From positions 2,619,001 through 2,683,000 of the forward strand of contig NC_087392.1 of assembly GCF_963675165.1 (NCBI RefSeq): a stretch of 64,000 nucleotides of DNA. Reading direction: 5' to 3'. Source of the stretch: Halichondria panicea. Lineage: Eukaryota > Porifera > Demospongiae > Suberitida > Halichondriidae. Shown here piece by piece: positions 1-64,000 of this stretch. Numbering within the stretch: position 1 is the first letter of the stretch; every line of letters starts with the position of its first letter. Both the position numbers and the translations under genes were made by a program. The notes below the pieces were generated by a model. The model saw only the letters and a list, made by a program, of their open reading frames with translations, had not been told where the DNA came from and did no database searches.

Positions 1-259
1 AGAACTCAGACGTGACATGCAGGTCATGTCACAGTGATAATCTACAGGCCACACTACAACCACATCCGGGCCGCCACGTCCACATGGCCAAACAGGAAAC
101 AGATTTACGGCTGTGGGTGTGGTAAGTGCCTTGTTGGCCTTTTTATATTTCCAGAATAAACTTCAACCAATAGTTAGCTCCTACTATACTAGCGCCTTGA
201 ATCTAGATTACCAATGTTAAACATTCGTTGAAGAAGTACTGTGAAGTATTCGAGGCATT

Positions 260-6142
<5,883 letters not shown>

Positions 6143-6561
6143 ATATTTACTTGTGTAAAAGTTGCTCATCAATATTTTTGTGTTCTTGTAGACTGAGTGT
6201 TTATTTTCTGCTGAGCATGGCGCATGCAGTACGAGTAGAATTTACGAAGCCAAAAGGACAAGTAAATATTGTAGTATAGAATCCAAATATGGTAGCCTCT
6301 CAAATTGTACACAATGCTGTCATAATTAAGACTGCCATATTTAGAAGTCAATGCAACCAACCTGTTGTTGCAAAGCACCCCAAAGATTCTGCAAAAAGGA
6401 CTGTGTGTTTGACCAGTTAGAGCACTCTGGTAAGTGCTTACCTCTGAGTGCTTACTATTCTATACTATCGAGCTATACTATACTGTACTGGGTGATTCTG
6501 TGTAGTAGATCTATACCAATTAGATCTAAAATTAAGCACACAGGACCATAATTAAAAGACT
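6143..6561. promoter_or_regulatory. Intergenic gap between FCHSD and the GTPase gene
   Basis: About 420 bp, AT-rich. It must hold the FCHSD 3' UTR and the GTPase promoter and 5' UTR, since both genes are on the + strand. A short Cys-rich reading frame here (6351-6551) has no family resemblance. I see no clear poly(A) signal or TATA box that could be placed with confidence. Confidence 0.35.
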
Positions 6562-8034
6562 ATGGCCACCCAAGAGGCAGAACTCTCTTCTGAAAAAAAG
6601 TGTGCCCGAGAGATGTTCACTGTTCTGAAAAGCTATTTAGAATCAGCTCGTTCTCTTGGTGTTCTTGTTGCTGGTAAAACTGGTGTAGGGAAGTCATCAC
6701 TGATCAACAGCTTGATAGGTGGTGCTCAGCTTGCAGAAGAAGGCTCTTCTGTGCGGTCCGTTAGTAGAAACATTATTAGTTACACCACTAGCTTCAATAC
6801 CCCTGTACCAAGCAAAGAAAATGAAGTTACGACTCTCACCGCCTGGGATTCACCTGGTTTTGGAGATATTTTTATCAGTGAAAAGGACAGGGAAGTGCGT
6901 CTTTCAGAATTAAGATTCGCGATTGACAAGGCAGACGTTTTTCTATATTGCTTCAAGATTACCGAGCGTATAACTGGTGATGATGCTGACGGCATTGTGA
7001 AGATTACAAAGGCACTTGATTCTAGCATTTGGAAAAAAGCAGTGTTTGCTTTGACTTTTGCGAATGAGATTCAGATTCCAAAAAACGACAAGCGCTCTGT
7101 GAATCAGTTACCACAATACCTTACTGAAAAGGTGGAAGAATGGAAACAAATCATTTACGATGTGCTTAAAACTAAGGCAGAGGTACCTGAAGATATTCTT
7201 AGAGATATCTCTGTTGTTCCTGTTGGATATTTAGCCGACAATCCACCTGATCGAAGTGAATGGTACACACCATTTTGGATGGAGCTCTTCAAGAAGACAA
7301 GGGAGACAGGCAAACCAGGCTTACTCCGTCTCACTTGGTCAAGATTTAACTGCCAAGAAGACAAAGCTCTCAACTTCAATGAGCAAATGAACGAGTCACT
7401 CCCTGTGAACCTACTCAAAGATGATCAACTATCGAATTTGATCAATATTGGCAATTTGGAACAGTATTTGCCAACCTCACCCCATCAGTCTCTCAGTGAT
7501 ATGCCGTCCAAGCTTCGAGCTGATCATGAAGAACAGCTTCTGCCACCACAAAGTTTGGCATCAGCTTTACCGTCTCACAACACTGCATCACTGTTTGCAA
7601 CTAGCCAACACGAAACATCTCTGTTTGTAGATATTGCTCCAGAAGAACCCCACTTGGCAGTTGGGGGTTCACCACGAATAACTGCACAAGAATTGAAAAT
7701 TACTGCTAGGGCTGAGACGACGTCGGTACGTATAGGAGATGAAGGCACCAATGAAAGAGTTAAACATCCTCAACTGAAAAAAGCAGCTAAAATTGGAGCA
7801 ACTATTGGCAGCACTGCAGCAGCAGGGGCTTTAGTGGGTCTGCTCATAGGGATAATTGGTGGACCTATAGGCATGGCTATTGGGGCAGGTGCCGGTTTTG
7901 CTGCTGGTGGTGGTGTTGGGGCTGGAGGATTGATTGCTAAAGAAATTGCGAAGTTCATGAAACAAAAACAAGCCAAAAAGAAACAAAAAGCAGCAGAAAA
8001 CGTGGGAACGGACAATCCTAGTATAAACAGTTAA
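6562..8034 (+). CDS. AIG1/IMAP-like GTPase with C-terminal glycine-zipper membrane segment
   Basis: A single 490-residue exon. The N-terminal G domain has a P-loop at about residues 36-45 (GKTGVGKSS), a plausible switch-I region, and a G3 motif WDSPGF (about 95-100, D-x-P-G). At the G4 position there is ALTFAN in place of the classical N/TKxD, a divergence seen in AIG1/TOC-type septin-like GTPases. A linker of about 150 residues without recognisable domains follows. Then comes a strikingly Gly/Ala-rich hydrophobic stretch (about 410-465) with repeated GxxxG spacing, followed by a Lys-rich tail (about 468-485). Inference: GTP-dependent assembly followed by insertion of the glycine zipper into a membrane. 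AIG1/GIMAP GTPases work in immune-cell survival and membrane dynamics in other organisms; the role here is unknown. It is intronless, unlike most neighbours. GTPase identity is firm; subfamily is tentative. Confidence 0.8.
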   Translation: MATQEAELSSEKKCAREMFTVLKSYLESARSLGVLVAGKTGVGKSSLINSLIGGAQLAEEGSSVRSVSRNIISYTTSFNTPVPSKENEVTTLTAWDSPGFGDIFISEKDREVRLSELRFAIDKADVFLYCFKITERITGDDADGIVKITKALDSSIWKKAVFALTFANEIQIPKNDKRSVNQLPQYLTEKVEEWKQIIYDVLKTKAEVPEDILRDISVVPVGYLADNPPDRSEWYTPFWMELFKKTRETGKPGLLRLTWSRFNCQEDKALNFNEQMNESLPVNLLKDDQLSNLINIGNLEQYLPTSPHQSLSDMPSKLRADHEEQLLPPQSLASALPSHNTASLFATSQHETSLFVDIAPEEPHLAVGGSPRITAQELKITARAETTSVRIGDEGTNERVKHPQLKKAAKIGATIGSTAAAGALVGLLIGIIGGPIGMAIGAGAGFAAGGGVGAGGLIAKEIAKFMKQKQAKKKQKAAENVGTDNPSINS

Positions 8035-8458
8035 CTCCCTGGGTTAGTGGCAGTTTTCTAGTTTGAGTGTGTGTGGATGTATTGTATCCGTATATTTTTA
8101 CCATCAATATTAATGATTGTGCATTATAAAAACATTTTGTGAAAAATGTTCCTGTGATGTGAATGACGTTGTAATGGATTTGAGTTATGTTCTCACCAGA
8201 TTTTTTGTTTCTACGCTTTTTAATGTTTCTCTATCTCCCCGGCCAATCCTATATAGCAACTTTTACATTAATGAACTCTTGGTACTACTACATATATATA
8301 CTGTACAACTTACCTGCACTTCATGGCTATATACAGTACGTATGTATAATTATAGTACTGTACAAATTTTACTATTTTTACCAGCACCTGTAATAATACA
8401 ACTTTTAATGTCAGACAATCATAATTAATCAAATTGAAAACATAGTCAGTTGCACACT
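8035..8458. other. Convergent 3' intergenic gap
   Basis: About 420 bp between the stop codons of the + strand GTPase and the - strand RPS16 gene, so it holds two 3' UTRs facing each other. It is AT-rich and I see no coding or structured element in it. Confidence 0.5.
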
Positions 8459-9428
8459 TCAACGGTATGATTTCTGGAATCGTGCCCTGGGCCCAGGTCC
8501 TCCAAACTTCTTTGGCTCACAGCGTCTGGGGTCCGCCACAAGGAGGGTACGATCATACTGAGTCAAAATGTCCTTGATCTCCTTCTTACTGGCCTCATCC
8601 ACATCTGGATAAGCAATAAACAGACTGTTGTCAGGAGCCCTGCTATTGTATATAATTATTGCTATTGTACAAGTATAAGTATTCTAAAGACTGAAGTAGT
8701 GAGGAGCATTTCCTACCAAGATTAATGTTCGCTACCTGTAATCTGAGCATAGAACAGAAGTCACTCTGTGCCCAGAACTCAGAGGTATAGCTTGTATAAT
8801 GTTTACCTCTTAAATACACTATCAGTGGTACTAGCCGGGCCAGATAGTATTGTAACAGAGGTACTGTACATGACACACGTAGGTACTACAAAAGTAAACA
8901 ATCAGAACAGATTTAGAGTACATTCGTGCATGCCCTTACATTTTTGGTAGTATGCAACAAGACTCTTGCTGATCGCCTGACGAATCGCTAGTGAGGAAAT
9001 AATTCTTTTTTATAGGTAGCAGGATATAATCAGTGGTACTCACCGTAGATTTGTGACACCTGACCACCTCCCTTCACCCTCACTCGAATGTCTACACCCA
9101 TGAATTTTTCACGCCCAAGCAAAAGAATTGGCTCGTCCAGCTGAAATTAAGAATAATAAAACATAGCACACATTAGGGCGTGGTCTCCAGTCTTTAAAGC
9201 GCAAGCGCACCATAAGGTACCTTGTAGCGAAGGGTTGCTGGTTCCACAAGATGCAAAGGCTTTCCGTTCACCTTGATGATGCCATTCCCCTGGCAGCAAT
9301 GAGCAACAGCAGTGGCAGTTTTCTGAAAGAATTTGGTAATCAAATTATTAAAGATTTATAGACAAATAAATTAACTTTACTTTTCTTCCAAAAACTTGAA
9401 CACTTGGCTTAGCAGTCTTGGTAGCCAT
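8459..9428 (-). CDS. RPS16: 40S ribosomal protein S16 (uS9)
   Basis: Five exons on the minus strand: 9381-9428, 9221-9322, 9044-9140, 8940-8987, 8459-8604. Joined they give exactly 146 residues, the same as vertebrate RPS16. Diagnostic stretches are [63 protein letters not shown] and the C-terminal QKSYR that reaches the decoding centre. The protein sits on the 40S head and contacts P-site tRNA. The ATG at 9428 gives the canonical short N-terminus. Upstream on the minus strand (about 9520-9560) lie a CCTCTTCG pyrimidine tract and a consensus AAAAGTAAGT donor, so a 5' UTR exon is possible. That is typical of ribosomal protein genes but unproven. Confidence 0.97.
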
Positions 9429-10373
9429 ACTTGCTAGATTGCAATGGAGTAGGGTAGTTATAATCACACACTACAAAACTACTGCTACAGCACTCCTTTT
9501 ATTTATCACAAAGCACTTACTTTTAGTAGTACTTGTCCTTATGCACCACCATCGAAGAGGAACACGTGGTGGATCACGTTCTATTATAAGGCATGAGGCC
9601 TAAAGACGTCATTGCATGTGCACAACCGTTAACCCCTGATGCACAACAATCAACAGTACAGTATATCAAGAGTTCATGAACTCTTGAGTATATGTACTTA
9701 CAGGTACGTACGTTGGGCTTGGCTTCTCTGCAAACTGGATTTAGTGGAAACGTGCAGTAAGGGTGAGTAAATATTTTTGTAAAGCAGAAGATCTAGCCTG
9801 TACCGTACCTGTAGACTTCTAAATAGAGAAAATTAATTATAAAAACTCAAGAGAAATAAAGCCCAATATAAAAATCTTAGTAGTCTATTCTAGTCAATGC
9901 AGTTACTGCAGTAGAATAGTACCAGTACGTAGAGTGTCAGGTGTATATGTGTATGTGTAGATGGGGTGACTTACCGCAAGGACTCTAATTAAAGCGACCC
10001 TCCAAATATACGACACCCTCGAGCTTTGGTAATAGATTTCTGACCTCTAAAAGTAGTGACAGCTGCGGTGACAATTATATTTTAATGTTGCATCTTAAAT
10101 ATAAATGTAGCCACACCCTAGCCTTGATCCTAGCCCACTGGAAAAAATACATGTGGCTAGAAATCAAGGCGAGACTCAGTAGAGCTACCTCCAATTAGAT
10201 GCGACCCTCTAAATAAGCGACACCAGGTCTTCAACATAGGCTTCGTAATTATTAAAAAGTGTCGCCTTAATTAGAGGTATTACGGTATGCAAAGATCTTG
10301 GTCACATGATACAATTATTGTTTAAAATGTACGATGTCCTACACAATGTATGTCATGTAGTATGCAGTGTTTG
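9429..10373. promoter_or_regulatory. Divergent intergenic region, RPS16 (-) / amino-acid transporter (+)
   Basis: About 945 bp between two divergently transcribed start codons, so it holds both promoters. The RPS16-proximal part has a possible TOP-like start (CCTCTTCG on the minus strand near 9555). The transporter-proximal part is occupied by a MITE at 9972-10288. No conserved coding exon is seen. Confidence 0.45.
9972..10288. mobile_element. MITE of the GCCTTAATTAGA family, copy 1
   Basis: The left end reads TACCGCAAGGACTCTAATTA and then AAGCGACCCTCCAAAT; the right end reads GTCGCCTTAATTAGAGGTAT and then TACGGTA. The right end is an imperfect inverted copy of the left. An extra internal copy of the left motif lies near 10188-10223. 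Related ends occur at 30032-30292 and 48342-48562, all sharing GCCTTAATTAGA. There is no coding capacity, so this is a non-autonomous element. Confidence 0.65.
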
Positions 10374-13300
10374 ATGGATAAGAGGCCGATGAAATCTGTT
10401 TCCTCGTCAACTGGACACTATAAAGATAATGGCTCCGAGGAGAGCCAGCCCCTGATTTCTGGTCAAGTCCAAGTAGACTACAGGGAGACGTCTAGAAAAG
10501 AGGGGGCAAAGTGAGCACTTCAGTGTACATGTATACTTAGTATCATTGTAAGACATTTATCGTAATAGTTTACTACAGTAACAAATATATACCATTGTAT
10601 TTACGATCTGCTGCAGTGAAGTGGCAACTTTCTTCAACTTTGCCAAGGCTAGTATTGGCTCTGGAAGTTTTGCCTTGTCGTGGGGAATCTTAAAGACAGG
10701 TGTGATCCTCGGCTCAGCTGGTATGGTGCTGCTCGGCATTGCAAGGTGTGTGATCACTACTTTCTGCAGTCTTGTTTGCGTGCATATTGTTAACTACTTT
10801 TTATGGGACTGACTCGGTTTTTACAGCACTGGTGTAAGTAATAGCAGGAGTGCTGGTGATAGTTGTACCATGTAGCTATCTAGCATGTACAGTAAAACGT
10901 AGAATCTCCATTATCTGGAACCTCGATTATTCGGCTTTGCTTTTTATGATAGGGTCAAAGTTCAGATGGCTTATCCAAATGCGCATGCGCATTTAACTAT
11001 TACCATTGAGACAGTCATTATTTCTCTTGCGCATGCACAGACAACCACATACACTAAATTTGCACAAATGGGTGGATCAAGGTATTGTATCTATTTGGTT
11101 TTCCGGCCTGCCTCTGGAACCAAGGGTCCAAATAATCGAGGTTCTACTGTATTGGGTTTGTACCCAGAGGAGGTACATGTATGCTGGACTATGGAATTTC
11201 AGCTGAATTAATGCATCAAATTTGCGAAATTCTATAGTCCAGCACGTGATGTTGTCGTACCTCCTCTGGTTGTACACAGTTTTTTTTGTATTTCCTGATG
11301 ACAGCCCCAATGGACAGCTGCATACAAGCTAGAGTTCAAACCACAATAAAAAAAATTACACCAGACAGGAAGGCTAGGTTCACAGTCAGAAGTTTATCCT
11401 CCATAGACCCTAAAGGTGTATGAAGTATAGACCCCCTCCCCCGGTATGGGATTTGTACACTATTAGGTTGTTTGCTTTTATGTTTACACTTATTAGGTAC
11501 AAGGAATAGTTACCGTATAGCTGGTAATTTCCGTGGGGGGGGGGGGGGGGGAATATTTGTGATTTTCGTTAAGAACTGGACCACAAATATTTTACCCACA
11601 AGTGAAGCGGATCCTTGACTACCTTTACCTGCATTGCAAGCAGCAACCATGAAAATAAGATCCACGAACTGACTAAATATTGCTCAACCCACCACGAATA
11701 TTTCCCCCCCCCCCCCTGAAAATTACCCGCTATACAGTATAATCTTATACCTCAATAAATGCCCCAATCAGTGTACACGGTCAATTGCAGTATAGTAGTA
11801 TACCCATTGATTCTACAGTGTGTACACCATGCAACTCATGCTGGACTGCAAACGTTTCATTGAGAGACGATCGCCTTCAAAGTCGCTCACCTACACTCAG
11901 CTGGGGTGGGAGGCTATGGGCCCCTTTGGCAAGTGGGCAGTGAATATCTCCGTCCTGGGCTGCAACCTGGGCGTGTGTGCAGGGTATATGATCTTTATCT
12001 CATCTAATCTTCAAGTGAGTCAGATCACACAATACACTAATATCCCCCTTACTTTAACGCCCCTACCTAATGTACATTGTGTGCACAACTATTGTATCGA
12101 ACCTCCACCCAACTGCATTGTCTATGGCACACATAAACCCTGCTCACCTTTCGTGTATTTACTCATGTACTTCTCATTTCTCACACACAGTGGTCCTTTA
12201 GTTGTCTGCTGTATGAGAGTGGGAACGAGACATGCTTCACCGTATGGGAAGTGTACGCCATGATCCTTCCCATTCTCATACTACTCACTTACCTGCCCTC
12301 ATTCAAGATACTGGCATATGCAGCTTATGTGGGTTCCGTCTTCCTTGTAGTTGCCATGGTGGTGAGTGCAGATGTACTACATGTTGTAACATTAATTTTA
12401 AAAATATAATTTCAGTTGTGGTTTCATAAGAAGTACGTGTAATGTAAGTGGTTACATTCCATACCATTAATTGTTGTATGGAATATGGAAGCTGCATGTT
12501 TTGAACAGGAATCAGCAGTCATGTTTTACACACTCACATTGTACCAAAGGTAGTGTACGTGTTTGGTGGACAGCATGGATTCTGTGCTGTCCATGACAAT
12601 GAAGTGGAGTATCTCCCCTCATCTGCCTTGGGTCTGGCGCAGTGGTTTGGAGTCACAGCTTTCCTCTTCTGTGTACACAGTATGGTAGGTAGTCGGAGCA
12701 ACTCACTCCTGTTTTGTTCATTGTACCACTCTTTGTTGTTAGGTGATACCACTGGAATCCACAATGAAAAGACCTAAGAACATGCCTGTTGTTTTGGATT
12801 CGGCTGCATTGACTGTTGTAGTGGTCAATCTGCCCTTTGCTCTCTATGGCTACCTAATGTTTGGCAGTGGCACAGAAGGTACGATGCATCCTTCGCCAGT
12901 CCATATGATTGTTAATATTTATACCCATACAGGATACATATTTGAGAATCTCCCTGGGGGTACATTCAATGACATTGTAAGGATTCTTCTGTCGATCGAG
13001 CTGACTCTCACGTTCCCCATCGTCATCAAACCTGCCACTGATGTTATGGAGGAGATACTTCACAATGTTCTCATGGTGAGGGTCAGACTGTTTGAAGCAA
13101 TGTGTGCATTGACTATCAGTTCCTCTTTTTCAGTACTTTAAAGTTCCAGCAATTAAGGATCTCTATGAAAGCAAGGTAATGCATATAATTACTACATTTG
13201 TATGATTGTCCAAATATTTGCTACTCAACATCCGTGCATGTTTTGAATTATTGCGCTTCATTTGTTCATCTGCACACAGCTGCTGAGCTACCGGATTGGA

Positions 13301-13690
13301 CGAACTGTCATGGTTTGTGCTCTGCGTACTATATTGGTCCTCGTTTCCTGGGGAGTGGCTGTTGGTATTCCTCGCTTTGAACTGTGTCTGGCCCTAGTTG
13401 GTAGCCTGGCAACAACTGTCCTTGCCTTTGTGCTCCCTCCTATGTTTCACCTTGCACTGAAGTGGCGCCACACTCACATCTTTGTCAATGTGTTCCACAT
13501 TGTGCTCCTGGCGTGTGGCATTATGGCCACTCTGCTGGCAACTAGCATTAATCTCTACATGGCCATTATTGGTGGTGCTAACAATAATACCTGTGGGGCC
13601 ATTCACTCCCAGTGCCAATCTTCAACGACTGAAAATTGTGTATCTCATGTTGGCAGTGATAATGCGAGCTACACGTACAATATTCTTTGA
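10374..13690 (+). CDS. AAAP-family amino-acid transporter (SLC36/SLC32-like)
   Basis: Nine exons: 10374-10510, 10617-10745, 11819-12014, 12191-12361, 12550-12684, 12743-12878, 12933-13075, 13134-13175, 13280-13690. They join in frame to 499 residues, typical for the amino acid/auxin permease family. After a hydrophilic N-terminus (about 1-48) the first helix has the family signature FNFAKASIGSGSFALSWG. Later features are LGCNLGVCAGYMIF, LTYLPSFKILAYAAYVG, FCVHSMVIPLESTMK, a FALYGYLMFG helix, and a C-terminal membrane bundle followed by a short Cys-rich, N-glycosylatable end. Relatives move small neutral amino acids coupled to protons at lysosomal or plasma membranes; the substrate here is not predictable. 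The acceptor before 12550 is weaker than an upstream AG at 12508, but only the former keeps the frame open. Intron 2 carries three nested MITE or hairpin elements. Confidence 0.88.
10890..11149. mobile_element. pogo/Tigger-like MITE
   Basis: A 260-bp element in intron 2 of the amino-acid transporter gene. The left end starts CAGTAAAACGTAGAATC and continues to AACCTCGATTATTCGG. The right end is GGTTCTACTG preceded by CCAAATAATCGA, an inverted copy of AACCTCGATTATTTGG. Both ends abut TA (10888-10889 and 11150-11151), the target of Tc1/mariner-pogo elements, whose termini characteristically read CAGT and then AACCTCGATTAT. It has no open frame. Confidence 0.7.
11157..11277. repeat. Long imperfect palindrome
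   Basis: The left arm includes AGAGGAGGTAC, then TGCTGGACTAT, then GGAATTTC. The right arm includes GAAATTC, ATAGTCCAGCA and GTACCTCCTCT, the reverse complement in matching order. The arms are about 45 bp with small interruptions. It lies in the transporter's second intron just after the pogo-like element, and could fold into a cruciform. Confidence 0.65.
11511..11739. mobile_element. MITE with G/C homopolymer-flanked inverted ends
   Basis: The left end is TACCGTATAGCTGGTAATTT followed by a G run of about 17. The right end is a C run of about 14 followed by TGAAAATTACCCGCTATACAGTA. The ends are inverted copies (GTATAGC/TGGTAATTT against AAATTACC/GCTATAC). A GAATATTT motif also repeats inverted just inside each run. 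It is an intronic non-coding element. Confidence 0.6.
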
Positions 13691-13945
13691 ACTGTTTTAA
13701 TGCCATTTCTGTGTTGTTAGTTTATGTATGCCTCTAATAATGCATTATTCACTGTGCTGTTACAATGTTGTGTTCCCTAGCTATTGTGCTAAATTGTTTT
13801 GTAGTATGTACACATAATGATCACATGTTCAATTAAGCATATTCATGTACCACATGATTATTAATGTAGTTGTAATCAACAGTCATGATATGTATATGTA
13901 GCCATAATTTTAGAATCAGGTAACTGATTTAGCAAGCCAATAATT

Positions 13946-15748
13946 ATGGCTTCAAGTTCTTCATATTACGGTAGTTTCAAGCATTCCCTCAAAGACTTGC
14001 TTGCTGTGTGTAATTTGTCCAAGCAAGATAAACTCAACTCTACCTCGGTAAACGCACTACAACAGAGAAATACTTACTGGCTTCGGGTAAGGAAAATCAG
14101 AAAGCCACACTTGAAAGGAGTTGTTATAGTACTTATCTGGTCATTTCTTGTTTGGGGTGTCTTGTGGCATTCATTTTCAGAGGTGTCTTTATCGAGAACT
14201 GGTAATCAAAAAACTTCGAAGTTCAAATTCGAACAAAAACTATCCTACATTTTGGCAAACTATGTCATTGTTCTGTTAGTTTTCTTTGTTGGTACCCCCT
14301 TGTCTGGTTGGCTAGCAGATGCTTATATAGGGCGCTACAAAGTGTTGGTATGGAGTCTTTGGCTGCTTTTTAGTGGAGTAATAATCAGACATACCACAAA
14401 CCTTGTTCACATCTATGGTTTCTCTTCAGAAGATGATGTTTCGGTTATTTCTGTCTTTTTATTGATATTTCACTGCATAGGAAGTGTACTCCTTTGGAGT
14501 GGGGCATTTGGGTTCTTGTCAAACAGTATTCAGTTTGGTGTGGATCAAATGCCGGATGCATCAGCTAACGAAATCAGTACTTTCATTTTTTGGTACGCTT
14601 TTGCTCTAAATCTAGGGATATGGAGTATGAAATGCTTAAGTAATTTGGTGCAGAATTGCTCTGACAATCTTGGTGATGTTGAGGTGATTATTCAGACGAT
14701 AATTCCAGTTTTGCTCATAGCTATTGGGCTCAGTTTGAACTATCTTCTCAAAAACGTCCTGACCATTGAACCACAGACTCGCAATCCATTCAAACTCATT
14801 TTTGGTGTTATAAAGCATGCCGTCACTCACAAGAAACCCAGAATTCGAAGTGCTCTTACATACTTGGATGAACCTCCATCACGACTTGACCTTGGGAAAT
14901 ACAAATTCGGTGGTCCATTCACAACTGAGCAAGTGGAAGATGTCAAAACGTTCTTGCGAATTTTGTTTTTAATGTGGTCCACTATATTAATTGTCATTGC
15001 CTACTCTCTTGTAGTAGCTTTAATTGACTTAACACCACAGTCCATTGCTTTTTCTGTATGCAGGCATACGGTAATAGAATTATTTGTATACGATCATAGT
15101 TTGTTGATTGTTGTTGGCATACTGTTGTACGAGTTTGTCATATATCCATTAGTTCAGCGAAACATGATGAGGATGCTAAGACGTATTGTTGCAGCAGCAT
15201 TTATTCTCTGCTTTGTGATTGTATTTCTGTCAATTGTTGATCTTGGAAGACATGCTGTTCATCATCGATACGTTTGTACGTACAATAATACAGCTCTTGT
15301 TCCTATTTCTGATTTCTTGTCACCAGTAGCATTGTATTCAGTTGAAGCTGTTGGAAACATTCTGTTATCTGTCACAGTGGCCATTTTGAGCACCGCCACT
15401 TTTGAGTTTGTGTATGCTCAGTCTCCATATTCTATGCGAGGGATAATGATGGGCCTGACATGGTTTGTGTTTTCCCTCTCTCTGGCTTTAGGTGGAGGCA
15501 TTTTAAAGGTGTGGAATAGTAACTGGCCCTGGCATTATTGTAATATTATGATTTATGTTGTGTGTTTCACTATATCATTTTTTGGATTAGTTTTCTTTGG
15601 GATTACAGCTTTTTGCTACAAGAATCGTGTTCGGGATGACATCAGGAACGAAACTGCTGTGATAGAGGAGGTGTATGCAAGGCGCTGTGCTATTGAGGAC
15701 AGTCAAATGACAAACAGTGACAATGTCTTGCATTCAGTTCAACATTGA
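13946..15748 (+). CDS. POT/PTR-family proton-coupled peptide transporter (SLC15-like), intronless
   Basis: A single exon of 600 residues, polytopic throughout. The diagnostic PTR2 signature is at about 110-135: GTPLSGWLADAYIGRYKVL, the loop between TM2 and TM3 that defines the proton-oligopeptide family. A later LSVTVAILSTATFEFVYAQSP and GLTWF segment corresponds to the conserved E-x-x-Y-x-Q-x-P helix (TM10) of peptide/histidine transporters. Family members import di- and tripeptides or histidine with protons; SLC15A4-type members act in endolysosomes. The long hydrophilic loop at about 270-325 is the usual link between the two six-helix bundles. It begins 255 bp after the upstream amino-acid transporter, an unrelated family but a similar task. 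Lack of introns among intron-rich neighbours hints at a retro-derived or intron-loss history. Confidence 0.88.
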   Translation: MASSSSYYGSFKHSLKDLLAVCNLSKQDKLNSTSVNALQQRNTYWLRVRKIRKPHLKGVVIVLIWSFLVWGVLWHSFSEVSLSRTGNQKTSKFKFEQKLSYILANYVIVLLVFFVGTPLSGWLADAYIGRYKVLVWSLWLLFSGVIIRHTTNLVHIYGFSSEDDVSVISVFLLIFHCIGSVLLWSGAFGFLSNSIQFGVDQMPDASANEISTFIFWYAFALNLGIWSMKCLSNLVQNCSDNLGDVEVIIQTIIPVLLIAIGLSLNYLLKNVLTIEPQTRNPFKLIFGVIKHAVTHKKPRIRSALTYLDEPPSRLDLGKYKFGGPFTTEQVEDVKTFLRILFLMWSTILIVIAYSLVVALIDLTPQSIAFSVCRHTVIELFVYDHSLLIVVGILLYEFVIYPLVQRNMMRMLRRIVAAAFILCFVIVFLSIVDLGRHAVHHRYVCTYNNTALVPISDFLSPVALYSVEAVGNILLSVTVAILSTATFEFVYAQSPYSMRGIMMGLTWFVFSLSLALGGGILKVWNSNWPWHYCNIMIYVVCFTISFFGLVFFGITAFCYKNRVRDDIRNETAVIEEVYARRCAIEDSQMTNSDNVLHSVQH

Positions 15749-15843
15749 ATTGTGTATCAATAGTTTTGTAAAATTGAATCTGTGAGCAATTTTAATTTTG
15801 CCTCGCATAATTATACACACATGCATAACTCCAATATAAATAT

Positions 15844-17019
15844 TTATAGTTCAGTACAGCACTTAGAGGGAAGAACAAAAAAGTCATAACTATGAGGCCT
15901 TGTTTTGTAGAATTCAGAGTCACAGCAGTTTCCAGTGGCTTCTAGACGTTTTGCAACCACAGACATTTCTTCATTGTCAGCTGGCTGGAAAACAATCAGT
16001 TTGTTGTTACATCCTCGTGGCTTGCCGACCTCTGTGTCGAAGTCAATATTGTGTGCGAAGTCAATATCTTTGAACGGAGAGAGCCATGTGCCTAGTGCGA
16101 TGTCCTCATTGTTGTATGGATGAAGGAATTTGGCTTGAGATAGTAATCGATCCACTAAGACACGAGAGAGTATGTAGCCACCCGAGTGGGCATATCGTAT
16201 AAATTGATCACATAGAAACCAGTCCGGTTCAGGAAGCCTGTCATTGGTTTTTGGGTCTTTGTTTCCTTCAAAATATCCCAGGTAGGAATTTAATTTTTTT
16301 TCGAGTAGCTCATGAAGTACTTGTTTATTGAGTTTATCGATCTGGATGTACATGTTGTCTCTGGTCTTCATTAAATATTGATAGCGATATTTTTGAGTAG
16401 ACCATACCATTTCAAATAGCAACAGCTCACTTTCAGGAGTAATAGCACTGTCTGTTAACACCACCATGTCTTTGTGATTGGCACTCTCGTCATCAAGCGC
16501 TTTTCGTTCTTTTGATGACAAATCTAAGCCAGGAATGGTGAATCGTACAAGAATTTTGTTCTGTGATAATGTGTTGTGGGCGTCCTTCATCCAGGTCTCT
16601 CTAATGGCGTTTCGTCTTACAAATCCATTTGGTTTGGAGTAAACGAGTATAAGCAGCGCTAACGGGCTGGGTACCTCTGAGGACTTGTTGATGCAATAGT
16701 CGATGGTTTTAATGCTGTACGGCCTTTCAATTGTGGACATGAGCAGTGCTGACACAGGCCTCACCTCACGCGTAGAGGTCAAAGAAAATACAGAGGAGGT
16801 GTCTTCAGGTGATTGGCTGTACACTATGACTGTTGCTAAGATGGCCACACCTACAAACAAAAAGATTACACCCAAAGCAAAGCAAATGAATCCACATGAG
16901 TCATCGTCTTCATCATCATCGTATTCGTATTGGTTGGATTTGTCTCTTGAATAGGGAGGCTCACTGTTCAAAGATTTCGACATTGTGGGGTAACGGGTGT
17001 GGTGACCTGTACTGTGCAT
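15844..17019 (-). CDS. GT31 beta-1,3-galactosyltransferase-like protein, degenerate DxD (copy 1)
   Basis: A 391-residue intronless minus-strand gene. It is a type II membrane protein: an acidic cytosolic head (DDDEDDD at about 36), a signal anchor at about 44-66, then a lumenal GT31 domain. The conserved RRNAIRETW block is at about 136-144. The later blocks include a Gly-Gly motif before ILSRVLVDRLL and the ED block YNNEDIALGTWLSPF. The metal/UDP-binding motif, KTDxD in typical family members, reads KTRDN here, so both Asp positions are replaced. Prediction: catalytically dead, or using a different mechanism. The three neighbouring paralogues keep DDD or DED and share a three-exon structure that this copy lacks. 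The alternative start MSKSLNSE at 16983 lies 12 residues in; both keep the anchor. It diverges head-to-head from the next GT31 gene 340 bp away. Confidence 0.85.
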   Translation of the reverse strand: MHSTGHHTRYPTMSKSLNSEPPYSRDKSNQYEYDDDEDDDSCGFICFALGVIFLFVGVAILATVIVYSQSPEDTSSVFSLTSTREVRPVSALLMSTIERPYSIKTIDYCINKSSEVPSPLALLILVYSKPNGFVRRNAIRETWMKDAHNTLSQNKILVRFTIPGLDLSSKERKALDDESANHKDMVVLTDSAITPESELLLFEMVWSTQKYRYQYLMKTRDNMYIQIDKLNKQVLHELLEKKLNSYLGYFEGNKDPKTNDRLPEPDWFLCDQFIRYAHSGGYILSRVLVDRLLSQAKFLHPYNNEDIALGTWLSPFKDIDFAHNIDFDTEVGKPRGCNNKLIVFQPADNEEMSVVAKRLEATGNCCDSEFYKTRPHSYDFFVLPSKCCTEL

Positions 17020-17358
17020 GTGGTAAGAAAGTGGTTAATAATCATTAAACTAGGAACACTAGGAACACTGAGTTAAATAATATATAACAGTAGCAGTAGC
17101 ATAACCAAGCACTCACTTTAGAAACTCAACTCACAGCTAGCTAGCTAGCTACTATACTATACGTACTTGAGGTATTAAATAGGGTGTGGATTAGTCACAC
17201 TTGGCTTGACCTTTGATCTTAAATTGCAGTGATGTAATGCATGGTGTGCAATAATTTAATATTGGCCAAAAGTACATAGGTACATAATAGCTGTGCAAAG
17301 CTTTCGAAGTGCTTTGGAAAGCTACCACACTGAAAGTACCTGTGAAGAATATTTGAAC
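17020..17358. promoter_or_regulatory. Divergent promoter region between two GT31 genes
   Basis: A 339-bp spacer between divergently transcribed GT31 copies 1 and 2, so it should carry both promoters. It contains a GCTAGCTAGCTAGC palindrome near 17138-17151 and is AT-rich. No specific factor sites are assigned. Confidence 0.4.
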
Positions 17359-19342
17359 ATGAGTATAAGCTTGAAAGTAGACAGTATTGCTAGTTGGTCT
17401 TTCTATGTGTGTGCCTGCATATTTAGAAAAACACAGGCCATAAGGTTAAAGTTGTGCCTGTTTTTGATTGTTGTTCTGAGTGTGCTCCTGGTTCTCTTAA
17501 TGACAAATAGTATTGAAAATAACAGCACATACGAGTTCCCTGAATATGTTCTATTGAATGAAACGGAGGATCAATTAACTGTGAATATAACAGGTACGTG
17601 TGAATGTAATAATAGCACCAATCAATGTATAAACTCGACTCATACTGACATGTTTTGTGGTATTAAACATGGTCGATCAGGAACAGTGCAATATTAGCTG
17701 TGCTATTATAATTATAGCCATGAAGTGTTTGTTGAAGATTTCCATGTCTCAATAAATCGGTGTATATCTAATTCTCCTGCTGTAGAAGAAGACATACTGG
17801 ACTCAGCTCCTGGTCTGTTGCTGCTTCTCATTCACGCTAGTGGTAAGGAGGTGGGCAAAGAGAGAAGAGATGCCATCAGAGCCACCTGGGTGTCTGAAAT
17901 AGATGCAATTTCAGAAGAGCTAGGACAAGAAATTTCCTACAAGTAAGCAAACATGTCTATTTGGGTTGAGTTCGGCCCCGGAAGTTATGTGGTCAATTAT
18001 GGCTTCATTTATGAGTATGCCAGGGTCTTCTACATCTAGCTGATCAGCTCTACAGCATATAGACCAAGCGCTTTCTTAACAAGGAATCCGGTATAATTAT
18101 GAAACCAGTTATGACAAAGTTATGACAATAATGTCGAACTCAGTACAAAACACAAAATAACAGAATCAGTTTAATCCTGAAGCCCAGGTTTTGTACAACA
18201 TTGACACTGAACATGTAATCCTTTGTGATGGTTTCACTTCCTCTTTGTTAGTCTCATGAATCAGCCACACCTCTGGTGTTCGTCTGAGCACTCTTTATGT
18301 GATCATGGGCCACGGTGGATTTCCAACGTGACCAATGAGATTGCTCACAAGCATCAGGTGACTTGAATAGGAGGCAGCAAAATTAATAGTGAAACTTTAC
18401 ATGCGGTTAAGCAGCAAGCAGTGATGTGGCTGAGCAGAGATAGCGGATGTGGTTGCATTTTTATGATTTTGTTAGCTTGTACAGTACATTCCATTGTGCT
18501 ATGACTTCACGTAAAGAGTGCTCAGACGGACACTAGAGGTGCGGCTGATTCATGAGACTACCTCTTTGTATGCATGTCTTGTTCATGTCATTCAATACTG
18601 TCAAAATCGTTTCCTTGCCTCAATTAGGTTTGTACTGGGTGGATTCAATGTATCAGCAGTAGTTATGCAGAATCTGTCAATTGAAAACAAGATTTATAAG
18701 GACATGATATTTTTACAAAACGTTCCAGATACACATGCTTCATTGAGTCTACGCACACTTCAAGGATTCGAATACTATAGAAACACCTCGATGAATTACC
18801 AGTATGTTATGAAATGTGATGATGACACTTTTGTCCATTTAAAGACAGTAGCAAAGGAGCTGAAGGAAATGAATGGAGAAGGCAGACTCTACTGGGGAGA
18901 GTTCTTAGGAGCAAGTAATGTGATAACCGAAGGGATTTATGCTGAGTATAAGTGGTATCAATGTGACTCCTATGTTCCTTATGCTTATGGCGGAGGATAT
19001 GTATTATCTAGTGACCTTGTGGAACTCCTTGCGATAAATGCACCTTATCTAAGAGTGTACAAAAATGAAGATGTGTCAGTAGGAGCCTGGTTGGCTCCTT
19101 ACAGCATAAGTAACAGATTTGATGCTAGGTTCAATGCTGGTTCCATCAGCAGAGGCTGCAAGAGACAGTTTATTGTGTCCCACAAAATTTCACCTGAGAT
19201 GATGTACTCGTATTTTGCAAGTTTAACCCGCGATGGTTACTTTTGCAGTCGGAAAAACAGGTGGTATGGAATGAGAGGACACACATACAATTGGAAAAGA
19301 ATACCGTCAAAATGTTGTAGACACAGTAGAAGAATTCCGTAG
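17359..19342 (+). CDS. GT31 beta-1,3-galactosyltransferase-like enzyme (copy 2)
   Basis: Three exons: 17359-17593, 17786-17942, 18628-19342, joining in frame to 368 residues. It is a type II Golgi protein with a signal anchor at about 34-53 and an N-glycosylation-rich stem. The catalytic domain has RRDAIRATWV in exon 2, FVLGG at the start of exon 3, the intact metal-binding motif MKCDDDTFV, YGGGYVLSSDLVELL and KNEDVSVGAWLAPY, and ends in a Cys-rich CCRHSRRIP. Family knowledge: transfers galactose or GlcNAc in beta-1,3 linkage from the UDP-sugar in the Golgi lumen. The acceptor sugar cannot be read from sequence. Intron 2 carries a MULE-like MITE (18249-18560). Exon phases match copies 3 and 4, showing common descent by duplication. 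Confidence 0.9.
18249..18560. mobile_element. MULE-like MITE with 9-bp target duplication (CCTCTTTGT)
   Basis: A 312-bp element in intron 2 of GT31 copy 2. Terminal inverted repeats of about 50 bp start TAGTCTCATGAATCAGCC and end GGCTGATTCATGAGACTA, with only a few mismatches. Direct repeats CCTCTTTGT flank it at 18240-18248 and 18561-18569. There is no coding capacity. Termini and duplication length match the elements at 45095-45867, 47785-47942 and 54074-54361. Confidence 0.8.
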
Positions 19343-20853
19343 CTTGTTTAATGTGTGTGTGTGTGTGCATCTCAATCATTACATCTTCATAAATTATCAT
19401 TGGTTTATACTAATGAGATATTAATTATACATGTACACAGAACCTTCAACCCCTTCCCTGCTATTAACGCTTTAACGTTTACATGTACCTGCAGAATGAT
19501 TCTCGCAAAAATTTTAATCTCTCTGCTATAATTATATACCTCGCCTGATTCAACAAGCTCTCACCCACTGGCCTCAATTTTGGTTCCTTTTCCCTGCCAT
19601 TAGTGACCCAATACTGTAGTGAAACTTCTCCCCTTTTTTCAAATAAGGCCGTAATAATGTGCAGTGGCCGGGATCCTTGATGTTTTTGCAGTACTCTGGA
19701 ACTGCAGGACGACACCTATATCAGAGGTTGGTACCAAACTGTAGCGTACACCCTCGGCTACCGACCAAATAACGTCAAATAATGGCTGGAATAATGTGCA
19801 GGGGATCCTTCATGTTTTCGCAGCCTCCAGTACTCTTGGAACTGCAGGACGACACCTATATCAGGACATGACAAGGTTGGTATCAAACTGTAGCGTACAC
19901 CCTCGGCTATACCGGCCAAATAACGTCTCGGGGGGGGGATACACAACCTTAAAATTGCTGAAAACAGGCGAGGGGCCTTGAACAACCTTTGAACCAACCC
20001 CTTAAGAAGCACCCGTACATATTTTAGCGAGGAGGGCGAGCCCAAACACGGGAGAAAACTTACACTTTACAATATGCCCTGATTTGGGAAACTTTGTGTG
20101 CTCTGTGACATTTCTGGTGGACACGTGTGCAGTGCAGGGGTACCCGTTTACGACACCTTAAGCCGTCAATGGCACTGCGGCAATCAGAAATGTCACCGAC
20201 AAGCACACAAATTAAAGTTGCTAAAATCAAGGTATGTCGTAAAGTGTCACTTGTTGCTCGTGTTTGAGCACGCCCCGTTGCTAAAATGTGCATTGGGGTT
20301 TTAAGGAGAGGGCTTTTGCTTGTAACGCCCTTACCTGTTTAGCGGATTGAGGACCTACCGAGACGTTATGTGGCAGGTAGCCGAGGGTGTACGCTACAAT
20401 TTTGTACCAACGTGGTAATGTCTTGATGTACATGTAAGTCATCCTGCAGTTTTCCAATAGTACTTTGAGGCTGCCAAAAACATCAAGGATCCCCTGCACA
20501 TTCTGACCATTATTTGCAGGGTGAGTTCACGAGGTATAATTATATTGAGTGTGGTTGGGTGGGGTTACCAAGGAAAGAGAAGGAGCGAATATTGAGGTAT
20601 GTGGTTGAGTACTGGTTGCACGTGAATCGGACGAGGTAGCAATGAAATTTTAGTAAGAATCCTTTAGGAGGTAAACAGGTAATGCGGAGGACCGACCACT
20701 CAATTACATCTTATAATTATGTTGAATCAGCGTTATTTACTCATTTCTGTCACATTAATTATACACACGCATGTACGTTAGGAATTAAAAAAATGGCATC
20801 TAAATACAATTATTTCTAATTGGTGTTATATATAGAACCTTGCATAATAATTA
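19343..20853. other. Intergenic region with inverted-repeat element
   Basis: About 1.5 kb between GT31 copy 2 and a small minus-strand gene. It holds a short TG run just after the stop codon (about 19353-19367), the large inverted-repeat element at 19779-20514 with a duplicated partial arm at about 19652-19778, and AT-rich remainder. No convincing exon is seen. Confidence 0.5.
19779..20514. mobile_element. Large inverted-repeat element (about 155-bp arms)
   Basis: The left arm runs from AATAATGTGCAGGGGATCCT through ACTGCAGGACGACACC and GTAGCGTACACCCTCGGCTA to TAACGTCTCGG. The right arm carries the same blocks inverted and in reverse order: CCGAGACGTTATGT, TAGCCGAGGGTGTACGCTAC, CATCCTGCAGTTTTCC, AGGATCCCCTGCACATT. 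An extra partial copy of the left arm sits directly upstream (about 19652-19778). The interior has a second nested inverted repeat around TGTGACATTTCTG (20103) and CAGAAATGTCACC (20185). It is probably a foldback DNA transposon without coding capacity; arm identity is imperfect, so it is not young. Confidence 0.65.
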
Positions 20854-21852
20854 TTATGTTTCGTGATGCAGTTCTCTCTTCGCCTTTCTGTGCTTTTCTT
20901 TCATTACTATATTTCCCCAAATCTGTTCTTTGGTAGCTGAAGGTTGCACACATGTTCTGACTATCTTTCCAAGTAGTGTAATGGATTCCTAGAGGGAAAA
21001 CATACCACAAAATATTTGCAGCGTTTTGAGAAACAAGCGAGCAATTACATTTTGTTAGGGTTAGGTTAGGGTTATCACAATCATGTATTTACATAATAAT
21101 TTTGCTGGTGAAAACCTCCGCAAAGGAACCAAATCAGCAAAAAAATTGATGCGTTCTGGCATGATCGTGTGTCACACCGGTACCAGTTTAGGTTTTGCGA
21201 TTTTATTTTTGCGAAGTGATCAAAGTTTGCATAATTATGTTTGATGCTTGCAAAAAATATCAATTATTTTGGCTCACTCTTTTATATAGATGATGGTCAA
21301 CCGCTTGATTGAAGGAAGGTTTCCTTAAGTGACTTGTTTTTCTTTGTATGAAGTCTCTCTGAGCCAATTCGTAATCTAGTTTCCTGTTAAAATGTAGATC
21401 TATACTAACCATGGAATTTAGAGCAGTGCACCGTACGTACCTACAAGTCCGACAATTTCCCTTAACGATCTGGACAATTTCTTTCTCCAATTTCTAAGGG
21501 GAAGAAAAATCAATAGCAAAAAACGAAAACCACAATAATTTTATGGTGACCTCACCATTGATTCAGAGCTCATTCTGTGGTACAAAGCCTCCTGTTTGAT
21601 CCTCTCGATCTGGCCACCACATAGTATTGCTTGATCCCTAGGCGAATCCATGCACAGTATACTACAATATTTTACTCGTGATGACTTTAACGTATGGATA
21701 CACTTTTTCTCGAACAATTTGGCTTCAGATGCATCAGAAATGCAGAGAGATTCTCTACTAGATCTATACCAGTCATTTTTTGTTAATAAGTTCAGCCTAT
21801 GTTTTAAAAATTGCTCGGAAATACTAGCATCAGGATCAGAGTGACTGTTCAT
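20854..21852 (-). CDS. Small hypothetical protein, three exons
   Basis: A minus-strand model: exons 21556-21852, 21437-21493 and 20854-20988, all phase 0, joining to 162 residues. Exon 1 encodes a charged, helical region with several Cys (NDWYRSSRESLCISD, KKCIHTLKSSRVKYCSILC) and ends before a good GTGAGG donor. Exon 2 (KLEKEIVQIVKGNCRTC) follows a TTCCCCTTAG acceptor. Exon 3 is basic (KEKHRKAKRELHHE) and ends in TAA. An in-frame upstream stretch reaches a stop without an ATG, so ATG 21852 is used unless an upstream exon exists. The intact frame over three plausible exons is the main support. The exon 2 donor is ambiguous (GTACGT four nt earlier breaks the frame). I recognise no family. It sits between glycosyltransferase genes with no obvious link to them. 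Confidence 0.4.
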
Positions 21853-22004
21853 CAAACAAGACGTGTTGAATAACACTATTAAGGTTAAGGTCAAGCTGTA
21901 GAGCCTCAGTTGACAGACAGTCAGTTTTTTGTTACAGAGCTAGATAGATATAATTATAGCTATATCTGGAGGGTGCTGAAACACTGAACTCATCTAGTGC
22001 ATCA

Positions 22005-22069
22005 TAGATAATAGAGCACAGAAAGGGGTCACGTGAACGTTTCCAATCCCTGTCTCTATTATCTATGAG
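22005..22069. repeat. Hairpin, arms ATAGATAATAGAG (second copy)
   Basis: ATAGATAATAGAG at the left and CTCTATTATCTAT at the right, with a loop of about 39 nt containing CACGTG. The same arms occur at 331-367. Confidence 0.6.
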
Positions 22070-22171
22070 TGCATGCAGTTAGCGGGTGAAATCAAAAGTT
22101 TTGGAGCCTAATGTGAATTTCACCATGGATACTGTTCTATATAATGCACGCTTTAGTAAGAGCTCAGTCAG

Positions 22172-22248
22172 GAGGAGAGAGTCTGGCCTCGAGACTAATC
22201 TATGTCAGATCACGTGCAAGGGAGTGGTCTGGGGCCAGACTAAATATA
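22172..22248. repeat. Fragment related to the 47.8-kb MITE
   Basis: Contains AGTCTGGCCTCGAGACTA, the inverse of the left end of the 47785 element, followed by CAGATCACGTGCAAGGGAGT and GGTCTGGGGCCAGACTA, identical to its right end. It looks like a deleted or rearranged copy of the same family. Confidence 0.6.
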
Positions 22249-22465
22249 GATCTAGGGTGTGTCCGTGATCTGGAATTCTTCACGTGGGCAACACGTTCAT
22301 TTTGTGGTTTTCATAGAAGTTGAAAACAGATGATAATGCCCACCATAGAAATCCCTAGAATGGTATAGACTAGACAGACTTGAAGGAGATATGATAGAGA
22401 TAGGTCCTCTGTTACACTAAGTGAACAAGCAAGTTTGGATCAGCAATAACTGAGCCCTTCCCCTG

Positions 22466-23943
22466 ATGGCTTCAATTTCTCTGTTAAAGGGGCCAAAAGA
22501 AGTCCTACAGATAGAATTTTCAAGACTTTTTGCGTTGAGATATGTTGTTCATCTCATCAGATACATCCAAAAATTATTGCTGCGATCAACTCATTTGAGA
22601 ATTGCTGCCCTTTTTATCTTTGCTGTCTTAGTAATTGCGTACACTCTCTACTCTGGCCAAGATCGGCTACAAGACTCAAGTGAGTATTTATATGAACTCG
22701 ATATTAAATAATTGTCGGATCGTTTATCTTTGTCATGTCCATTCATTTCACAGGCTGGATCGTTCCTGAAACTTGTAAAGCAAGCAATTGTCATATAAAA
22801 CAACCTCTTCTGATGGCCGAAATGTCTCCAAACTTGCTTCTCATACTTATTCATTCCAGTGTTGGCGGAAATGCTAGACGAAGTGCTATCAGGAAAACGT
22901 GGCTCTCTCACCTTACCAATGAAGAGAGCTTTCCAATACAGTACAGGTACAGAATTTATTTTTGGGTTCAGTACCCAAGTTAATCTGTAACATGCTTATT
23001 ATGTGCACCTTAAGTTTTACGTCCCTGTACAATTGTTATCTAGTTGCCTGCTGGTTTGTTTGACATTGTCCAGAGGTTTGAAACTCCTTGCAGAGATGCA
23101 GAAAGCCCTCATAAAATGAACCCAGCTAGTGCATATAGTGTATCTTCCGAACCCTGTCTCAACTCTCAAACAAATTATAAACCAAATTATAATGCAGTTT
23201 ATTATTAGTGTTGGTCTTTCTGCAGGTTTGTATTGGGTGGTAAAGATATGGACGCAAAAACACTAGAGATCATTCAAAAAGAATTTCGAGAATTCAGAGA
23301 TATTATTGTCTTACCAGATGTCACAGACTCCGTATATTCTCTTACTTACAGAACTATAGGAAGTTTCAAACACATTTACTACAATATGAACAAATTCTTA
23401 TACATCATGAAATGTGACGATGATACTATGGTGGATGTGATGCGAATTGCTTCAGAACTTCAACTGAGAAAAACAAAAGGTCTTTTCTTCTGGGGCTATA
23501 TGGATGGTCGTGCTCCTATATTGGGATGGCCTTCGCGGTACAGTGAAAATGAATGGTTTATTTGCAAGAAATATTTGCCGTATGCACTTGGTGGTGGCTA
23601 CCTGTTGTCTGGAGATTTGGTCGGGCTGCTTGTACAGAATGAACAGTTTTTGAAGATGTACAGAAATGAGGATGCTGCCCTAGGGTCATGGTTTGCACCC
23701 TATAACCTTGAATATAAGCATGATTCTCGATTTAACACAGAGTCGTCTTCTAGAGGATGCAAAGACCCGTTTTTAATCCTTCATAAAGTTTCTTCTAGTG
23801 ATATGTTTTATTACCACAATTCTTACGAGCAAGAAGACAGATACTGTTCACGGAGAACTAATTGGCACTCTTATCATGGCTATCTGTATAATTGGAAAGC
23901 TGTACCGACTGATTGCTGTCTTAAGAATGCTGCAGTGCCCTAG
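22466..23943 (+). CDS. GT31 beta-1,3-galactosyltransferase-like enzyme (copy 3)
   Basis: Three exons: 22466-22679, 22754-22946, 23226-23943, joining in frame to 374 residues. The N-terminal signal anchor is at about 48-66. Motifs are ARRSAIRKTWLS (exon 2), RFVLGG across the exon 2/3 junction, the intact DxD block MKCDDDTMVDV, ALGGGYLLSGDLVGLL, RNEDAALGSWFAPY, and a C-terminal CC pair (TDCCLKNAAVP). Splice positions and phases are the same as in copies 2 and 4, and exon 3 is within 3 nt of theirs in length. It is a Golgi-lumenal UDP-sugar beta-1,3-transferase by family; donor and acceptor are not deducible. A TG-rich run follows the stop. Confidence 0.9.
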
Positions 23944-24465
23944 TGTCTATTAGTGTGTGTGTGTGTGTATGTGTGTGTTATGATCAATGATGTGGGCTGT
24001 GCTCATGAAAAATAACTTACTTGTTATTTCCGCAGTGTCAGCATATAAACTATTAGATGGGCGTTGCCCGCTTCTAACATCGCCCCCAACTGAAGTGCTA
24101 GTGGCAAACATACGTAGATCTAGATATAGTTGGGCGAAACCAGTTGTCTAAAGCTAAGGAGATCTGGATATCTGAGCAGTGCATGCTAGAGGTGAGGCTC
24201 CCATAAATAATTATATGAAAATGCTAAAGAGTTGGAGGGCCTAGGGATATTATTACGTCTGAATATCAAATGAGGTGGCTAGCTAGCTATAGCGACTAGA
24301 TATAGTCTCTTAGACTAAAAAGTAAATCTAAAAGGAAAATTAGCTTTTTTGTATAATATCTAGGTCTACATATATAAATTTGTATTTACATCTACCAGGT
24401 GACCACAATAATTAGTTTTTTTTCCCACAATTATGTAGTACTGCGAGTAGGCTGTGAAGAGACAA
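23944..24465. other. Intergenic region GT31 copy 3 / UGCG copy 1
   Basis: About 520 bp. It begins with a short TG microsatellite (about 23953-23979), then AT-rich DNA holding the 3' UTR of one gene and the promoter of the next, both on the + strand. No further element is recognised. Confidence 0.4.
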
Positions 24466-30527
<6,062 letters not shown>

Positions 30528-32022
30528 CCGAATAGTTTATTAAACTAGAACATGGTATCACCATCATTAATTTTGAATCCTCAGGTCAGTTTTGTAAAGT
30601 TGTAAGCCAGTTTTGTAAAGTTGTAAGCCAGTGTGCTATGTACTTATGTTATTTATTTATCTATGTCTGAATGGCACTTTATAGATTTATGAAACACCAC
30701 GCAATTTTATAGCTATTCAGCCTAGTCATATGACGTATAGGCAGGTTTTAGAAGTACATGTACAGGTCATATTACTGTATACATGTAAACATTAATGTTG
30801 TATAGGCTTAGTATCCCGTTGTAGACACTGTTTTGTGGTGTCCATGTGATTTACAAGCCCTCAGGCATTGCATTACTCTCGAGATACTAAATCAGTACTT
30901 TTGAGCTTCTAAATCCCATAGACACCTCCAAAACAGTGTCTAACTAATATTTAGAACACGTACGAGCTTACCCTGGGTCACTCCTACGCAAACTTACCCA
31001 TCACCTTGGGATGAGCTTACTCCAAGATACGGTCCCTTACCTCACCCCGGGGTAACCGTTTGGTAACTTTGTAGCTTGCCATACGTTCAAGGCTAGTGTG
31101 AAAGTTAGTTAGGTGGAGCTCAACCCTGGACATAGATGCTCACGTTGAGCTCAAGTCCCTATTTTGCTCAACATTTTGCTCAACATTTTGCTAACAAATT
31201 TGGTCAAGGCCTACACTGGAACAAAAGCACTGGAGTTGTTGTCTGTGAAAACATGCTCTCCCAGTCCTTAGGCCTCTAAAGACTATTATTAAATCATTAA
31301 TTATTGCAGAATAAATCTAACGATACAAAGTGTGCACTTGCTGATACGTATGTTGGGCATCAGTGAATGCTTGATCCTGACACGAGAGGGATGCATACAC
31401 TTATGCGTGCACTTTCATAATTGTCGGGGATAAGGTTCACCTGTGTTGTTGGGTGTATTTTTGTTCATACTGCTTTCTTGCGTACAGCTAGACACTCTTC
31501 ATGGACATGGTATAAGCTTATACCCGGTACAAACGAGTTTAATGCTACTCCTACCCAAGGAACTTTTTGCACCCCTCAAGAAATGTATCTGCTAGCCTAT
31601 AGACTGGTTTCCATTTCCTCAGGGTCTGTCTGTCTGGATCTGGTCAGGGATCTGGTAGGTATGTCGATCAGAGAGGTTGGGTAGGGGTCACTCCACTCAG
31701 TAATTTTACAATTGTCAGCAAAACCAGAGACCACTCCCCTTCTCCCAGAGAGAAGGGGAGTGGTTTCCAGTCTGGCTACACCACACCCAGCTTGCTGCTT
31801 TTTTTACCACTGATTGGTTTCAGTGGTTTTATTGATTGAATACTGCACTGAGTGATAGTCCATGAAGTTCTCTGCCTAGCGCCTGCTTTACGACAGAGTT
31901 GAATAATAAACTGACTAAATCAAGGTATAGTCTATACTGTATTATAGATCTACAAGTCTTAAAGTGTTGTTATAGATATTTATATATAATATTAATTTTG
32001 GTCACATGCAGTATCAAGAGAG
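30528..32022. other. Spacer between the two UGCG genes
   Basis: About 1.5 kb. It contains a hairpin at 31725-31783 whose arms read ACCACTCCCCTTCTC and GAGAAGGGGAGTGGT, and otherwise unremarkable AT-rich sequence. It must hold the copy 1 3' UTR and the copy 2 promoter. No extra exon or gene fragment is recognised. Confidence 0.5.
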
Positions 32023-35000
32023 ATGGATTCTTTTCGTACTGCATTCTTCATAATATCTATCTGTTTGCTATCTTGGAGTCTTATATACATCTGCTTGCAC
32101 TGGATAGTCATTATCTATGGGTGAGTACAGAGCTAGAGCAAGTGAACAAGTCTAAGGATTCATTGTGCCGTACCGTAAGGCTAGTCTGGCCACGCCCTCC
32201 CCAATTTTTGTGAATTCAACACTCAAAGAAATTTTGGAGCATGAAACTGCATGGTAGGCAGGTGCATGTACTGATTAGATGGATGGATGGAGAGGATGGT
32301 CACGCCTATCTCAAGATTGTATGCCCTGATCACTCTAAAATTAAAATTACTGCAAAAAAGCCTATTATTTTGAAAAAAGCTAGCACAAAAATTGTCACAG
32401 CTAGTCGTACTCCATAGTTCTTCTCAATGACAACTTGTTCAGTTTTGGTTTTTTGCTGTGTAATGCTCCTTATCTCTTGTATCTTTTACAGATCGAAGAG
32501 ACAATAATTTTAGTTAAAACAGAGTGTGACTCACTTAATCCATCATATAATTATCACCTTACAGCCACCAAAAAAAGATTTTCTTATGTGTAATTGAGTA
32601 ATATAGCTCCCTGCAAACAGCTCAACCCTAACCTTCCTGTAGAATAGTTTGTGCAATACCCATTGTCCACAGAGAGATTGATGCAGTCGCCTGACAGAAA
32701 CCGTGCACATGCTCTCTAGATAAATGTAAATTGCGCAAGTAGGTTTGCCCCAAGCAGGCTTTATTGCGAACATTTCATTTCACATATATAATTATGTGTA
32801 CCATCCCACATTGCAACGTTTTTGAGTTATGCGAATCACGCGACTTTGTTGTGGGGCGGAGCCTACCGCTAGTAATAGCTATATAGTGCTCTCCTGCAGT
32901 TCATTCTCAGGAATCGAGTCATAATTTAACTGCCGCCGCATTCAAAACAGGAAGGAAGCAGGATGAGAACGAACCATTTATGTGGCCTAATAGGCCGGTA
33001 TATATAAGCTTCTACGATTATAATTATTGTGAGGCCTTTCGTGCATTGTGTTGGTATTGTAGAGAAGTAGAGTATGTTCCACTGTTGACAGTATATAGCC
33101 GTGTGCGCTTTGTGTTTGGAGAGGATTTAGAATTGGTTTGTATACGTGCAATCAGTGCATGCATGGAGACTCTTGTGACTTCGCATGTGAAGAGTCACAG
33201 TGACTATTATTCATTCACTCCAGGAAAAGAAAGCTACATTCAAAAAAAGAATTATCCAACAAGCTCTATGAATCACAAGGTGTTTCTATCATCAAGGTAA
33301 TATAGTGTTATCCATACAATTCCATTTTCTATTCTTATAATCAGCCACTCTACGGGTATGATCGAAACCTAAAGGAAAATTTGGAAACCTTTTTCAAATT
33401 GGATTATCCAAAAGTGAGTAAATTGTGTAGCAACAATTTTGGCATCGTGTATATATAGCTGCATTTCCATGGTTTTGATTTGTAGATTTGCAAACTAAAT
33501 CTTCGTTCATGAGATAACGTTGAAGGCTGTTGCAGAATTTATAAGTTAAATACTCCCATTAAAGCACTAGCTATTACGTAATTATAGTACCGGTACATGT
33601 AACTAAAATAGCGAGAAAGAGCCGCCATTGGAAAATATGATATCTTTACAGATCCTTCCCTTTTTTAACAACAGTGAGAAGCCATTGGGCACTTTGATCT
33701 CTTTGATCCTCCCCTTTTTTCTATATTCATTGACAGGAAATTCATACTACAATCTTGAGACATTAAAAACTTCTGTTTCCACCAGCATGATTTCTGTAAA
33801 TAAAACCCCATAAACTTCACACTGTGCACTTAGTACTATTTGAGCGCAAAACTGAGGAATTTTGCACCATAGGATTTTTAGTACCATAATTTGTTTTTAA
33901 CAGTTTGAACTCTTGCTGTGTGTTGGGGAAGAGAAAGATGGTCCCAGTCTTCCAATCATCAGTGAACTGAGAGCAAAGTATCCTACTGTTGATGTCAAGG
34001 TATTCCAAGGTTAGCCACATCCGACATGATTGTATATACCTTCATTTTGTGTGTGGAGTGCTTGACTGGGGCAGAGATATAATAACGCTTTCTCTCTAGG
34101 TGGTGAAGATGTTGGCCCCAATCCGAAGATCTGCAACATGATGCCAGGCTACAAGAGTAGTCAGTATCCCCTGATCTGGTTCAGTGATAGTACCATTTAC
34201 AGTGAGTTATGTACAAGTAGTATGGATTAATAACGACAGAATGTGGGAATTGAGGGGCATACAATGCATGTGATCTGCTCAGTTATATGACCATGCATGC
34301 ACACAACTAATCTATACAGCCCCTCCAGACAACCTAACAGAAATGATGTCTCACATTGGTAACCCAAAGGTCGCCATAGTACATCAAGTAGGTGAACATT
34401 ATCTGAGACTGAAAATAATTGTTTGTTTTTAATAGATGCCTTTTGTGTGTGATTTTGAAGGATTTGCTGGTTATCTAGATAAAGTGAGCAAATTGCTTTG
34501 AATGCCTCGTGTAAGTTGTCGCCCCCAGGTGTACTTTGGCACTCAGCTCTCCAGAATCTACCTACTCAGTGTTCTGCTCAAACAGAACTGCCTCTGTGGT
34601 GCATCTTTGCTCATGAGTAAGCATTCTCTGGGGGAAGCAGGAGGTGAGGAATTCCACAAAATATATATATATACATGCGTACACTAGCTAGGTTGCCAGG
34701 GCATTTGGACCTTATTATCTAACAGGCCCCTGTTCTTTCAGTGCTAAAGGTAACCATTTAAGGCGCTTTGGTTTGGGTACATATACATAAAGTACTATGT
34801 TCCTTGTCAATATCAGTGACGAGAGTTCATGTAGGTTTGCAAGCATTTGGTGACACTCTTGCTGAGGACAATTTCTTGGGGAGAGCTATGCTTGAAAGGT
34901 AAGCTTTTGTATATCAGGCTTGCCTTCAATGTTGCGTTTATGTTTTTATAGAGGTTGGGAGTTATCTCTGAGCACCAAATTGGCTTTACTGAACCAAGGA

Positions 35001-35609
35001 ACTAAGTCAGCTGCATTGTACCGAGCACGTGTTACAAGGTACAACTCTTTAAGAGTGGGTAGCATTTCATGCGTGTTTCCCATTCAATGTAGGTGGACCA
35101 GGCTTCGAGTAGCCATGCTACCATTTCCCAGCCTTCTAGAACCATTCTCAGAGTGTTTTTGCATTTCTCTCTTAGGAGCACTCAGTGCAAAGTTCTTGGG
35201 TTTCAGCTTTCTCGTCTTCTTAATTTCCTATGTCATCATCTGGTTTCTCTCTGATATGGTCCTCCTAAAAATAGTTTCAGTAAGTTAGCTACATGTGAGT
35301 GTACATGCAGTCATGTCTTTTGAGGAAAGTCCTTTGTGTAATAATTATCATTGTTCAATTGTAATGCCTAACAATGCCTCGTACACTTTAAAACAATAAG
35401 TTTGCGAAACTAATTGTATTCTGCAGAATGGCACTCTTGGTTCTTTGTGGCTGGTGTTCCTAGCCTGGTTGTACAGAGAGTCAACCACCTACTGGTGTTT
35501 CTTGTCAGGGCTGGTCGGTAGAGAAGTAACTTGGGGAGGAAAGAGATACAGACTATTGTTATGGGGAAAGGCGGTTAGAATAAATGATTCAATTCCAGAA
35601 ACAGTATAA
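32023..35609 (+). CDS. UGCG: Ceramide glucosyltransferase (glucosylceramide synthase), copy 2
   Basis: Twelve exons: 32023-32120, 33224-33296, 33345-33413, 33904-34009, 34100-34201, 34320-34387, 34436-34483, 34529-34643, 34835-34898, 34952-35038, 35093-35279, 35427-35609. They join to 399 residues. Exons 2-12 have exactly the same lengths as in copy 1. Motifs are kept: [17 protein letters not shown] (D2), LAEDN (D3) and RVTRW for (Q/R)xxRW. Some stretches, such as [13 protein letters not shown] and [11 protein letters not shown], are nearly identical to copy 1. Others differ: [11 protein letters not shown] replaces HIVGMSWLLKK in the acceptor-side region that in vertebrates holds GMSCLMRK. 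It is therefore probably an active paralogue with altered acceptor or inhibitor binding (inference). The N-terminal anchor exon is unrelated in detail to that of copy 1. Confidence 0.92.
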
Positions 35610-35746
35610 GTCATTTCATTTTAATGTTGATATTTCTTATATACTGTCAATCATTATTATGGTTTAAGTAACAAGTGCACGGGCGCCTATTTGACAGCAA
35701 TGAATGATAGAATGATGTAAACACACATGTTAAGAGACAATTAACC

Positions 35747-36937
35747 CTAAGGCAGTGAATGGTTAATACTACAACAGCTACTAGGTAAAGTAGTCCAATT
35801 GTACAGATAACCCATAAAAAAGTGCCACTCAGTTCTTGACGAGCATAAACTACCGACGCTAGTCAGTGACTTATACAGGATAGGTATCTGATCAGCGCCT
35901 ATTTTATGAGTAATTAGGTAAGGTTCTTTACAACCACGATTCGGCCATCCAGGAGTATTCAAGCGAGTGTCGTGCTTCCTCTCAATATTGTAGGGAGTTA
36001 ACATAGCCGACACTGTAGCATCTTCAGCGACATACCAAGTGACCAAGTCTTTGTTAATTGACAACAGTTCAGCTAGATCCCTCGAGAGTATGTATCCACC
36101 TCCCGCTGCGATCGGTGTATACTTTTCACAAATGTACCAGTGAGTTTCTGTATACGGACCAATTTTCATAAGAAATTTTGCTCCTGAAAAGTAGCCCCAG
36201 TATAACCTATCAGTTCTTTGTCTCTGATATAGCTCTGTTGCTATTCTAGGCACATCCACAACTGAGTCCTCGTCGCACTTCAGGGCGTAAGTAAACCGGA
36301 AATTTGCCACTGCTGAAGAAAAACTGTCTAGCGTTCTTCGAGACAGAGTTGCTTTTGAGTCGGTCACATCAGGCAGCAACATCATATCACCATGCTTCTC
36401 AGATTCTTCTGTAATCTTCTCCAACACATCCTTTGCTACATTTGAAACACCTACCACAAATCTGATCACGAGAAGGTACGTACATGTATAAAACATTGAA
36501 TCTAAAGTGACACTTTACTGCTCACCTATACTCAATAACATCCTTCTTCAAGTCAGATATCCACGTTTTTCTGATGATGTTCCGTAAACTCTGTCTTTTT
36601 GCTCCAGAATGAATTAGTATTAGCAATAGCTGTGGAGGTAGATCCTTGTACAGTAGTGGTGTTTGCAGTGTGCAGTCTTTAGCAATGCATGTAGCAGGTG
36701 TATGATACTCTGTGTGTACAAACGATATAAGTGATATGTAAGTACAACAAAATCATAGCAGTACTCACTTATTTTGTAATGTCTGTTCAACAACAGGTGA
36801 ACAGAGAGCACAAAGAACACCACCACACCAACCACTACAAAAGCTAATCTTCTGCTTCTAGTAGCACATATCTTGAACTTTTTCAGCATAACCATTCTAA
36901 AGTAGATGAATAGTAGCTTAATCTTTGTAGTCAACAT
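35747..36937 (-). CDS. GT31 beta-1,3-galactosyltransferase-like enzyme (copy 4)
   Basis: Minus strand, three exons: 36769-36937, 36526-36709, 35747-36461, joining in frame to 355 residues. The signal anchor is VVVGVVVFFVLSVHLL. The catalytic domain has RNIIRKTWIS, RFVVG at the exon 2/3 junction, a DxD block LKCDEDSVVDV (Asp at both ends, Glu between), AAGGGYILSRDLAELL, and a divergent VAEDATVSAMLTPY where the others have an NED block. The C-terminus is Cys-rich (SSCCSINHSLP). The start at 36937 is the furthest upstream ATG in frame; ATG 36895 (MVMLKKFK) gives a 14-residue shorter cytosolic tail more like copy 3. It converges on UGCG copy 2, with only 137 bp between stop codons. Confidence 0.88.
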
Positions 36938-37358
36938 GTAAAATCTTTTGATTGAGCAGTGAGGTATATACACAATATAATAATTATTTTATGTAATACA
37001 GCTGAATTATCCACACCCCCAAAAATGATCCATTTAAAGCGCATCACTGGTGTGAACTTTACCCTTACTAGGACCTTTAGACTTACCGTATTGTTGTGTG
37101 TACAGGAACAGGTCACGTGAGACCCGAACAACAGGCTGGTAAGACATTCCTGTATTTAGTCGCTTTCCTGGTACATGGTACGTACGTACCTTTGTCGCAG
37201 CTCAATACATATACAGGATTGGCACATCTATTGAAGTACTGGTGAGTAGGTTTACTGTCCAATTCGTGCTAGATCTAGTACTGTTTTACTCTACCTGTAC
37301 TATATATAATTCTGCAGGTGCTTGTTTACAAATCAGTAGGTAGCTGGATTACAGAAGA
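36938..37358. promoter_or_regulatory. Divergent intergenic region GT31 copy 4 (-) / CIN85 (+)
   Basis: A 421-bp spacer between two divergent start codons. It should contain both promoters and 5' UTRs. No TATA box or initiator is placed with confidence. A CACGTGA E-box-like motif lies near 37115. Confidence 0.4.
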
Positions 37359-39067
37359 ATGTCTCAGAAGCAAGGTCAGTTGAACAACATGCAGAAATAT
37401 AGGAGTTTAGTGTAGTGTCAGAGGCACTCTTGTCGTACATGTACATGCTTATGAGCTCAGCGGGGAAGTTAATTTACCCAAGCAATGCTTTGGATGTTGT
37501 TAACCTTGTTAGTATTAGAACTGGGTGTGATTGTTTTGGCTGGTTAAGTACCATCTCTGCAACCCTTCTTGTACTACTAGCATGATGTGTGTTGATTTAT
37601 TGACATAGCCAGAATTCAGACCGTATCTCAACATGATTACTATGTATTATGTATATGGAATACAGACCCTATTTCAACATGATTAGTACACACCCACCAC
37701 TCTATTTGTCCAACATGCTACCATAAAAAGTCAAACATGATTCACCAACCAATTACAGACTTCCCTTCTATTTGATAAAGTTTGCTAAAAGCATGTCTAA
37801 TTTGGTCATACTGCTGTTTGTAATTCCCCGTAAAATATGAAATTAACAGTAAAAATTGTTCGCAACACCTGTACTTTGTTTGTGTTGTATGTCATGTTTT
37901 TCTTGATACACATTGAGTGTTATTTTTCCAAACAGAGGCAGAAGTTCTTTTTGATTACGAGAAAACCCAAGATGATGAGCTGTCTTTGAAGGTGGGGGAT
38001 ATCATTCAAGATGTTGTGACAGTGAGTTGTGTGTGTTGCTTCACTGTTTAGATATCCAGGCTTCTCTATTGTGACAGTGTTTAGTTTTGTATGTAGTGTG
38101 TCTTGTAAATGGTATTGTATGTACTGGTCAGGCTGGTGCCTCCCTGTGTGGGGAGAGTCTGGATTTGGACCAATAACCCCCTCTGAAAGGGTGTTGGTAC
38201 TAGTTGTTTCAGAGGAGCTTTGTGCACCTAGACTTTTGTTTTTCCATATACATAATTAACATTACATGATCAATACAAGCCCACCCACTCACACAGGCTG
38301 ATGAAGGCTGGTGTGAAGGAACTCTGAATGGAAAAAGAGGGCTCTTCCCTGACAACTTTGTCAAAGTGAGACCAGCCAAGATCCCACCTCCAGCACAACC
38401 ACCATCACAGCCCCTTCCTGAGCCTAAGGCACCGGTTGTGCGAGGTACTTAACAAATTTTGTTAGTTAGTTAGAGCTACAAGGGAAAATATCCTGATGTT
38501 TGTATGTAGACTATGCAAACATTACATGTGCGTGTCTGTGTGTTTTCAGATGGTGGAGGAGCTATAAAGAGCCGACGTGCTAAGGTGGCATACAGCTATG
38601 TTGCAGAAAGTCCTGACGAGCTTTCTCTTGAACCTGGACAGGTAATTAAAAACTTTACTATTCTGTGCAGGGTTGATGTTTATGAACTGTGTAAACCAGT
38701 CTATTGTCATGCAGATTATTGTCTGATACACTAGAGTCATGTGCTTTCCTTGTTATGTGTACCGTACCATCATAAGGCGTTAGGCAGAGTAACTGCTCAT
38801 CTTGTTAGGAAGTCTGAGGTTTTACATTATTTAGGTAAAACTGAGTAACGAAAAATGGATTGATAAAATAATGAGTGTTCTGCCCTGCTCGCTTTGTTGT
38901 GTAGATTGTGGAGGTGATAGCAGAAGAGGAGGAGGGATGGTTTAGAGGGAGGCTCAACAATAAGGAGGGAGTCTTCCCAAGTAACTTTGTAGAATCCACC
39001 CCGGTACCAGCCGAGCCAACACCCCCTCCAGCTGCACCAGAACCAGGTCAGAACTTGACATTGCACG

Positions 39068-39102
<35 letters not shown>

Positions 39103-42100
39103 TACCATGGGTGGTTCTGTATATTTGCAGTGCTCAAGTCAATATTCACTTACACTCTCTTGATATATTGGATTACGTATGTCATCCATTTATCTATAGT
39201 GCGTCCAGAGGAGCCAGTGGCCCCCAAACAGCCTCCGATGGGTCATAAGCTCTTCCCCTCAATAAACCCTGCCCTGGCCAGAGCACAGCTGAAGTCATCC
39301 GTAAGTAGTCAAGTACATGTAATGTGTAGCAGCAGAATATGCTAATAATAATAATAATATGAACGTTGTACGGTTAACTGTTCCCTACCGTAGAACCCAG
39401 AAAAGAAGACAGCACCCCCTCCCGCATCAACGATCGCTAAGCCAGGTTAGTGACTCATGTGATTTGTAAGTTTGTGTTAAGCACTGTGCATTGGTTGGCC
39501 TAATTACAAACACTCCACTGACACTGCAGAGAGGCCACCTGAGAAAAAGGCTCCAGTTGAGCGAGCAAAGGTGGTGTTTGTGTACAATGCAGAAAATGAG
39601 GACGAGCTCAGTATTAATACTGGTGATGTAGTGGAGATTATCAACAAGGATGTCGGGCAGGATGGCTGGTGGATGGTACAGCTATATGTGTACATGTACC
39701 CAGAATGTATTTAACGAAGCAGGGAATCTGGTGTAGTATCATACAGTAGATCACCACTTAGCCGTTGACGCGAATATTGACTGTATTTTTATATGCAATT
39801 GTGTTATGGCTCTCAGGTGAAGTTGGGTGACAAAGCCGGACTAGTCCCCGATAACTTTGTCGAGATCTTGCCTGCAAGTGCTGCCCCTACGCCAATTGCC
39901 AAGGCCAAGCATCTGCCCCCAAAGGAGGTTTGTTTTAAAATTGGCATTCACATTCCATTCTACACATTCTGTTACCTTGATTTCCCCAAGGCGTAGCCGC
40001 GTGTGTGTGTGTGCGTATCGATTCCAGCTGTAAATACTGACGGTTGCAATGTGACGAAAAGTAACAGCTTCTATATAGCCACCTTCTCTTAGATTTTTTT
40101 GATTTGTGGAAATGCTAACTAAAGCTTCGTTCTCGAGTTATGGCTACAGGAAGGCTTTGCAATCTCTTTAGAATCCTTCGTAGCATAATCTGTTTGCACA
40201 AAGTTTCTAAAGCACTAGCTATTAATTTGTTAGCTATCCAAGTGTGAAAAAAGAGTTTCAAATACTACAATAGGGTGAGTAGTTGTACTTAAATGTACCT
40301 CAAGATTGGAAGAAATTGTGCTGATACTATTGTATAGGTGAATGAATAAGCTATAACATTATTCAAAAATATTTCCCCCGAAGTTGTTGTAGTGGGAAAT
40401 CATTTAAGGTGAAACGGGGGTGATCGTTAAAAGTAACATCAAATATCTCCGGAACTCAAGTATTTCTGGACAAATTTTTGTATCAAAAGATGGAAAATTT
40501 ATTGTGCTAAAACAATTAGACCTTAGCTGACAAATTTGCTTGAGTTCCATTGCTAAGCGAAAGGCACCCAAAAAACTCGATAATTGAGTTTGTGTATATA
40601 CATACAGTAAAAAGTAAAATGTTCTTTTAAAAACGCACGTATAAACGGTAGCGTTAAACCGGATACAGAACAACCACTTCCCTCGTTATAAATTAAAACA
40701 GTGACGTCATCATGAAAAATTTACATGATACTGTATAATTTGTACAATGAGCTAGCTAGCTAGCTCGCTATTATAAAGTACGCAGACAGTCAGACATACT
40801 GATATAGCACTGGAGAAGAGACGATGGTCTTACAAAAACGGTCATTCCAGGTCACAGATAACTTGCATGGAAGGCAACTTAGTCTTGGGGCTGATGCGAG
40901 ACCGAGAACAACTGGGGAAACGGTGCACTGTTGCAAAATAGCATCTATAAGCTAACTAAGAGGATTAAAGCGCTGGACAATCAGCTAGATAATACTGTAG
41001 TACACAAGCTAGCTAGCTACACTGTACACACGAATCGACACGATCATAAGTTAACGAATCTGCTTACTCAGCAATTTTTTTTCACATGCGTGAAAACGGT
41101 AGCGTTTTTGCATAATAAGTTTATTGTGCGTTTTTTATGTGTTTAAACAGGAACGGTGCGTTTTAAGCAAACTGAACGAGAACTTTTTATTGACGGGTAC
41201 TGTACGTAAACTTTACAAAACCATAGATAAACTATTCAGGAATGTTGTGCCAGAGTTCCCTTACCTTATAGCCGACAACGATTGGTCTTTTCCATCGCTA
41301 AGCATTTGTCCACTATAGAACATATTTGCTCTTATAAACCACCACATACCCACCACCTTTGGTTTCCATGGAAACAATTTTGGATATATTTTAGAGTTAT
41401 TCTTTTATCTACACAAAGGTATCAGCAAAATTTCTTAGAAATGTTCCATCACAAGATATTAGCATTTTGTACCAATACCAGCAAATTTGCATTTTTTTAC
41501 TCTCTAGGCTGCAGGCACTGTACACTGCCAGAAGCAGCCAGTGTGTTAACTTTCGCCTCTCAACTGATCATTAATTTTCCTCAAAATTTATTTATAGGAA
41601 ATGCGCAGGATGTCATACAGTGCTGTACTACCGTATATCGAGTTTCGAATGAGCCAGTTGCGAATTGCGGACTTTTCGCATAATTCGCAATCGAAAGAAC
41701 TGCAAGAGTCAGCATGCGCATGCAATAGTTAGAAACGCAATAAGGCTTGTACAGTGTCATTCGCAAGGCATTTGAAACCTGATATATGGTACCTCACTTT
41801 TATCATCATACATCACACTTACGTCACTACTAATTGATCTCATTGGTCAACAGTTATAAGATATATAGAATATTAGCATACAGCACCAGGCATGCACAGT
41901 TTTTTTCAAGTTGTTTTTTTGTTTTTTCATTTGTTCAAGAAAGTAAGCAAAGAGAAAAGAGCCATGCTTGACGGTACTAACACTCAAAGCGACGTTAAAA
42001 ACACGGAAGGTGCTCTCCAACAATATGGCTAAGCTTCCATGGGTCCATGGGCGTGGTTTAGATACATTTTATCCAAGAAAAGCTTGCAACTCCAGTAAGG

Positions 42101-45100
42101 GACGTCAAATGATAAACGCTTGGACCAAGGAAGCTCTTCAGCATCTGTAGGAGTCGACGTGTTGCTCAACTAGCTCTTTAACGGCTGCAAAATTCATCAT
42201 AGTCTTGTTCTTTTTTGCAGTCTGCATCATGGATTGAATTGTTGCTAGAGGGGTCATTTTATAGTGCTGCGGTAACGTGGTATAATATAGATATGCCACA
42301 CCTACTCAGAGGATATGCACCCCATATATCCTCCGCTACCATGGTTACATACGCCTCGGAGTAACTACGGTAGCGGAGGATATATGGGTGCATATCCTCC
42401 TCTTAGGTGTGGTATATCCTATATTTCGATCCTTCCAAGATCATCTCTAGCCATCACACTCTTTCAATACCTTTCATCAAAGCAAAACATGCCCTGAGGC
42501 ATTAAGCACTCAAGGTGCTTGTGGGATTTTTAGGTCCTTTAATTTCGGAACTGACATAACATTATATATTCATTTGTATATTCCTTACCCTCAGACTCCA
42601 GCACCTTCTCAAGTGAAACCTCTCCCCCCTCGTAGTACCTCTATGTCGAGGCCCCCTCCCCCTCAACCCGACTCTACTCGTAGCACCTCAGTGTCACGTC
42701 ATGCTCCCTCTCAACCTCAGCGCCCTCCACCCCCCACAGAACAGAAGAGCTCAATAATAGCAGCTGATGAAGAGGAAGAGAATGCAGGTGTGTGATAATG
42801 ATGGCATACATGTACAGTGTAGGAAATGTGTGTGTGTGTGTGTGTTTATAAGCATGTAAAATGGAGCTAAACAAAGTCGAGTAATTCGAATCCCTTTAGT
42901 TTAAGCTCTTCCTGTTAAGCAAGCATGCATTCTTGTGGAGTTTGTATAACTCACCTGCTTAATTACAGTACGTAATAATAGCAAGGGCGTATGAAGAGAA
43001 GAGGGCATGCAACTCACAATGTATACTGCGTAGTCGTCAAATTACTGATGAGTCAGCAGGATATGCTATATTTAGCCAACCGCCCACTAGAGGAGGTTGG
43101 TCACTTATGTTTTCTATGTAAAACTTCAAACCGCTGAGTCGGCACTTTTTATCTACTTTCTTCCATTAGCTCGTTTATCTTTCTTGCATAACATGTCTTG
43201 TTAACCCGAGGCGCGCTGCGGCGCCATGGGTTATAGTAGTCAGTCTGTCTGTCTGTCTGTGTATTCTGAGTCTACTCACCTGGATGCGATAGCACTGTGT
43301 TTATGCCATGGATAGCCTCAACACAACAAGGTAGTAGTTTTAAATTTGGCATATTTTGATGTTAAAGCTTCGTTGTCGAATAAAAGCGAGCAAAAGCTAA
43401 AAATCTTGAACTTACACGTTGGCAGCTAGCTATTAAACTACACACGGCCTTTATTCGAGGCACCCTACATATTTACAGCTGAAGTGATCCCATACCAGGA
43501 ACAATGGAAAAGGTCGCTAAAATAGAAAGCTAGAATTGTGTCTGGCTTGCTGTCTCTGTAGCAGACTGCTAGGTCTTACTCCAGGAGCCATACTTTTCTG
43601 AGACTCCAAGCTTCTTTACTGTGATCCACAGTGCATATATCTATGTACTCAGCATCTGTTTTATTGCTCCTGAGTTGCTGTGCATGCTAGACAGCTCAGT
43701 CATACATCACTACATGCAGTACATTATATCTGGTTTCTTAATCATGTCACCAGCCGGCGAGGGTTTGCACTTTAGTGCTCTAGTTAGTTTATGAGTCGTA
43801 GTAATTTAACACTATGATTGCTATACCTGCTACATCAAGACAAGAGTCAAAGAAACGAAGAAAGTGCAGCAACAACTCAAAGTTTGTGGCTTCTCTTCTA
43901 GTAAGACTATGCTACTCACTTTCTAGTTTCACTGAGCATTGTTAGCATCATTTACTACTAGTATAGAGAGCTACAATCATCTGTAGTATGTTAGCTTAGC
44001 TTAGCTAGAATAGCTACTTCATGTGTACTTTCTCTGTAAGTTTCCGTATATCTTCACCGTGCACGCACAAAAACAGTGCACGTGCAATGCATTCTTTACT
44101 ATTTTTAGACATAAGCCCCCGCCCATTTGTAATACGATAGATTGTAGTTGCATGCCCTCTTCTCTTCATACGCCTTTGATAATAGTAATAGTAATCGTAA
44201 GCGGTGTCAATTCACTGTGCAATGTGTGCAAGCCTTTCAGGAATGTGGTAGTGTGACCGTTAGCTTATACATGACGATGTAGGAAACAGTTTGTTCTTGG
44301 TACCCAATGTTTTAGCTGAAGTTTTTCCCAAGAGAGAGTTCTTAGTTTTCGTAGTGTGTTGAATAGGGTGTAATTGTAGTTGTACTCTGGATATACAGAA
44401 AACATTGCCTTGAAAGGAAGCAGATTAGTGAGTGACAGTTGTACTCGGCCTGTAGTGTTATCACTGTGTTCTCTTTGTGAAGCTGTTCTGTATATAGTAA
44501 TGAGAGTGCTAGATACAACCAATTATAGTACGTTGCAGCTGCTATTAGTTAGAGCCCCTACATGTAAGTATGTGATCTTATCCTGTAGATTTTGGTGTAC
44601 CCCACACGGACCCACTGGACAGCTCTGCAGTCAAGAATAGGCCAAAGAAATCTAGTCGACCACCATCACGAAGTAACCTACATATGGTTAGTCTAACTAC
44701 GTTAATGAGCGTGTACATGTAAAATGTAATTAATTAGTAATGCAAACTGTGTTGAAAGTATGGAATATAAAATGGATGCTCTATAAAATGTTACACTCTT
44801 TTAGTTTGAATGTACGAGATTTCAATCAATTTATTTTTGCATGTTGTGTAGGATGAAGAAAACGGTAGTGAGCTTCCCCCCGAGCCAAAAGCTCCCACAC
44901 CTCAAGGTGGTGGTGGTGGTGGTGGTGGTGGTGGCGGCGGCCTCACGCCCTGGCAGGCAGAGGTACAGAAGAGAAAGGTGAGTGGTGTGCTTGTCACAAG
45001 TACTCCTTTCTCAGTTACAAGAAGGTAGTTGTTGTCAACATAGTCATGTACATGTACTGCACTGGATTGTTGATTTTTGAATGCAGTGCTTGCCTAGACT

Positions 45101-46612
45101 AGCAAGCCACTCCCTTTTCTCTGATTGGACGGGGGCGGGAGAAAAGGGACTGGTGACTCTGGGCTACAGCTTGTGTAAATCAGGAATGCTATTAAATATT
45201 AATGTCACGTGCAAATTATCAATTTTATTCTGATGCGTCAAAGCAGAGTCAAAGCTAAAGACAAGTACACAGATCTATCTAGCCAGCATTTTGATACTAT
45301 AGATCCTTGTACCACAGTGTCTGTTGTGTCACAACTTGTGGATTAGCATGGAACAGCTGATGAATGTAGAAATCTTGGCAGTTCTTCTTTAAACCGAGGA
45401 GTGGCAGCGATTTAAGACAGCTTGAACAAGTCTGACTACTCTCAATTCAACTGCTGCCCTCTGCCATTATCTGTCTTGTATTGTACAGGTTATTAAAAGC
45501 TTTAGGCAACCAATAACACACTGACTTTCAGCTGCCAGTTCTCATCACGTAAAACTGAAACACAGCTAATCTCTGCTGGTGTCTTAGATGACTATATCCT
45601 AGCTGAATGCCTGATGTCGTTATTACTCCATCAATCTTCTCTTTTCTAACACTAGCATCCATTCTCAAACTGTAGCTAAGAAGCCCGCGATCACTTTTGC
45701 AGGCTACGCAATTCTACTTAACCTCACGCAATTTTTGGATCACGTGGAAAAATCCATGAATAACCTCTACCCAAATTCTGGTAGAGACAGAGCTGTAGCC
45801 CAGAGTCAACAGTCCCTTTTCTCCCGCCCCCGTCCAATCAGAGAAAAGGGAGTGGCTTGCGAGTCTAGTGCTTGCCTAATTGATGGGAAAATGTAATGTT
45901 TTATGTACAGTCGAGGTTGTGCATGCATGCAGGGGCATTCATAGATCTCTCCCTTTACGATATACAGAGCCACCTCCCCCTCCAGCTCATACATGTACCA
46001 GCCCATGCATATCACATATAATTATTGAGATTGTACTTTCGCAGGTTCACAAGCCACCACCAATGGCTCCAGGGAGTAAACCTCATCCACCAACAGCCCC
46101 TAAAAAAGCTGTAAAACCACCAGGTACATATTTTTGCACTGCTTCCCTTTGGAAAAACCATCAGTGCTGATGTCTTAAACTTTACAGAAAAACCTGCAGC
46201 TGCTGCCAAACCTACTCCAGCACCCCCAAGACCTCAGGCCGTGACCAAGCCACATGTAGACGTAAGGAGCAACAGTTTGTATCGTAGTGCTGTGTGTGAA
46301 TCTTTAACCTTTATCTTCCAGCCCATCTTCCACCCACCCCGGGACACACCATCACCCCATCTCCCACCGGCTGTGTCTCCCATTCCTCTTACCTCCACAC
46401 CCACTCACATTCCCTTAGCTGCAGCACCTCCTGCAGACAACCAATGGAAGGAAGCGTATGAGAATCTTCGAGACGACTTTGAGAAATTCAAGAAATTTGT
46501 ACAGCAGCAGTTTGCTACTCTCACAAATGATCTAGACGACGAAAGGAAGCACTGGAGAGGAATGGAAGTGGACATAGATCGCTTGAAAAAGCAACCCAGT
46601 TATCCAAAATAG
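37359..46612 (+). CDS. SH3KBP1/CD2AP-like: CIN85/CD2AP-family adaptor with three SH3 domains
   Basis: Fifteen exons: 37359-37374, 37936-38021, 38297-38444, 38550-38641, 38905-39046, 39200-39300, 39394-39445, 39530-39675, 39817-39927, 42595-42787, 44589-44686, 44852-44977, 46045-46123, 46188-46261, 46322-46612. They join in frame to 584 residues. SH3-1 (about 6-58) has ALYDY-type [17 protein letters not shown]3-2 is at about 92-145 ([15 protein letters not shown]); SH3-3 is at about 223-283 ([15 protein letters not shown]). Each is interrupted by one intron. A long proline-rich region follows with RPP/PPR SH3-ligand motifs and an 11-Gly run (about 415). The C-terminal coiled coil is at about 530-580 ([15 protein letters not shown]). 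Three SH3, proline-rich and coiled-coil is the diagnostic order. Family members link CBL, capping protein and endophilin in receptor endocytosis and actin control. Introns 9 and 10 are long and repeat-filled. Confidence 0.93.
39928..42594. other. Long intron 9 of the CIN85-like gene
   Basis: 2.7 kb. It holds TG runs, a tandem GCTA palindrome (40750-40766), repeat-like AT-rich DNA and the hairpin element at 42290-42416. A short frame at about 41968-42150 shows no family resemblance. I see no nested gene. Confidence 0.5.
42290..42416. repeat. Long hairpin element
   Basis: The left arm ATATGCCACACCTACTCAGA, then GGATATGCACCC, ATATATCCTCCGCTACC, is matched by inverted GGTAGCGGAGGATATAT, GGGTGCATATCC, TAGGTGTGGTATAT. 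The arms are about 57 bp with a loop of about 13 nt, which would fold into a near-perfect stem. It lies in intron 9 of the CIN85-like gene. Confidence 0.75.
43200..43810. repeat. Dispersed repeat, copy 2 (related to 1.26-1.69 kb)
   Basis: Shares ordered blocks with 1260-1690: TTAACCCGAGG, TCTGAGTCT, CTCACCTG, CAACACAACAA and GCACTTTAGTGCTCTA. It lies in intron 10 of the CIN85-like gene, contains a short TCTG run near 43242-43260, and is non-coding. Confidence 0.55.
45095..45867. mobile_element. MULE-like foldback element, 9-bp target duplication (GTGCTTGCC)
   Basis: A 773-bp element in the CIN85-like gene between exons 44852-44977 and 46045-46123. The terminal inverted repeats are about 77 bp with very few mismatches. 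The left starts TAGACTAGCAAGCCACTCCC and the right ends GGGAGTGGCTTGCGAGTCTA; both contain TCTGATTGGACGGGGGCGGG or its complement. The flanks repeat GTGCTTGCC (45086-45094 and 45868-45876). There is no open frame, so it is non-autonomous. The long arms and 9-bp duplication fit the Mutator-like superfamily. High arm identity suggests recent activity. Confidence 0.85.
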
Positions 46613-46899
46613 AACATGTGGACCCTTTTTGTTTTTGAATTTTGTTTGTAGTTAAGCAGTGTTTTTAGCTGTCAGTCTGTGGAATTTAGTATTATATATT
46701 ATTATTATTATGTTCCAATACTATGCATGCATGATATGCGAACATAAACTCAATGCTCTATAATTATAGTCATGCATGACCTTACTATATATAGTAGACC
46801 CTGTTGAAATATAATTAGACTACAAAGCAGCGTACGTATATACGTTTATAATTGAGGCAATATGAAAATACACAATCATAAATTATATAGTCTGACTAC

Positions 46900-47719
46900 C
46901 TATGGCCAACTAATTTTTGATGATGAGTTTATACTGATCTGGGATGGACCTGCATCACCTATGTTATCTAGATCTGTGCCTTTTAGTTTCTGCCGTCTGA
47001 ATGGAGTATCGTCTTGTTGCGCGTCATGTAGAGGTGCTGAGAAAGTGTCATTCACTGAGATCTTTGAGAGGGACTTGTAAGGGATCTGTAGTGAAGGTCT
47101 CTTTGAGGAAGTGGAGACACTATCATCAAGGCTCCTGGCAGGTATATAAATAATGTAGTGTAATATTATGAGAATGCTACATGTACTCAGTATGATTGTA
47201 TAGCACCACTAGATTATGCACGAACATTTTTAGTTTATAACAGGGATTGGGTGCATACCTTTTCCTCGAAATTGCAGTTATAATAGAGACATTGCTTCCA
47301 GACCAATCATGATCTTTTATATTCATTGGAGCTGCTCCGCTTGTGCTGTAACCTCTGTTCACACCAGATCGTTTTTTCCAGAACCTACCCCTGCCTCCAG
47401 TTCTTTGTGGCTGTGGGGTGACATGTTTCTTAAACAGATAAATGAGCCGCTCTCGACTTGGCGTGCCATTAGGATAGACAGGTATTGGCACTTTTATGTT
47501 ACTTAACATGGCCACCAGTGTAGAGTCAGTCATCAGCTCAGGATACTGCAGGTCAATTGCGTGCTTATTAATTGTCTCTTCATCACTCATCAATTTAATT
47601 TTCTTGGCAGGCTCTCTAGAGGTATCCGTATCACTCTCTATTGTTTCCACCACAGGAGGTCCCTTGCCTCTGTTTTTAGTCTTTCCCCAAGCTCTTTTCC
47701 TTTGTTTTTCATCAGTCAT
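46900..47719 (-). CDS. C2orf49-like (ashwin): Ashwin homologue (tRNA-ligase complex subunit)
   Basis: Minus strand, two exons: 47259-47719 and 46900-47134, joining in frame to 231 residues, close to vertebrate ashwin. The conserved block at about 56-112 (LQYPELMTDSTLVAML, LIYLFKKHVTPQPQR, RFWKKR) matches the ashwin core pattern of a PEL motif followed by a Y-x-x-H-x-x-P-x-P-Q-R segment. The last residues are KISWP, matching the V/I-T/S-W-P terminus of ashwin. Exon 2 is otherwise Ser-rich and low in structure. In vertebrates ashwin is part of the RTCB/DDX1/FAM98/CGI-99 tRNA-splicing ligase complex and acts in embryonic patterning. It is transcribed away from RPL13A, 311 bp away. The double match at core and C-terminus makes the call fairly strong despite low overall similarity. 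Confidence 0.72.
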
Positions 47720-48030
47720 TCTGCTTCAGCGTGTTCTTATGATTCTATTAAATTAACACCAAAGGTCAATAGGTAGGTCAAAATTAGTCTCGAGGCCAGA
47801 CTCCTCCCGGGGAGAGAGTCTGGCAAACAGAGTCACTTTTCTTGGTTTTCAGACAGTTACAAATGGGCGTGGCGGAAATGGGCGTGGTGACTCCCTGGCA
47901 CATGTCAGATCACGTGCAAGGGAGTGGTCTGGGGCCAGACTAGGGTCAAAATAGGGTTTACACAGCGCATGCGCATATCTCTGTTGTCTCACGTGTTTTC
48001 TTCCTTGACCACGTTGTGTGGAGAGGAGAA
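47720..48030. promoter_or_regulatory. Divergent promoter, ashwin (-) / RPL13A (+)
   Basis: 311 bp between divergent start codons. More than half is a MITE (47785-47942). The part next to RPL13A has GCGCATGCGC (about 47963), a CACGTG E-box (about 47991) and a TTTTCTTCC pyrimidine tract (about 47996-48004) that could be the TOP start of the ribosomal protein mRNA. Confidence 0.5.
47785..47942. mobile_element. MULE-like MITE with 9-bp duplication (GGTCAAAAT), in the ashwin/RPL13A promoter
   Basis: A 158-bp element. It starts TAGTCTCGAGGCCAGACTC and ends GTCTGGGGCCAGACTA, imperfectly inverted. GGTCAAAAT lies directly before it (47776-47784) and again after one extra G (47944-47952). Internally it has two GGGCGTGG-type copies. 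It sits between two divergent start codons, so it is now part of the shared promoter. Confidence 0.65.
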
Positions 48031-49490
48031 ATGGGGTTTGAGAAGGTGAGTGTTTTTATGATTAAGTGCATGATAGTACACTTTATGTTATGTTTCTTTC
48101 ACCCTAACTAAGTAGAGCTATGTCAAATACTGTGCTTAAGTTTCTTTTGGTCATCTTGAGCTCAATACTATTTTTTCACAGCAAATTCTGATTGATGGCA
48201 AGGGTCATCTCCTTGGTCGATTGGCATCGATTGTAGCCAAGTGTATACTTCAGGGTCAGAGAATTGTGATTGTACGATGTGAAGATATCAACATCAGTGG
48301 GAGCTTCTACAGGAACAAATGTTAGTACCTACCATAAGAGGTCGCTTCGTTCAATTCCTTGTGTGTCGCATGTAGCTATCTACTCGAAAAATATGTATTT
48401 TCCCGTGGGCTAGAATCAAGGCTAAGGTATCACTACATTTATTTCCATTAAGCACGCAACATTAAAAAAAAATGTTGCTGTCGCTACTTTTAGAGATCAG
48501 AAAATTAAGCTCAAGGGTGTCGCATATTTGGAAGGTCGCCTTAATTAGAGGTATTGCGGTACTTAAACCGTATTTACATGTGTGCATGATGATTTTCACT
48601 ATAATTATATTATTGTTATAATATCTTCTATTGCAGTAAAGTTCCTCAAATTCCTAAAGCTGCGTTGCAATGTAAACCCCAAACGTGGCCCATTCCATTT
48701 CCGAGCCCCAAGCAGAGTCTTCTGGAGAACTGTGCGTGGAATGGTCCCCCACAAGACCAAGAGAGGCGCGGAGGCTCTCAACAGACTCAAGGTGAGTACG
48801 TCAAAATTAATTTTCAGTTTCTGTGATGTTTACAAATGCAGGTATTTGAGGGAATCCCACCACCATATGACAAGCAAAAGAGAATGGTGATCCCTAAGGC
48901 TCTGAGAGTGCTGAGGTTGAAGCCTGGAAGAAGAGTAAGTCTATGCTGTATAATTACGAGTGTGTTGATACGAGGGCTTTTAGAGTCATTTACATGGCCT
49001 TTTCTCATGCCGTGTGTGTGCTATCCCCTCGTGACATTAATTGCTCTCTATTCACTGAGTGGTGCCTGTGTTAGTAGGCCTCTCAGTCACCATGTAGCAC
49101 ACAAATAATTAGTAACTTATGCTTGTAGTTTTAGACTGTTGCAACTTTTTTTGCAGTTTTGTAATATTGGTCGTTTGTCTCATGAGATTGGATGGAAGTA
49201 CAAAGTAAGTCGTCCTGTAATTGTTGAAACAGGTCACGCAACCACTGTTTCTTTTCTCTCTCTCCCATACACACACACAGGAGGTTGTCAAGACACTTGA
49301 AGAAAAGCGAAAGGCACGAGCTCAAGAGTTTTATCAGCGAAAGAAGCAGATACTGGTAAGCTTTTGATGCACTACAAAACATTCCGTTTATTTTCTCTTC
49401 CTACAGCGTATAAAAGCCAAGGCTGAGGAGGCAGACAAGCCAAGATTGGAGGACATCAACAAGCAATTGGGGGAGCTGGGATATGCATAA
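48031..49490 (+). CDS. RPL13A: 60S ribosomal protein L13a (uL13)
   Basis: Seven exons: 48031-48045, 48182-48320, 48637-48791, 48842-48934, 49157-49204, 49281-49355, 49407-49490. They join in frame to 202 residues (human 203). Diagnostic motifs are [47 protein letters not shown] and [12 protein letters not shown]. The tail is a Lys/Glu-rich helix shorter and less conserved than in vertebrates. It is a structural protein of the large subunit. In vertebrates it also joins the GAIT translational-silencing complex and hosts box C/D snoRNAs in its introns; I could not confirm a snoRNA here. Intron 2 contains a MITE fragment. Confidence 0.97.
48342..48562. mobile_element. MITE of the GCCTTAATTAGA family, copy 3
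   Basis: The right end GGTCGCCTTAATTAGAGGTA followed by TTGCGGTAC matches the right end of 9972-10288 almost exactly. The left part (AGAGGTCGCTTCG) is weaker. It lies in intron 2 of RPL13A. Confidence 0.5.
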
Positions 49491-49729
49491 ACTGATTGAT
49501 TTTCTGCATACAATTTCGTGTTGGAATAATACTGTGGATAAGATGTTTATAATTATATTGCAACATTTTGATAGCCTTAATATTGAGAATAATTATAATA
49601 ACGCTTACAGTGAGTAGTTATACTTTATAGTACATGTACTGTATATAATTTATGACTGATAAAACAAAGATCACAGAAATGTCGAAGGTGTAAATATATT
49701 ACATGCATGCATTGTTAAAGTCAGAAATG

Positions 49730-52190
49730 TTATTTTTTCTCTAGCTTCAATTTTGGTGGCTTTAGTCCTGTAGATAAACCTTTGCCTTTCTTTTTCTTTT
49801 TAGTTTTACTGTCTTGAAATGATCTCCAGCTGTCCACTCGCTTTGTTCTAGTCTCCTGTAAAAATTCCACACCTTATAAACAGCCAACCTTGTATACATG
49901 ACTGATGTATACTACAGTACCCCTATTTGCCACCGAAGAAGGCCAGACAACCCCTTAATTAAAAAAAGGCCACTTCTGTATAAGGGCCAAACCTCAAATG
50001 GGTGTCTTGTACATAATGTATATAAACTCTCAATAAAATGTGGGTGTGGTTTCCTGTTTGCCCGTTATAAGAGGCAGTTTTGCACAGAGTTGGTCAGTTG
50101 GAAGCATGAAGCCTGTCCTCTGTCCTTAAGAAGGTTCCGCTTAGTGGTGGCTTTTGTGTACTTACAATGTAGATAGTGATTTCAATCCGTGCCATAGCTA
50201 GTGTCCTTCATAGAGAGGTTGTCCTCTAGTGGGAGGGTCCGTTATGGGTTCCACTGTACTCAGTACCCCTCTGCCACCCCTGATCATGAGAAGGCCAGAC
50301 ACCCAGGTCCAAAATGAACTATACAAAAGAAACCTAAAGGCCACCTCTGTAAAAGGGCCAAACCTTCGTTCCTAAATGGTGTCCCTGTATATAAACCCTC
50401 ATTATTATGTAAACACACCTCCCACTGTTCCTTCCATTCCTTCTCCTTCTTGGCCTTCTCCTTGATTTCATCCACCTCCTCCCTCTTCCTCTTCCTCTCA
50501 TGAATGTCTCGCTCTTCCATCGCCTTCTTCTTCAGGTCAAGATCAACAAACAACTTCGTCAGGGTGTTGTTGAAAAAAGTCTTGCACTATAATTATGTGT
50601 GGGAGAAGAATGGGTAGGTGTGTATTATACATAGAGATTATAAGGCTACACTGTAAAGCTATTCATGTCTGTTTGTCTGACTGTGTATATTCCAGCTGCA
50701 ACTGTTGCGATGCGAGTACAGCTATAAAGAGCTTCTATACTTTCCACAAAAATTTAGCTACATATGGTATTTGTGGATTTGCAACTATATAGAGCTTAGA
50801 CAGTTTTTCGAGTTTATGGCTAGTTTTAATTGAAGGCAGTTTGCAAATTCTTCAATGTTGCCTGTCCGTATAATGAACTTATTGAGCACAACAAGCTTCA
50901 AACCAGAGGGTGTGACCGTCACACACTGCATTTTTACTTTAGCCATGCAGTAGCTATTTTACGGGCAGTATTTGGGTGTACAGTGTAAATGGTATATACG
51001 TGGTGGGTAATAAATAAAAGTAACCTTATTGAGACACACGGTGAATTCTCTGAATACTGTTGGACAAACATTAGGTAGGGGTGACCATTGACCGTACAAC
51101 ATATGGGAGGAAGCCAGGAGCTTACCTTTTCCGGGTCATCTTCTTCAATAGTTATTTTGCCAGATTTTTTGGCAAGTGCTCGTTTCTCCTCCAGTTTGTG
51201 CTCTACAAGAGCCTCAGCCTCCTCTATTACACCTTTACAGTAGGCATACTTCTCCTCATCGTTGAACATCTCATATGCTTTACTCACAGCTGAGGGTGTG
51301 GGCGGCTTCATGTGAGCATACACATGATGTGTGCTTTTTCACCCACCATCAAAAGCTAGCTGAGCTCTATCTTTGTCATCTGGGTTCTTGTCTGGATGAA
51401 CTAGAAAGGAAAGCTGCAAGATGTGTGTACAGTGTGATCACCTTTTTGCACGTAAAGACATTCTTACCTTTCTGTACGTTTTCTTTATTTTATCCAAAGT
51501 CAAGTCTGCATCTATCATCAGTACCTAAACATAATTTATGTTCATACAGTGGGCATACGACGAAACAGTAATATGGTATAGGTCAAAGCATAGCCAAACT
51601 AGCTTAAGCTGGCTCAACTAAAGTGTTTTCACATACATTGTAAGGATTTAAGTTGCTGTACTTAGACCCCGGTCGGAGAAGCCTGTCAATTTGCTGCACA
51701 CTTGTCAATACAGAATCTCTCTTCTCAATGGCCTTCACCTACAGTAACATACCATAATACATACCATAATAGTGTCAGAAATAATAACCGATTTTTTCTT
51801 ATAATTTGTCCACATGGTGCTATAATTTAATACGGCACACAAAGGCACTACTTTATTTTAGCGGCGGGAACATCATTGTGCACTAAATGGGTCTCCAAGC
51901 TATTCAGCAATTTGAATTGAATGTGACCGCCACTCTAAATAAAGCGCCATCTAAAGTTAAAGTAGCCAACACAACATTCTCGGTTCTATTTGGGTGCCGA
52001 AGAAAAATCAGAACTTTACGTCACACACTACGTCAGGAGCAAATGAGATATCTCTCATCACTCTTGGTAGGTTTATAGTTAGAGTATAGAGCTCCCTATT
52101 ATATGCCATGTGTACTGTGATATAACTTACCTCATTCATAAACTCTGTAAAGGTGTTTTCTCCACTGCTTCCCTCTCCTCCAGTGGCCAT
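49730..52190 (-). CDS. DNAJC8: DnaJ homologue subfamily C member 8 (spliceosome-associated J protein)
   Basis: Minus strand, seven exons: 52131-52190, 51637-51738, 51468-51524, 51347-51413, 51126-51289, 50419-50580, 49730-49855. They join in frame to 245 residues (human 253). Blocks in order: KAIEKRDSVLTS, RLLRPGSKYSNLNPYNVL, a J domain (about 55-120) with LVHPDKNPDD holding the catalytic HPD, ITIEEDDPEK, a long Arg/Lys/Glu helix (HERKRKREE), and a C-terminal RVDSWRSFQ and GLKPPKLK. The HPD loop stimulates Hsp70 ATPase. In animals DNAJC8 is nuclear and co-purifies with spliceosomes. The start MATGG at 52190 matches the family; an upstream in-frame ATG at 52205 would add five residues. It converges on RPL13A with a gap of about 240 bp. 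Confidence 0.94.
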
Positions 52191-53029
52191 TTTCACTTTT
52201 TGCATTTTTCGTTTCTTGAATTTCGTATAATTGGTTATAAATGTACTTTGCACTGTGATCCGCATTTTAATATAAACACTGTACATGTGTACGTACTGGA
52301 AATTACAGTACTAATTATTTGCGTGCTGTCATGAAATGCAAGACAACTAGCTGCACAGCATTGCAGTAGCGGGGCTCAGCGCAGCTGTGAATATCTACCT
52401 ACCTTGAGTCTCTATATATCTCCTGGAGAGAGCCTAAGAGAGTCGTGCTGGGTGAGTTGCTGTGTTTGCAGAGGGGTGCTTTGCCAACAGTTCTCTGGTT
52501 GTCAATATAATATCATTATAAATGTTTATTATAGTAAAGCTAGCTGTGGGCACACTGTACTGAGTGAGAGTGTTATTTTTACATGTGCCTGCATGTAGAC
52601 AAACTGTAAACGGGAAAGTCATAATTGCATGTATATCTTACTTCGATCTTCATAATTTGGCAGGTAGATATGTACCATTTATTGGTCCCTGGGGAAAGTT
52701 TTAGTTTCATGCTAAACAGAGTAGTTTGCTGATTTGCGCAATTGCTTTGATCATATCCCCTATTTAGTTTTTGCCAGTTGTACAGCTGTGTGTTGGTACA
52801 TGGTAGGGCAACGTGTTGTTGGTACTGGAAATGCAGGAAATGCACCTTTGAACATCGCACACAGGTGCTCACAATTGATACCGATAAAAATAATCTGAGG
52901 TTACTGTTTGGGAAGTTATGATATCACTGTGGTGTTTGTATGTACTTACCTCATGAACACACCATGTGCACTCACCCACCCACAGATGTGTCCAATCGTT
53001 TCCAACGTGATCCCAGTCATTTTGTCGTG
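52191..53029. promoter_or_regulatory. Divergent intergenic region DNAJC8 (-) / RYK (+)
   Basis: About 840 bp separating divergent start codons. It contains both promoters. A CCCACCCACAG just before 52987 is a good splice acceptor, so the RYK transcript may have an upstream non-coding exon. No mobile element is recognised. Confidence 0.4.
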
Positions 53030-56000
53030 ATGAGAAGGTTCATCTTGCTTCTGTTGCTAGCCACTCCCCTGTGCAGTGGCTACCAGGTGTACATTGACAG
53101 CACTGATCTTGAAGAGTACTTCACTGGAACGTTGCACTTTAGCGATGTGCAAGGTAAAGTGGCAATAAATATCGTACAAAGGTTTGTCTGTGAGAACAGT
53201 ACTTACTTAAGTGGGTATGTTCTGTTGCTATTCCGATTCCACAAGATTGTGCGTGCAGTTAATGTTAGCAAGTGTGCAGAGCTATTGAATTGGCACGACC
53301 AGAGCATGTTGGTAAATATCTTAAGTTTATAGTAACATTCCTAGTTGAAGCCTGTTACTCAGATTCCTGTCTCAGCTGAACGGCAGCCTGCCTGACATTT
53401 AATAACACCAACACTGTGCCATTTGCTATTTGTTATCATAACTCGTCTACTAAGCTAACTGCATTATAACTGTGATTAAGCACTGTATAAATATGCTACT
53501 TAAAATGCATCAAAGCTCCGTTGTGTGCATACATTACAATTGTAATTGGATGGTTGTGAGAATAATTATCATTTGCATGATGTCTTTTTAAGTAATGTGC
53601 AACCTTTATGGCTGTCGTTATAATTGGTAACACTCACCGTTGAGGGATTCCAGACATTCCTAACTCACGGTTTCTTGGTCATTGTGGGGCTCTGGGTTTG
53701 TAGCAACTGGGTTTAAGTGTTGCCTCAATAGCTAGATACATACTTCGGAATCAGCCCACTTAGAACATTTAGAGTTGGACGACTGTTGTTTGCATCATTA
53801 GTAATTCTTCGGGAGACATGATATCCCCTTCATTAGATCATGAACGCATTCACTTTTGCAGGTCGTACGGCAGTTATTATTGAGAATGGAACATCTCAAA
53901 TAAAAGCCAATGGCTCCCTCTATCTCGTCAGCTCGAGTGGGACGAAGGATAAATTGCTTCCACCTCTTCCCAGGAGTGTTGATAGTGTAACCGTCACTTG
54001 GCTGGCTGGTAATAGTTCAAAGGTGAGAGGATGTTAGCATTGCTAGCCTGACAAAGGTTCAGTGGTTAGTGGGTAGACTCGCAAGCCGTCACTGTTGCAC
54101 GACGAACAGTAGACTGGACAAACTCCGTGTAGAGACTCGTGCAATGTTTGCCACAATATTTGTGGCAACTCAAGTGGCTAGACCGCATGCGGTTACCACA
54201 AGATCATTGATAGTGAGGTGGTAGCACTAGGTATCACATGCAGTATACTGACGTCACGAAAACCGCAAGCCACTGATATGCTGACTGTGCAACACAAGTC
54301 TCTACACGGAGTTTGACCAGTATACTGTTCGCCGTGTAAACAGTAACGAGTTGCTAATCTAGTTAGTGGGTATTGGCATTTACTGTGATTATATAATTAT
54401 AATAATGTTGAGAGGCAAGCTAGTAGTGAACTGTCTGACTGGTTGTAGAGAGACACTCCTAGACATCATCACACAACGTCGTCGTGCATGCTAGAATGGT
54501 GCTTACTGTGTTTCGTGTGTGGAGTATATCATTGTATGCATGACGTGATGGTGTCTGCCCCTCTTGCTTGATCAGTGATGTGTGGTGCTGTGTGTGCAGC
54601 CCACAGACATTCCCTTTGATTCTGGGCATTGTACTGCTCTTGAATCACAATTCCCTATAGTTTCCCCATTGTGTATTACTCAATCCTGTCATGAATTTCC
54701 CCATTATCCGTGGTGTTATCAGCAATCAGTTGGTTTCAATGTGGGCTTGTGCTTATAATGGGAAGGGTACTAGCTGCCGGTCTATCATAGTAGTATCTAC
54801 CTGTAAATGGGGGGAAATTGTTGTGTACAAGTTAGACTGCCCACACACTTTCCGCTCTGCATAGGCATACATTTATGTTAATTTATCTAAAGGTGAACTA
54901 TCGGAGGACGTGTGTCCATCTCATATTACATTGTGGCAGGTTGTCAGTTGCTCACTGTGTGAAAACTTCTCCACGTAATTACCAGAACATTGTTGGCATC
55001 TGAGCACAACATTCCGCTAACCAATTTGCACGTATCACGTATTTTTGAAATACGTCAGCTAGCTACATGTAGCTAGTACTGTTCATGTCGTATACAGTAT
55101 GGGTCAATATAAACCCAATCACCCGTAGAGTGTAGTATCCTCCCACCTCGAGCTGCATTAACATCTTTATAAGTCAGCCTTGCCTTGAAAGTTACCCTTT
55201 ATAGCGAATCGTTACACTCACCTCTCCTAATAGGGAAGATAATGGTACATGTGGTGGTGCAGTCTAAGCATGCATATGTACTCGATCCTGTACTTAACCT
55301 GTTAGAAAAGTGCCAGGTATTTGCGTATAATTTTTGTACACAGGATATGCTTTTCATTTTTGTAAGGCCAAAGCTCCCAAAGTGCTGCTAGTGTTGTCTA
55401 TTGCTGCATCACTTCACATTCTTGGAATGTGGTTGCAACATGTGTACATACGCATAATATATTTGTTTGCTTTATTTAATTATTAGCCTGAGTAGCCTAC
55501 TCTAGCTGTGTAATGAAGTGTGGGTGTGTGCGTATGGACTTCGCTCATTGTGTGGGTTCTGTGTGTTTGAGTCTTTCTATGTATGTTAGTGAGTTCAAGT
55601 GCGTCGTGGTATGCAATTGTCCATTGTTCAATGTCCATTGTTCAATTCTGTAACCATGATGTTTCTTTTCAGCTGACGTGAGCGACGTGAGAGTGGGTCA
55701 ACGAGGTAGCTATCATGTAGCGTTTACACAACCACAATTATGTAAACAATTGTGTGGCTTGTAAGTCAAGTGGTTGTTTTTACAGGTTATGTATAGTCTG
55801 AGTGTTGATCAAGATCCAAGCAACTTCTTTGCTTCCCAACAAATCATAAGCATAAATGCCACCGGAGATATTCCATCACCGAAAAGTGGTGAGTTGATAG
55901 TGCAAATCCTTGAGGCCAAATAAGTGTATTGCTACAGTATTAAAGGTGCTCAAAGGTAACTATTCAGCCACTGATCGTTCCAAATATGCCAAACAATTAT

Positions 56001-59000
56001 AGTATCCAAAGTCACCTGCTTTTAAATGTTGAGCTGCACAGTGTATATGCACATTGTGTAGTTGTTTCACACTTATGATCATCTTGTGCAGTGTTCACAC
56101 TGAATGTAACGTGTGGTAGTGTGCCGGGAGAGGGGGACCTGATGATAGATCTCACAAGCACTGTGAACAACTCCATGCAGCTGCTGACGTCTTTTCTCAT
56201 CACTAAAGACTGTGGTGAGGGATTCGATACTAATACTTACCATGTAGCTGTTTCAAAGTTGTGCTCTAATAAAATTATGTTCGAATGTTATATTCGAATG
56301 TTGGCTAATTTTGTATTGAGAGGTCGCTTAGGTGGTACTGTACAGTGTACTTGTGGTTTCATGTGTAGTTTTGTCATTTGTACGTTTTCTTTACATTTTG
56401 CCTTGGCCACCAACACATTGTAATTAAGCAATCAGTGTTAATGACATTGTTTTCAACTCAAAAATGCTTCTAGTCATTAAAAGTCCAGTCGCACAATGGG
56501 CTGCCTTGGAAAGTGTGGGTGGAATGATTGATTTATGAATATTCATAGCCACTTATCATAACTTTTCCCATACTTTTAGAAGCTGCCATGACACTGACCG
56601 TTGTGTATGCTTAGTGTAACTTGAGAACATTACACGTACAATAACATGTGCATTAATTGTGATATTCCTTGTCTGCAGGCTCTCTACCACCAACAAGTTC
56701 GCTGTCTGCAGCAATGTCTCCAACGCTATCACCCACTTCAGCCGTCTTGACCTCCGCTGCCTCAAATTCCATGGGCTACACAGCTGCTGTTACTGCTAGT
56801 TTTGTACTGTCCAGTGTTTCTTTAGAGTCAATGACTGCTAATACCCAAACACAGACAGCTGGACTCAGTTCTGTATTTGGCTTTGATTCATCTTCTACTG
56901 GTGCCACAATACCAGCCACCAGTTCAGTGATTTTCACTCCAACTCCATCCAACCTTCTCGTGACCTCGTCTATTCAGCTGTTCTCCTCTGACCTCATTTT
57001 CACTCCAGCTCCCACCAATTCACAACCTTCTCTCACTAGTAGCTTGACCTTTTCCCCGGCCCAAACTAATGCTCCTTCCCTCACAAGCTCAATACATGCT
57101 AGCAGTCCGCCTGTCACAATGATGAGCTCTTCTCCTGGAATGCTAATTAGTCCCAGCCAGAGTTCGGAGATTGTCTCCAAAACTATACAGAGCAGTGTGT
57201 ATTATTCTCCAGAAATAACTTCACTTGTATATACCACATCATTCGCTACCACTAAAAGCATTTTAACAGAAGTGCCTACATTGACTCAATTAGTAACAGA
57301 AGCCACTCCCGAGATTATGAAAACCACTTCTATGTCAACAAGAGCTGTGCCATCCACTGCGGTACCAACAAAAGTGCTGACATCCACTCAAGCATCAAAA
57401 GAAGTGCTAACATCCACTGAGATACCAACAGAAGTACCAAAGTCCACTAACGTACTGACTTCCACTGCGGTACCAACAGAAATGCTGACGTCCACTGCGG
57501 TACCAACAGAAATGCTGACACTGACGTCCACTGCGGTATCAACAGAAATGCTGACGTCCACTGCGGTATCAACAGAAATGCTGACGTCCACTGCAGTACC
57601 AACAAAAATTCTGACGTCCACTGCGGTACCAACAGAAATGCTGACGCTGACGTCCACTGCGGTATCAACAGAAATGCTGACGTCCGTGATACCAACAGAA
57701 ATGCTGGCGTCTACTGCGGTACCAACAAAAATGCTGACACCCACTGCGGTATCAACAGAAATGCTGACGTCCACTGCGGTACCAACAGAAATGCTGACGT
57801 CCACTGCGGTACCAACAGAAATGCTGACACCCACTGCGGTATCAACAGAAATGCTGACGTCCACTGCGGTACCAACAGAAATGCTGACACCCACTGCGGT
57901 AACAACAGAAATGCTGACGTCCACTGTGGTATCAACAGAAATGCTGACGTCCGTGATACCAACAGAAATGCTGACTTCCACTGTGGTAACAACAGAAATG
58001 CTGACACCCACTGCGGTAACAACAGAAATGCTGACGTCCACTGCGGTATCAACAGAAATGCCAACAGAAATGCTGACTCCCACTGCGGTATCAACAGAAA
58101 TGCTGACACCCACTGCGGTATCAACAGAAATGCTGACGTCCACTGCGGTATCAACAGAAATGCTGACATCCACTGCGGTATCAACAGAAATACTGACGTC
58201 CACTGTGGTAACAACAGAACTACTGAATTCCACTGCGAATTCCACTCCGGTACCAACAAAATTACTGACATCCACTCCTGTACCAACAAAAGTTCTAACA
58301 TCTACTGCGATACCAACTGAGTTTGTCACATCCACTTCAACAGTTTTGACACCCAGTCCTACATTTGTGTCTTCCCCAGTGATAACTATGAGCTCCTCAC
58401 CACTAGATATGTCTACCATACTCTCGACCTCAATGTCCAGTTTTATAGAATCAAGTTTGTTACCGTCTTCGTCAATCTCAAGCTTTGTTACCACATTAAT
58501 ACCATTGTTATCATCGTCTGCTTCAACACCATCTGCTATGCCAACCTTTACCAATGTACCAATGTCACATTCTGTGTTTACCTCAAGCTATTCACGGTCT
58601 CTATCATTATCAAGTGGTTCAATACCAATCTCACCATCTTTATCAAGCTCTGGTGTGCCAGTACCATCTTTAACTTTAGCAGCACCATCAGTCACAATGT
58701 CAAGGCCGTTATCCATTTCGAGCTTACCGCGGTCTTTATCCTTATCACAAATCTCGGACTTTGTTATGTCAACACCATCATTTTCTAGTTTAATTGTGTC
58801 GACACCGTCTTTGTTGATGTCAAGTTCAATGTTATCTCCGTCATCAACTGTGTCATTTTTGTCATCATCCTCTGGTTCCACCAGTGAGCCTACAGGGACC
58901 GATCTCACACCCAGTAGCCCTGTCCTCTTCACCCTTCAGCTAACCAATTCTCGGCATCCCCTATCGACTAACTCCTTGCCACCTGGGGCGTCCCCTGAAC

Positions 59001-62000
59001 CCAATGAAACCGACAATGGAACAGGAATCCCAACTAAAGGTGGGTGCATGGGTGATTGTTATTTTCAATTTTGCTAAGTTATATTTCAATCAATGTGGTA
59101 TGTGGTTGCTGACATTGCTAGTTTAATTGCACAACATGTACAATACAGTACAGCTGCTCGCTTATCATAATTGGCATGTAATGCCTGTCCATCCCTCTCA
59201 TACCATCCCTGGGTGTGTCGCTTGCATAGTGCTCCATACTAACTTTATGTGAGCACTGTTGTAAGGAAGTGCCAGCACATTTTTATGGTTCTGGTCTCTT
59301 AAATATATAATTCCTAGCCTCATTTGTACACCTGGGATATCGCAACAGCATTATAATGGCTTCTATTATACAAGTTCCAACTATTCCTTATTTAGTCTAG
59401 GATATATATCCCAGTCATTCCCTTTTCGAATAGGTTTGCCATGATGGCCACTTTCCATCTCTGGTGCGGCATGATATCGCACTAACTAAAGGGAGGGGCT
59501 GCTCGCATCTAGGCGACACTTGTATGTTCACAGTCAGCTAGTGGCTATTTGAGGTGGACACTTGAGGATAGGCCAGTATGCCAGTATGGGTCATATCTTT
59601 ACTAACAAATTAATGTTTCTGTTTATGTTTGATGTAGAGCCTGAGCTGATGACTATACTTCTGATAGCGTTTGCTCCAGTGGTAGCAATACTACTACTTT
59701 GCATTATCCTAATATTCTGCTGCATATGCTGTATCCGTCGTAAGAAGAAGAAGACCAAACAGTAAGTTACTGACTGGCCCACATGCGCTAATTTAAAACT
59801 TGATCATTGAGTTTTAATGTTGCCATTTCTTACATACTTCACTGCAGTAGCTTCAATGATGACCCTGCGGACCTACCAGTGTCCATAGCAGAGTCCAATT
59901 TTGTGTTAGGAGCCGATGACTTCGAGGCATCTACCAAGAAAACTGAGGCACCTATTTCTCTATGGACGAGTGAGTGTTGTTTACCTGATGACCCTTTACC
60001 AGATACATTCTACTGCTCACATCTCGAATATTGAAGAGATGATCCTTTACCTTTGTGCTGACACATTGCTGCAGGTCTTCCTTGGGGTGTAGTTTCCACT
60101 CTTCCTAAAGTAGTTCAGGGAACAATTCACCCATACACTGTTGACAGAAGATCACTCAGTATACTATCAACCATCCACAGAGGTAACTAGAAGCAAGCGT
60201 TTGTGTTGTACATGTGATTAGTTCCATTGATTTGCAGGGACGTATGGGTGCATTGTGAATGGCCAAATGAGTGTGGACCGCACTGATCTTGTGGACGGGT
60301 ACAAGGGAGTCATGATGAAAATGCTTATAGGTGATCCCATGTAACAACACACTCAGCTAGACATTAAATACACGCTTGTATATTAATTTCCATGCTGCTG
60401 ACACACTGAGACATGTGTACATGCAAGACCCACATGCAAGACCCACATGTACATATGCCTCGGTCCCATGTCTACACTCTTTAGACCTACCGTATAGCGG
60501 CAAGCTCAGGATAGTGACGTTGAATCTTGCGGTAGAATAATTTCTTAGTTTTAATTTCGTATGATATGCTCTACAATACAAAATATACGAAAATTTCCAC
60601 CATACGAAAATAACCCACAATACAGTACAATGTATATACACTTGTAATGAAACTCTCCCACCAATGCATAATTATATAGGTTTCCAGCAAAATACAGGGC
60701 ATCACCAGGAGATTGCCAAGTTCCTCGAGTATGCCACTATTATGCGTGATCTTGACCACCCCAACATTTCCAAGGTGATGAATGTGAGCGTAGAGGACAA
60801 CTTAGCGCCACTGGTCCTCTACCCGATAGTGGAGTACGGGAACCTGCACACCTTCCTCACCTTTTGCCGAGTCTCACCCAACGAGAGTCCTCTCAATGTA
60901 AGCACCTACGTGTACATGTACGTGTACATACATTCTATTGTGATATGATGTAAAAGTTATTTTAGGCACCGTTATAAATTTGTCACAACTTTCACATTTT
61001 ATAGGTTTAGTGACTCTAGGTAGGTATGGTGTATTTAGTTGGTGTGTGGAGTGTTTAATTGTGGGCCTTGCTTACACAATCGTGAAAACTGCCATAGGCT
61101 GATGACTCACCGGAGTACCGTGGCTATGTACGAGCAAATGAGAACCTGGTATGGTGTGTGCCACTGAGGAGTGTTTAGTATGCTGTAGTGACAGTAGAAT
61201 GGGAACCTGGTATGGTGTGTGCCACTGAGGAGTGTTTAGTATGCTGTAGTGTCAGTAGAATGGGAACCTGGTATGGTGTGTGCCACTGAGGAGTGTTTAG
61301 TGTGCTGTAGTGACAGTAGAAGTATCTAGCTAGCATTAGCGGAGGGATAGCATAGCTAGAATTGTAAGAGAGTGATAGTAGTACTAGCTGGCTGAGAGGA
61401 TTATATAAGTACATATATGTATTTTATATTCAGCTCTATATTCAGCTCTGCTTTTGTGTGAGCTACGTATGTTCTGGGTTTTGTACTCTTGTCGTGGTAT
61501 TCACTACTGCTACATATTCAGTAATTGTCTGACATTGTTATTTAGAACAACTGTCATTGTTCTCTTTCATTGTTATCCTTTATTTCACAGCCGGTGACAT
61601 TTCAGTACAAGGTAAACTTTGGACTCCAGGTGGCATACGCGATGAAATACCTCAGTGACAAGGGGGTGGTTCATCCTGACCTAGCACTCAGGAACTGCTT
61701 GTGAGTCACCTGTGTACCTGTTCACAGTACTAGTAGCACTAAAGCTTCGGTGTGGTACATGTACATGTATGTATGCATGCTGGCACAAGAAAATACAGTA
61801 GTGCGTTACGTTCACATATGAAATGTTAAAACACAGTACATGTACCTACTGGGAACTGTTTCTTAGGGATACCACACATAAATGTATTATGTATGCAGGC
61901 TGGACACTAATTACCTGGTGAAAGTTAGTGATGGAGCCCTCTCTCAGGAGTTCTTCCCCAATTGTTATCACGTCATCAAGGGGGCTCTGAGGCCTGTGAG

Positions 62001-63659
62001 GTGGGCTGCCCCTGAGACATTCGCTGAGGGACTCTGTACATCACAAAGCAACGTGGTTAGTATTATGACTGGCTCTTTGTACTTTATAGTGTGTAATGAA
62101 GGTAGTTTCTACAGTGTTACTAATGAGGACACTGTGTTTTCTTGGTTTCTCTACATGAGAAGCATTATTGTACAGTTAACCCTGTAGTCACCTCGACACA
62201 TTTTGTTAACTCTTTGTTGTTCAATTCTGTCAATTTACTATCTCTCTCTTATTTCCCTCGTCAGTGGTCTTATGCTGTGACTCTATGGGAGATAATGACT
62301 AAGGCTGAGTTCCCATACAGAGAGGTGGATAATAACAGGAGCATCCCCTCTCACCTCATGATGGGGGCCAGGTTGGAGCAGCCTCCTGACTGCCCAAATT
62401 ACCTGTAAGTAACCTTAGTCCTGTACACTTCCCTGAGTGTTTATGTCGAACCGTATGAAGATTGAACTGTTTGCTCATGCCTGCACTTACATATGTCCTA
62501 TTGTCTTCTTTGTAGGTATGAGTTGATGCAAGCTTGCTGGGAAAGTAAAGCTGAACAGAGACCCAATTTTGGCTACCTTCACAGTCGAATTGAGCAGATT
62601 AATCAACAGCTAGCAATGGTTCAGGACGAATCACCCTTATCTACAAGAGTGGATGGACAATTGTACAGTCGGGAGAACTCCCAGGCGAGCTTAGATCACC
62701 CTTCCTCCCACCAATCACGACGCAAACGAAGTGGACGAAGCAGTTTATCAAAGAACAGTCCCTCAATCATGCGGAGGAGTATCAACAGCCGAGTGAGCGC
62801 AGCTGGCTCTGAGCATCTCAGTCTGACGTTTAGCGTGCTGAGTGGTGACCTGAGCGGCGAGTCTTCTAGTGAGGGGGAGGAGGGGCCTGAAATGCTGTCT
62901 CCGTTGGCAGAATCTGTGGTTTACCAGATGATACCGTCTCTCCTCAAAGATGACCCTGAAAACGACGTGAAACACTTGCCTACTACCTCACCTATGAATC
63001 TCGTTAATTCTTTCCTGGACTCTAGTAACAAAAACACAATCGAACTTAAAACTTCAAATTATGCACCTACATGTATTCCGTCAACATTAATCAGCCCAGC
63101 ACCCACTACACCCTCCACTGTCACAACTCGACTCACCCCCTGGGAGACGAATTCCTACACCTCCAGTCAGTTTGCACCATCGACTCTTCGAAGTGACGAC
63201 TCAGCAAGCACCCAACGTGCGGCATCTTCTCCGAGCCCTGATCTCACCAGCAAATCATCAATGTTTGGCGAGGACACAAACTCAAACCCTCGATTCAGCT
63301 ACATATCTCACTCTAATGCAGACACAGTCAGTAAAGCATCTATCAGCGAATCAGTGGGTGCATCAAATCCAGGTATGGATGACTGCCCTCAACCACCACC
63401 TAACCAAAACTCAAATATGCACACCCATAGTAACGGGCATCCAAAAATAAATGGGGCAGTTTTGAATCACAGCCTTGAAAGAATTGCTGACGCAGCAGAC
63501 TCCAGTGAAGTGAACACCAATGATATTAACGACTACGAGGGCACGCACAGTGATACCAAGTCATCAGTGAAACCACCGACTGGTGGTGATAGAACTTCTC
63601 TAGGTCTTACTGACCTTTCCAGTGACCTAATGGCAACTTTTGATAGCTGGAATCTTTAG
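53030..63659 (+). CDS. RYK-like: RYK/Derailed-like WIF-domain receptor pseudokinase with giant mucin-like insert
   Basis: Fourteen exons: 53030-53153, 53862-54022, 55786-55888, 56092-56214, 56679-59039, 59638-59761, 59848-59969, 60075-60182, 60238-60330, 60680-60897, 61591-61700, 61899-62055, 62265-62404, 62516-63659. They join in frame to 1695 residues. A signal peptide (1-17) is followed by a WIF domain (about 18-170). One 2.36-kb exon then adds about 787 Ser/Thr/Pro-rich residues with tandem STAVSTEMLT-type repeats, followed by one membrane helix (about 961-990, RRKKKK stop-transfer). The kinase-like domain (about 1075-1350) has GTYGC for the Gly loop, a candidate VMMK lysine, HPD for HRD and SDGAL for DFG, next to FFPNCYH as in RYK. 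A Ser-rich tail of about 345 residues ends it. RYK binds Wnts through WIF; vertebrate RYK is about 600 residues and lacks the insert and tail. Confidence 0.88.
54074..54361. mobile_element. MULE-like MITE with 9-bp target duplication (GTTAGTGGG)
   Basis: A 288-bp element in intron 2 of the RYK-like gene. The left end starts TAGACTCGCAAGCCGTCACT; the right end is AGTAACGAGTTGCTAATCTA, its imperfect inverse. A well matched inner part has CTCCGTGTAGAGACT on the left and AGTCTCTACACGGAG on the right. GTTAGTGGG flanks both sides (54065-54073, 54362-54370). Its first 14 bases match the right end of the 45-kb element (as complement) exactly. Confidence 0.78.
57450..58220 (+). repeat. Coding minisatellite, 30-bp unit, about 25 copies
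   Basis: Tandem copies of a 30-bp unit close to ACGTCCACTGCGGTATCAAC + AGAAATGCTG, encoding TSTAVSTEML-type decapeptides with S/P/T and T/P variants. Some units are shortened or carry insertions of 3n bases (for example extra CTGACG, or TSVIPTEML), so the frame is kept. It lies within the large exon of the RYK-like gene. The dense Thr/Ser makes each unit a likely O-glycosylation target. Copy number is probably variable between individuals. Confidence 0.9.
61142..61324. repeat. 61-bp tandem repeat, three copies
   Basis: GAACCTGGTATGGTGTGTGC starts at 61142, 61203 and 61264, an exact 61-bp period with one or two differences per copy. It lies in intron 10 of the RYK-like gene and is non-coding. 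Confidence 0.9.
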
Positions 63660-64000
63660 TGTTTTTACACCATTTTTTGTTTTGAGCTGAATTTCCACTG
63701 TTTTTATATATAATGTTCGTGTGTATAATTATGGTGCAGGGTAATTTCAATGGGATTTCAATATAACAACAGAAATCATGCAGCTGGACTACTGATCACA
63801 TGCATTGAAAGGACATACAAATAATACTGACAATATAATTATCATGCAGTTAAAATGGCTAAATGATCAATCATAATCTTTTTATTGCAATATAATTATC
63901 TGCACATACTTATAAAACAACAACATACAACATACATAATTTATATACGCCTATAATTATACATGTTTTTTTATAGCTAATTATAATTAACTACACGAAC
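63660..64000. other. RYK-like 3' UTR and downstream flank
   Basis: AT-rich sequence with repeated ATAATTAT words up to the window end. It probably includes the 3' UTR and polyadenylation site of the RYK-like gene. No exon is visible. Confidence 0.45.

Follow-up and report, generated by a model that had tools for sequence, protein, structure and literature searches.

A plus-strand gene at 53030-63659 of the 64-kb stretch of DNA analysed (hereafter the window) probably specifies a demosponge RYK-family Wnt receptor, in which a mucin-like exon of 787 residues replaces the short extracellular juxtamembrane segment. Splice reconstruction resulted in 14 exons forming one open frame of 1695 amino acids, with GT-AG borders at 13 of 13 introns; four exons lie upstream and nine downstream of the long exon 5. 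The encoded order is signal peptide, WIF domain, a 2,361-bp Ser/Thr/Pro-rich exon, one transmembrane helix, RYK-like kinase and long tail. The initial annotation had placed an exon of 2.36 kb and approximately 790 residues at 56679-59039, with phase 1 on both sides and one open splice frame through its neighbours, and these claims are borne out. Its proposal that this Ser/Thr/Pro-rich exon is followed by a transmembrane helix and a RYK-like kinase is backed by Pfam, the PDB search, the tree, the splice scores and the frame. The exons are:

53030-53153, plus strand: exon 1, start ATG, signal peptide and start of the ectodomain (splice model, hydrophobic stretch 4-22)
53862-54022, plus strand: exon 2, part of the WIF domain (splice model, Pfam WIF)
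55786-55888, plus strand: exon 3, WIF domain (splice model, Pfam)
56092-56214, plus strand: exon 4, end of the WIF domain with C137 and C170, phase-1 donor (splice model)
56679-59039, plus strand: exon 5, mucin-like stalk of 787 residues, phase 1-1, in-frame LTSTAVSTEM-type repeats at 57351-58317
59638-59761, plus strand: exon 6, transmembrane helix and basic stop-transfer RRKKKK (splice model, hydropathy)
59848-59969, plus strand: exon 7, cytoplasmic juxtamembrane region (splice model)
60075-60182, plus strand: exon 8, cytoplasmic juxtamembrane region/start of the kinase (splice model)
60238-60330, plus strand: exon 9, kinase N-lobe, GTYG loop, lysine in MMK (splice model, Pfam)
60680-60897, plus strand: exon 10, kinase (splice model, Pfam)
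61591-61700, plus strand: exon 11, kinase, HPD instead of HRD (splice model)
61899-62055, plus strand: exon 12, kinase, DGA instead of DFG, RYK-like ALSxxxFPxxYH segment (PDB search)
62265-62404, plus strand: exon 13, kinase C-lobe (splice model)
62516-63659, plus strand: exon 14, kinase end, Ser-rich cytoplasmic tail of approximately 350 residues, stop at 63657-63659

By hydropathy the 1695-residue model contains hydrophobic stretches only at 4-22 and 958-994, the latter (peak 3.56) being the single transmembrane stretch. RYK, Derailed and LIN-18 likewise have a signal peptide, a WIF domain, a single transmembrane segment and a tyrosine-kinase-like domain whose catalytic motifs are altered. 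In human RYK the WIF domain comprises residues 66-194 and a juxtamembrane epitope lies at 212-216, according to the available part of PMC3776778; for human and mouse the same text agrees with the earlier statement that known RYK ectodomains consist of WIF plus a short juxtamembrane region. The window protein differs from human RYK in its 787 mucin-like residues, where RYK has a short piece, and in the approximately 350-residue tail after the kinase.

The WIF domain had been proposed in the initial annotation together with a profile search as a check, and Pfam PF02019 scored 40 bits, above its cut-off of 25 (E 3.9e-10). The match extends over protein residues 73-159 and profile positions 33-120 of 131, with positions 1-32 unmatched. 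In a single-sequence PDB search the similarity of this region to the WIF-1 structures 2D3J and 2YGN was non-significant (E 0.57-0.61). The mature ectodomain has two cysteines only, C137 and C170, which both belong to the WIF region; the stalk begins immediately after the second. The ectodomain contains no adjacent pairs of basic residues, and no basic shedding site is present at the C-terminal end of the WIF domain. Here the protein differs from human RYK, Derailed and Doughnut, for which the available part of PMC3776778 gives the tetrabasic sites KRRK, KRKK and RRKK, respectively. Since the literature places this site in vertebrates and in two of the three fly members, we do not count it as family-defining. 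A protein WIF query of the whole genome returned three matches, all of them exon pieces of the window gene, and no other locus. The Pfam WIF profile found nothing in the whole genome, a blank which is uninformative on absence because it also missed the window's own exons and was positive in none of 14 control genomes.

Exons 1-4 might instead encode a secreted WIF protein, with an adjacent mucin-transmembrane-kinase gene starting at exon 5. Read-through beyond exon 4 runs for approximately 70 codons to a stop, and a secreted WIF protein could be made by intron retention, but the second gene would lack a signal peptide, as hydrophobic stretches occur only at the two places given above. The acceptor of exon 5, moreover, is strong and matches the phase set by the exon 4 donor, and a WIF domain next to a RYK-like kinase is the RYK layout itself. 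We regard two genes as very improbable.

The kinase of the proposed single receptor matches Pfam PF07714 with 212 bits. It looks catalytically degraded, as does that of RYK, because HPD and DGA replace HRD and DFG; the lysine is retained in MMK, and the aligned motifs of human RYK are HKD and DNA. When the 57-residue catalytic plus activation segment was compared with 527 PDB sequences human RYK ranked first, and both kinases have an ALSxxxFPxxYH segment in common. With the full kinase MET (177.9 bits) and MER (176.5) score above RYK (163.8), which is to be expected since MET and MER, with a two-domain EGFR chain set aside, also come next in PDB for human RYK itself. In a tree of 20 rows, nine of them entered by hand and human RYK being the sole RYK row, the window kinase pairs with human RYK with support of 96/93 inside a RYK/MET/AXL/MER clade (98/97); omission of the long EGFR row gave 97/94 and 99/97. 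With the activation segment removed (EGFR row also out) the RYK pairing was lost, and an alternative pairing with MET was not rejected (p 0.094 in the full tree, 0.296 in the rerun). As judged from these alignments, the pairing with RYK is dependent on the activation segment.

The last two results, together with the lead of MET and MER over RYK in full-length score, would suit a kinase from the MET/AXL side whose WIF domain was gained independently and whose likeness to RYK arose by convergence. The WIF-transmembrane-kinase order, HRD and DFG both altered as in human RYK, the common ALSxxxFPxxYH segment and the MET and MER neighbours of human RYK itself make this unlikely. Convergence would touch the family assignment only; the stalked architecture would stand. 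Among 145 kinase matches in the genome (identities with 141 of 555 candidates scored), six lie in this gene with 83-96% identity and the other 139 reach at most 49%. No second close copy of the gene was found among the scored kinase matches or the WIF query matches of this genome.

The reconstruction shows exon 5 to be open, with usable splice sites, and to fall precisely where the WIF domain has ended and the transmembrane exon follows. Its borders are CCTTGTCTGCAG/GCTC at 56679 and AAAG/GTGGGT after 59039. The acceptor is the highest scoring in 56215-59640 and 13th among the window's 4024 AG sites; the donor, with a score of 6.7, is 134th of 4703 GT sites and fits among the other donors of the gene, which score 5.1-10.9. 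GT sites at 58884 (within exon 5) and 59261 score above it. The stop-to-stop ORF over exon 5 (804 aa) is the longest in the window; when 64 kb was simulated 60 times with a first-order Markov model, the longest ORF was 203 aa. The exon is open well beyond chance. Its 787 residues include 167 Ser, 162 Thr, 73 Pro and no Cys (Ser+Thr 42%, Pro 9%); many mucins are richer in proline. By composition exon 5 has the features of a mucin-type domain: long, Ser/Thr/Pro-rich, with tandem repeats and Cys-poor. Sampling of 200 kb from 20 places in this genome gave two ORFs of at least 150 aa with S+T+P of at least 0.40, both located on one run of alternating Thr-His codons. Three further window ORFs of at least 150 aa (S+T+P 0.44-0.48) are located on a (TG)247 array, and two of 114-115 aa have S+T+P 0.40.

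The repeat array at 57351-58317 consists of in-frame 30-bp units specifying ten residues of the LTSTAVSTEM type. It was cut into 32 pieces, 21 of which are exactly 10 codons; since the cut was made on codons, whole-codon lengths are built in, and the frame was instead assessed from the words ACAGAA/ACAAAA, of which 29/29 lie in one codon phase. An exact 26-base repeat pattern had 15 matches in the whole genome, all within exon 5. Differences among repeats comprise 12 synonymous and 32 non-synonymous changes (26 and 64 among all possible single changes), and are not enriched in synonymous ones. A 399-aa antisense ORF is a by-product of the period of 30.

Because this period leaves other frames nearly open, the open frame of the array alone is a poor coding argument, and approximately 1 kb of exon 5 could be an intronic tandem repeat whose open frame encodes nothing. 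The synonymous codon score of the 464 non-repeat codons, -3.1, lies between the intron (-15.4, sd 6.7) and coding (+15.0, sd 6.6) models and is reached by 3.4% of 1000 draws from the intron model; for the repeat part the score is -28.3. Yet the approximately 1.39 kb outside the array (flanks of 672 and 722 bp) has no stop in the gene's frame, as against 4-22 and 2-45 stops per frame in the five others, and in translation Ser/Thr/Pro richness extends throughout both flanks. This explanation seems scarcely credible, and we infer that the translated receptor includes exon 5, whose product would be densely O-glycosylated.

Since exon 5 is of phase 1-1, its omission would leave the frame intact, and a short isoform is equally legal. 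In-frame skipping is not mentioned in the initial annotation. Exon 5 could thus be a cassette that is seldom included, with a short 908-aa WIF-transmembrane-kinase protein as the main product and the mucin form minor or tissue-limited. Joined directly, exons 4 and 6 give an open frame (...ITKDC-EPELMTILL), and the short form would fit the layout of human RYK in the available part of PMC3776778. The splice sites, with the strongest acceptor of the region and a donor within the gene's range, give no hint of a weak exon, however, and a 2.36-kb frame has been kept open; we consider a rarely used cassette possible, though doubtful.

Mucin-like ectodomains extend 0.2-0.25 nm per residue, and at this value the stalk of the proposed receptor would reach in the order of 150-200 nm. 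Most likely it would raise the WIF head above the glycocalyx and capture Wnt at a distance. Since a long disordered stalk cannot transmit a rigid conformational change, signalling would depend on clustering or on recruitment of a co-receptor, the cytoplasmic domain being apparently degraded in its catalytic function. Long and short receptors could arise according to whether the symmetric exon 5 is retained or skipped. More speculatively, and we think this a long shot, RYK in sponges or in one lineage may be a splice-switchable mucin: the long form, its WIF head at least 150 nm above the membrane, would collect or present Wnt while the short form signals ordinarily, and repeat number would tune the reach and could differ between individuals.

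The stalk principle is not unique, since another receptor tyrosine kinase of the same genome (L043, contig C10) has an ectodomain, a Ser/Thr/Pro-rich stretch of approximately 120 residues, a transmembrane segment and a tyrosine kinase (PF07714, 265 bits). It differs in that no WIF domain was found in it, HRD and DFG are intact and the stalk is about six times shorter. A Geodia cydonium receptor tyrosine kinase described in the 1990s reportedly has a Pro/Ser/Thr-rich extracellular part and Ig-like domains, and is not known to carry a WIF domain. WIF-1, a secreted protein, has the Pfam WIF domain in common with the window protein and has neither transmembrane segment nor kinase. It possesses five EGF repeats (PMC11414264, available part). 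The G. cydonium gene is discussed in a review (PMC5793068), the available part of which does not bring up a Pro/Ser/Thr-rich region. Among the matches listed from the open-licence literature, in the parts available, no sponge RYK or RYK with a mucin-like stalk is described (including PMC8662651, PMC3877318, PMC11414264, PMC5793068, PMC6374515, PMC12221298, PMC3776778 and PMC5797367); Ryk, mucin-like and WIF occur together only in a GPCR pharmacology guide. Related loci were found in none of the viral contigs or prokaryote genomes searched, and the searches returned no second sponge gene.

If the proposed receptor is real, an early-branching animal would show that the RYK head and the membrane need not be close, and the long stalk would limit models of how RYK passes its signal, favouring capture, clustering or presentation. 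It would also provide a definite gene on which Wnt reception in sponges can be tested. Wnt sequences in the same genome give 10 exon matches at no fewer than three loci, Frizzled three strong and two weak matches, and GalNAc-transferase-like sequences 10 exon matches spread over five places. A silicatein-like exon, a mark of demosponges, is present as well.

As rebuilt from the raw sequence, the RYK-like gene comprises 14 exons (53030-63659) and 13 introns, all of which are GT-AG. The initial annotation had proposed that a WIF domain, a 2.36-kb exon, a transmembrane (TM) helix and a RYK-like kinase share one splice frame, and the rebuilt gene, open over 1695 codons, bears this out together with the claimed phase 1 on either side of the large exon. 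At the level of the genomic DNA, the order of the receptor parts and the open frame are established. The exon encoding the mucin-like stalk is:

56679-59039, plus strand: stalk exon, 2361 bp, phase 1 at both ends

Measured from stop to stop, the frame runs for 804 amino acids and is the window's longest ORF; none in 60 first-order Markov simulations exceeded 203 amino acids. Approximately 1 kb of the exon is a 30-bp tandem array in which the other frames are almost open, so that the array alone is little proof of coding. In the flanks outside it (672 + 722 bp) the frame is open and the other five are all broken. Within the array the words ACAGAA/ACAAAA fall in a single codon phase (29 of 29). 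Substitutions among the 21 standard-length units (12 synonymous and 32 not, vs 26 and 64 for all possible single changes) show no clear synonymous bias; the array thus speaks for a maintained frame, not for conserved residues. The exact 26-base repeat pattern has 15 matches in the whole genome (131 Mb, 39 contigs), all inside this exon. When the 464 codons outside the repeats were tested for synonymous codon usage, the score lay between the intron and coding models.

With weight matrices built on 12 sites each from the remaining introns of the gene, the stalk-exon acceptor scores 10.8, which is the highest value within 56215-59640 and ranks 13th among the window's 4024 AG sites. The donor (6.7; 134th of 4703 GT sites) lies within the 5.1-10.9 span of the gene's other donors, and is outscored by unused GT sites at 58884 (7.4) and 59261 (7.6). 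The frame is preserved by skipping of exon 5, by an alternative acceptor 33 bp deeper, and by ending the exon at 58883; the stalk exon might serve as a splice switch.

A Pfam profile search placed the WIF domain at residues 73-159 (40 bits vs a cut-off of 25). The mature ectodomain has only two cysteines, C137 and C170, both in the WIF region, and the stalk (787 residues: 167 Ser, 162 Thr, 73 Pro) starts immediately past C170.

The kinase matches PF07714 with 212 bits. Against PDB sequences it scores 177.9 bits with the best MET chain, 176.5 with MER and 163.8 with human RYK; an EGFR chain heads the list at 216.4 bits solely because it has two domains of 107 each. Over the 57-residue catalytic and activation segment RYK ranks first of 527 PDB sequences. 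In a tree of 20 rows (twelve human, seven others of this genome and the window kinase) it pairs with human RYK (96/93) within a RYK/MET/MERTK/AXL group (98/97), its placement being less sure since it has the longest end branch (2.34). Leaving out EGFR gives 97/94 for the pairing; leaving out EGFR and the activation segment abolishes it, and the group of five remains (99/96). HPD replaces HRD and DGA replaces DFG, whereas human RYK has HKD and DNA. On architecture and kinase signature we file the protein as a probable RYK-family member. A Ser-rich cytoplasmic tail of ca. 350 residues (62516-63659) follows the kinase; human RYK is not known to have one. A possible 51-bp microexon (61098-61148, phase 0-0, ADDSPEYRGYVRANENL) with AG and GT borders lies in the kinase insert region, and its 3' end and donor are duplicated by a three-copy 61-bp tandem repeat (61137-61321).

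RYK, and mucin stalks on cell-surface proteins, are already known separately. Their combination was not found among the open-licence literature matches listed. Eleven other tyrosine kinase loci (L002-L010, L043, L044) were inspected, out of 145 kinase matches of which many are exon pieces. A shorter stalk exists on one receptor tyrosine kinase of this genome:

G000:C10:1720000-1724500, 560-3832: L043, single-ORF receptor tyrosine kinase, 1091 aa, kinase intact

Its Ser/Thr/Pro-rich stretch (0.60 over 80 aa, ca. 120 residues) abuts the TM helix on the N-terminal side; no Pfam family matched the ectodomain, and the cytoplasmic part carries repeated EVIYSDADTLPP. Six of the other ten loci reach 0.40-0.44 over 80 aa at most, five of them on antisense ORFs and one, L003, cytoplasmic to a hydrophobic stretch, and four of the eleven have no stretch at that threshold; for L002-L010 ca. 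1.5 kb of upstream DNA was covered, so stalks on farther exons would escape. Tyrosine kinase matches cluster at G000:C10:1.70-1.94 Mb, most of their kinase domains being encoded in single long frames uninterrupted by introns. A sample of 200 kb, drawn from 20 further places in the genome, gave comparable ORFs on just one alternating Thr-His codon run. Within the window a perfect (TG)247 microsatellite (27718-28211) yields long ORFs of Ser/Thr-rich appearance.

In the known families WIF binds Wnt, the RYK kinase is inactive or weak, and mucin domains are extended. Here the WIF domain may act as a head that captures its ligand at the tip of a long arm, and signalling could proceed via clustering or a partner receptor instead of a rigid push. 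Wnt-, Frizzled- and GalNAc-transferase-like sequences occur in this genome, so the sponge probably has the ligand, a partner receptor and the enzymes for glycosylation. A basic shedding site is described for vertebrate RYK, Derailed and Doughnut (PMC3776778), but the window protein lacks it; any shedding would therefore occur at another site, perhaps in the stalk.

A silicatein-like exon (L045, GDCGASYAFSAMGALEG), found with an approximate query, has serine replacing the catalytic cysteine and points to a silicatein-bearing demosponge. In divergent orientation to the RYK-like gene lie coding-looking pieces (50284-52310, minus strand), presumably resembling DNAJC8; two of them gave no Pfam match. 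Intron 2 holds an inverted repeat (54095-54339) whose 47-nt arms are 89% complementary and separated by 151 nt; it may be a small mobile element. Lastly, a 492-aa ORF at 6556-8031 matches the AIG1 family GTPases (37.4 bits vs a cut-off of 27).
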